DNA of 38,493 nt from Chlamydiae bacterium CG10_big_fil_rev_8_21_14_0_10_35_9 (lineage in GTDB: Bacteria; Chlamydiota; Chlamydiia; Chlamydiales; SM23-39), in NCBI GenBank assembly GCA_002773835.1, contig PFAC01000029.1, forward strand, positions 1-38,493, read 5' to 3'. A program made the translations under genes and the position numbers. The first letter of the stretch is position 1, and every line of letters begins with the position of its first letter. Shown here piece after piece: positions 1 to 38,493 of the stretch. Under the pieces are notes generated by a model that saw nothing but the letters and a program-made list of their open reading frames with translations, was not told the origin of the DNA and did not search any database.

Positions 1-1
1 A

Positions 2-874
2 CTACTTTCCATTTTCTTTATTTTTGTCACCGTGGCAGCTTCACTTTGGTATTATTTGTCACGTGAATATGTGTGGACAAATGATGCTTATATTGAAGCA
101 TATTCCGTTCAATTAAGTTCGGATATTGAAGCAAGGATTATTAATTTATTTGTAGATGAGGGGGACTTTGTAAAAAAAGGCGAGTTAATTTGTGAATTAG
201 ATCAAAGCATTTTGCTTTCTCAAAAAAGAGAGGCGCTCACAAAAGTAGAACTTTTAGAAAAGCAAGTGAAGTTAGACCTCATCCAAATGGAAAAACAACG
301 AGATATTTATCGAGTTGCTAAAAAAGAATTCCAAAAACAAATTATCTCCTTCTTAGATTTTGATGTGATTGAAAAGGACTACAAAATTGCCAGTGCAAAT
401 TTCCAAGTCTCTCAAGCAAACTTAGAAAATGGCATAGCGCAGCTAGAAGTCATTAAGGAGAAACTTTGTCATACAAAAGTATTTGCACCTAGAGATGGCA
501 TGATAGCTAAAAGATGGGTATTGTCTGGTGATGTTGTAAAACCAGGACAACCTCTATTTACCCTTTATGACTTAAACAATATCTGGGTAACAGCAAGAAT
601 GGAAGAGACAAAAATGGAAAATGTAAAAATTGGAAGTGAGGTAAAAATCCATGTCGATACTTACCCCGGAAAAGAATTCCATGGCAATGTTTTTGTCATA
701 AAAACTGCAGCCGCCTCTCAGTTTGCTCTAATACCCCCTGAAAATGCGACGGGAAATTTCACTAAAGTTGTCCAAAGGATTCCAGTTAAGATCCACATTA
801 ATATTCCAGAAAACAGCGATCAACTCTACCTGTTTCCGGGTATGTCAACAGAAGTAAAAATCAAAGTAAGATGA
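2..874 (+). CDS. HlyD/EmrA-type membrane fusion protein, 5' end missing
   Basis: Periplasmic adaptor of a tripartite multidrug efflux pump, working with the MFS carrier encoded just downstream. The frame is already open at base 2 and encodes a hydrophobic stretch running into the GTG at 32, so the real start lies outside the window and the visible N-terminus is the single membrane anchor. After the anchor come a first lipoyl half ('VDEGDFVKKGELIC'), a long alpha-helical hairpin (roughly residues 60-150), the second lipoyl half ('APRDGMIAKR'), and a beta-barrel domain. Near the C-terminus is the EmrA signature 'PENATGNFTKVVQRIPV'. Its stop overlaps the next ATG (ATGA), indicating translational coupling. 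No TolC-like outer-membrane partner is in the window. The family call is solid; the exported substrate is unknown. Confidence 0.9.
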   Translation, partial: LLSIFFIFVTVAASLWYYLSREYVWTNDAYIEAYSVQLSSDIEARIINLFVDEGDFVKKGELICELDQSILLSQKREALTKVELLEKQVKLDLIQMEKQRDIYRVAKKEFQKQIISFLDFDVIEKDYKIASANFQVSQANLENGIAQLEVIKEKLCHTKVFAPRDGMIAKRWVLSGDVVKPGQPLFTLYDLNNIWVTARMEETKMENVKIGSEVKIHVDTYPGKEFHGNVFVIKTAAASQFALIPPENATGNFTKVVQRIPVKIHINIPENSDQLYLFPGMSTEVKIKVR

Positions 875-2406
875 AAGCCTGGCTAATCCTTTTTAACGTT
901 ATTATTGCCACAAATTTGGCTATTATTTCTGCTGTGACATCAGCTGTGGCTGAAAGCTCTATTATTGGTGATCTAGGAATTGAAGGATCAGTGCAGCAGT
1001 GGGTTACCATTCTATATTTTCTAGGAGTTAATAGCGCAGTACCTATCGGCAACTGGCTGGGAGATAGATTTGGCTACAAAAGAATGTACTTCATTGGAGT
1101 TTCTTTTTTCATTTTAGGTTCATTTTTTGTAGGACTATCCTCAAATTTTCACATGATTGTAGCTTCCCGCTTTATTGAAGGTATTGGTGCTGGTTTAATT
1201 TTCCCGGTAGGTCTTGCCTTAATTATGAAAAACTTCCCTAAAGAAAAGCTTTCCCTTCCCATCAATCTTTATTTAGGACTCAGCTTTGGAGGGGGTATAG
1301 GTTTGGGCTCTATTATAAGTGGCTATTTTGCTCAAGCAGGATACTGGCAGGCCTGTTTTTTTATGAATATCCCCTTTGGGATATTTTGCCTAATAGCAAC
1401 TTATTACGAAATCAAGGAAACTGAAAAAATTGATAATGGAAAGTTTGATTTTTGGGGATATCTTACTTTTATCATTTTTGTGGCTACTTTACTTATAGCA
1501 CTTACTCAGGGCAATCTAGTATCTACCACCAACGGATGGAAATCCCCTTTGGTAGTGGGATGCTTAATTTCCTGCATTGTAGCTCTTATCGTTTGGATTT
1601 TTATTGAGAAGAAGACTTCTAATCCAATTATATCTTTAAAAATGTTCAAATATCCTCTTTTTGTAATGGCTTGCCTTTCAGTATTTGCTATAGGAAGCAC
1701 CTTATTTGCTACCGTGTCATTAGCAAGCCAGTACATGGAAGTTAGTTTAAAATTTCAAAAGCAAACTACGGGATTAATGTTATCCATTTACGGGCTTGCC
1801 TTAGCGACATTTACTATGTTTTCTACCTTTTTAATGAAACATATCCACACCCTTTTAGTCGTGCTTACCGGACTATGCTTTTTAGCTATTAGCTTGTTTA
1901 TGAATAATGAGCTTACTTTTTTAAGTAACAAAACGCATTTAGCAATGATTTTAATTCTTCGCGGAATGGGAATTGGCCTTTCTTTAGGTCCTATTACTTC
2001 TAACGGTTTAAAAAATATCCCGCTGGGCCATACAGCGCAAGCAGCCATGCTTCTTACCTTTTTTAGGCAGACGGGAGCAACTTATGGCGGCTCTATTTTA
2101 AATATTATAATTATCAGAAGGCAGTTTTTTCATAGCCAGACATTTGGCGAGCAAATTACAAATTATGGGATAGGATTCCAAGAAACCCTTCGAAAAATGA
2201 CCTCATTTTTTTCTTTTTACCATGGAAACAGTCCAACTGAGGCAAAAGAAAGAGCCAAGCAGGTTATTATAGATAATGTAAAAAACCAGTCGCTGATCCA
2301 GTCAATTAACGATGCATTATTTATTTTTGGCATTGTGATCTGCTGCATTGGTTTTTTATTAATTTTTTTAAATATAAAAAGGCAAAAGGAAAAGCCTATC
2401 CCTTAA
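871..2406 (+). CDS. MFS drug:H+ antiporter, DHA2 (EmrB/QacA) family
   Basis: Inner-membrane proton-driven exporter of 511 residues, the usual size of a 14-helix DHA2 carrier. Visible motifs are the loop 2-3 motif A ('GNWLGDRFGYKR', near residues 66-77) and the helix 4-5 region 'SRFIEGIGAGLIFPVG'. The C-terminal end is hydrophobic followed by a short basic tail. It overlaps the upstream adaptor gene by four bases (ATGA), so the two are almost certainly one emrAB-like operon. Its 3' end overlaps the convergent rtcB gene by 11 bases, leaving no room for a separate terminator. The substrate cannot be told from sequence; in this family drugs, bile salts and siderophores are all known. Confidence 0.9.
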   Translation: MKAWLILFNVIIATNLAIISAVTSAVAESSIIGDLGIEGSVQQWVTILYFLGVNSAVPIGNWLGDRFGYKRMYFIGVSFFILGSFFVGLSSNFHMIVASRFIEGIGAGLIFPVGLALIMKNFPKEKLSLPINLYLGLSFGGGIGLGSIISGYFAQAGYWQACFFMNIPFGIFCLIATYYEIKETEKIDNGKFDFWGYLTFIIFVATLLIALTQGNLVSTTNGWKSPLVVGCLISCIVALIVWIFIEKKTSNPIISLKMFKYPLFVMACLSVFAIGSTLFATVSLASQYMEVSLKFQKQTTGLMLSIYGLALATFTMFSTFLMKHIHTLLVVLTGLCFLAISLFMNNELTFLSNKTHLAMILILRGMGIGLSLGPITSNGLKNIPLGHTAQAAMLLTFFRQTGATYGGSILNIIIIRRQFFHSQTFGEQITNYGIGFQETLRKMTSFFSFYHGNSPTEAKERAKQVIIDNVKNQSLIQSINDALFIFGIVICCIGFLLIFLNIKRQKEKPIP

Positions 2407-3823
2407 TAACCATGGCAGGTTTTAATCTGGCTACTTTTTTAGCAAGACCTGCTTTTTCTACAGCCCCCACTACATGGTCCACATCTTTATATGCATCAGG
2501 CATCTCTTCTGCGATTGTCCTACTGGAAGTTGCTAAAACGAGAACTCCTTTTTTTCTCATATGTGTTACAAGGTCTGTTCCTTTCCAGTTTTTCATAGAC
2601 TCATGACGAGATTTAGCCCTCCCTGCACCATGACATGAACTTGACCATGTAAGCGGATTGCCCATCCCTGCCATAATATGAGAAGATCTCATCATATCCC
2701 CTGGCACTAAAACAGGCTGCCCTGTTTGTTGAAAAATAGAGGCTAGCTCTTTTGCTCCGGGACCAAAAGCTCTAGTAGCTCCTTTTCTATGCACACAAAG
2801 TTTTTCTGTTTTCCCATTCACTTTGTGCTCTTCGAATTTTGCTATGTTATGGCAAACATCATAAAGAAGACGAACATCTTTTTCCGGCATATTCAATACT
2901 TCTTTAAATGCTTTTCGAATTGCTTGCAAAATTCTTGAGCGGTTATTAAAGGCAAAGTTTGCTGCCATGGCCATAGCTTGCAAATATTCTTTTCCAGGCT
3001 CGCTTTGAATGGGCGCCGCAACAAGTTGTTTATCCGGCAATCCTTCGGCAAAACCTGCTTTTAAAAATTTTTGAAGGGTATCTTGACAAATTTGATGCCC
3101 AAATCCTCTTGATCCAGTATGAACAAGTAGATAAAGATGACCTTTTTGGATATTCCATTTTTCTGCAATTTCCGGAAGAAAAATATGCTCAATTTCGCCA
3201 ATTTCTAAAAAGTGATTTCCAGAGCCAATGGTTCCTAATTGTTTGGACCCTCTTTTTTTTGCTAATTCTGATACAACATCGATGCTGGCCCCTTCAATGA
3301 AGCCGTGGCTTTCAATATGCTCTACATCTTCAGGTAGTCCATATCCATGTTCAATAGACCAAGCTACCCCCTTTTCAGCTATATTCTGATAGTCTTGTAA
3401 GGAAAGTCCTCCTACTCCTTTAAGTTCTCTTCCTACCCCAGATGGGACAAGATCGAAAATTTTTTGAATAAGCTGCGCTTTAATATCTTCGGAGATTTCC
3501 TGCAGGTTGATAGGACACGTGGCAAGTCTTACTCCGCAGTTAATATCATACCCAACTCCTCCAGGACTTACGACTCCCCCTTCTATGGAAGTTGCGGCAA
3601 CACCTCCAATAGGAAACCCATACCCCCAATGAATATCTGGCATAGCAATGCTGTAATTTACGATTCCAGGAAGATGAGCTACATTTTTTACCTGTTCAAG
3701 AGGTTTTTCTATTTCAATTTCTTTCATTAATTCTTCAGTAGCAATAATAAGACCTGGGACTTTCATCCCCCCTTCCATAGGAACCTTAAAAGTTGCAGGA
3801 GCTATTTGTTCTAAGTTAAACAT
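2396..3823 (-). CDS. rtcB: RtcB RNA-splicing / 3'-phosphate RNA ligase
   Basis: GTP- and Mn-dependent ligase that joins RNA 3'-phosphate or 2',3'-cyclic phosphate ends to 5'-OH ends. Length (475 aa) is typical. Metal ligands are recognisable: 'GYDINCGVRL' (Cys96), 'GSGNHFLEIG' (His204), 'HTGSRGFGHQ' (His235) and 'YDVCHNIAKFE' (His325). His398 in 'SSCHGAGR' matches the histidine guanylylated in characterised RtcB proteins, so the enzyme looks active. I start at ATG 3823; a TTG one codon upstream is less likely. The ATG lies inside the end of the archease frame (8-base overlap), so translation is probably coupled to it. Archease is the known activator of RtcB, and finding it directly upstream supports an RNA-repair operon. 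Confidence 0.97.
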   Translation of the reverse strand: MFNLEQIAPATFKVPMEGGMKVPGLIIATEELMKEIEIEKPLEQVKNVAHLPGIVNYSIAMPDIHWGYGFPIGGVAATSIEGGVVSPGGVGYDINCGVRLATCPINLQEISEDIKAQLIQKIFDLVPSGVGRELKGVGGLSLQDYQNIAEKGVAWSIEHGYGLPEDVEHIESHGFIEGASIDVVSELAKKRGSKQLGTIGSGNHFLEIGEIEHIFLPEIAEKWNIQKGHLYLLVHTGSRGFGHQICQDTLQKFLKAGFAEGLPDKQLVAAPIQSEPGKEYLQAMAMAANFAFNNRSRILQAIRKAFKEVLNMPEKDVRLLYDVCHNIAKFEEHKVNGKTEKLCVHRKGATRAFGPGAKELASIFQQTGQPVLVPGDMMRSSHIMAGMGNPLTWSSSCHGAGRAKSRHESMKNWKGTDLVTHMRKKGVLVLATSSRTIAEEMPDAYKDVDHVVGAVEKAGLAKKVARLKPAMVIKG

Positions 3824-4187
3824 CAATGATCATTTCCCATTCTAAAATTCCTTGTTTGTTTTCCTGTAAATCACCATGAAAACTAACAGCTTTAAAGCTG
3901 CAGCCAATTTCGCTGTCGGCATGAGCTACATGTTCATTTAAATCTGCAATTACTTCGTCAATAGAATGACACGTTATTTCTTCTTTAAAATAATTCACAA
4001 GCCCTGGAGATTTAAACGCCAAAGCAGTTTCTGCAGCCCTATGTAAATCTTGAATAGTATGCCCCCTAACTATAAATGCGATATCAGCCGTATGCTGAAT
4101 TTCTTCAAAAGGCGCAAAGGGTGAGTGAGTGTGCAGGACTTCATAATTGGAATTTCCTAAGCTTTCATAAAGATTGATAGAATCCAT
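3816..4187 (-). CDS. Archease-domain protein (C-terminal part of a broken LigT-archease fusion)
   Basis: Archease stimulates RtcB guanylylation and turnover. The archease match begins at 'FEEIQHTADIAF', where the Asp after HTA is a conserved metal ligand, continues through 'HRAAETALAF' and 'SIDEVIADLNEH', and ends with 'FKAVSFHGDL' and the terminal Asp of 'MIIDV'. The domain is only about 95 residues, against roughly 135-145 in usual archeases; the segment between the LNE helix and the FKAV strand looks deleted. The first 25 residues ('SINLYESL', 'NYEVLH') look like the last strands of a 2H phosphoesterase, not archease. No ribosome binding site precedes the ATG at 4187, and the same frame runs on upstream with coding sense to a TAA at 4278-4280. 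Independent expression is therefore doubtful. Confidence 0.75.
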   Translation of the reverse strand: MDSINLYESLGNSNYEVLHTHSPFAPFEEIQHTADIAFIVRGHTIQDLHRAAETALAFKSPGLVNYFKEEITCHSIDEVIADLNEHVAHADSEIGCSFKAVSFHGDLQENKQGILEWEMIIDV

Positions 4188-4277
4188 ATAAAAAGGAAGT
4201 TTTTGAAAAGCTTTTTCCCATTCTTGCTTTTCAAAGTTTCCCCTAGCTATTGTTACATGAGGGTAAAATTGGCGTGA

Positions 4278-4628
4278 TTAATTCTTAACTTTAATATTTT
4301 CTACTTTCAACCACCCCATGACTTGTTTTTGATAAAAAAGAAACGGCTTTTCCTCATAAAATTTTGCTTCATAAGCAACTACATGCGAGTGCTTAGGAGG
4401 AAGAAACAATACTTTAGTAAATTGACCTGTTAAACCTATGCTAAATTTTGGCAAAGGAAATTGCCTTAGTGTAGATTCTACGACTTTTTTTTCTATTTCG
4501 CCTAAAAATACCAAGGTAATATGACGATAGTTTTCTTGAATAATCTTACCACCCGGCAAATCTTCCGGCCATGGAGCAATTACTTTTGCTCCTAAAAAAA
4601 CTCTGGAATATTCTTTTTCTAAAGTCAT
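4278..4628 (-). CDS. 2H phosphoesterase (2'-5' RNA ligase, LigT/ThpR-like), N-terminal half
   Basis: Proteins of this superfamily hydrolyse or form 2'-5' and 2',3'-cyclic phosphate bonds in RNA using two HxT/S motifs. Here the first is seen in 'NYRHITLVFLGE'. The second, 'FYPHVTIARG', is encoded only after the in-frame TAA at 4278-4280, so this product alone (about 116 aa, family normally about 175-190) lacks half the active site. I place the start at ATG 4628, just before the family-typical 'RVFLGAKV'; ATG 4655 and TTG 4664 are in frame and possible, and none has a clear ribosome binding site. It is divergent from the thioesterase gene 45 bases away and leads the RtcB operon. Confidence 0.75.
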   Translation of the reverse strand: MTLEKEYSRVFLGAKVIAPWPEDLPGGKIIQENYRHITLVFLGEIEKKVVESTLRQFPLPKFSIGLTGQFTKVLFLPPKHSHVVAYEAKFYEEKPFLFYQKQVMGWLKVENIKVKN

Positions 4629-4673
4629 AATCGAAGGTATAAGAAAAAAAAACATCGAACTCAATAACTTTTT

Positions 4674-5096
4674 ATGAGCATATGGATAAAAACAATTACG
4701 ACAGATGATTTGAATAAAAGATGCAAAGACTCCTTATCAGATCATTTAGGCATTGTATTTACGGAAGTTGGCGAAAATTATTTAATAGCAACCATGCCAG
4801 TTAATGCAAAAACTAGGCAGCCCATGGATATCATGCATGGTGGTGCCTCAGCGGCTCTTGCTGAAACTGTGGGCAGTGCGGCCGGCAATTATTGTGTTGA
4901 TGAAAATAAGATATGCGTAGGGCTTTCTCTTAATACTAATCACTTGAAAATGGCAGCAAAAGGGATCGTTACGGCAAAAGCAACTCCGATTCATTTAGGA
5001 AAAAAAACACAAGTATGGACTATCCCCATTTTCAATGAACAAGAGGTCATAATTTCCATGACAACTCTTACTTTAGCCATTATAGAACATCCATGA
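4674..5096 (+). CDS. Hotdog-fold acyl-CoA thioesterase (PaaI/YdiI-like)
   Basis: Small hotdog thioesterase (140 aa, usual family size) that would hydrolyse acyl- or aroyl-CoA in the cytosol. The signature is 'IMHGGASAALAETVGSAAG' (about residues 58-76): the HGG turn followed by the glutamate that acts as catalytic base in the YdiI/EntH group, then the 'VGLSLNTNHLK' strand. No ribosome binding site is obvious before the ATG. The stop overlaps the next gene's start by four bases (ATGA). YdiI-type enzymes serve menaquinone or enterobactin synthesis, but no such genes are nearby, so the physiological substrate is open. Confidence 0.85.
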   Translation: MSIWIKTITTDDLNKRCKDSLSDHLGIVFTEVGENYLIATMPVNAKTRQPMDIMHGGASAALAETVGSAAGNYCVDENKICVGLSLNTNHLKMAAKGIVTAKATPIHLGKKTQVWTIPIFNEQEVIISMTTLTLAIIEHP

Positions 5097-6538
5097 AAAT
5101 TTTACTTACCGGCGCTAATGGCTATGTGGGAAAAAGGCTTCTTTTTAAACTAGTTGAAGAAGGACATACTGTTTTTGCTTTAGTTAGAAACAAGCAAAGA
5201 TTTCCTATCCCTAAAGAACTGGAAGCTAAAGTTCATATTCTTCAAGGTGATTTGGAAAAATATGAATCGCTTTCCCCTCTTTCTTCGTCCATCGATGCAG
5301 CTTATTTTTTAGTGCATGCCTTATCAGTTGCAACTGAAGACTTTATCGATAAAGAGCAAAAAATAGCGATAAATTTTATACACTATATTCATGCATCCAA
5401 AGTACGCCAGATAATTTATTTAAGCGGTCTTGCGTCCAACAAAGAATCATCCCTACATTTAAAGTCTCGCTTCAATGTAGAAAAAATATTAAGGGGCTCT
5501 GGCATACCCCTTACTGTTTTAAGAGCCGGGATTGTCATTGGATCTGGCAGTGCCTCTTTTGAAATTATGCGTGATCTGGTAGAGAAACTCCCTTTAATGA
5601 TAACCCCTAAATGGGTAATGAGCAAATGTCAACCCATTAGCATTGTTGATGTATTAGATTATTTGGTGAAAGTTTTAGATAATCGAGAGTGTAAAAATAA
5701 AACCTTTGATATTGGCGGCCCCGACGTTTTAACGTATAAATCCATGCTTTTAGAATTTGCCAAAGTAAGAAAATTGAAAAGGTGGATTATTACAGTTCCT
5801 GTCTTGACTACCCGACTTTCTTCTTATTGGCTTTATTTCGTAACAGCTACTAATTTTTCCATTGCAAAATGGCTAGTAGACTCTTTAAAGCAAGATGCTA
5901 TCTGCAGCAATAACGAAATAGAAAAAATTATTCCTAAAAAATGCATTTCTTATAAGGAATCCATAGAAAAAGCTTTTTCAAAAATAGGAGAAAACGCCGT
6001 CATCTCCAGTTGGAAAGACTCTTTTACCTCTAGTATGTTTCCGACTAAGTTTATCGACTATATTGAAGTTCCTAAACATGGGTGCTTAAAAGATGAAAAA
6101 TCTTTTATTTTTAAAGGAGACTCTAAAAATCTTCGAAATACTATTTGGAAAATAGGAGGAAAAAATGGTTGGTATGCCTACAACTTTTTATGGAAAATGC
6201 GGGGAGGCTTAGATAAGTTATTTGGCGGAGTAGGCCTTAGGAGAGGGAGAAGACATCCCAATGAGATATCTCCAGGAGATGCCCTTGATTTTTGGCGAGT
6301 GCTTTTAGCTGATAAAAAAAATATGAGGTTGCTTTTATATGCAGAAATGAAACTTCCTGGAGAGGCTTGGCTAGAATTTCATATAGAAAAGCAAGATGGA
6401 CACTGTATTTTACACCAGACTGCAACGTTTCGGCCCAAAGGGCTTTTAGGAAGAATATATTGGTATATATTATTCCCTATTCATCACTTGATTTTTCGAA
6501 AAATGGGGAGAAATATTATTAAAAGGTCTACTTATTGA
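5093..6538 (+). CDS. NAD(P)-binding SDR-like protein with C-terminal DUF2867 domain (YbjT-like)
   Basis: Two-domain protein of 481 residues. The N-terminal 290 or so form an atypical short-chain dehydrogenase (NmrA/complex I 39-kDa subunit type) with the dinucleotide turn 'TGANGYVGKRL' at residues 6-16, 'YLSGLAS' and 'VLRAGIVIGSGS'. The C-terminal part is DUF2867, recognised by 'GGVGLRRGRRHP', 'PGDALDFWRVL' and 'LYAEMKLPGEAWLEF'. The same arrangement is known in bacterial YbjT-like proteins of unclear function. Translation is coupled to the thioesterase by ATGA. Its last 11 bases overlap the convergent glutaredoxin gene. Substrate unknown; a quinone- or lipid-linked role is only a guess. Confidence 0.85.
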   Translation: MKILLTGANGYVGKRLLFKLVEEGHTVFALVRNKQRFPIPKELEAKVHILQGDLEKYESLSPLSSSIDAAYFLVHALSVATEDFIDKEQKIAINFIHYIHASKVRQIIYLSGLASNKESSLHLKSRFNVEKILRGSGIPLTVLRAGIVIGSGSASFEIMRDLVEKLPLMITPKWVMSKCQPISIVDVLDYLVKVLDNRECKNKTFDIGGPDVLTYKSMLLEFAKVRKLKRWIITVPVLTTRLSSYWLYFVTATNFSIAKWLVDSLKQDAICSNNEIEKIIPKKCISYKESIEKAFSKIGENAVISSWKDSFTSSMFPTKFIDYIEVPKHGCLKDEKSFIFKGDSKNLRNTIWKIGGKNGWYAYNFLWKMRGGLDKLFGGVGLRRGRRHPNEISPGDALDFWRVLLADKKNMRLLLYAEMKLPGEAWLEFHIEKQDGHCILHQTATFRPKGLLGRIYWYILFPIHHLIFRKMGRNIIKRSTY

Positions 6539-6836
6539 AATATTCTTGCAATTCACCGGCTTTAAATAATTCAACTACAATATCACATCCTCCTACAAAC
6601 TTGCCGTCAATATACAATTGAGGAAGAGTAGGCCAGTTAGAGAAGTCTTTGATAGCCTGTCTTAATGTATCATCTTGTAGAACATCTCTTGTTTCATATT
6701 CAATATTGAGCTGATTTAAAATATGTACTACTTTTGCCGAAAAGCCACATTGCGGAAGCAGTTTAGTTCCTTTCATGAATAGCACAACACGATGATTGGC
6801 AATATCTTCACGGATTGACTCTAATGTTTTTTCCAT
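6528..6836 (-). CDS. grxD: Monothiol glutaredoxin, Grx4/GrxD type
   Basis: Fe-S cluster-carrying monothiol glutaredoxin of 102 residues, the standard length for the single-domain type. The 'CGFS' active site (Cys30) is preceded by the conserved 'MKGTK' loop. 'WPTLPQLYIDGKFVGGCDI' carries the TP and GG(C/S)D glutathione-binding motifs. A good AGGAG box sits 6 bases before the ATG, inside the tail of the upstream BolA gene. Grx4-class proteins form [2Fe-2S]-bridged heterodimers with BolA-family proteins, so the adjacent pair very likely acts together in cluster trafficking or iron sensing. Confidence 0.96.
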   Translation of the reverse strand: MEKTLESIREDIANHRVVLFMKGTKLLPQCGFSAKVVHILNQLNIEYETRDVLQDDTLRQAIKDFSNWPTLPQLYIDGKFVGGCDIVVELFKAGELQEYFNK

Positions 6837-6844
6837 ATTGGCTC

Positions 6845-7081
6845 CTATATTTGGTCTGGTGTTTTTGTTTTTATAGATAATGCATGAAGCTGGGAAGAGA
6901 AAAGGTCTTTGACAGCATCCATCACCATTTGATGCCTTTCTACTAAAGTAAGTCCCTCAAAAGCTTCAGCTACTACAATTGCTTCTAAATGACAGCCATC
7001 ATTTCTTGGGTCTAAAATTTGAACTGAAGCATTTTCTATCTTTTCTTCAATTCTTTTTTTTATAGTTTCTAGTAAATCCAT
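6845..7081 (-). CDS. BolA/IbaG-family protein
   Basis: Small alpha-beta protein of 78 residues starting at 'MDLLETIKKRIEEKI'. I chose ATG 7081 because the 16-residue upstream extension from 7129 is unlike the family. Conserved BolA features are 'DGCHLEAIVVAEAFEGLTLVERHQMV', with the metal-binding histidine of the RHQ motif, and the preceding Cys-His pair (CH) at the position where IbaG/YrbA-like members hold an Fe-S ligand. It is followed after 8 bases by the CGFS glutaredoxin gene, its usual physical partner. It is closer to the YrbA/IbaG subgroup than to E. coli BolA, judged by length and the GCHLE strand. Confidence 0.9.
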   Translation of the reverse strand: MDLLETIKKRIEEKIENASVQILDPRNDGCHLEAIVVAEAFEGLTLVERHQMVMDAVKDLFSSQLHALSIKTKTPDQI

Positions 7082-7152
7082 AGAGTTTTTTTTACGAAAT
7101 ATTGTAATCAAAAACCGTTTGCCAAACAAGGGGTTTTATATATTAAGAGGAA

Positions 7153-7197
7153 AAGGCCAGCGGTTAATGTAAATAATAGCTTTAACAATCTGGCCTT
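7153..7197 (-). terminator. Rho-independent terminator of the 7218..7685 gene
   Basis: An 8-bp inverted repeat (AAGGCCAG / CTGGCCTT) encloses a second, AT-rich pairing (GTTAA / TTAAC). Read on the minus strand it lies about 20 bases after the stop of the coiled-coil gene and is followed by TTTTCC. It separates that gene from bolA-grxD downstream, so the latter pair needs its own promoter. Confidence 0.6.
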
Positions 7198-7217
7198 ATG
7201 AAGTGGCAACTAGAAAA

Positions 7218-7685
7218 TTACTCACCTTCTTTTTTTGACGCCATGAGAACTTCAAGTTCCTTCCTTCTTGCTTGCGTTTCTTCTTGCGCTTTTTCTAAGG
7301 TTGCTTTTGCCGATTCACATAATATTGTCGCTCCAGGCATATCTACATTGGGACGAATTTCGCTTACTCTCTTTGCTGTTTCTCTCAAGCGTTCTGCATC
7401 AGCTAAATTAGATGCTGCACATGCTTCGGCGTATTGCGCTTCAGTTAGATGAGTTATTGCAGATAATACTGCTTGTCTTTCTTTTTCTGTTTGGCCTTCT
7501 TCTCTTTCTGCTTTTTTTGTTTTCATTAGAGCAACCATTCCCTCTAGAGCTGTTAAAGACGATTGTATGGCTGAAATTTGCGCATCAAACACTGCTTTTC
7601 GTGACTCTGCATGATCTACTGAGGCTGATCGAGCAACTGGGGCTGGTTGTCCCCTAATAGATATAAAACTTGCTTGTGCTGACAT
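7218..7685 (-). CDS. Uncharacterised Ala/Glu-rich coiled-coil protein
   Basis: I do not recognise this 155-residue protein. The first 25 or so residues are low-complexity (Ala, Ser, Pro, Arg). The rest is almost entirely predicted helix, rich in Ala, Glu, Lys and Arg with heptad-like spacing, broken once by 'IRPNVDMPGATI' near residue 112. There is no signal peptide or membrane segment. A good purine-rich box (AGAGAG) precedes the ATG and a terminator follows the stop, so it appears to be a real, monocistronic gene. Such orphan coiled-coil proteins are common in intracellular bacteria and are sometimes secreted effectors, but nothing in the sequence shows secretion. Confidence 0.7.
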   Translation of the reverse strand: MSAQASFISIRGQPAPVARSASVDHAESRKAVFDAQISAIQSSLTALEGMVALMKTKKAEREEGQTEKERQAVLSAITHLTEAQYAEACAASNLADAERLRETAKRVSEIRPNVDMPGATILCESAKATLEKAQEETQARRKELEVLMASKKEGE

Positions 7686-7783
7686 TGTTACTCTCTTTTG
7701 TAATTTTTTTTTGAGGCGTTATCCTATAAAACATATTGAATAAACAGCAATGCATAAATTTTTAAGACAAAGCAAATCTTGAA

Positions 7784-7828
7784 AAACCCCTAGCCAAACA
7801 ATCATTTCTTCTGTTAGAAAGGGGGTTT
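7784..7828. other. Inverted repeat in the leader of the MFS gene
   Basis: AAACCCC (7784-7790) can pair with GGGGTTT (7822-7828) across a 31-base loop, directly upstream of the MFS start at 7846. The G-run is the only purine-rich stretch near the start and would be hidden in the stem. On the minus strand the repeat is followed by TTTTT, so it could also be an antisense terminator. Function is inferred only. Confidence 0.35.
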
Positions 7829-7845
7829 AAAGACTTTTCTTTATT

Positions 7846-9117
7846 ATGCGTTGGATTATTTGGTTTTTAGCTGTAGCTTTTTATTACTATGAATTTCTCT
7901 TGCGAGTTTTTCCTAGTGTTATGGTGCAAGAGCTCATGGAAGCTTTTTCTATTTCCGCTTTAATGATTGGTAATTTAAGTGCCTTTTATTTTTATGCCTA
8001 TGCGCCGATGCAGCTTCCTGTAGGTATTCTAACAGATAGGTATGGAGCTAGAAACCTGCTTACTTTTGCCTCTTTAGGCTGTGGCCTGGCAACTATAATG
8101 TTTGCCTTTACTCATAATATTTGGGTAGCTCAAATCGCTCGATTTATTATTGGAGCTGGATCGGCATTTGGCTTTGTAGGCATGATCTATATTAGCTCTC
8201 ATTGGTTTTCTAGAAAAAAATTGGCCCTTTTAATAGGCGTTGGTAACTCTCTTGGTATGCTAGGTGCAGTAAGCGGACAAGGGCCTCTTAGGGAGCTCAT
8301 TGATGTTTTCCAGTGGAGAGATACTTTATTTTATTTCGGTGTTGCAGGGCTTGTTTTAGGCGCATTAATTTACTTTCTTGTTAAAAATGACCCTCCTAAA
8401 ACCAAAAAGCAAAAAAAAGAAACACATGAAAACTTAAAAGATATCATAAAAGGATTCATTATCGTTTGTAAAAACCCTCAAACCTGGGTTATTGCCCTTG
8501 CTGCCTTTTTCTTTTACACTGTTACAACGTCTTTTGCAGCTCTTTGGTCTGTTCCTTATATTCGCACTGTTTATCAAGTAGATGATGCTACTGCTGGCTA
8601 TGCAGGATCTATGGTATTTTTAGGATGGATTGTTGGCGGACCAATTATTGGCTATTTTTCTGATAAGCTGAAAAGAAGAAAACCATTTCTTCTTGTAAGC
8701 ACCATAGCTGCAGCTATCATGTTTATTTCTATTTTATTTTTTACAAAAAGTCTTGCGTGGGCATTTGTCGAACTTTTTGTCCTAGGTCTTTTCTTATCTG
8801 CACAACTGCTTACCTATAGTCTTGCTATTGAGTCTAATCCTGCCACTGTAAAAGGAACAGCTGTAGCCCTTACTAATTTCATTGTATTTTTCGAGGGCTC
8901 CTTAATGCAGCCTTTTGTAGGATATCTTCTAGATTTGAACTGGAGCGGCGAGATGAAAGATGGTATTCCATTGTATGATAAAGGAGATTTTCAACTTGCT
9001 TTGTCTTCTTTTATCGTAATGCTATTAGTCGCGTTTATCTTTGCTTTATTTATTAAACGGCCAAAACCTAACAGAATTCACCAAGAAATACCAGAAACAA
9101 CTACTCCTGAGAATTAA
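7846..9117 (+). CDS. MFS transporter (12 helices)
   Basis: Inner-membrane carrier of 423 residues with the 12-helix MFS layout. Motif A is in 'PVGILTDRYGARN' (about residues 58-70); the helix 4 region reads 'ARFIIGAGSAFGFVG', and a second motif-A copy, 'PIIGYFSDKLKRRKP', opens the C-terminal half. A charged cytoplasmic loop rich in Lys (about residues 183-200) joins the two halves. The opening 'YYEFLLRVFPSVMVQEL' resembles a clade common in Legionella and Coxiella and distantly the lysosomal MFSD1 type, but the substrate is not determinable. Its stop lies one base from the end of the convergent carbonic anhydrase gene. Confidence 0.88.
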   Translation: MRWIIWFLAVAFYYYEFLLRVFPSVMVQELMEAFSISALMIGNLSAFYFYAYAPMQLPVGILTDRYGARNLLTFASLGCGLATIMFAFTHNIWVAQIARFIIGAGSAFGFVGMIYISSHWFSRKKLALLIGVGNSLGMLGAVSGQGPLRELIDVFQWRDTLFYFGVAGLVLGALIYFLVKNDPPKTKKQKKETHENLKDIIKGFIIVCKNPQTWVIALAAFFFYTVTTSFAALWSVPYIRTVYQVDDATAGYAGSMVFLGWIVGGPIIGYFSDKLKRRKPFLLVSTIAAAIMFISILFFTKSLAWAFVELFVLGLFLSAQLLTYSLAIESNPATVKGTAVALTNFIVFFEGSLMQPFVGYLLDLNWSGEMKDGIPLYDKGDFQLALSSFIVMLLVAFIFALFIKRPKPNRIHQEIPETTTPEN

Positions 9118-9118
9118 G

Positions 9119-9745
9119 CTAGCGGTTTAATTCAAAGACTTTTCCAGTATCTATCTCATAGTAAAGTGCGTATACTACTAGTTCCTTTTTTCTTATTTTT
9201 TTTTGAATAACAGAAGACTTACTAATGAGAACATCCAATTGATACACTGCATTATCTTTTACAGCTTGGTCCATTTTACTTTGCGTTATCTCAGAGTTAT
9301 CGACTACATTGTCTAAGCTCGGCTGAATTTTCTTAAAAATGGTATTTAAAGAAGAAGGCTTTACTTTTATATCCTCCAAAGTTAGCTGCAAAGCTCCATT
9401 TACTGCTCCACAATTTTGATGCCCAATAACAATTAACATAGGAACTTGCAAAACATCTACAGCAAATTCTAAAGAAGCTATGACAACATCATCAATGACA
9501 TTACCTGCATTTCTTACAACGAATAGGTCTCCAATGGACTGGGAAAATAGTATCTCCGGTGCAACCCTTGAGTCTGCGCAGGCTAAAAAAGCAGCAAAAG
9601 GTACTTGATACCCAATAAATTTTTCTCTTATCTTTTGTATGCTTTCCGTATCGAGAAAGGTCTCATTTCCGCTTTCAAGTCTTTGTAAGTTATCAGCAGA
9701 AACTAAAACTGCACTTAGCAGATATAATAAAAAAACTTTTTTCAT
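9119..9745 (-). CDS. Exported beta-class carbonic anhydrase
   Basis: Zinc enzyme interconverting CO2 and bicarbonate. The zinc site is complete: 'ACADSRVAPE' gives Cys56 with the Asp58-Arg60 dyad, and 'IGHQNCGAV' gives His109 and Cys112. 'VVRNAGN' is also conserved. Unlike cytosolic beta enzymes it opens with a clear signal peptide (MKK, hydrophobic run, cleavage near 'VSA-DN'), so it should work in the periplasm or outside the cell. It is the last gene of a five-gene operon, overlapping the preceding MFS gene by four bases (ATGA). Exported beta-carbonic anhydrases are known in several pathogens; the pairing with a carrier and a mechanosensitive channel is less usual. Confidence 0.93.
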   Translation of the reverse strand: MKKVFLLYLLSAVLVSADNLQRLESGNETFLDTESIQKIREKFIGYQVPFAAFLACADSRVAPEILFSQSIGDLFVVRNAGNVIDDVVIASLEFAVDVLQVPMLIVIGHQNCGAVNGALQLTLEDIKVKPSSLNTIFKKIQPSLDNVVDNSEITQSKMDQAVKDNAVYQLDVLISKSSVIQKKIRKKELVVYALYYEIDTGKVFELNR

Positions 9746-11130
9746 GATTTTTTGAAAGATTTGAGGTTTATATACAGCAATGCACCGATAAGTCCAAGTA
9801 AAGGGAAAATACCTAAAACAATAAAGGTAGAATGATAAGCCTTTTTAGCAATTAAAGGAGTTGCCCATGAAAGAGAGGGAATTTTATTTAATACTAAGTT
9901 AAATCTTACAATTGTGGTTGTTAACGCAACGCCCAATGTAGCCATGATTTGATTAGTAAGTGTATAGACTCTACTTGCATCTTCCAGATAATTTTCTGAA
10001 GTAGTAGAAAAAATCACATCCACATTGGTAGTTCGAACAAGCCAAGCACCCAGCCCTTCCAAGAACACTAAGAAAGCAATCCAAGCTTTTGAGGTATCAG
10101 AGGTTACTTTGGTAAAAGCAAACATACTAAATGCCACTAAAATAAGACCGCCTATAATAAGAGGCCTTTCCCTAAACTTAGGGTAAAGTAACTTAATACA
10201 GAGCATAGCAGCTAACATTCCTGCTGCTAAAGACGATATAATAAATCCTGTTTCGACAATGGTAAACTTTAATGCTCCTATTAGAAACAATGATAAAATA
10301 AAGATAGCCCCTAAAAATACAATCATGGACATGGACTGCAAAAAGATTGCTAAAGAAAATTGGGGATTTTTAAATAAGGAAAAACGAATAACCGGATGAT
10401 GCATCTCATTTTCTTGTTTAAAAAACCAAATAAATAAAAAGACCGATGCAATAAACAAAACAATACTTACCCATAATGATACTGTAGTATCACTGAAAAA
10501 AGTTATGGACAGTAAGAATACATAAAGCCCAAGCGCTGCAATAACAAACCCCTTCCAGTCAAATGAGTTGCCTCTTTTTTTATTCAGGTCTTGCAGCAAG
10601 AAAATACTTGCTAAGAAAAAGAGAATAGAAAAAGGTATTTTTATAAAAAACAGCATATTCCAATTTAAATACTCTATAACAAACCCTGCATAAAGAGGGC
10701 CAAGACCAAGTGCAAAGATCATTTCATATAGATATAGTTTTGATCCTCTTGTAGGCCATTTTTCAGCAGATATCTGGGCAAGCCAGTAAGATATGCCTAT
10801 GGGAATAATAATACCTGCACTAATACCTTGTATGGTTCTATATATAACCAACTGATCTAAACTTTGGGAAAAACCACATGCTAGTGAACTTAAAATATAA
10901 ACTGCTTGAGAAGCTAAGAATACTTTTTTATATCCAAAATAGTCTGCTAGTCTATTACCGATCATCATGAAAACAGCGACCATCAATAAAAAACTGATGA
11001 TGATCCAGTCTCCTTCTAAAAGTCTTTCTTCAAAGGATAAAGTAATTTTAGGAAGAGCTACATAAAGCATCGTGGCATCTAATGCCTCAATAAATAGAAT
11101 AGCTGCAATTAAATTCTTAACGCTTTTCAC
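9742..11130 (-). CDS. MFS transporter, DHA2-like
   Basis: Proton-coupled inner-membrane carrier of about 462 residues with many hydrophobic segments and motif A 'GNRLADYFGYKK' after the second helix. 'YRTIQGISAGIIIPIG' is the matching helix 4 signature. It starts with GTG. The track-extended GTG at 11139 is less likely than GTG 11130, because AGGTGA lies 5 bases before the latter. The start is inside the end of the MscS gene, and the stop overlaps the carbonic anhydrase start, so expression is tightly coupled. No adaptor protein is encoded beside it, unlike the first DHA2 gene of the window. Substrate unknown. Confidence 0.88.
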   Translation of the reverse strand: MKSVKNLIAAILFIEALDATMLYVALPKITLSFEERLLEGDWIIISFLLMVAVFMMIGNRLADYFGYKKVFLASQAVYILSSLACGFSQSLDQLVIYRTIQGISAGIIIPIGISYWLAQISAEKWPTRGSKLYLYEMIFALGLGPLYAGFVIEYLNWNMLFFIKIPFSILFFLASIFLLQDLNKKRGNSFDWKGFVIAALGLYVFLLSITFFSDTTVSLWVSIVLFIASVFLFIWFFKQENEMHHPVIRFSLFKNPQFSLAIFLQSMSMIVFLGAIFILSLFLIGALKFTIVETGFIISSLAAGMLAAMLCIKLLYPKFRERPLIIGGLILVAFSMFAFTKVTSDTSKAWIAFLVFLEGLGAWLVRTTNVDVIFSTTSENYLEDASRVYTLTNQIMATLGVALTTTIVRFNLVLNKIPSLSWATPLIAKKAYHSTFIVLGIFPLLGLIGALLYINLKSFKKS

Positions 11131-12214
11131 TATATTCACCTACAAGGTTAACGGTCCTTTCCGGGACTGCGATCTCAGCTCCTTTCTGATGAATAATATC
11201 AAGGGTCTTTAAAAAGACATCTTGCTGCACAGCCTGAAAATGAATCCAATTTGTTGTCTTAGTAAAAGTGTAAATTTGAAAGTCAATAGAAGAAGCCCCA
11301 AAGTTAACTACATGGACAAAAAGAGTTTTAGAAGTATCTATTTCTGGATGATTTTTAAGCATTTCCTCTACTTCTTTTACAATTGCCTGCACTTTTCCTG
11401 CATCTTTGTACCTTAACCCAATATTCGTTAGAATTCTTCTGTTATGCATTCTAGAGGGGTTTTCAATGGATATATTTAAAAAAACAGAGTTTGGAACATA
11501 TAAAGGCCTTTTATCAAAGGTTCTGATCCGGGTTAACCGCCAGCTTATATGCTCTACAGTCCCTTCAATATTTCTATCAGGTGAGCGAACCCAGTCGCCA
11601 ATAGCAAAAGGCCTGTCTAAAAAAATCATCAATGCGCCAAAAAAGTTGGCTAGTAAGTCTTTTGCGGCAAAACCTACCGCAACACCACCAGCACCTCCAA
11701 AGGCAACTATGCCAGAGACTGGAATGCCAAACTCCTGCATAAGGATCAGACCTGCAGTAATTAGTACGGACAATCTTAACAATTGAATAATTGCTCTAAT
11801 AGTTGTCTCGTCAAGCTTCCTTTTGCCAGGCCTGGGTTTTGCTAAGTTCAATTCGATTTGTCGGATGAATCTTACTAAAAACCACACAAATAAAATGATT
11901 ATGCCTATTTCACGTAACCCGGAGACAACCTGAACATAACTTTTATCTTCCGCATGCCATGCAATCATATGCACGGCAACAATGAAGCCAATAAACCAAA
12001 TAAAGCCTTTCAGTGGCACTATAAGTGCTTTTAGCAAAGCATCGTCCCAAGGACGATGTGTTTTTTGCAGTCTAGGATAAGCTTTTTTGTAAAACCTGGT
12101 AGCAATATAGCTTAAGATTAAAGAAAGAAAAATAATAATAAAGACTTCAATGACCCAGCCGTAAGATAGCGGTATCAGCTGTTCCCACCAGGGTTCTAAA
12201 TTTTCGGACTCCAT
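11117..12214 (-). CDS. MscS-family mechanosensitive ion channel
   Basis: Small-conductance mechanosensitive channel of 365 residues. Four hydrophobic segments precede the pore helix 'FGGAGGVAVGFAAKDLLAN' (about residues 182-200), with the Gly/Ala packing typical of MscS TM3. The beta domain follows: 'FLDRPFAIGDWV', 'EGTVEHISWRLTRIRTFD', 'LYVPNSVFLNISIEN'. It would open under membrane tension to release solutes. It lies 12 bases after the disulfide reductase, with an AAGGA box before its ATG, and overlaps the MFS gene by about 14 to 23 bases depending on that gene's start. It belongs to the chaB-to-carbonic-anhydrase operon. Confidence 0.95.
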   Translation of the reverse strand: MESENLEPWWEQLIPLSYGWVIEVFIIIFLSLILSYIATRFYKKAYPRLQKTHRPWDDALLKALIVPLKGFIWFIGFIVAVHMIAWHAEDKSYVQVVSGLREIGIIILFVWFLVRFIRQIELNLAKPRPGKRKLDETTIRAIIQLLRLSVLITAGLILMQEFGIPVSGIVAFGGAGGVAVGFAAKDLLANFFGALMIFLDRPFAIGDWVRSPDRNIEGTVEHISWRLTRIRTFDKRPLYVPNSVFLNISIENPSRMHNRRILTNIGLRYKDAGKVQAIVKEVEEMLKNHPEIDTSKTLFVHVVNFGASSIDFQIYTFTKTTNWIHFQAVQQDVFLKTLDIIHQKGAEIAVPERTVNLVGEYSEKR

Positions 12215-12226
12215 ACAGTAATATCC

Positions 12227-13648
12227 TTATTCTGTAAGTTCAACTTTACTAGACTGCTTATCCTTTATTTTCCAATGCTCATAGGCATTGATAGCTGCAT
12301 GTCTAATAATTTCAGGTAATGTAGGATGAACATAAATCGTATCTAATAAATCTTCAAGTGTAGCACCCATTTTCATGTAGGCAACAAGCATATGGACTAA
12401 GTCTGATGCTTCATCGCCAATACAGTGCCCACCTATTAGCTTGCGAGAATCCTGATGAAATAATAGCTTCACAAAACCTTCACTGCATTTTAAAGCCATG
12501 CCTCTTGCGCTATCGCAATAACTATTAATGCCCACAGCATATGGTATGTTTTTAGTTATGAGCTCTTGCTCTGTAACTCCCACACTTCCAATTCTTGGGT
12601 GAGTAAAAATAGCATGAGGAACGGGCGGGTAAATAACAGGCCTTTCTTTTTTATCTACAATAACATTTTTAAAAAGTTGTTCTCCTTCATAATTGGCAGT
12701 ATGTCTATAAAAATACCTGCCAATACAATCTCCAAAAGCCCATACATTTTCTTGCGTCGTTTTTAAAGAAGCATCGACTTGGATGAATCCTTTATCATCA
12801 GTGGCAATCTTAGTATTTTCTAAGCCAATTTGATCGGTCCATGGCTTTAGGCCTGTTGCTATTAAAAGAGCGTCAGAAGAAAGGCTCTTTTGTTCCTTAT
12901 TTTGAAAATAATGTACTGTAAAAATGCCTTGGTTATATTCTACTTTCTGAACTTGGCTGTTTTTATGAACTTTGACTATTTCAGAAAAGCCCTTTTCAAA
13001 TTCTTCTTGTATGTCAATGTCTTCTCTTGTTAAAAGACCTCCTTTAGTAATTACATGAACCTCACTACCTAGCATTTGGTAGTAAAACCCTAGCTCCGAG
13101 CCAATATATCCCCCGCCAATGATGATGATTTTTTTAGGTCTTTTTGTATTTCTCAAGGCATCTTGGGAAGTCATAAATGGAGTATCTCGCAACCCTTCAA
13201 TGTTGGGAATGTAAGGCCTTGCTCCAATGGCTAAAAAAATATGATCAGCAGTAATTCTTTCACCGGCTACTTCTAAAACTTTTTCTGAAATAAATTTGCC
13301 TGCAGCCTGATATAAGTGAATATTAGGGTTTTTTTCATATTGAGGTGGGATATTACCCGCCTCTTCATCGACAGTGACATTTACTTCTTCTACTATTTTA
13401 GGAAAGTCAATGTTTTGAATGGCAACATGGATATGATACTCTCTTGCTTTATTAGCCCAATAGGCAACATCAGCTGCTTGAATCAGCATTTTAGAAGGAA
13501 TGCAACCTCGATTTAAGCAGGTGCCTCCCATCTTTTCTTTTTCAATGACAGCAACTTGAAGCCCTCTTGCTGCAACGGGGCGAACTAACTTTGTACCAGC
13601 GCCTCCTCCTACAACGATCACATCATACTTTTTTGTGCCACTTGTCAT
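12227..13648 (-). CDS. FAD-dependent pyridine nucleotide-disulfide oxidoreductase (class I)
   Basis: Flavoenzyme of 473 residues of the lipoamide dehydrogenase / glutathione reductase family. It has the FAD turn 'VVGGGAGT', the redox-active disulfide 'GGTCLNRGCIPSK' (Cys44-Cys49), an NAD(P) turn 'GGGYIGSELG' (near residue 178), 'AFGDCIG' and the C-terminal catalytic 'YVHPTLPEII' with the His of the dimer partner. 'KMLIQAADVA' after the disulfide recalls mycothione reductase and archaeal-type dehydrogenases more than E1-E2-linked Lpd, and no 2-oxoacid dehydrogenase genes are nearby. The FAD turn departs from the consensus after the third glycine ('GTKLVRP'). AAGGG precedes the ATG. True disulfide substrate unknown. 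Confidence 0.88.
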   Translation of the reverse strand: MTSGTKKYDVIVVGGGAGTKLVRPVAARGLQVAVIEKEKMGGTCLNRGCIPSKMLIQAADVAYWANKAREYHIHVAIQNIDFPKIVEEVNVTVDEEAGNIPPQYEKNPNIHLYQAAGKFISEKVLEVAGERITADHIFLAIGARPYIPNIEGLRDTPFMTSQDALRNTKRPKKIIIIGGGYIGSELGFYYQMLGSEVHVITKGGLLTREDIDIQEEFEKGFSEIVKVHKNSQVQKVEYNQGIFTVHYFQNKEQKSLSSDALLIATGLKPWTDQIGLENTKIATDDKGFIQVDASLKTTQENVWAFGDCIGRYFYRHTANYEGEQLFKNVIVDKKERPVIYPPVPHAIFTHPRIGSVGVTEQELITKNIPYAVGINSYCDSARGMALKCSEGFVKLLFHQDSRKLIGGHCIGDEASDLVHMLVAYMKMGATLEDLLDTIYVHPTLPEIIRHAAINAYEHWKIKDKQSSKVELTE

Positions 13649-13853
13649 CCGACCCTTTGCTATATTGTTTTTTTACAGCGCTCCACGCTACTTTATTGGC
13701 TGTTTCAGTAAGAGACGCATTTCCTCTTCTCTTAGAGGGAGATTTGTACTGCTTTTCAGCATTATTATAAGCTTCCTTGAAGATTTCTTGCGCTCCTTTA
13801 GGCAAGTGATCTTTCACAGGTTTTGGTAAATCTGATCGTCTTTTATATGGCAT
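13623..13853 (-). CDS. chaB: ChaB-family protein
   Basis: Small basic protein of 76 residues. The ChaB core is clear: 'MPYKRRSDLPKPVKDHLP', 'AQEIFKEAYNNA' and 'ETANKVAWSAVKKQY'. I start at ATG 13853 because a strong GGAGGGGGG box lies just before it; an in-frame ATG four codons upstream overlaps that box. ChaB is named as a regulator of the ChaA cation antiporter, but no chaA is present here and the role of the family is poorly known. Its end overlaps the disulfide reductase start by 26 bases, making it the first gene of the operon that runs to 9119. Confidence 0.88.
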   Translation of the reverse strand: MPYKRRSDLPKPVKDHLPKGAQEIFKEAYNNAEKQYKSPSKRRGNASLTETANKVAWSAVKKQYSKGSDDKWHKKV

Positions 13854-13952
13854 GCCCCCCTCCATATTATTCTAACTTTTAGATAAGTTATTATAGAGTT
13901 ATTTCCCAGAAAAAAACTTTTTGTTATTAAGAAAACAAAAGGGAGAAATGTT

Positions 13953-14666
13953 ATTAAGAAATATAAAAAATGTGAAATTTGCTCACAGGAATTTCCTGAA
14001 GATGAGATGTTTCCTCTATCTTTTTTAAGAAGCTCTTTAATCGAAAACTTGCAAAAAAAACACCCGTCCGTTTCTCCTGATGGGTATATATGCCCCAAAG
14101 ACATGAGAGCTATTAGAACTGAAAGAATCCAGGATCTTTTAATTGAGGACAAAGGAGAGCTGTCTCAGCTAGAAAATGAGGTTTTGCAAAGCTTCGAAGA
14201 GCATGAAATCTTAGCTGAAGATATGAATAAGAAATTTGAGAAAAATCTAACTTTTGGAGAACGGCTTGCAGACAAAATAGCTAAGTTTGGAGGTAGCTGG
14301 AAGTTCATCAGCATTTTTATTTCTATTATCCTTTCATGGATGACCATCAACACAGTTTCCGCTTTCATTCATCCTTTTGATCCTTATCCATATATTTTAC
14401 TTAATCTGTTTTTATCTTGTTTGGCTGCCATTCAAGCTCCCATTATCATGATGAGTCAAAATAGGCAGGCAGCACGAGACAAACTACAATCCGACTATGA
14501 GTATACCACTAACTTAAAAGCTGAACTGGAAATCAGACAGCTTCACTCAAAGCTGGACCAATTTATGAAAAAACATTGGTACAGACTTCTAGAAATACAA
14601 CAAATTCAAATAGATCTGGCTGAGGATCTTTTAGAGCAAAATCATAAGAAAACAAAGGACGAGTAG
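13953..14666 (+). CDS. DUF1003 membrane protein with N-terminal Cys motif, probable AUU start
   Basis: Family of unknown function with two close membrane helices. Hallmarks: 'ERLADKIAKFGGSWKFI', 'HPFDPYPYILLNLFLS', 'IQAPIIMMSQNRQA' and a long charged C-terminal helix. The first in-frame ATG is at 14007, but the codons upstream encode 'KKCEICSQEFPEDE', which with 'GYICPKD' forms the Cys-rich N-terminus seen in many DUF1003 proteins. No ATG, GTG or TTG is in frame there. An ATT codon at 13953 sits 7 bases after GGGAG, which suggests an AUU start as in infC. The alternative is a one-base slip in an A6 run after ATG 13948. The C-terminal domain call is firm; the start is inferred. Confidence 0.85.
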   Translation: MKKYKKCEICSQEFPEDEMFPLSFLRSSLIENLQKKHPSVSPDGYICPKDMRAIRTERIQDLLIEDKGELSQLENEVLQSFEEHEILAEDMNKKFEKNLTFGERLADKIAKFGGSWKFISIFISIILSWMTINTVSAFIHPFDPYPYILLNLFLSCLAAIQAPIIMMSQNRQAARDKLQSDYEYTTNLKAELEIRQLHSKLDQFMKKHWYRLLEIQQIQIDLAEDLLEQNHKKTKDE

Positions 14667-14667
14667 C

Positions 14668-15582
14668 TTGTATTTTTGGAAAAAAAGACTTAATTACATT
14701 CTCAATACCAATAGCCAGGTTTTAGACACAAGCAAAGGTCCTGTCGAGTATGCCATTTATGGACATGGCCCAATTGTTGTCGGAATGCATGGAGCTCCAG
14801 GAGGATATGATCAAATCATTTGCTTAGGTGAAATGATCGCTAAAAAAGGGTTTGAATTAATTGGTTGGTCTAGACCAGGTTATCTCAGAACTCCTTTATA
14901 TGTAGGTAAAACCATAGAAGAACAAGCTGATGTTTTAGCCGAACTCTTAGACCACTTACTAATAGACAAAATTTCCCTTTTAGCCATTTCAGCAGGAGGA
15001 CCTTCAGCTTTGCAGTTTGCTATAAGACACCCTGATAGAATTTCATCTCTTATAATGGAAGCTGCCGTGACTAAGACATATAAACCTGAGTTTATTGAGA
15101 AAAATAAACTATTTGTAAAAATTGGCTTAAGTGATTTAGGCCTTTGGTTTTTACACTGGATGTTTAGAATAGCACCTAGAAAAACCTTAGAAAAATTCCT
15201 TAGTTTTGAGAGCAGCTTGGACTCAAGCGAAATAAAAAAGCTTGCTTCTAGTGTAATTAAAGACACTGTAAAAATGGAGTTCTTATCAAAAATCTTACAG
15301 TCATTAGCTCCCATGAGCAGAAGAAGTCAGGGGTTTTATAATGACTTAAAGCAGCTGCAAAATATTAAGGATATCCCTTACGAAAAAATTCAATGCCCTA
15401 CTCTTATCATTCATGGGACAAGTGATAAGGATGTTCCGCTTGAGCATGCTGTGGAGCTCTCTCAAAAAATTCCTCATGCAGAGTTTTTAAAAATTGAAAA
15501 GGGAACTCACCTTTTGAACTTATCAGATCTGTTTCAGGATGCTGAAGAAAAAATTATTCAATTCTTGCTTGATAATTCATAA
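14668..15582 (+). CDS. Alpha/beta hydrolase, TTG start
   Basis: Cytosolic alpha/beta-hydrolase-fold protein of 304 residues. The oxyanion region is 'GMHGAPGGYDQ', the nucleophile elbow 'AISAGG' gives Ser108, the acid is probably Asp253 in 'HGTSDKDVP', and the base His281 in 'KGTHLL'. The elbow is A-x-S-x-G rather than the commoner G-x-S-x-G. It starts one base after the stop of the DUF1003 gene. The only start upstream of the conserved region is TTG, with a GGACGAG-like purine box just before it. No signal peptide. Substrate unknown; proline iminopeptidase-like and haloperoxidase-like relatives share this layout. Confidence 0.85.
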   Translation: MYFWKKRLNYILNTNSQVLDTSKGPVEYAIYGHGPIVVGMHGAPGGYDQIICLGEMIAKKGFELIGWSRPGYLRTPLYVGKTIEEQADVLAELLDHLLIDKISLLAISAGGPSALQFAIRHPDRISSLIMEAAVTKTYKPEFIEKNKLFVKIGLSDLGLWFLHWMFRIAPRKTLEKFLSFESSLDSSEIKKLASSVIKDTVKMEFLSKILQSLAPMSRRSQGFYNDLKQLQNIKDIPYEKIQCPTLIIHGTSDKDVPLEHAVELSQKIPHAEFLKIEKGTHLLNLSDLFQDAEEKIIQFLLDNS

Positions 15583-15638
15583 TTCACCCAACTACTTTAA
15601 AAAAAAATTATTATCTATGTTTTATTCTAAAGAAGTAA

Positions 15639-15644
15639 TATAAT
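15639..15644 (+). promoter_or_regulatory. Probable -10 element (TATAAT) of the rluA-like operon
   Basis: A perfect TATAAT lies 30 bases upstream of the ATG at 15675 in a 92-base AT-rich spacer. No good -35 hexamer sits 17 bases further up, so the assignment rests on the -10 and its position alone. Confidence 0.4.
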
Positions 15645-15674
15645 ATCTCCTTTAAAAATTCATACTTTTAATTA

Positions 15675-16562
15675 ATGGAATATAAAACACAAAAAGCATC
15701 TTCTCTATTAGACGCTTTAAGAGAGCATTTGGTTGACTCTTCTAATAGAACAATTCGTAACTTACTGAAAAATAAGTCTGTACTGGTGAATGGCAAACTG
15801 GTTCAAAAAAGTTCTTACACCGTTTCTGAAGGTGATGTGTTAAAAATTTTACCAAAACAGAAAAGCACCTACCAGAATGTGAAGATTATTTTTGAATCTA
15901 AAGACTATATCATTGTTGACAAACCTGCGAATTTGCTTTCTGTTCCTTTAGATAACAAAGGAGGGGAAAATGTTTTTCAAATCTTGAAAGACACCTACCC
16001 AAAAACTGCTCTTTATCCTGTACACAGACTAGACAAAGAAGCTTCTGGTCTTTTGATTTTTGTGAAAGGCAAAGAAAATCAAATAATTTTCAAAGAGCTG
16101 TTTGCTGAGCATTTGATAACGAGACAATACCTTGCTATTTGCGAAGGAAAGCTTCCCCATAATAGTGGAGTTTTCACCTCAAAATTAAAAGAGCTGCCTA
16201 ACTATAATGTCGTCTCAGCTGAAGACGGTAAAGATGCTACTACTTTTTACAAAGTAGTTTGTAAAAGGAAAAATACCAGTTGTTTGCAACTGCAGTTAGA
16301 AACAGGACGCAAACACCAGATTAGAGTGCATTTAAGTGAAAGTGGTAATCCTATTGTTGGTGATAAGCGATATGGGGCAAAGTCTTCTTTTCACAAAAGA
16401 ATAGCTCTTCATGCTTACAGATTAGCCTTCACTGACCCTAGCACTAAAAAGGAAATGTCTTTTTATTCGCAAATACCGGAGGAATTTTCTTTAGAAAATT
16501 TCTTAAACGAGTATTCTTCAAATAAAATGGAGGATATTCATGGGCAAAAAGGAGCTGACTGA
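15675..16562 (+). CDS. RluA-family RNA pseudouridine synthase with S4 domain
   Basis: Isomerises uridine to pseudouridine in rRNA or tRNA. Residues 1-60 are an S4 RNA-binding domain ('[18 protein letters not shown]', '[11 protein letters not shown]'). The catalytic domain has '[13 protein letters not shown]', then '[14 protein letters not shown]' with catalytic Asp120, and '[13 protein letters not shown]' plus 'GDKRYGA' near the end. The architecture matches RluC/RluD types, but the exact target cannot be assigned. It is the first gene of an overlapping trio with msrB and a GGQ protein. Confidence 0.93.
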
Positions 16563-16932
16563 TGATGAATGGAAAAAAAAGCTATCAGCTGATCAGTACA
16601 AAGTATGTAGACAAAAAGGAACTGAACCTCCTTTTGCAAATGAATACTACAACCATAAGGAAAAAGGGACCTATCATTGCGTATGTTGTGGGCAGCCGCT
16701 TTTTTCTTCAGACAACAAGTACGACTCTAAAACAGGCTGGCCGTCTTTCACAAAGCCTATCCATCAAAGTGCTGTCACAGAAGAGCCCGACTATACATTA
16801 GAAAGCATAAGAACAGAAGTTAAGTGTTCTAATTGCAATAGCCACTTAGGTCATGTTTTTCCGGATGGCCCTAAGCCAACGGGCTTAAGGTACTGCATTA
16901 ATTCAACATCTTTACAATTTAAAAAAAGCTAA
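16540..16932 (+). CDS. msrB: Peptide methionine (R)-S-oxide reductase MsrB
   Basis: Reduces the R epimer of methionine sulfoxide. All key residues are present in 130 aa: structural zinc cysteines in 'CVCC' (Cys47, Cys50) and 'CSNC' (Cys96, Cys99), the 'GWPSF' motif, '[10 protein letters not shown]' and catalytic Cys119 in 'RYCIN'. No resolving Cys is evident elsewhere in the usual position, so recycling may rely on thioredoxin or glutaredoxin acting directly. The ATG lies inside the rluA-like gene (23-base overlap), 6 bases after a GGAGG box; the stop overlaps the next start as TAATG. msrA is far away at 29900..30349. Confidence 0.96.
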
Positions 16933-17342
16933 TGGTTGTCACAAAAGAAAAGATCGATTCTTTAGAAGTAAAAATGAAAAAATTCTCTATAAGAGAAGAA
17001 GATCTTATAGAAAAGTTTATTTTAGGCTCTGGCAAAGGAGGTCAAAAAATTCAAAAAACACATTCTTGCGTCTACTTAAAACACATTCCCACAGGAATAG
17101 AAATCAAATGTCAAAAAACTCGATCCCGTGAAGACAACCGCTATTTCGCTCGAAAAGAACTTGTCGAAAAAATAGAGGAAATTACCCTAAAAGAAAAAAG
17201 CGAAAAAAAGCAAGCCATTGAAAAAATCAGAAGACAAAAAAGAAAAAGATCCAAAAGAGCTAAAGAAAAAATTTTACAAGAAAAAAAGAAACACGCAGAG
17301 AAAAAATCCCAAAGAAAGCCCCCTCAAATAAACAATCTTTAA
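16932..17342 (+). CDS. GGQ-domain release-factor-like protein (ArfB / MTRFR-like)
   Basis: Peptidyl-tRNA hydrolase domain of the class I release factor superfamily without codon-recognition domains (136 aa). 'ILGSGKGGQKIQKTHSCV' carries the catalytic GGQ at residues 36-38, followed by 'LKHIPTGIEIKCQKTRS', which matches mitochondrial MTRFR (C12orf65) more closely than E. coli ArfB. The C-terminal third is strongly basic (Lys/Arg runs), as in ribosome-rescue factors whose tail enters the empty mRNA channel. Translation is coupled to msrB by TAATG. A rescue function on stalled ribosomes or split large subunits is inferred from the family. Confidence 0.88.
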   Translation: MVVTKEKIDSLEVKMKKFSIREEDLIEKFILGSGKGGQKIQKTHSCVYLKHIPTGIEIKCQKTRSREDNRYFARKELVEKIEEITLKEKSEKKQAIEKIRRQKRKRSKRAKEKILQEKKKHAEKKSQRKPPQINNL

Positions 17343-17360
17343 AATAATTTATATTTTTAA

Positions 17361-17379
17361 AACAAAAACTCTTTTTGTT
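17361..17379. other. AT-rich hairpin between the GGQ gene and the DAACS gene
   Basis: AACAAAAA and TTTTTGTT pair around a 3-base loop 18 bases after the GGQ stop, followed by a TATAAT at 17382-17387. It may serve as a weak terminator followed by the promoter of the next gene, but the stem has no G-C core, so confidence is low. Confidence 0.3.
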
Positions 17380-17412
17380 ATTATAATATTTATTAAAAAT
17401 TAAATTTTATTC

Positions 17413-18624
17413 ATGAAGACAAAATATACAACTCTTGGACTTTTATTAGCCTTATCCTTAGGTCTTTTTTCGGGGTATTTTCACTTTACTGCTACTGACT
17501 ATGCTGCAAAAGCACTATCCAGTTTATTTATGAATTTTTTACAGATGATCTCTGTACCTATTGTCTTTTTATCAATAACAGCAACTGTGACTAAAATGGA
17601 AAGCTTATCAGAAATGAAAAGCTTTGGTATGAAGATCATCAAGTATACTCTTATTACTACTCTCATCGCAGCAACGATTGCTCTACTTCTATATTTAGGA
17701 CTGGATCCGGCGCAAACCTCTATTGAAACTTCGAATAGTATTACAACAACGCCACAAGGCGGGTATTTAGATGCTTTACAAAAGATCGTTCCCTCGAACT
17801 TGTTTCAAGCATTTGGGGAAAACAATGTAATTGGTGTGGCCTTTTTTGCTTTTGTATTAAGCTTTGCCATTCTCCTTCTTCCAAAAAATAATAAAGAGAC
17901 TCTACATCACTTTTTCTCCTCTTTATTTTCTGCGTTTTTAAAATTGGCTGGCTTTATCGTAAAGCTGCTGCCTTTAGCCATATGGGCATTTACAACTTTA
18001 TTAGTACAAGATCTTCTTTCTAAAGAAGTTTCTTTTAAGGTTTTAGGTCTTTATATTGCATGTATTGTGGGAGCAAACCTAATTCAAGGAGTGGTTGTTT
18101 TACCTCTAATATTACTTATCAAAAAGAACTCTCCTAGAAAGCTGTTTAAAGCTATGTCAGAGGCCCTGCTTATTGCTTTTTTTACCAAATCTTCTAATGC
18201 AGCCTTGCCAGTATCCATGAAATGCGCTGAAGAAAAGTATGGCATGTCTTCTAAAGTCTGCAGCATTTCTTTTCCTTTATGCTCAGTAATTAATATGAAT
18301 GCTTGTGCGGCTTTCATACTTATTACTACCCTATTTGTCTCAGCTCACAGTGGCATGACTTTTTCCCCATTTGAACTTTTAGGATGGGTTCTTATCTCAA
18401 CAGTTGCAGCAATTGGCAATGCAGGTGTTCCTATGGGATGTTATTTCTTATCAACTGCGCTTCTTACTTCTATGGGTGTCCCGCTTCATATAATGGGGTT
18501 AATACTGCCTATCTACGCCTTTTTAGATATGTTAGAAACTGCTATTAACGTTTGGTCTGATGCTTGTATCGCTGCCAACGTTGACAAAGAAATCAAGGAA
18601 GCGGCAGCCGTTGAAATGGCATAG
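17413..18624 (+). CDS. Dicarboxylate/amino acid:cation symporter (DAACS, GltPh fold)
   Basis: Elevator-type secondary carrier of 403 residues. 'FLQMISVPIVFLSI' is the TM3 signature, 'FFTKSSNAALPVSMKCAEE' is hairpin 1 with its serine-rich tip, 'INMNACA' stands for the TM7 NMDG motif, 'GNAGVPMGCYFLS' is hairpin 2, and 'LDMLETAINVWSDACIA' is TM8. Compared with the aspartate carrier GltPh, the TM8 Arg that binds the acidic side chain is Glu, and the sodium-binding Asp of NMDG is Asn. It is therefore unlikely to be a plain glutamate/aspartate carrier; a neutral or basic substrate is more likely. It is probably monocistronic, with convergent genes downstream. Confidence 0.92.
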   Translation: MKTKYTTLGLLLALSLGLFSGYFHFTATDYAAKALSSLFMNFLQMISVPIVFLSITATVTKMESLSEMKSFGMKIIKYTLITTLIAATIALLLYLGLDPAQTSIETSNSITTTPQGGYLDALQKIVPSNLFQAFGENNVIGVAFFAFVLSFAILLLPKNNKETLHHFFSSLFSAFLKLAGFIVKLLPLAIWAFTTLLVQDLLSKEVSFKVLGLYIACIVGANLIQGVVVLPLILLIKKNSPRKLFKAMSEALLIAFFTKSSNAALPVSMKCAEEKYGMSSKVCSISFPLCSVINMNACAAFILITTLFVSAHSGMTFSPFELLGWVLISTVAAIGNAGVPMGCYFLSTALLTSMGVPLHIMGLILPIYAFLDMLETAINVWSDACIAANVDKEIKEAAAVEMA

Positions 18625-18643
18625 CTAACGAGGCAAGCAGCTT

Positions 18644-19348
18644 TTAGTTAATTAGAGATGACTCTCTTTCGCTATTTAAAGAAGCTTCTGCCCCTTCACT
18701 AGCTGCTGCATTATCTGTAAGCCTTACATTTTCTAACCAAAGATCCATATTATTCCTTGTAAGGTTAAGAATTTGAGCTCTAGCTCTAGTAAGTTCAGCA
18801 TCAACTCTAGTAACTTCAGCTCTTATGCGATCTACTTCTGCTTCGGCATCTCTTAGCCTAACTAACTCAGCTCTTCTAGTGACTAGAGTTCTTTGCCTAG
18901 CGCGGAAAAACTTACGCCTAATAACTCCCACGTATATTTCAATACGATTTGTATCTTCTGCATTATTACAAGCTCGCTTGACCTTTTGAAGAACTCGAAA
19001 AGCTACTTGAGTTATTTCATTTTTTACATCAAAGCCTAGCTGATCATCCTCAAGAAAGTCTTCCTGCCCAGGGAACAAGTGAATAGCTTGAGAAGTTAGG
19101 CAATCAAAATTTCTAGCTGTATTAATCCTATCAGAATTTAAAGTAAAAAATTTCCCAAAAACATAATAAAATATCCGTTGAACCACTCGAACAACTTTCG
19201 AAGTTTTCTGTTCTATTTGTGGTACAGTCACTCTATGGCGGATTCCCCTTACTACGAGCTCTTTTTGAGCAAAAGTAACGTGTGAAGAATTTAAATCTAT
19301 ACGGGAGAGGTCCTGCAGCGCCTTTTTATAGTGTTCAATGGTTATCAT
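18644..19348 (-). CDS. Tandem coiled-coil family protein, copy 1
   Basis: Unrecognised 234-residue protein, one of three neighbouring paralogues. Residues 1-135 form the shared domain: 'MITIEHYKKALQDLSRIDL', 'VPQIEQKTSKVVRVVQRIF', 'VFGKFFTLNSDR', 'DDQLGFDVKNEITQVAFRV' and 'LQKVKRACN'. The C-terminal part is a predicted coiled coil with repeated R-A-E-V/D-x-T units, followed by a Ser/Ala/Glu-rich tail absent from the other copies. No signal peptide and no convincing membrane helix. There is no ribosome binding site near the ATG. It is the most diverged copy and its leader lacks the box shared by copies 2 and 3. Confidence 0.75.
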   Translation of the reverse strand: MITIEHYKKALQDLSRIDLNSSHVTFAQKELVVRGIRHRVTVPQIEQKTSKVVRVVQRIFYYVFGKFFTLNSDRINTARNFDCLTSQAIHLFPGQEDFLEDDQLGFDVKNEITQVAFRVLQKVKRACNNAEDTNRIEIYVGVIRRKFFRARQRTLVTRRAELVRLRDAEAEVDRIRAEVTRVDAELTRARAQILNLTRNNMDLWLENVRLTDNAAASEGAEASLNSERESSLIN

Positions 19349-19381
19349 ATTTAAATTAGCTTCAGTCCTTTCTCTAGCTCG

Positions 19382-20020
19382 TCACCCCTCTACCCTAACT
19401 TCACCTCTAAGTCTAGTGACTTCATTTATAAGGTTAGCAATGTCAGCTCTTGCACTACTAAGCTCACTTCGAACTATAGCAATTTCAGCTATTGCAGAAT
19501 CTCTTTGACTTTCGACAATAGCAAGTCTAAGTGCCTCATCTCCTCTAGCATCTTCTGCAGTTTGCCGTCTAGCTTCGGAAAATCTATTCCTGATATCTGT
19601 TTGCACTTGCTGAATAGAACTTCTTCCTTGCTCGGTATTACAAACTCGCTTGATTTTCTGAAGGACTTGCAAAGCAACTTGAGTTACTTCATTTTTTAGA
19701 TCAAAACCTAACTGGATGTCATCAAGTAAGTCTTCCCGTCCATAAAACAAATCAATGGTATCAGAAGTTAGTCGATCAAGGCTTCTAGCAGTATCTAACC
19801 TACCTGAATCTAAATTAAAAAGTTTTCCAAAGATATTAGAAAATATCCGCTGGAACAATTGAATGATTTTGTAAGTTTTCTGTTCTATCTTTGGTACAGT
19901 AACCCAATGCTGCACCCCTTGTAATGTAAGTTCTTCACGAGAAAAAGTAACACGTGAAGTGGCTAAGTCCATATTTGAGAAGTCTTGAAGAGCCCTTGTA
20001 TATCTTTCAACAGTAATCAT
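19382..20020 (-). CDS. Tandem coiled-coil family protein, copy 2
   Basis: Unrecognised 212-residue paralogue. I start at ATG 20020, where 'MITVERYTRALQDFSNMDL' lines up with the other two copies; the 19-residue extension from 20077 is not shared. The conserved blocks are 'SRVTFSREEL', 'VPKIEQKTYKIIQLFQRIF', 'IFGKLFNLDSGRLDTARSL', 'IQLGFDLKNEVTQVALQV' and 'LQKIKRVCN'. The tail is a coiled coil ending 'VTRLRGEVRVEG'. It follows copy 3 after a spacer of about 245 bases and precedes copy 1 after 33 bases. The 30 bases before the start closely match those before copy 3 but contain no Shine-Dalgarno sequence. Confidence 0.75.
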   Translation of the reverse strand: MITVERYTRALQDFSNMDLATSRVTFSREELTLQGVQHWVTVPKIEQKTYKIIQLFQRIFSNIFGKLFNLDSGRLDTARSLDRLTSDTIDLFYGREDLLDDIQLGFDLKNEVTQVALQVLQKIKRVCNTEQGRSSIQQVQTDIRNRFSEARRQTAEDARGDEALRLAIVESQRDSAIAEIAIVRSELSSARADIANLINEVTRLRGEVRVEG

Positions 20021-20150
20021 ATCGTAAAATGTCCAATTTGTTTTTTTTGCAAAATTTTTAAACCAAATAAGATACAAAAAAAAACAATATTGTTAATAAC
20101 AAAAAATCAAAAAATTATCATAACTTTATCTAGAAGCAGTTTGCGAAGAA

Positions 20151-20182
20151 ATTGTTATTACAACGCTAAGTTGTGTAACAAT
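20151..20182 (-). terminator. Hairpin downstream of coiled-coil copy 3
   Basis: Arms ATTGTTATTACAAC (20151-20164) and GTTGTGTAACAAT (20170-20182) pair with one bulge around a 5-base loop. Read on the minus strand it lies about 85 bases after the copy 3 stop and is followed by TTTCTTC. It is a plausible but weak terminator; it could equally be a regulatory hairpin in the 245-base spacer, in which I see no gene. Confidence 0.4.
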
Positions 20183-20265
20183 GTAGAGTGGAGCCATAGG
20201 TTACAAGATCTGTGCCTTGGACTTTGTTAGTTCTTTCTTAAGTTCAGATTTATTTAATCTGTTTT

Positions 20266-20910
20266 TTATCTATTGCGGTATTTAAAGCAACAGCAGCTTT
20301 TTATCCAGCCTCCTTCAACATTTCTTAGGCGAGCAATTTCAGCTTGAGCTCTAGTTAATTCAGCTTGAACCCTATCAGCTTCATTTCTTGCAACTTCGCT
20401 TCTACATTCTGCATATCTACGCAGACTCACTTCAAGGTCTTTTTCATCTACAATTAGTTGCCTGTTGAAGCGATATTCCCTTCTAATATTTTCCTGACAT
20501 TGATCAATAAGATTTATATTTTCCGGACTATTAGAAACCCGCTTGATCTTTTGAAGAATTTGAAAAGCGACATAAGTGACTCTATTCTTTAAATCAAAAC
20601 CTAGCTGAGCATCATCTAGTCTGTCTAGCCCTCCACGAAATAGATTAATTGTAGTAACTATATTGTTAAGATTGTTAACTGTGTCTAGCCTAGAGGGCTC
20701 TAAATCAAAAAATTTCCCAAAAACACTATGAAATATTTGTTGGAGCAGTTGAATAATTTTATGAAGTTTTTGTTCTATTTTCGGCATAGCAACCCAAAAA
20801 CGTATTCTTTCTCCCACAAATTCTTCGCGGGAAAAAGTAACACGTGAATTACCTAAGTCCATATTTGCGAAATCTTGAAGGGCTCTTTTATAGCGTTCAA
20901 TGGTTATCAT
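20266..20910 (-). CDS. Tandem coiled-coil family protein, copy 3, with C-terminal Cys cluster
   Basis: Unrecognised 214-residue paralogue of the two genes downstream. It shares 'MITIERYKRALQDFANMDL', 'SRVTFSREEF', 'MPKIEQKLHKIIQLLQQIF', 'VFGKFFDLEPSRLDT', 'DDAQLGFDLKNRVTYVAFQI' and 'LQKIKRVSN', then a coiled coil with 'ADRVQAELTRAQAEIARLR'. It alone ends in 'GGWIKSCCCFKYRNR', three cysteines flanked by basic and aromatic residues, which looks like a site for lipid attachment or metal binding. No signal peptide. The leader (20911-20940) resembles that of copy 2. Confidence 0.75.
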   Translation of the reverse strand: MITIERYKRALQDFANMDLGNSRVTFSREEFVGERIRFWVAMPKIEQKLHKIIQLLQQIFHSVFGKFFDLEPSRLDTVNNLNNIVTTINLFRGGLDRLDDAQLGFDLKNRVTYVAFQILQKIKRVSNSPENINLIDQCQENIRREYRFNRQLIVDEKDLEVSLRRYAECRSEVARNEADRVQAELTRAQAEIARLRNVEGGWIKSCCCFKYRNR

Positions 20911-21000
20911 AACGTAAAGTAGACAATTTATTTTTTTGTGAGGGTTTTAAACTGTTCAAGCAATAAAATAAACACTTTAAGCATGTCAATATTTTAGAAC

Positions 21001-21732
21001 TCAATTTTTATTACAGTTACAGTTTAACTCAGACTGCGGTGATCTTTTTAAAAATTGATAAATTAAGCCGTAGGCTTTTTTGCTAAATATAATTGTTTTG
21101 TGCCCTCGCTTTATCACTACATGCTTGTGAGGAGTTGACAAGGAGGTTTCACTTATCGCAAGAGTTCCATCATTTTTTTCTTTAAGGAGAGGATTAAAAC
21201 CCAAGCTCCCTGCAATTACTAAAACACCTTCTAATGAACTCGGATACTTCCCTAAATCATCAAAACTAGTTTTTGTGATAAGTTCGTGCCCTGAGAATTG
21301 CTTAGTAATCCACCTTGTCAGTGAAAAACGACCTGCCCATCTTCCCCAATAACTTCCTTTTAAAGGAGGCGCAAGTAAAATAACCTTACCAATTTTTGCT
21401 TCATAAGGACACGATGGATCGTTTAAGGCCGCTAATAAAACCAATCCTCCCATCGAATGAGCCACAAAATGAATAGGCTGGTCCGGCTTATCCTTTACTA
21501 GACTTGTTAAATAAGAAACTAGCTCCTTTGCATGTTCTCTAATAAACCGATCCCTACTTGGATACTTCCAACTAACTGAGTCCCACCCATCTTTTCTAAG
21601 GTTTTTCTTAAAAAGGTGCATATTCCAGGAAGAACCCATAAATCCATGAATACATACTACATGGTCCTTTTTAGCTTCAGAAAAAATAGAAGATGCTAGA
21701 AAAATAAAAAAAAGTAATAACTTTTTATACAA
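21001..21732 (-). CDS. Exported alpha/beta hydrolase, lipase-like, TTG start
   Basis: Secreted or periplasmic hydrolase of 243 residues. The signal peptide spans about residues 1-20 (YKK, hydrophobic run, 'FSEA'). 'CIHGFMGSSWNM' is the oxyanion loop and 'AHSMGG' gives nucleophile Ser93. The acid is probably in 'NDGTLAISET' and the base in 'RGHKTIIF', as in small triacylglycerol lipases and PGAP1-like esterases. The start is TTG, since an in-frame stop lies two codons upstream and the next Met is inside the fold. Cysteines cluster at the C-terminus ('NCNCN'). It follows the unknown 270-residue gene after about 100 bases. Confidence 0.85.
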   Translation of the reverse strand: MYKKLLLFFIFLASSIFSEAKKDHVVCIHGFMGSSWNMHLFKKNLRKDGWDSVSWKYPSRDRFIREHAKELVSYLTSLVKDKPDQPIHFVAHSMGGLVLLAALNDPSCPYEAKIGKVILLAPPLKGSYWGRWAGRFSLTRWITKQFSGHELITKTSFDDLGKYPSSLEGVLVIAGSLGFNPLLKEKNDGTLAISETSLSTPHKHVVIKRGHKTIIFSKKAYGLIYQFLKRSPQSELNCNCNKN

Positions 21733-21835
21733 TGGTTAAACCTTATTCACACTACTGAAGGGATTTTAACAGAAATACCTATAAAAAGAATCTCTCTCAT
21801 TTATTGCTTTTTAAAATTTTAAATTGGACAGCAAG

Positions 21836-22648
21836 TTAGCTGACTTTCACCCATGCTGCTGAGGAAGCTGAATTCTCTGTTATAAAAGGTTTTTGTGTTG
21901 TTAAAATGATGCGCTTTTTTAGCGCTTTTTCACGTATCATTTTTGATAAAGGAAGGTGGGGGTCTACAAATACAAGGGAGCGCCACGGCAGTTGCTGACT
22001 TTTTAAAAACATTAATGAAGTATCATTATTTTCATCGAATGTTGTTGTTTTTAAGAAACATGCTCGAACAGTCCAATTATTTATCTTTAAAACAGTTAAA
22101 GTATCATGCGAAACTAAAATATCACTAAGTGAAGCAGTTTGAAATCTATAAAGCTCTTTTTGGTTCCCCCATAAATTTACCCAAAAGGTTCTATTAGGCA
22201 AAGTATTTGGATAGGAAGAGTGAACAAATAACCAAAGAATTGAATATCGAGATAAATTATCAGGGCCTATAACTATTGAATCGTCAGCTTTGTTAGTCTC
22301 TGGTAATATTCCATCTAAACAAAATGACTCAAGCCCGAGGATCAATAAATCCTCCTCTTTATTAATAAGCGGTCTACCATCAGATATATTTCCTTTTTGA
22401 GAAGTTGAGAAGCTATTTAATTTTAGATGACCTTCCCCAGAAAAATGGCAGGAATAGTGAGCTTTACTAAGATCATCATCACACCCAGTAGTGACATTAA
22501 GCATTTTTCTTTTGCTTTTTCCACAGTCAAGGTTATAGTAAATATCTAATTCGCCATTTTCAAATTTACCACGAAAATTGCCTATCGCTATAGATGATTT
22601 CTCCTTCCTTAAAGCTATTTTAACTTTTTCAATAATTACTTCTTCCAA
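21836..22648 (-). CDS. Uncharacterised protein, TTG start
   Basis: I do not recognise this 270-residue protein. It has no signal peptide or membrane segment and looks mixed alpha/beta, with mostly beta character in the middle ('ELDIYYNLDCGKSK', 'HYSCHFSGEGHLKL', 'TFWVNLWGNQKELYRF'). Near the end a Lys/Arg-rich helix ('MIREKALKKRI') precedes a Ser/Ala tail. The start is TTG, just after a strong GGGAGG box; there is no in-frame ATG near the beginning. It sits 49 bases after the dienelactone-hydrolase-like gene and may share its transcript. The lack of export signals sets it apart from its three exported neighbours. Confidence 0.7.
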   Translation of the reverse strand: MEEVIIEKVKIALRKEKSSIAIGNFRGKFENGELDIYYNLDCGKSKRKMLNVTTGCDDDLSKAHYSCHFSGEGHLKLNSFSTSQKGNISDGRPLINKEEDLLILGLESFCLDGILPETNKADDSIVIGPDNLSRYSILWLFVHSSYPNTLPNRTFWVNLWGNQKELYRFQTASLSDILVSHDTLTVLKINNWTVRACFLKTTTFDENNDTSLMFLKSQQLPWRSLVFVDPHLPLSKMIREKALKKRIILTTQKPFITENSASSAAWVKVS

Positions 22649-22697
22649 TATCCTCCCTGTGTAAGGAAATTCAACATAAAATTAATATTAATACTTA

Positions 22698-23678
22698 TCA
22701 ATTCAAATGCTTATCAAAAAACTCAACGCTTAAATTCCCTAAAACCTTATGAATTTCTGCTCGGTTTACATCTGGGTGGTCGTTATAAAACCTTTCATCC
22801 ATGATCATTTTTCCAAGATCTGTCGCCTCGTTTAGGAAAATATAATGCCCTGCTTTTCCTTCTAATAAAAAGTATTCGGCGTTTTGAATAGTGTCAGCTA
22901 AATATTTAGCATGAGAAGACGCAGGCAGTAATTGATCATTTTCTACTCCAATTATTAAATGAGGCTTATCAATGTGCTGAATAGTGTAGTTGGTAAATCC
23001 CCATGTAAAAGGTGCCATAGAAAAATATGCTTTTATCCTTGGATCTTCAAAAGAACGTAAAGACTGCTCATAGTCTAGATTATTGACAACATCATCTGGA
23101 AACTCCCCTGTAAAGAATTGATATCTCTTTAAAAGTTTTTCCAGATCTACAGGTATTCCTCCCGCAAGCCAAATCCCAGTCATGCCACCTAAGGAATAAC
23201 CACAAAAACCTACTCGTTCCTTATCTAATTTATCAGCAAAACAAGACTCTTCTAAAAGGTATGTAAGTGAAAAAGAAATATCTGCTGGTCTCAGCCAAGC
23301 GCTCAAATAAAGGTCAGGAGAAAAGAAGTCAAAAGTATCCCCATAATGTTCTACAGACGCTACTATATAACCTGCTGACACAAGGTGTGGCACTAGCCAA
23401 GCTCTATCTCTTTTTTCACCGCCATTGCCATGAGACATAAGTATAAGAGGATATTTCTTGCACGATCTTAAAAGTTCTGCATCTTTTTTTTCTGGAATCG
23501 GTTTCCACAAATCATCCAAGTAAGCTGGTATCTTCGTTTTTTGATTAATGGGATACCAAACATGCATGTTAATAGGGCGATTTCTCTCAGAATCATATAA
23601 GTGAAAAGCTTTCAAACCAACTTTTGTTTGCGTGGCAAATAACGAACTAAAGATAAATAAAAAAACAAGTTTTTTCAT
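22698..23678 (-). CDS. Exported dienelactone hydrolase / PAF-acetylhydrolase-like protein
   Basis: Alpha/beta hydrolase of 326 residues with a signal peptide (about residues 1-15, 'MKKLVFLFIFSSLFA'). 'LILMSHGNGGEKRDR' is the oxyanion loop, 'GFCGYSLGG' gives Ser162, 'GVENDQLLP' the probable acid and 'GKAGHYIF' the probable base. The set resembles the predicted dienelactone hydrolase group that includes bacterial relatives of platelet-activating-factor acetylhydrolase, so a phospholipid or ester substrate outside the cytoplasm is likely. GAGG precedes the ATG. It lies 46 bases after the M3 peptidase gene. Confidence 0.87.
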   Translation of the reverse strand: MKKLVFLFIFSSLFATQTKVGLKAFHLYDSERNRPINMHVWYPINQKTKIPAYLDDLWKPIPEKKDAELLRSCKKYPLILMSHGNGGEKRDRAWLVPHLVSAGYIVASVEHYGDTFDFFSPDLYLSAWLRPADISFSLTYLLEESCFADKLDKERVGFCGYSLGGMTGIWLAGGIPVDLEKLLKRYQFFTGEFPDDVVNNLDYEQSLRSFEDPRIKAYFSMAPFTWGFTNYTIQHIDKPHLIIGVENDQLLPASSHAKYLADTIQNAEYFLLEGKAGHYIFLNEATDLGKMIMDERFYNDHPDVNRAEIHKVLGNLSVEFFDKHLN

Positions 23679-23724
23679 GGTGTAGTACCTCTATTAGAGC
23701 CGAAAAATAATACGTAATTTTTTT

Positions 23725-25764
23725 TTATTGGCAATCAATTCCAGTTCTCTTTAAGAATGCAGAAAGGCTGACTTCTCTTCCTAAAAAATCTTGGATTATT
23801 TCATTAGGATCCTTTTTTCCGCCTTGCCCGATTACCTTTTCAATATAGGTGTTACCAACTAAAGGATTGTCTATTCCTTCTTGTTTAATTTTTTCAAAGA
23901 AATCGAGTGCAATCACCTTTGTCCACAAATACCCATAGTAACTAGCTCCATATCCGGTGAGATGACCAAAAGAAGCTTGCCTGTGATCTTTATCATAATA
24001 TTGATAATTGTTCCTTACATGGTCATGAACATCTTTTAGAATTTTTTGCGTATCGATTGGAACATTTTGACTAAAATATTGTAAAGAAAGCATAGCAAAA
24101 AAGATCTGCCTTTCTAGAAAATATCCAATATCAACACTTCTAGATGACAATATTTTCTCAATAAGAGAATCGGAAAGAGGTTCTTTAGTTTCATAATGAG
24201 AGCTTATTTTTTTTAAGATATCTTTTTCCCAAAGCCATTCTTCCATTAATTGTGAAGGGAGCTCTACAAAGTCTCTTTTTACATTTGTACCACAGGTTAA
24301 AATCATATCAGACTCCCCCATAAGATCATGAAAGGCATGACCTAGCTCATGAAATAAGGTCCTCATATTATCCAAACTTAAAAAAGAAGGAGACTCAGAA
24401 GTAGGTGCAGGAAAGTTGGCGACAACAATGTTCAATGAAGGATAACGGATATTTTCTGAATCCCAGGCAGGAATGATCGGACACATACAAGCGTGATTAT
24501 ATTTCATTGGCCTTGGAAATAGATCTAAAATAATATAACCTAACAGTTCCCCTTGCTTAGAAACTTTAAGAGCAAACAACTCTTCCGCCCAAAGGTCATT
24601 TACTTCTTCTTTAGAAATTTGGACTCCTAAAAATTGCTCAAAGATATTAATAAAGCCATCAACGGCAGTATCTAAAGTAAAGTGCTCTGCTATATATGAG
24701 TTGTCAAAGTCGAAACACTTTTCTTTATACTGGTTTTGACAAAAAGCAATATCCCATGGTTCCATTTTCCCACTTTCATTGATAGACACGCTCTCTGGAA
24801 GATCATTGATTAGCTCTTCAAACTCAACCTGCTCTTTTTTACTAGCATAAGCAAATAAGTCGTTTAGAAATTCTTTTGCCCTTTCTGGGGTTTTTATCAT
24901 TAAATCATGCAATTGAAATTGCGCAAAATTATCAAACCCAAACTCTTCTGCTAATAATTGTCTTTGCTCAATTATTTCTTCTAGAATAGGTAAGTTCTCT
25001 GGATAGCCTAAATTTTGAAACACATGAAACAACTCTTCTCTCACACTTTTATTTTGGCATTCAGACAAAATAGGAAAAACAGTTGGATAGTCAGTTCCTA
25101 AAATATATAAACCATTTTCATTTTTTTTCAGTTGTGACAGAAAATTTTCTGGCATCGATTTTAGATCATCTTTATCTACTTCTATAAATTTTTGATCTTG
25201 AATAATGTTTTTATAAAAAAGAGTTGTAAGCTCGTTTAATTTTTTTTTTAGTTGAATAAGGCGGTTTCTTTTTTTATCTGAAAAACTTAAACCTAAACGA
25301 TTAAGATCTTGAAGGATATTTTTTAAGTAATATAACTTCTCAGCAGATAAGTCCTCTCGAGGATTATCATAATATCTTTGTAAAGTTTCATAAACCTCTG
25401 GGTGCGAAAGCAAAAATTCTTCTTCGAAATTAGCAAGTTCTTGAGCTGATTGTGATAAATATTTTCTCACTTTTTCATTGGTATGCAACATGGAAAGCAT
25501 CTGGAATAATTCAATAGTACTTCCCATCTGACCTAGAGCTGTATCAATAGGAATGACTACATTAGAAAAAGAACTTTTTTCAAAAGGTGTTTGAATAGCT
25601 TCTTCAAGTTTTTCTATAAATTCCTGCGTTACTTCATTTTTTTTCTTTTCAATGTCTGTGATAGATTGAGGAAAAAAACCAACAAGGTCTGCTGGAGTTT
25701 TAATAAGCGGAAAACTGGCAAACAGTGAGAGGTTTATAACAAGAAAAATGAACTTTTTAAACAT
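23725..25764 (-). CDS. Exported M3-family metallopeptidase (oligopeptidase A / Dcp / thimet type)
   Basis: Zinc oligopeptidase of 679 residues, the usual length. The zinc site is 'LFHELGHAFHDL' around residue 470 (HExxH), followed by the downstream glutamate region 'FVELPSQLMEEWLWE' and the substrate-loop stretch 'GHLTGYGASYYGYLWTK' near the C-terminus. Most family members are cytosolic; this one has a signal peptide ('MFKKFIFLVINLSLFASF'), so it should degrade short peptides in the periplasm or outside. A strong AGGAG box lies 5 bases before the ATG. It begins a minus-strand block of exported hydrolases. Confidence 0.92.
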   Translation of the reverse strand: MFKKFIFLVINLSLFASFPLIKTPADLVGFFPQSITDIEKKKNEVTQEFIEKLEEAIQTPFEKSSFSNVVIPIDTALGQMGSTIELFQMLSMLHTNEKVRKYLSQSAQELANFEEEFLLSHPEVYETLQRYYDNPREDLSAEKLYYLKNILQDLNRLGLSFSDKKRNRLIQLKKKLNELTTLFYKNIIQDQKFIEVDKDDLKSMPENFLSQLKKNENGLYILGTDYPTVFPILSECQNKSVREELFHVFQNLGYPENLPILEEIIEQRQLLAEEFGFDNFAQFQLHDLMIKTPERAKEFLNDLFAYASKKEQVEFEELINDLPESVSINESGKMEPWDIAFCQNQYKEKCFDFDNSYIAEHFTLDTAVDGFINIFEQFLGVQISKEEVNDLWAEELFALKVSKQGELLGYIILDLFPRPMKYNHACMCPIIPAWDSENIRYPSLNIVVANFPAPTSESPSFLSLDNMRTLFHELGHAFHDLMGESDMILTCGTNVKRDFVELPSQLMEEWLWEKDILKKISSHYETKEPLSDSLIEKILSSRSVDIGYFLERQIFFAMLSLQYFSQNVPIDTQKILKDVHDHVRNNYQYYDKDHRQASFGHLTGYGASYYGYLWTKVIALDFFEKIKQEGIDNPLVGNTYIEKVIGQGGKKDPNEIIQDFLGREVSLSAFLKRTGIDCQ

Positions 25765-25865
25765 TGCTGCTCCTAAAAAAATTTTAAAAAGGATTCAATA
25801 ATTCAAAAAATTTGTGAAGTGTTTTTTTGATTTTTTGTTATAAAAAAGTAATAAACAGGTGAAAG

Positions 25866-26918
25866 ATGTTTAAATATCTTCCAGTATTAGCACTTTTATG
25901 CGCTCCTCTTTTTGCTTCATGGGATTGCCCTGGAAAAAAAGAGGTAAAAGTATACAACTCATCTATTGATGACTCCGACCTTTTTAGAAAATGTGAAGAG
26001 ATCGTTTTTATAAATGCCGAATATCTTCTCTGGAATGTAAGGCAAAATACACTCGATTATGCCCTTTATTCTGAAAGTCCTGCTAGAAATAACTCTGATA
26101 GCCTACTCGCCAGTGGAAAGTTTCAAAGAGCAGGTTTTGGATTTGACTCTGGATATAGATTTTCACTAGGATACTTTAATGCTCCAAAGTATTGGGAGCT
26201 TAAAGCTCAGTATGCCTGGCTGTATAGTAAAGCAAATGACAGCATTAGCTCCTCGAGTAATCACTTTTTAATTGGCACATTTCCACAGCTTTTGAGTAGA
26301 TCTCTCGTAGAAGCGACTAGTTTAGCGCAGCTGCATTATCATGTTGCAGACTTTCTCATAGATCGGGTTTTTCATCCCAACCCTCATCTGAAATTACGGT
26401 TATATGCAGGGATTACTGGAGCATTTTTTAATCAAAAATGGAAAGTCCGTTATCTAGATGTGATTAACAATACAACGACCACCACTAATAACTGGAACTT
26501 TAACGGTGTAGGTTTTAGGACGGGTGTTTCATTTGACTGGTTTTGGAGAAAAGATGTTTATATTACAGGAATCATGACTTTTGCAAACTTGGTGGGAAAA
26601 TACAAAAATCGATCGACTTCTATAACAACTGAAAACTTATCAGGATCAGATGATATTTCCATTCCCGTTGGAAATACTTCATATGAAGATTGGAGGCTCA
26701 GCTTTAACACTCAATTTCTAGCAGGTCCCTCTTATCAAAGATGCTTTCAAAAATGCCGCTTTGAAATATTTGCCGGATATGAATTGAACATTTGGACAAA
26801 TGTACTAGATGTATTCAGATCTACTTTTGGAACTGCTAGCCAAAGCAAACAAACTCTTATTAATTCAGGTCTTCTTGGCCTACAAGGATTGACAGTAAGA
26901 GTTAATGTAGATTTTTAA
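25866..26918 (+). CDS. Major outer membrane protein-like beta-barrel (chlamydia/legionella type)
   Basis: Secreted barrel of 350 residues. A signal peptide (about 1-17, 'LLCAPLFA') is followed by 'SWDCPGKKEV'; 'VFINAEYLLWNVRQN' is the first strand region that is typical of the chlamydial and Legionella MOMP-like porin family (Lpg1974 type). Alternating aromatic strands follow and the chain ends in Phe ('VRVNVDF'), the outer-membrane assembly signal. A few cysteines (in 'DCPGK', 'RKCEE' and 'QRCFQKCRFE') could form disulfides as in chlamydial MOMP. AGGTG precedes the ATG, and the gene stands alone after a 100-base AT-rich leader. This is the strongest taxonomic clue in the window. Confidence 0.85.
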   Translation: MFKYLPVLALLCAPLFASWDCPGKKEVKVYNSSIDDSDLFRKCEEIVFINAEYLLWNVRQNTLDYALYSESPARNNSDSLLASGKFQRAGFGFDSGYRFSLGYFNAPKYWELKAQYAWLYSKANDSISSSSNHFLIGTFPQLLSRSLVEATSLAQLHYHVADFLIDRVFHPNPHLKLRLYAGITGAFFNQKWKVRYLDVINNTTTTTNNWNFNGVGFRTGVSFDWFWRKDVYITGIMTFANLVGKYKNRSTSITTENLSGSDDISIPVGNTSYEDWRLSFNTQFLAGPSYQRCFQKCRFEIFAGYELNIWTNVLDVFRSTFGTASQSKQTLINSGLLGLQGLTVRVNVDF

Positions 26919-27041
26919 TTTTTCTAAATTTTAAAATTTAAATCTTATTCATTTATAATTTCATTTTGTTAATAAATGCAAACATTCAATTTTGAATTAA
27001 TTACATATACATACAATTCTTTAAAAAAAATTTAAATACGA

Positions 27042-27070
27042 TTGAAAAGATCTTGAAAAACAGGCATAAT
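27042..27070 (+). promoter_or_regulatory. Sigma70-type promoter of the pnt operon
   Basis: TTGAAA (27042-27047) and CATAAT (27065-27070) are separated by 17 bases. Transcription would begin near 27077, ahead of GGAG at 27089-27092 and the ATG at 27098. The rest of the 179-base spacer after the porin gene is AT-rich with no gene. Confidence 0.6.
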
Positions 27071-27097
27071 TTATTCTTTTTAATTTGTGGAGATAAA

Positions 27098-28234
27098 ATG
27101 AAAATAGCTGTACCTAAAGAAACTCATGCCGATGAAACAAGAGTAGCACTTTCATTAGACACTGCCAAAAAACTGTTACAACTAAAAGCTGATGTGACCA
27201 TTGAAAAAGATCTAGCAACTTCTCTTTCCATTGAAGATAAGAAGTATTTAGATCTAGGTGTAAAAGTTGAGTCAAACCGACAAGAGCTTTTTTCTCAAGC
27301 TGACATACTACTTTGCGTTAGAAAACCTAAAATTGAAGAAATTGCATGGCTTAAAAAAGGTGCAGTTCTAATTAGCTTTTTAGACCCCTTTAATGAAAAG
27401 GATCTAATTGTAGCTCTTCAAAAGCAAGGAGTTACTTCTATCAGCATGGAAATGATCCCTAGAACGACTCTTGCTCAAAAAATGGATGCATTAAGTTCTC
27501 AAGCTAACTTAGCAGGTTATGTTGCCGTTATTGAAGCAGCAGCTCACTTAAAAAAGGTGTTTCCTATGATGACTACCCCATCTGGAACAATATCCCCTGT
27601 AAAAGTTTTTGTTATTGGGGCTGGTGTTGCAGGATTGCAAGCAATTGCCACAGCAAAGCGACTTGGCGCTAGGGTGGAAGCTTTTGACACAAGAGCTGTC
27701 GTAGAAGAGCAAGTTAAGTCATTAGGTGCAAAGTTTGTAAAAGTTGACTTAGGCGAAACGGGACAGACTAAAGATGGATATGCAAAGCAACTAACTACCG
27801 ATCAACTTGAAAAACAACGCCTTGCCATGAAAAAAGTTTGTGAAAACTCTGATATTGTCATTACAACAGCCCAAGTTTTTGGGAAAAAAGCACCTCTTAT
27901 TATCACCAAAGAGATGGTAGAAAGTATGCAACCTGGATCTGTCATTGTTGATATGGCAGTAGAAACTGGTGGCAACGTGGAAGGATCTAAAGTTAATGCA
28001 ACTGAAACTATTAACGGTGTGGATATTATTGGCCTCGCCAATCTTCCTGGGAAAGTAGCCTTAGATGCCACTCAAATGTATGCCGCTAATCTTTTCCATC
28101 TGATAAATCACTTCTGGGATAAAGAAGAATTTCGACTTGATTTAGAAAATGATCTACTAAAAAGCTCTGTTATTACGCATGAAGGAGTTATTTTCAATGA
28201 TCTCATAAAAAATAAATTCACACAGGAAAACTAA
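27098..28234 (+). CDS. pntAA: NAD(P) transhydrogenase subunit alpha part 1 (NAD(H)-binding dI)
   Basis: Soluble NAD(H)-binding component of the proton-translocating transhydrogenase, which drives NADPH formation with the proton gradient. 378 residues from 'MKIAVPKETHADETRVALS', a start supported by GGAG 5 bases upstream; the TTG at 27053 lies upstream of this box and is rejected. The Rossmann turn is 'GAGVAGLQAIATAKRLGA' (about residue 169), and 'FDTRAVVEEQVKSLGAKF' and 'DMAVETGGNVEGS' are family signatures. The gene order pntAA-pntAB-pntB is the three-polypeptide arrangement found in Rhodospirillum, in contrast with the two-gene E. coli form. Confidence 0.96.
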   Translation: MKIAVPKETHADETRVALSLDTAKKLLQLKADVTIEKDLATSLSIEDKKYLDLGVKVESNRQELFSQADILLCVRKPKIEEIAWLKKGAVLISFLDPFNEKDLIVALQKQGVTSISMEMIPRTTLAQKMDALSSQANLAGYVAVIEAAAHLKKVFPMMTTPSGTISPVKVFVIGAGVAGLQAIATAKRLGARVEAFDTRAVVEEQVKSLGAKFVKVDLGETGQTKDGYAKQLTTDQLEKQRLAMKKVCENSDIVITTAQVFGKKAPLIITKEMVESMQPGSVIVDMAVETGGNVEGSKVNATETINGVDIIGLANLPGKVALDATQMYAANLFHLINHFWDKEEFRLDLENDLLKSSVITHEGVIFNDLIKNKFTQEN

Positions 28235-28236
28235 CA

Positions 28237-28533
28237 ATGGACGCTCAAACATTACTTCTTTTGTCTTTTGTATTAGTCCTATCGATTTTCGTAGGATTTG
28301 AACTAATTTCAAAAGTACCCTCTACCCTTCATACACCCTTAATGTCCGGATCGAACGCTATCTCTGGTATTACTTTAGTAGGAGCTCTAGTATCAACTGG
28401 CCTAGGGGGGGTAACTTTAGGAACAGTACTCGGTTTTGTTGCTATTGTTTTTGCAACTATTAACGTAGTAGGCGGTTATTTTGTTACAAACCGAATGTTG
28501 GAAATGTTTAAAAAGAAAGAGGACCCAAAATGA
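28237..28533 (+). CDS. pntAB: NAD(P) transhydrogenase subunit alpha part 2 (membrane dII, N-terminal part)
   Basis: Small membrane subunit of 98 residues with three hydrophobic helices. 'FVGFELISKVPSTLHTPLMSGSNAISGITLVGAL' is the recognisable core, shortened here: 'VPSTLHTPLMSG' is the hallmark. It starts two bases after the pntAA stop and its end overlaps pntB by four bases (ATGA). It contributes helices to the proton channel together with PntB. Confidence 0.95.
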   Translation: MDAQTLLLLSFVLVLSIFVGFELISKVPSTLHTPLMSGSNAISGITLVGALVSTGLGGVTLGTVLGFVAIVFATINVVGGYFVTNRMLEMFKKKEDPK

Positions 28534-29903
28534 ATTTTGATATACTAATTAATGCATCGTATCTTATTGCCTCCGTCTTATTTATTATGGGCCTGAAGCT
28601 GCTTAGCAGCCCTAAAACAGCTCGAAAAGGAAATTTCATTTCTGCATTGGGTATGTTCATAGCTGTTGTAGTTACTTTACTTAGTAAGGAAATCATTGAT
28701 TATAAACTTATTTTAGCAGGATTAGTAGTAGGGTCTTTTATTGGAGTCTACAGCGCTAAAAAAGTAGCTATGACTTCCATGCCTGAAATGGTCGCTCTAC
28801 TGAATGGCTTCGGCGGCCTTTCCAGCTTGCTGGTTGGTTGGTCTGTTTATGTAGCAGATCCGAGCATTTCTATCTTATCAGCAATTACTATCTTCTTATC
28901 TGTTTTAATTGGTGGTGTTACCTTCACAGGAAGTATGGTTGCTTGGGCAAAGCTTAGTGAAAAGATTTCAGGAAGACCTCTTCTTTTTTCTGGGCAAAAA
29001 TTCTTTAATTTCACATTGCTTTCTGCCATGGTCATTTTAGGAATACTATTTTCTATGAACCCTACTGTCAGTTATTCCTCTTTAATAGGTGTTATTGCAG
29101 GTTCCTTGCTTTTAGGTATCTTATTGGTTATTCCTATTGGTGGAGCTGATATGCCAGTTGTTATTTCGCTATTGAATAGTTACTCTGGTATTGCCGCGTG
29201 TGCTGCCGGGTTTGTTATTGCCAATAACATATTAATTGTCTCTGGCGCATTAGTTGGCGCAAGTGGGATCATCTTAACATCCATTATGTGCAAGGCCATG
29301 AACCGTTCCCTTACAAATGTCTTGTTTAGTGGGTTCGGATCTAAAGCAAGTGGCAAGCAGCAAGAAATATTAGGAGAAGTAAAGTCGCTTACTTCTCAAG
29401 ATGCTTATCATGTATTAGAAGCGGCCAAATCAGTATTAATTGTTCCTGGATACGGACTTGCTGTAGCGCAAGCACAACATATTGTGAAGGAATTTTCCGA
29501 ACTATTAGAAAAAAATGGTACTGAAGTCAAGTATGCTATTCACTCTGTTGCAGGAAGAATGCCTGGACATATGAATGTTTTACTAGCCGAGGCTGGTGTT
29601 TCCTATGATTTACTGGCTGAAACAGATGACGTCAACCCCATTATGAACACTGTTGACGTCTGTTTGGTTATTGGTGCTAACGATGTAGTAAATCCAGCAG
29701 CAAGAGATGATGATACCAGTGCAATTTACGGTATGCCTATTATTGAAGCAGATAAAGCTAAGAATGTATTTATTCTAAAACGTTCTATGGGATCTGGTTT
29801 TGCCGGTATTGCAAATCCGCTATTTTTTAAAGAAAACTCCTCTATGATTTTTGGAGATGCAAAAAAAACATTACAGGAGCTTGTAGCAGAATTTAAAAGT
29901 TAA
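28530..29903 (+). CDS. pntB: NAD(P) transhydrogenase subunit beta
   Basis: 457 residues: an N-terminal set of about eight to nine membrane helices (proton channel) and a C-terminal NADP(H)-binding domain III from about residue 285. Channel motifs include 'MPEMVALLNGFGGLSSLLVG' and 'GGADMPVVISLLNSYSGIAA'. Domain III has 'VPGYGLAVAQAQH', 'GRMPGHMNVLLAEA', 'GANDVVNPAA' and 'FILKRSMGSGFAGIAN', all typical. Coupled to pntAB by ATGA. It converges with msrA, overlapping it by four bases, with no room for a separate terminator. Confidence 0.97.
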   Translation: MNFDILINASYLIASVLFIMGLKLLSSPKTARKGNFISALGMFIAVVVTLLSKEIIDYKLILAGLVVGSFIGVYSAKKVAMTSMPEMVALLNGFGGLSSLLVGWSVYVADPSISILSAITIFLSVLIGGVTFTGSMVAWAKLSEKISGRPLLFSGQKFFNFTLLSAMVILGILFSMNPTVSYSSLIGVIAGSLLLGILLVIPIGGADMPVVISLLNSYSGIAACAAGFVIANNILIVSGALVGASGIILTSIMCKAMNRSLTNVLFSGFGSKASGKQQEILGEVKSLTSQDAYHVLEAAKSVLIVPGYGLAVAQAQHIVKEFSELLEKNGTEVKYAIHSVAGRMPGHMNVLLAEAGVSYDLLAETDDVNPIMNTVDVCLVIGANDVVNPAARDDDTSAIYGMPIIEADKAKNVFILKRSMGSGFAGIANPLFFKENSSMIFGDAKKTLQELVAEFKS

Positions 29904-30349
29904 CCATTTTTTTTCTGAATGTATTTTTGATGATATTCTTCAGCTGGATAAAAAGTTTGTGCAGGTTCAATAGACGTCACAACCTTTTTTGAAAGTTTGC
30001 TTTGAATTTCATCTTTACTTAGCTCGGCTGTTTTCTGTTGCTGCTTATTGTGGTAAAAAATAGCTGAGCGATATTGATTTCCAATATCTAAGCCCTGTTT
30101 ATCTATTGAAGTGGGATCATGAATTTGCCAAAAAATTTCAAGCAGCTCTTGATAACTAATAATTTGAGGATCAAATTCAATTTCTATAGATTCTGCATGC
30201 CCAGTGGTCTTTTGACAAACCTCTCTATAGGTAGGATTTTCCACATGACCGCCTGTATACCCAACCTTTGTCGAGATTACCCCTTTAATTTTTCTGAAAG
30301 CCTCTTCAACTCCCCAGAAACAGCCAGCTGCAAACGTTGCCTTTTCCAT
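29900..30349 (-). CDS. msrA: Peptide methionine (S)-S-oxide reductase MsrA
   Basis: Reduces the S epimer of methionine sulfoxide. 149 residues with the catalytic 'GCFWGVEEAF' (Cys10), 'VGYTGGHVENPTY', 'GHAESIEIEFDP' and 'YRSAIFY'. No C-terminal resolving cysteine is present (the protein ends 'EYHQKYIQKKNG'), so it is a short form lacking the usual recycling pair. The start is fixed because the family sequence begins within three residues. Its ATG shares the palindrome CATG with the start of the divergent oppA-like gene, so each gene's promoter and ribosome site must lie in the other's coding sequence. Confidence 0.96.
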   Translation of the reverse strand: MEKATFAAGCFWGVEEAFRKIKGVISTKVGYTGGHVENPTYREVCQKTTGHAESIEIEFDPQIISYQELLEIFWQIHDPTSIDKQGLDIGNQYRSAIFYHNKQQQKTAELSKDEIQSKLSKKVVTSIEPAQTFYPAEEYHQKYIQKKNG

Positions 30350-31820
30350 GAATAATGCAATTTATTTGATACTTCGGTTAATTCTTGTTTTTTCTTTTTT
30401 ATTACATGGTTGTACCTTTGAAAGAAAAGAACAAAATAGCATTACTTTAAATATTGATCAGGAAATTGTAACTCTAGACCCTAGAATTGAAAGCGATTTA
30501 GTATCTAATCAAATTTACAATTTATTATATCGATCCCTTGTAAAAATTGATTCAAAAGGAAATTTAGAAAATGAAACTTTGCAAAGTTTTCAACTATCGC
30601 GCGATAAAAAAACGTATCGTTTCAAGTTAAAAAAAACTTTCTTCAGCGATGGAAGTTTACTTACAGCTAAAGACTTTGAAAATAGCTGGAAAAAAGTCCT
30701 ATCCCCTGAGTTCCCTTCACATGAGGCCTACCTTCTATTTTCTATAAAAGGAGCCAAGCAGGCAAAGCTGCAGCAAGGATCTATTGAGGAGGTTCACATA
30801 AAGTCAATTGATGACTTTACTTTAGAAGTTCGCTTAGAGAAAGAAGATCCTCACTTTTTAGAAAAGCTTGCCTCACCTATTTTTTCTCCAGTGAAGCCTG
30901 GTGTATTTAATGGCCCTTATATTTTAAAAAGCTGGAAGCTGCGAGATCATTTAGTCCTTACTAAGAATCCCTATTTCTATGACCAAAAAAACGTTTCTAT
31001 TCATCAAATAAAGATATATTTCATGCAAAATAGCTCTGCATTGCAGTTATTTTTAAACCAGGAAGTTGATCTTATAGGATTTCCTTTTTCTGCTCTTCCC
31101 TTATCATCTCTTTCAAAAATAGATGAGAAATATACAGCTATCACCAAAAAAATTTTTGGAGCAAAACTTTTAAGCTTCAATCACGACGGGCTGTTTAAAG
31201 ATAAACTGATGAGAAAAGCATTAAGCTATACCATTAATAGAAAAGAGATTGTACAAAAAATTACTCAGACAACTGAGGGGTACGATTTAGATTTCTTTAA
31301 ATCTACTGAACTTTTAGAAAAATACCACCCAGAAAAAATACGAAACACTTTAGACCTGCTACCATCTCCTCAAGATCCAATTACTTTATTGTATCATGAT
31401 GAGGAAGTAAACCATCTAATCGCTCAGCAGTTAAAAGAAGGATGGGAAAAGCTACTTCCTATAAAAGTAAAACTGCAAAAAATGGAATTGAGTCAACTAC
31501 GAGAACGACTTAAGAAAAAAGATTATGATGTATGTCTTATTTCTTGGATTGGCGAGTATTTTTGCATAGAAGACTTCTTAGAAAGGCTTTCTGACAAAAA
31601 CCACTTCAAAAATGATACAGGATGGGAAAGTAATATTTATCAGTCTTCATTAGCATCTAAGGATTATACAAAAGCTATCTCTATTATAAATGAAGAAGAG
31701 CCAATAGTTTTTCTACACCAATATACCTTTAAAATGTACCATCAGCCTAACTTGCAAAATATAGAAATATCGCCTAATGGCATTGTATATTTAGAAAATG
31801 TAACGAAAAGAAGCCCATGA
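30348..31820 (+). CDS. OppA-like peptide-binding lipoprotein (ABC transporter family 5)
   Basis: Extracytoplasmic solute-binding protein of 490 residues. Signal with lipobox 'LLHGC' gives a lipid-modified Cys22. 'SITLNIDQEIVTLDPRIE' is the usual N-terminal strand; 'YRFKLKKTFFSDGSLLTAKDFENSWK' carries the family signature in two parts ('FSDGS', 'AKDFENSWK'), and 'YFYDQKNV' the next. It probably captures oligopeptides, but no permease or ATPase genes are adjacent, so it is an orphan binding protein here. The start ATG overlaps the msrA start on the other strand. The 3' end overlaps the next gene by ATGA. Confidence 0.9.
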   Translation: MNNAIYLILRLILVFSFLLHGCTFERKEQNSITLNIDQEIVTLDPRIESDLVSNQIYNLLYRSLVKIDSKGNLENETLQSFQLSRDKKTYRFKLKKTFFSDGSLLTAKDFENSWKKVLSPEFPSHEAYLLFSIKGAKQAKLQQGSIEEVHIKSIDDFTLEVRLEKEDPHFLEKLASPIFSPVKPGVFNGPYILKSWKLRDHLVLTKNPYFYDQKNVSIHQIKIYFMQNSSALQLFLNQEVDLIGFPFSALPLSSLSKIDEKYTAITKKIFGAKLLSFNHDGLFKDKLMRKALSYTINRKEIVQKITQTTEGYDLDFFKSTELLEKYHPEKIRNTLDLLPSPQDPITLLYHDEEVNHLIAQQLKEGWEKLLPIKVKLQKMELSQLRERLKKKDYDVCLISWIGEYFCIEDFLERLSDKNHFKNDTGWESNIYQSSLASKDYTKAISIINEEEPIVFLHQYTFKMYHQPNLQNIEISPNGIVYLENVTKRSP

Positions 31821-32473
31821 AAGCTGTTATTACAGGTGCCAATCGAGGTATAGGACTTGCATTATGTGCACAGTTAGTTAAAAAAGGATATGAAGTCTTT
31901 GCTCTTTGCAGAAAAAAAAGTAAAGAGCTCGAAAAGCTTTCAGCAAAAGTTATAGAAAAAGTAGACGTAACAGATATAGCATCCCTTGAAAAAGCAAAAA
32001 TACAAATTAATACTCCTTTAGATCTTATTGTTAATAATGCAGGGATTTACCATAGGGATACTTTTGAAGATATCGATTTTAACGAGATTACTCTTCATTT
32101 TGAAGTAAATAGTATAGCACCTTTAAAAGTTGTAAAAACCTTTTTACCTCTTTTAAAGTCTGGCTCAAAGGTAATAATGATTTCTAGTACATCCGGCTCC
32201 ATTACTAATGCAGACTCAGGCAAAAGCTTTTCTTATAAAGCATCTAAAGCTGCCTTAAACATGCTTAGCAAAAACCTTGCCATCTTTCTTAAAGAAAAAA
32301 AGATATCAGTAGGCATTTTTCATCCAGGCTATGTAAAAACAGACATGACTTCTGATGAGGCCACCCTAGAGCCAAAAGAGTCAGCTCAAGGTTTAGCTAA
32401 ACTGATTGAGGAGTTATCTCTTGAAAATTCCGGGGAATTTCGCCATGTTGAGGGTCATACAATACCTTGGTGA
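31817..32473 (+). CDS. Short-chain dehydrogenase/reductase
   Basis: Classical SDR of 218 residues. The cofactor turn is 'TGANRGIGLAL' (residues 6-16), 'NNAGIY' follows, and the catalytic set is Ser in 'MISSTSGS', Tyr in 'SYKASKAAL' (YxxxK) and the 'HPGYVKTDM' loop. The Arg after the Asn of the turn and 'CRKKSK' at the end of strand 2 suggest NADPH preference. It is coupled to the upstream lipoprotein gene. Its last 60 bases are repeated at 33289-33351, beyond the toxin-antitoxin pair. Before that insertion the gene would have been followed directly by the metallo-beta-lactamase gene. Confidence 0.92.
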   Translation: MKAVITGANRGIGLALCAQLVKKGYEVFALCRKKSKELEKLSAKVIEKVDVTDIASLEKAKIQINTPLDLIVNNAGIYHRDTFEDIDFNEITLHFEVNSIAPLKVVKTFLPLLKSGSKVIMISSTSGSITNADSGKSFSYKASKAALNMLSKNLAIFLKEKKISVGIFHPGYVKTDMTSDEATLEPKESAQGLAKLIEELSLENSGEFRHVEGHTIPW

Positions 32474-32541
32474 TATATGCATATTACTTTTCTTGGGACA
32501 AGAGGAAATATCAAGCCATCTAGTAAAAAACATAGGATACA
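32411..32541 (+). repeat. Direct repeat, left copy (131 bp)
   Basis: Matches 33289..33419 with six differences. It covers the last 20 codons and stop of the dehydrogenase gene, a 3-base spacer and the first 22 or so codons of a metallo-beta-lactamase-fold gene. The repeat encloses the toxin-antitoxin pair; the period is 878 bases. Confidence 0.95.
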
Positions 32542-32557
32542 CCTCGTCTCCTTTTAA
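32477..32557 (+). pseudogene. 5' fragment of a metallo-beta-lactamase-fold gene
   Basis: ATG at 32477 opens a 26-codon frame 'MHITFLGTRGNIKPSSKKH...' identical over its first 19 residues to the start of the intact gene at 33355. It then diverges and hits TAA at 32555-32557. It is the left remnant of the duplicated junction. Confidence 0.85.
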
Positions 32558-32682
32558 GAAAAAATCTTTTCTTTTTTCCAATTTCAATAAAAAAAACAAC
32601 TTAAGCCATTGATAACTAATTACTAAGGAATTTACTTTTGTTTTTTTAAAAAAAAATCTTTATTTCTTTATTTCTTTAAATC

Positions 32683-32705
32683 TGTTATTATGTTAAAAAA
32701 GGAGG
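32683..32705 (+). promoter_or_regulatory. Extended -10 and ribosome binding site of the toxin-antitoxin pair
   Basis: TGTTATTAT at 32683-32691 reads as an extended -10 (TG, one base, TATTAT), followed by AAGGAGG at 32699-32705, six bases before the ATG at 32711. The strong ribosome site decides the antitoxin start. TTTAA and TTAAA flank the -10 and could be part of an antitoxin operator. The rest of the 153-base spacer after the gene fragment is AT-rich, with a weak AAGAAAA/TTTTCTT hairpin near 32556 and no gene. Confidence 0.5.
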
Positions 32706-32710
32706 CTTAC

Positions 32711-32962
32711 ATGAGTGCTAAACATAATTTATCTCGCATGACTATAGACATACCGGAGGAAGATCATAAAAGACTAAAAGCCCTAGCTGCCGTTTTAGGT
32801 AAAAGCATGAGGGAAATAGTGGCCGATTGGATACATGGGTATCTTTATAGCGAAAATACACCTAATGCAGAAACATTGAAAGCCATTGACAAGATAGAAA
32901 AAAATAAAGACTTGATTGAGGCTACAGACGTCCAAGATCTATTTAAAAAGTTAGGAATTTAA
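32711..32962 (+). CDS. Ribbon-helix-helix antitoxin with DinJ/RelB-like tail
   Basis: Antitoxin of 83 residues. The N-terminal 'RMTIDIPEEDHKRLKALA' and 'KSMREIVADWI' form a ribbon-helix-helix DNA-binding fold that should repress its own operon. The C-terminal 'VQDLFKKLGI' matches the end of E. coli DinJ (DLFxKLGI), the part that wraps the toxin. I use ATG 32711 because of the AAGGAGG box; the ATG at 32690 lies upstream of that box. The toxin gene begins directly after its stop. The pair lies between the two copies of the direct repeat. Confidence 0.88.
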   Translation: MSAKHNLSRMTIDIPEEDHKRLKALAAVLGKSMREIVADWIHGYLYSENTPNAETLKAIDKIEKNKDLIEATDVQDLFKKLGI

Positions 32963-33229
32963 ATGTTAAAGCCAGTTTATTTGAAATCTTTTAAAAAGGA
33001 ACTTTCAAAAGCTGAAAAACGAGGCTTAGATTTAGAAAAAATTAAATCTGTTATGACTGACTTAATTAAAGAAAAACCACTAGATAAAAAATTTCATAAT
33101 CATAGACTGCAAGGAAATTTTAAAGGATATTGGGAGTGCCACGTCACTCCTGATTGGCTTCTTATATATAAAAAAGATGAGAAGTATATTTACTTTATTA
33201 GAACAGGAACACATTCAGATCTTTTTTAA
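32963..33229 (+). CDS. YafQ-family mRNA interferase toxin (RelE fold)
   Basis: Ribosome-dependent endoribonuclease of 88 residues. All residues known to matter in E. coli YafQ are present at a constant offset of three: His47 and His60 ('NHRLQG', 'ECHVTPDW'), Asp64, His84 and Phe88 ('TGTHSDLF'). The toxin is therefore predicted active. Its ATG follows the antitoxin stop with no gap, the usual toxin-antitoxin layout. The 59 bases after it carry no gene before the right repeat begins. Confidence 0.93.
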   Translation: MLKPVYLKSFKKELSKAEKRGLDLEKIKSVMTDLIKEKPLDKKFHNHRLQGNFKGYWECHVTPDWLLIYKKDEKYIYFIRTGTHSDLF

Positions 33230-33288
33230 AACCAAACGCAAATAGACAAACTTTCTAATTGAATTTCAACTATCCACATAAAATAAAT

Positions 33289-33351
33289 GAGTTATCTCTT
33301 GAAAATTCCGGGGAATTTCGCCATGTTGAGGGTCATACGATTCCTTGGTGA
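33289..33351 (+). pseudogene. 3' fragment of the short-chain dehydrogenase gene
   Basis: The last 20 codons and TGA of the dehydrogenase, without any start of their own. Differences from the functional copy are ACA/ACG and ATA/ATT, both silent. Confidence 0.85.
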
Positions 33352-33419
33352 TATATGCATATTACTTTTCTTGGGACAAGAGGAAATATCAAGCCGTCCA
33401 GTAAAAAACATAAGATGCA
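33289..33419 (+). repeat. Direct repeat, right copy (131 bp)
   Basis: Second copy of 32411..32541. Bases 33289-33351 keep a silent tail of the dehydrogenase ('ELSLENSGEFRHVEGHTIPW' and its stop in the original phase), and 33355 onward is the start of the intact metallo-beta-lactamase-fold gene. Extending by one codon adds a seventh difference. Five of the seven are synonymous in the host gene frames. Confidence 0.95.
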
Positions 33420-34077
33420 TACATCCTTACTTTTAGAGCATGGAAAGTCACGGGTAATGATTGATTGTGGCGAGAGCTGGCTTGACAAAGTAGATTCTAT
33501 CCGACCAACACACATAGTTATAACTCACGCTCATCCAGACCATGCCTTCGGCCTTCAAAAAGGAAGCCCTTGCCCTGTATGGACTACCAAAAAGACTTGG
33601 AATTTGATTGATTCTTATCCTATTTCCAAAAGAAAAGTTATACTTTTAAATAGAAAAACAAAAATAGGTCCTTTTGTTTTTGAAGCATTCAGTTTGATTC
33701 ACTCCTTAAAAGCTCCTGCCGTTGGCTATAAAATTAACGATAAGAAAAAATCCATTTTTTATGCTCCTGATGTTGCTTGGATTGACAAGAGGAAAAAAGC
33801 AATGAAAAACATTGATGCCTATATTGGTGATGGAGCAACTATTTTTAGAAGCATGATTCGAAAAGATAAAGAAACGGGACAAATTTTTGGTCATGCTAAT
33901 GTCCGCCAGCAACTTACTTGGTGTCAAAAGGAAAAGGTAAGTCATATGATCATTACCCATTGTGGATCGGATATCGTTACTAAAGAGGTGAGCGCTTTAA
34001 AAACCATACAAGAGCTTGCTGAGCAAAGAGGCGTTTTTGCAGAAATTGCCTATGATGGCTTGAAAAAAACTATATAA
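33355..34077 (+). CDS. Metallo-beta-lactamase-fold hydrolase
   Basis: Metal-dependent hydrolase of 240 residues. 'THAHPDHAFGL' supplies the HxHxDH motif (His58, His60, Asp62, His63); further ligands are probably the Asp of 'YAPDVAWID' and the His of 'ITHCGSD'. The opening 'ITFLGTRGNIKP' resembles the PhnP / RNase Z-like end of the superfamily rather than glyoxalase II. It starts three bases after the dehydrogenase remnant, with an appropriate coding start but no strong ribosome site. It is 46 bases upstream of ku, which raises the possibility of a nuclease role, but it lacks the long beta-CASP insertion of Artemis-type nucleases. Substrate unknown. Confidence 0.87.
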   Translation: MHITFLGTRGNIKPSSKKHKMHTSLLLEHGKSRVMIDCGESWLDKVDSIRPTHIVITHAHPDHAFGLQKGSPCPVWTTKKTWNLIDSYPISKRKVILLNRKTKIGPFVFEAFSLIHSLKAPAVGYKINDKKKSIFYAPDVAWIDKRKKAMKNIDAYIGDGATIFRSMIRKDKETGQIFGHANVRQQLTWCQKEKVSHMIITHCGSDIVTKEVSALKTIQELAEQRGVFAEIAYDGLKKTI

Positions 34078-34085
34078 CTTTTTTA

Positions 34086-34123
34086 TGGCTCTGATTAAAA
34101 AGAGATAAAAAGCCAATTTTTTT
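34086..34123 (+). terminator. Terminator-like hairpin ending at the ku start codon
   Basis: TGGCT (34086-34090) and AGCCA (34111-34115), with an inner CTCT/AGAG pairing, are followed by a run of seven T (34117-34123). The next base begins the ATG of ku. It can end the upstream transcript and could attenuate ku; there is no purine box between it and the ATG. Confidence 0.5.
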
Positions 34124-34897
34124 ATGCATGCTATCTGGACTGGATCTTTAAGCTTTGGCCTTGTAAATATCCCCATTCGGCTATATAGCGCTGTTCAAGA
34201 AAGAGCTCTTAGCTTTCATCTATTTCACAAAAAAGATAAAAGCCCTATTCGATATGTAAAAATATGTGAAAAAGAACAAAAAGAAGTCGATTTAGAAGAA
34301 ATCATAAAAGGATTTGAGGTTACTAAAGGAAAGTTTGTTTACTTGGAAGAGGAAGATTTCGAAAAAGCAAATATTTACAAAACCAATACGATGGAAATAA
34401 CAGGTTTTACGGAGCTTTCTCAAATAGATCCTCTTTTTTTCGATAAACCCTATTTTTTGTCTCCTGATAAAAAATCGGAAAAAGCTTTTTTCTTACTAAC
34501 CGATGCCCTTAAAACTACCGAAAAGGTCGCCATTGTAAGATACGTGCTAAAAAGTCATGAAAATCTAGCTATCATTCGGCCTTTAAAAAATATCTTAATT
34601 GTGCAGCAATTAAGATATTTAGATGAAATGCGCTCAATAGAGGGAATAAAAGGAACTAACATCAAGAGATCCCCTAAGGAATTAAACATTGCCGTAAAGT
34701 TAATTGAAGAACTGGCAGTAGATTTCGATCCAAGGAATTATAAAGATTCGTATGTGGAAGACTTAAAAGAGCTCATTCAGAAAAAGGCCAAAGGTAAAAA
34801 AATACGAGCTAAAGGTAAAAGACTTCAAAAAACAAAAATGTCTGAGCTAGAAAAAAAGTTAAAAGATTCATTAAAACTTAAGAAGAAATCGGCTTAA
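34124..34897 (+). CDS. ku: Ku protein (non-homologous end joining)
   Basis: Homodimeric DNA-end-binding protein of 257 residues, typical of short bacterial Ku. 'MHAIWTGSLSFGLVNIPIRLYSA' is the classic opening (first 20 residues conserved); 'RYVKICEKEQKEVD', 'GFEVTKGKFVYLEEED' and 'YFLSPDKKSEKAF' follow, and 'AIIRPLKNILIVQQLRY' is the core barrel end. The C-terminus is a Lys-rich tail like those that bind DNA and recruit LigD. No ligD lies in the window. It has no visible ribosome binding site. The end overlaps the convergent methyltransferase by 20 bases. Confidence 0.96.
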   Translation: MHAIWTGSLSFGLVNIPIRLYSAVQERALSFHLFHKKDKSPIRYVKICEKEQKEVDLEEIIKGFEVTKGKFVYLEEEDFEKANIYKTNTMEITGFTELSQIDPLFFDKPYFLSPDKKSEKAFFLLTDALKTTEKVAIVRYVLKSHENLAIIRPLKNILIVQQLRYLDEMRSIEGIKGTNIKRSPKELNIAVKLIEELAVDFDPRNYKDSYVEDLKELIQKKAKGKKIRAKGKRLQKTKMSELEKKLKDSLKLKKKSA

Positions 34898-35570
34898 GTT
34901 TTTTTAAAATCATATCTGATTTTTGAATACCTAAGCTCAAAATAGTATACCAGGCTTTTTCCATTAACAACTTCTCTTCAGATAAATCCCCTGCTTTTTT
35001 TAGATATTTTCTTTTTCTTTGTAAAAACTGATAAAGGATGATTCCAGCAGATACAGATAAGTTAAAACTCTGCGTAAAACCGAACATGGGTAGTTTAAAC
35101 CGATAGTCCGCCCCTTGACAGGCCTCATCAGACAGTCCCTTCAATTCATTTCCCAACAAAAAACAAATGTTTTCGTCTATTGGTAAATCTTCAAGAGTAT
35201 TAGTCGTATCTAATGTTGCTGCTGCCACTTTAAAAGAAGTGCTTTTTGTAAAATCTGTGAAGGTTTTATGGTAAAATACATCTGTCCAAAGATGGGCTCC
35301 TTGAGTAGTATTTTTCCCTTTACTTTTTTTGAACTTAGAAGCAATCACATGCACATTCGTGACTCCTAGTCCTTCTGCTGAGCGAACAACAGCTAAAGCA
35401 TTATGAATATCTACTGGAGACTCCAATGCAATTTGCACGGAAGATATTCTTTGGCTGAGTATAGAAGAAATTTTTTCTTTGCGTGAGTCAGTCAAAAATT
35501 GGGAAAGGCAGTCTATGATTTCTTCAGGAGTATATTTTTCTAAAAATTTTTCATACATTAGGCGCATCAT
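34878..35570 (-). CDS. SpoU-family RNA 2'-O-methyltransferase, TrmH-like
   Basis: SAM-dependent ribose methyltransferase of the SPOUT class, 230 residues from ATG 35570 (35567 and 35558 are close alternatives; the 28-codon extension from TTG 35654 runs into the next gene and is unlike the family). The three SpoU motifs are seen: 'NALAVVRSAEGLGV', 'FLLGNELKGLSDEACQGAD' and 'LPMFGFTQSFNLSVSAGI'. Length and the N-terminal helices resemble tRNA Gm18 methyltransferase TrmH, but an rRNA target cannot be excluded. Confidence 0.88.
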   Translation of the reverse strand: MMRLMYEKFLEKYTPEEIIDCLSQFLTDSRKEKISSILSQRISSVQIALESPVDIHNALAVVRSAEGLGVTNVHVIASKFKKSKGKNTTQGAHLWTDVFYHKTFTDFTKSTSFKVAAATLDTTNTLEDLPIDENICFLLGNELKGLSDEACQGADYRFKLPMFGFTQSFNLSVSAGIILYQFLQRKRKYLKKAGDLSEEKLLMEKAWYTILSLGIQKSDMILKKLKPISS

Positions 35571-35605
35571 GCATCTATAATACAAGATTTCCTGATTTTT
35601 TATTT

Positions 35606-36265
35606 TTAAAATGCAAAATATAGATGAAGGTTCATGACATTTTGATGGGTCCAATGCCCTTCCCTTTTTAAATGGCGTAAGAGATAAAAGATTCTGGATT
35701 GGAACAGTTCGTTAAATATGAACAGACAGCCAATTGATGCTCTATTTTGATTGATGCCCCTTTTCTCTACGAAAAAAATTTCGTTATCTATAAAAGGGTC
35801 AATGCCAATTCCTTTGACCTCAGTAGTAAAAGTAATTCTAAACCTATTTCTATAAATCCAGCGATTGGTCTCTTCTTTCAAGAATTGGTATTGCACCCTG
35901 TTCCTATCTGTAATAAAAAAATATGAGCGCCTAAAAATAAACGTTGTATCAACCAAGGGATTGTATGTTTTTCTCCAAGAGTGTGTACTTGAGCGAATCC
36001 ATTCTTGCCGATATCCCGGGGCAACTAAACAAAAAGATGAGGGCTCATATTCAATAAACCCTTGGATATAGGCAAAATATAATTTTGAAGCATCATCGCC
36101 AAATCGATACTCCGTATCTATTCTTACAGCCATATTATTATTAAAGCCCTTTCCAACAGATCCTAAAGCCCATATTTGCCAGTCATTGTTTTTATTTATT
36201 TGTCCCCAACCTTTTACTAGAAAAGATAGAGTCAGTATTAATAAAAAGAAAAATCGAGATTGCAA
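35606..36265 (-). CDS. DUF2490 outer-membrane beta-barrel protein, TTG start
   Basis: Exported protein of 219 residues with signal peptide (about 1-21) and alternating-strand barrel pattern; 'NNDWQIWALGSVGKGF' and 'VRIDTEYRFGDDASKLY' are DUF2490-like, and the chain ends in Phe ('LHLYFAF'), fitting outer-membrane assembly. There is no ATG near the start. The TTG at 36265 has AGAAGG 7 bases upstream and immediately precedes the signal sequence. It leads the trmH-like gene 36 bases downstream. Function unknown. Confidence 0.78.
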   Translation of the reverse strand: MQSRFFFLLILTLSFLVKGWGQINKNNDWQIWALGSVGKGFNNNMAVRIDTEYRFGDDASKLYFAYIQGFIEYEPSSFCLVAPGYRQEWIRSSTHSWRKTYNPLVDTTFIFRRSYFFITDRNRVQYQFLKEETNRWIYRNRFRITFTTEVKGIGIDPFIDNEIFFVEKRGINQNRASIGCLFIFNELFQSRIFYLLRHLKREGHWTHQNVMNLHLYFAF

Positions 36266-36326
36266 ACAATAACCTTCTGATCTATTACAAAAAATGATTT
36301 TATATCATTTGTTTTTTGATTAGCCA

Positions 36327-37694
36327 ATGATTTCCTTTTCTCTAAAAAATACAAAAGCTTTTCAGGTTTTACTAATAATCTTTTTATGCATATCCAGTTA
36401 CTTTTTATTACCTGATTTTTTAACTGAGCCTCAGCGATGGACCATTTTCACCTTTATATTGGCTATCGGTTTTTGGTCTTTAGAAATCATTCCTCTCTAT
36501 GCAACATCCCTTCTCATTATTGTTTTTCTAACGTTAATACTAACAAAAGCTGATGGTATGCTTAATCTTGATGAAATGGGATATAAGCTATTTCTCACTC
36601 CTTTTTCCTCTCCGGTAATTATGTTGTTTTTAGGAGGGTTTGTTTTAGCAAAAGCTGTGCAGAAACATGAAGTTGATGTATTTGTTATGCAAAAATTCTT
36701 AAAGCATATTAGAAAAAAGCCCTTTTTTATTCTTTTTGGGTTTTTGTTCTTAAGTGCTTTTTTTTCTATGTGGCTATCTAATACAGCAACAGCTGCCATG
36801 ATGATCAGCCTTATCACACCTGTTCTAAAAAAAATAAAAAGCGACGATCCCTTTCGAAAGGCTTTAATTTTAGCAACGGCTTTTGGCGCAAATATTGGAG
36901 GGATTATAACACCCATAGGGACGCCACCTAATGCTATCGCTATAGGAATTTTGGCTGAAAATGGCGTATTTTTAAATTTCTTAGGATGGATAGTCATGGC
37001 TTTGCCACTAGCTATAATAGTTCTACTATTTACTGGCTTTTTTCTACTTTGGTTGTTCCCGCCAAAAGTACAAAAGCTATCTTTCGAGTTTCCTCAAGAA
37101 GCATCGCTTACAAAAATGGGAATCGGCACCATCTTAATAGCTGCTCTCATGATATTTTTCTGGCTGACAAATACCTTGCATCACATTCCTGAAGCAGTCG
37201 TTTCCCTTGTAGGGGTAAGTTTGTTTGCGAGCTTTACCATTATTGATGTGGAAGATATAAAAAGTATCAATTGGGATATTCTCATTTTAATGTGGGGAGG
37301 GCTGGTACTTGGCCAAGCCATACAGTCAAGTGAACTTGCTACACAATTTTTACAGACCCCTTTTTTTGAAAAATATACTTTCAGCTTAATTGCCCTTTTT
37401 TGCTTTGTAGCAATTATTCTTTCTTCTTTTATTAGTAATACGGCTGCAGCCAATTTGCTCCTTCCCATAGCTATTAACCTTCCAGGACATGGAAAGATCC
37501 TACTTTCTATTACTATTGCCCTGAGCTGCTCTTTTGGAATGGGCTTTCCTGTTTCCACACCACCTAATGCCATAGCCTATTCAACAAGGTTTTTAAAAAC
37601 GCAAGACTTTCTCAAGTCAGGTGGAATAATTTCTATTATAGCTGTAATAATTGTTCTACTTGGATTTGAGTATGTAATTTTGAATGTTTTTTAA
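36327..37694 (+). CDS. DASS-family anion symporter (SLC13 / CitT / SodiT type)
   Basis: Divalent anion:sodium symporter of 455 residues with about eleven to twelve helices. The duplicated Ser-Asn-Thr motifs that bind sodium and carboxylate are present: 'MWLSNTATAAMM' in the first half and 'SFISNTAAANLLLP' in the second. 'NIGGIITPIGTPPNAIA' and 'GMGFPVSTPPNAIAY' complete the two sites. Likely substrates are di- or tricarboxylates such as malate, succinate or citrate, or sulfate. It would let an intracellular bacterium take TCA intermediates from its host. Divergent from the DUF2490 gene across a 61-base AT-rich spacer. Confidence 0.92.
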   Translation: MISFSLKNTKAFQVLLIIFLCISSYFLLPDFLTEPQRWTIFTFILAIGFWSLEIIPLYATSLLIIVFLTLILTKADGMLNLDEMGYKLFLTPFSSPVIMLFLGGFVLAKAVQKHEVDVFVMQKFLKHIRKKPFFILFGFLFLSAFFSMWLSNTATAAMMISLITPVLKKIKSDDPFRKALILATAFGANIGGIITPIGTPPNAIAIGILAENGVFLNFLGWIVMALPLAIIVLLFTGFFLLWLFPPKVQKLSFEFPQEASLTKMGIGTILIAALMIFFWLTNTLHHIPEAVVSLVGVSLFASFTIIDVEDIKSINWDILILMWGGLVLGQAIQSSELATQFLQTPFFEKYTFSLIALFCFVAIILSSFISNTAAANLLLPIAINLPGHGKILLSITIALSCSFGMGFPVSTPPNAIAYSTRFLKTQDFLKSGGIISIIAVIIVLLGFEYVILNVF

Positions 37695-37702
37695 TCTTTT
37701 GC

Positions 37703-38493
37703 TTACTTGTAATAGGTTCTTAGACTCGAAGCAATAATGGCAGAGGTTAGTAACATACACCCCCCTCCTATTACTATAGGCATAATAGGGTAAGCTCCTA
37801 CGATAGCTCCAGAAAAAAGAGGACTGACCGCTAGAGCTAAGCCTATAGTTGAACTTAACAGGCCAAGGACTTCTCCTTGAACATCCTCTTCTACAAAATT
37901 GGAGACTACTGCAGTTAAAGACGGGAGAATTAAGGCTGCAAAAAACGTTGTCACACAAAACAGAATATATAAAACAGGCACTACTTTAGATAAAGCAATA
38001 GAAAAAATAATTATAGACATCAAGATAGGAGCAAAAAATAAGATAGTCTGTGCCTTATATCGATTGACAATAGGGCGAATAAAAATGCCTGAGCTTAGTG
38101 CAAAAGAAAGCCCTGCAACGCCAAACACGTTTCCAATATTTTGGGGTGTAAAGTTGAAAGCATTAATCAAATAAACCGGCATAAACTCAAAGAAGAAGGA
38201 CCAGCCAAAAATATACACAAAAGTGCAGAGAAAAAGTATGCGTATTTTCTTTAACTTAAATATCTTTTGCAAACTTTGCAGGCCAACCCAAATGCTCAAT
38301 TCCTTCTTTTTCTTTGTTTTTAATGTTTCTCGATAGAAAAAAACAACCAAAAGCAAATTTAATGCCACAACCAAAACAGTTATTAGAAATGGTGTGGAAA
38401 AAGTTGCAAATGGTAAAAAATTGGGATCCGTTAACTTCCCACCTAAAAAAGGGCCTAAGGTAAACCCCGTACCCAAAGCCATATTATAAAGGC
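37703..38493 (-). CDS. MFS transporter, 5' end beyond the window
   Basis: C-terminal 260 or so residues of a 12-helix MFS carrier. The frame remains open to the last base of the window, and 'ALGTGFTLGPFLGGKL' near the edge is the helix 5 motif C of drug:H+ antiporters, so helices 1-4 are missing rather than the ATG at 38482 being the start. A charged central loop ('ETLKTKKKKELS') precedes helices 7-12. It may be TetA/DHA1-like. Ends 8 bases from the convergent DASS gene. Confidence 0.87.
   Translation of the reverse strand, partial: LYNMALGTGFTLGPFLGGKLTDPNFLPFATFSTPFLITVLVVALNLLLVVFFYRETLKTKKKKELSIWVGLQSLQKIFKLKKIRILFLCTFVYIFGWSFFFEFMPVYLINAFNFTPQNIGNVFGVAGLSFALSSGIFIRPIVNRYKAQTILFFAPILMSIIIFSIALSKVVPVLYILFCVTTFFAALILPSLTAVVSNFVEEDVQGEVLGLLSSTIGLALAVSPLFSGAIVGAYPIMPIVIGGGCMLLTSAIIASSLRTYYK

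What the first reader, a model, noticed from the sequence alone, without database searches (positions are those of the whole stretch)
18644..20910. Three tandem, diverged copies of an unrecognised coiled-coil family
Seen: a conserved N-terminal domain of about 135 residues (MITIERY, VPKIEQK, FGKFF, QLGFDLKN, LQKIKR blocks) with rapidly diverging coiled-coil tails. No export signal or known domain. Conserved heads with variable tails are typical of lineage-specific, host-facing or scaffold families in intracellular bacteria; this is inference.
Basis: partly seen in the sequence, partly recalled or inferred. Interest (0 to 1): 0.6.

Follow-up and report, generated by a model that had tools for sequence, protein, structure and literature searches.

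The report
Orphan chlamydial tandem coiled-coil gene family
An uncultured chlamydia carries three side-by-side, diverged copies of a gene of no known family whose front part is conserved and reappears in one other chlamydia fused to a completely different back part, which makes it a candidate (not proven) delivery or targeting module of a host-facing protein family.

Summary
Three minus-strand genes (18644-19348, 19382-20020, 20266-20910) encode paralogues with a ~128-residue head (51-64% identical) and coiled-coil-like tails (27-38%). Heads are under purifying selection (dN/dS 0.28-0.46); tails are near 1 (0.8-1.1), an estimate that depends on their alignment. No Pfam, NCBIfam, PHROG, PDB-sequence or fold match was found. 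In 234 Chlamydiota genomes the head occurs in only one other genome (MGMD01000008.1, an aquifer MAG placed in the same family). There it is at the N-terminus of a 473-aa protein with an unrelated C-terminus (gapless head match, z 13-15; tail at chance level). So the head is a portable N-terminal module. The model gives helix, beta-hairpin, amphipathic helix, two helices, then one long helix (pLDDT 72, pTM 0.43). There is no bilobal transmembrane domain, so these are not Inc proteins, and the head is not detectably related to DUF648 heads. Best explanation: a lineage-restricted, host-facing family with the head as secretion/membrane-targeting module and the tail as partner-binding rod. Secretion was not tested. 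The array looks partly eroded: a single in-frame TGA lies between copies B and A, and copy C seems to have a shortened tail.

The parts
20266..20910 (-). copy C, 214 aa; head = residues 1-127, coiled-coil-like tail, ends GGWIKSCCCFKYRNR
19382..20020 (-). copy B, 212 aa; ATG at 20020 aligns with the starts of the paralogues (a TTG 57 bases upstream gives a longer ORF, judged not the start)
18644..19348 (-). copy A, 234 aa; longest tail
19349..19384 (-). junction between B and A: one TGA then 11 sense codons in the same frame up to A's ATG; ARERTEANLN resembles A's own tail end ASEGAEASLN (0.65% of shuffles reach the score)
20201..20263 (-). possible remnant of a longer tail of copy C, out of frame after its stop (NRLNKSELKKELTKSKAQIL, resembles ELTRARAQIL of A)
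   Evidence: 0/400 shuffles for the 140 bases after the stop, 2/400 for the whole 245-base gap; suggestive only
20911..20952 (-). leader of copy C, weakly like that of copy B (20021-20062); A has no such leader
   Evidence: 51 of 1000 shuffles reach the B-C score, not significant

Best explanation
A small, lineage-restricted chlamydial gene family that arose by tandem duplication. The ~125-residue head (helix, beta-hairpin with V-x-x-P-x-(I/L)-E-x-K, amphipathic helix ~44-67, two more helices) is a portable N-terminal module. Most likely it serves export and/or peripheral membrane targeting. The C-terminal part is the exchangeable working part: in this genome a coiled-coil rod that would bind partners or self-associate, in the second genome a different ~340-residue helical region. 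The most likely setting is host-facing, delivered by the type III system. Shown: paralogy, portable head, unrelated C-terminus in the second genome, contrast in constraint, narrow distribution, presence of an export gate gene. Inferred: membrane binding, secretion, host contact, what the tails bind.
For: Head found at the N-terminus of two different architectures, gapless over 62-66 residues from residue 2, z 13-15.6, while tail against tail is at chance. Profile E 3.4e-7 before that sequence was in the profile. Head dN/dS 0.28-0.46 against ~1 in tails. High hydrophobic moments in the helix around 43-67 in copies A, B, C and in the second genome. A beta-hairpin followed by this helix in the model. 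Distribution 2 of 234. FHIPEP/SctV homologue in the own genome. Tandem, lineage-specific families with type III signals are documented in Parachlamydiaceae (PMC4209131).
Against: No secretion signal was tested. There is no eukaryotic-like domain. The second genome's copy is a single sequence, and its model is uninterpretable (pLDDT 42). Lineage restriction is also expected of any fast-evolving bacterial protein. The head model is of moderate confidence (pTM 0.43) with its lowest confidence around 61-71 and 93-100.
Confidence: 0.45

Rival explanations
1. An internal bacterial scaffold: the head binds the inner face of the bacterial membrane or a bacterial partner, and the coiled-coil tail oligomerises, for example in developmental-form architecture.
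For: Coiled-coil rod with an amphipathic-helix head, no transmembrane helix and no eukaryotic-like domain.
Against: A core scaffold should be conserved among relatives, but 232 of 234 Chlamydiota genomes lack it. The tail is not conserved and is replaced entirely in the second genome.
Confidence: 0.25
2. A decaying orphan array: a once-useful gene whose extra copies and tails are drifting to pseudogenes.
For: Tail dN/dS near 1. One in-frame TGA between B and A. Possible out-of-frame tail remnant after C.
Against: All three heads stay open and under purifying selection. GC by codon position is coding-like (0.50-0.52, 0.33-0.38, 0.24) in all three.
Confidence: 0.2
3. The head is a very diverged member of a known chlamydial N-terminal head family (Inc or DUF648 type).
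For: Same plan: conserved N-terminal head with a membrane-prone segment and variable C-terminus. A DUF648-like gene lies about 7 kb from the relative in the second genome.
Against: Profile-profile probability 0.1% against six DUF648-type heads of the same family. No Pfam match. Maximum 19-residue hydropathy 0.89-1.07 in the window copies, so no transmembrane helix.
Confidence: 0.1

Closest known systems
PEX/NEX expanded families of Parachlamydiaceae (PMC4209131)
   Same: Lineage-restricted, tandem arrays, overall purifying selection, conserved N-terminal part with variable C-terminal part
   Different: Those carry F-box, BTB, RING/U-box and LRR domains and number 27-138 copies with a demonstrated type III signal; here three copies, no known domain, secretion untested
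Inc proteins (PMC3048545)
   Same: Chlamydia-specific, often coiled-coil, many orphan genes
   Different: The defining bilobal pair of transmembrane helices is absent from the window copies
DUF648 (PF04890) head proteins
   Same: Short conserved N-terminal head in front of differing C-terminal domains, in the same taxonomic family
   Different: DUF648-type heads have a long hydrophobic segment; no detectable homology
P0004 of Chlamydiae bacterium RIFCSPLOWO2_12_FULL_45_20 (MGMD01000008.1)
   Same: Homologous head
   Different: Unrelated ~340-residue C-terminus instead of a coiled coil; single copy; more hydrophobic helix (19-residue hydropathy 1.97)

Membership tests
Inc proteins | bilobal hydrophobic domain: two transmembrane helices, loop under 30 residues (PMC3048545) | tested here: not met
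   maximum 19-residue Kyte-Doolittle mean 1.07, 0.89, 0.95 in the three copies
Inc proteins | type III secretion and location in the inclusion membrane | not testable with these tools
   needs experiment; only the presence of an FHIPEP/SctV homologue was shown
DUF648 (PF04890) | match to the Pfam profile or homology to DUF648 heads | tested here: not met
   no Pfam hit; hhalign probability 0.1% against six DUF648-type heads
PEX/NEX-type expanded effector families | ubiquitination-related domain (F-box, BTB, RING/U-box) or LRR | tested here: not met
   no such domain at E up to 1
PEX/NEX-type expanded effector families | lineage-restricted tandem paralogues under purifying selection | tested here: met
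   purifying selection in heads only
PEX/NEX-type expanded effector families | functional type III secretion signal | not testable with these tools
   none
anti-phage defence proteins (PADLOC) | match to a PADLOC model | tested here: not met
   only weak matches, mostly on the coiled-coil part of one copy, best E 0.0067

The most novel reading that the evidence does not exclude
The head is a new fold-level delivery and membrane-targeting module of chlamydiae without transmembrane helices, onto which unrelated C-terminal domains are swapped, i.e. a soluble counterpart of the Inc/DUF648 plan.
Probability: 0.2. Interest if true: 0.6.

Novelty: new member of a known kind. Interest (0 to 1): 0.35.

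Why it matters
If the head is a portable export or targeting module, it gives a sequence tag for finding host-facing proteins in uncultured chlamydiae that Inc-type hydropathy screens miss. If not, it is one more orphan family. At present only four heads in two genomes are known, so its reach is narrow.

Tried and rejected
Weak head matches in six other Chlamydiota genomes (E 0.02-0.05): the longest (L018) lies on the stretch of an acyl-CoA synthetase-like gene; L016 lies in an unrelated 155-aa ORF; the others are short or broken by stops and were not followed further. DUF648 homology, which the architecture suggested, was tested and rejected. Phages, plasmids and viral contigs: nothing. PDB and viral fold searches: only non-significant matches, best E 0.12 and 0.015. 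Model of the second genome's protein: unusable. C-terminal CCC of copy C as a lipidation-like motif: considered, not claimed, because the end of C may be a frame-shifted tail. Conserved promoter/leader of B and C: not significant; no promoter excess over shuffles.

Full report
Observation. Three minus-strand ORFs lie tail to head between a convergent dicarboxylate-symporter-like gene ending at 18624 and a same-strand lipase-like gene starting at 21732 (the symporter name rests on my reading of the sequence). They encode 234, 212 and 214 residues. I call them A (18644-19348), B (19382-20020) and C (20266-20910). Searching the genome with B finds only these three places (E 6e-54 to 4e-56 for A and C). 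The tails are 27-38% identical but truly homologous: no plain or heptad-preserving shuffle out of 1000 reaches the observed score in any pair.

Coding reality and constraint. GC by codon position is coding-like (0.50-0.52, 0.33-0.38, 0.24). Nei-Gojobori dN/dS is 0.31, 0.46 and 0.28 in the heads and 1.06, 0.80 and 1.09 in the tails. The tail figures depend on a less certain alignment. The heads are kept by selection; the tails are much less constrained.

What it is. No family of Pfam, NCBIfam, PHROGs or PADLOC and no PDB sequence matches the head convincingly. Most of the weak hits fall on the coiled coil and are what coiled coils give by chance. AlphaFold on the four-sequence alignment gives helix 4-15, strands 22-33 and 36-47, helices 48-67, 74-91 and 102-126 and a single helix 130-211. 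Mean pLDDT is 72 and pTM 0.43, lowest at 61-71 and 93-100. Foldseek finds nothing significant in PDB or viral models.

Distribution and the key comparison. Of 234 Chlamydiota genomes, one other genome has the head (first found with the three-copy profile at E 3.4e-7). It is an aquifer MAG, Chlamydiae bacterium RIFCSPLOWO2_12_FULL_45_20 (listed in PMC5826181). Its 473-aa protein starts with the head, gapless over 62-66 residues from residue 2, with Smith-Waterman z of 13-15.6 against shuffles. Its C-terminus has no similarity to the window tails and no relative in the phylum. So the head is a separate N-terminal module that sits on different C-terminal parts.

Mechanism. The helix at about 44-67 has among the highest hydrophobic moments in all four proteins but is not a transmembrane helix in the window copies (maximum 19-residue hydropathy 1.07); in the second genome it is more hydrophobic (1.97). 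I infer peripheral membrane contact of the head, with the tail as a partner-binding rod. The genome encodes an FHIPEP/SctV homologue split over two contigs, so a type III route probably exists. Whether these proteins use it was not tested. Precedent for tandem, lineage-specific chlamydial families with a type III signal and purifying selection is PMC4209131.

Membership. Inc proteins are defined by a bilobal transmembrane domain (PMC3048545), which is absent here. DUF648 heads occur in the same taxonomic family, and one lies about 7 kb from the second-genome relative, but profile-profile comparison finds no homology. I therefore do not file the family under either.

Erosion. B's TGA is followed in frame by 11 sense codons that run into A's ATG. 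Those codons resemble A's own tail end (0.65% of shuffles), so B's tail may once have been longer. After C's stop an out-of-frame stretch, NRLNKSELKKELTKSKAQIL, resembles the tails (0 of 400 shuffles for the nearest 140 bases, 2 of 400 for the whole gap). Both points are suggestive and could also come from assembly errors. I folded and searched each copy only as it stands.

Verdict. A real, orphan, lineage-restricted tandem family with a portable head. Host-facing function is the most likely reading but remains inference. Interest 0.35.

Noticed in passing
window 21836-22648 (-): 270-aa orphan protein, no Pfam or NCBIfam match, found in none of 27 other genomes of the family searched; a second lineage-restricted gene close to the array.
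   Followed up: partly
window 7218-7685 (-): 155-aa Ala/Glu-rich, probably helical protein with no family match.
   Followed up: partly
window 25866-26918 (+): Protein matching Legionella_OMP (PF05150, E 3e-19), a beta-barrel-type outer membrane protein in a chlamydial genome.
   Followed up: no
L012 16531-17991 (-) and 18262-18993 (-): In the second genome a DUF648-like protein lies next to a partial microbial PARG-domain protein, about 7 kb from the head relative.
   Followed up: no
L038, L040, L043: DUF648-type heads followed by a metallophosphatase-like GDIHGELDGF stretch in relatives, a chlamydial head on a catalytic-looking C-terminus.
   Followed up: no
L012 9591-10127 (-): 178-aa protein with a signal-peptide-like start and GYxxGY repeats (weak FliH/Yae1 similarity), 15 bases upstream of the head relative and probably co-transcribed with it.
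   Followed up: no
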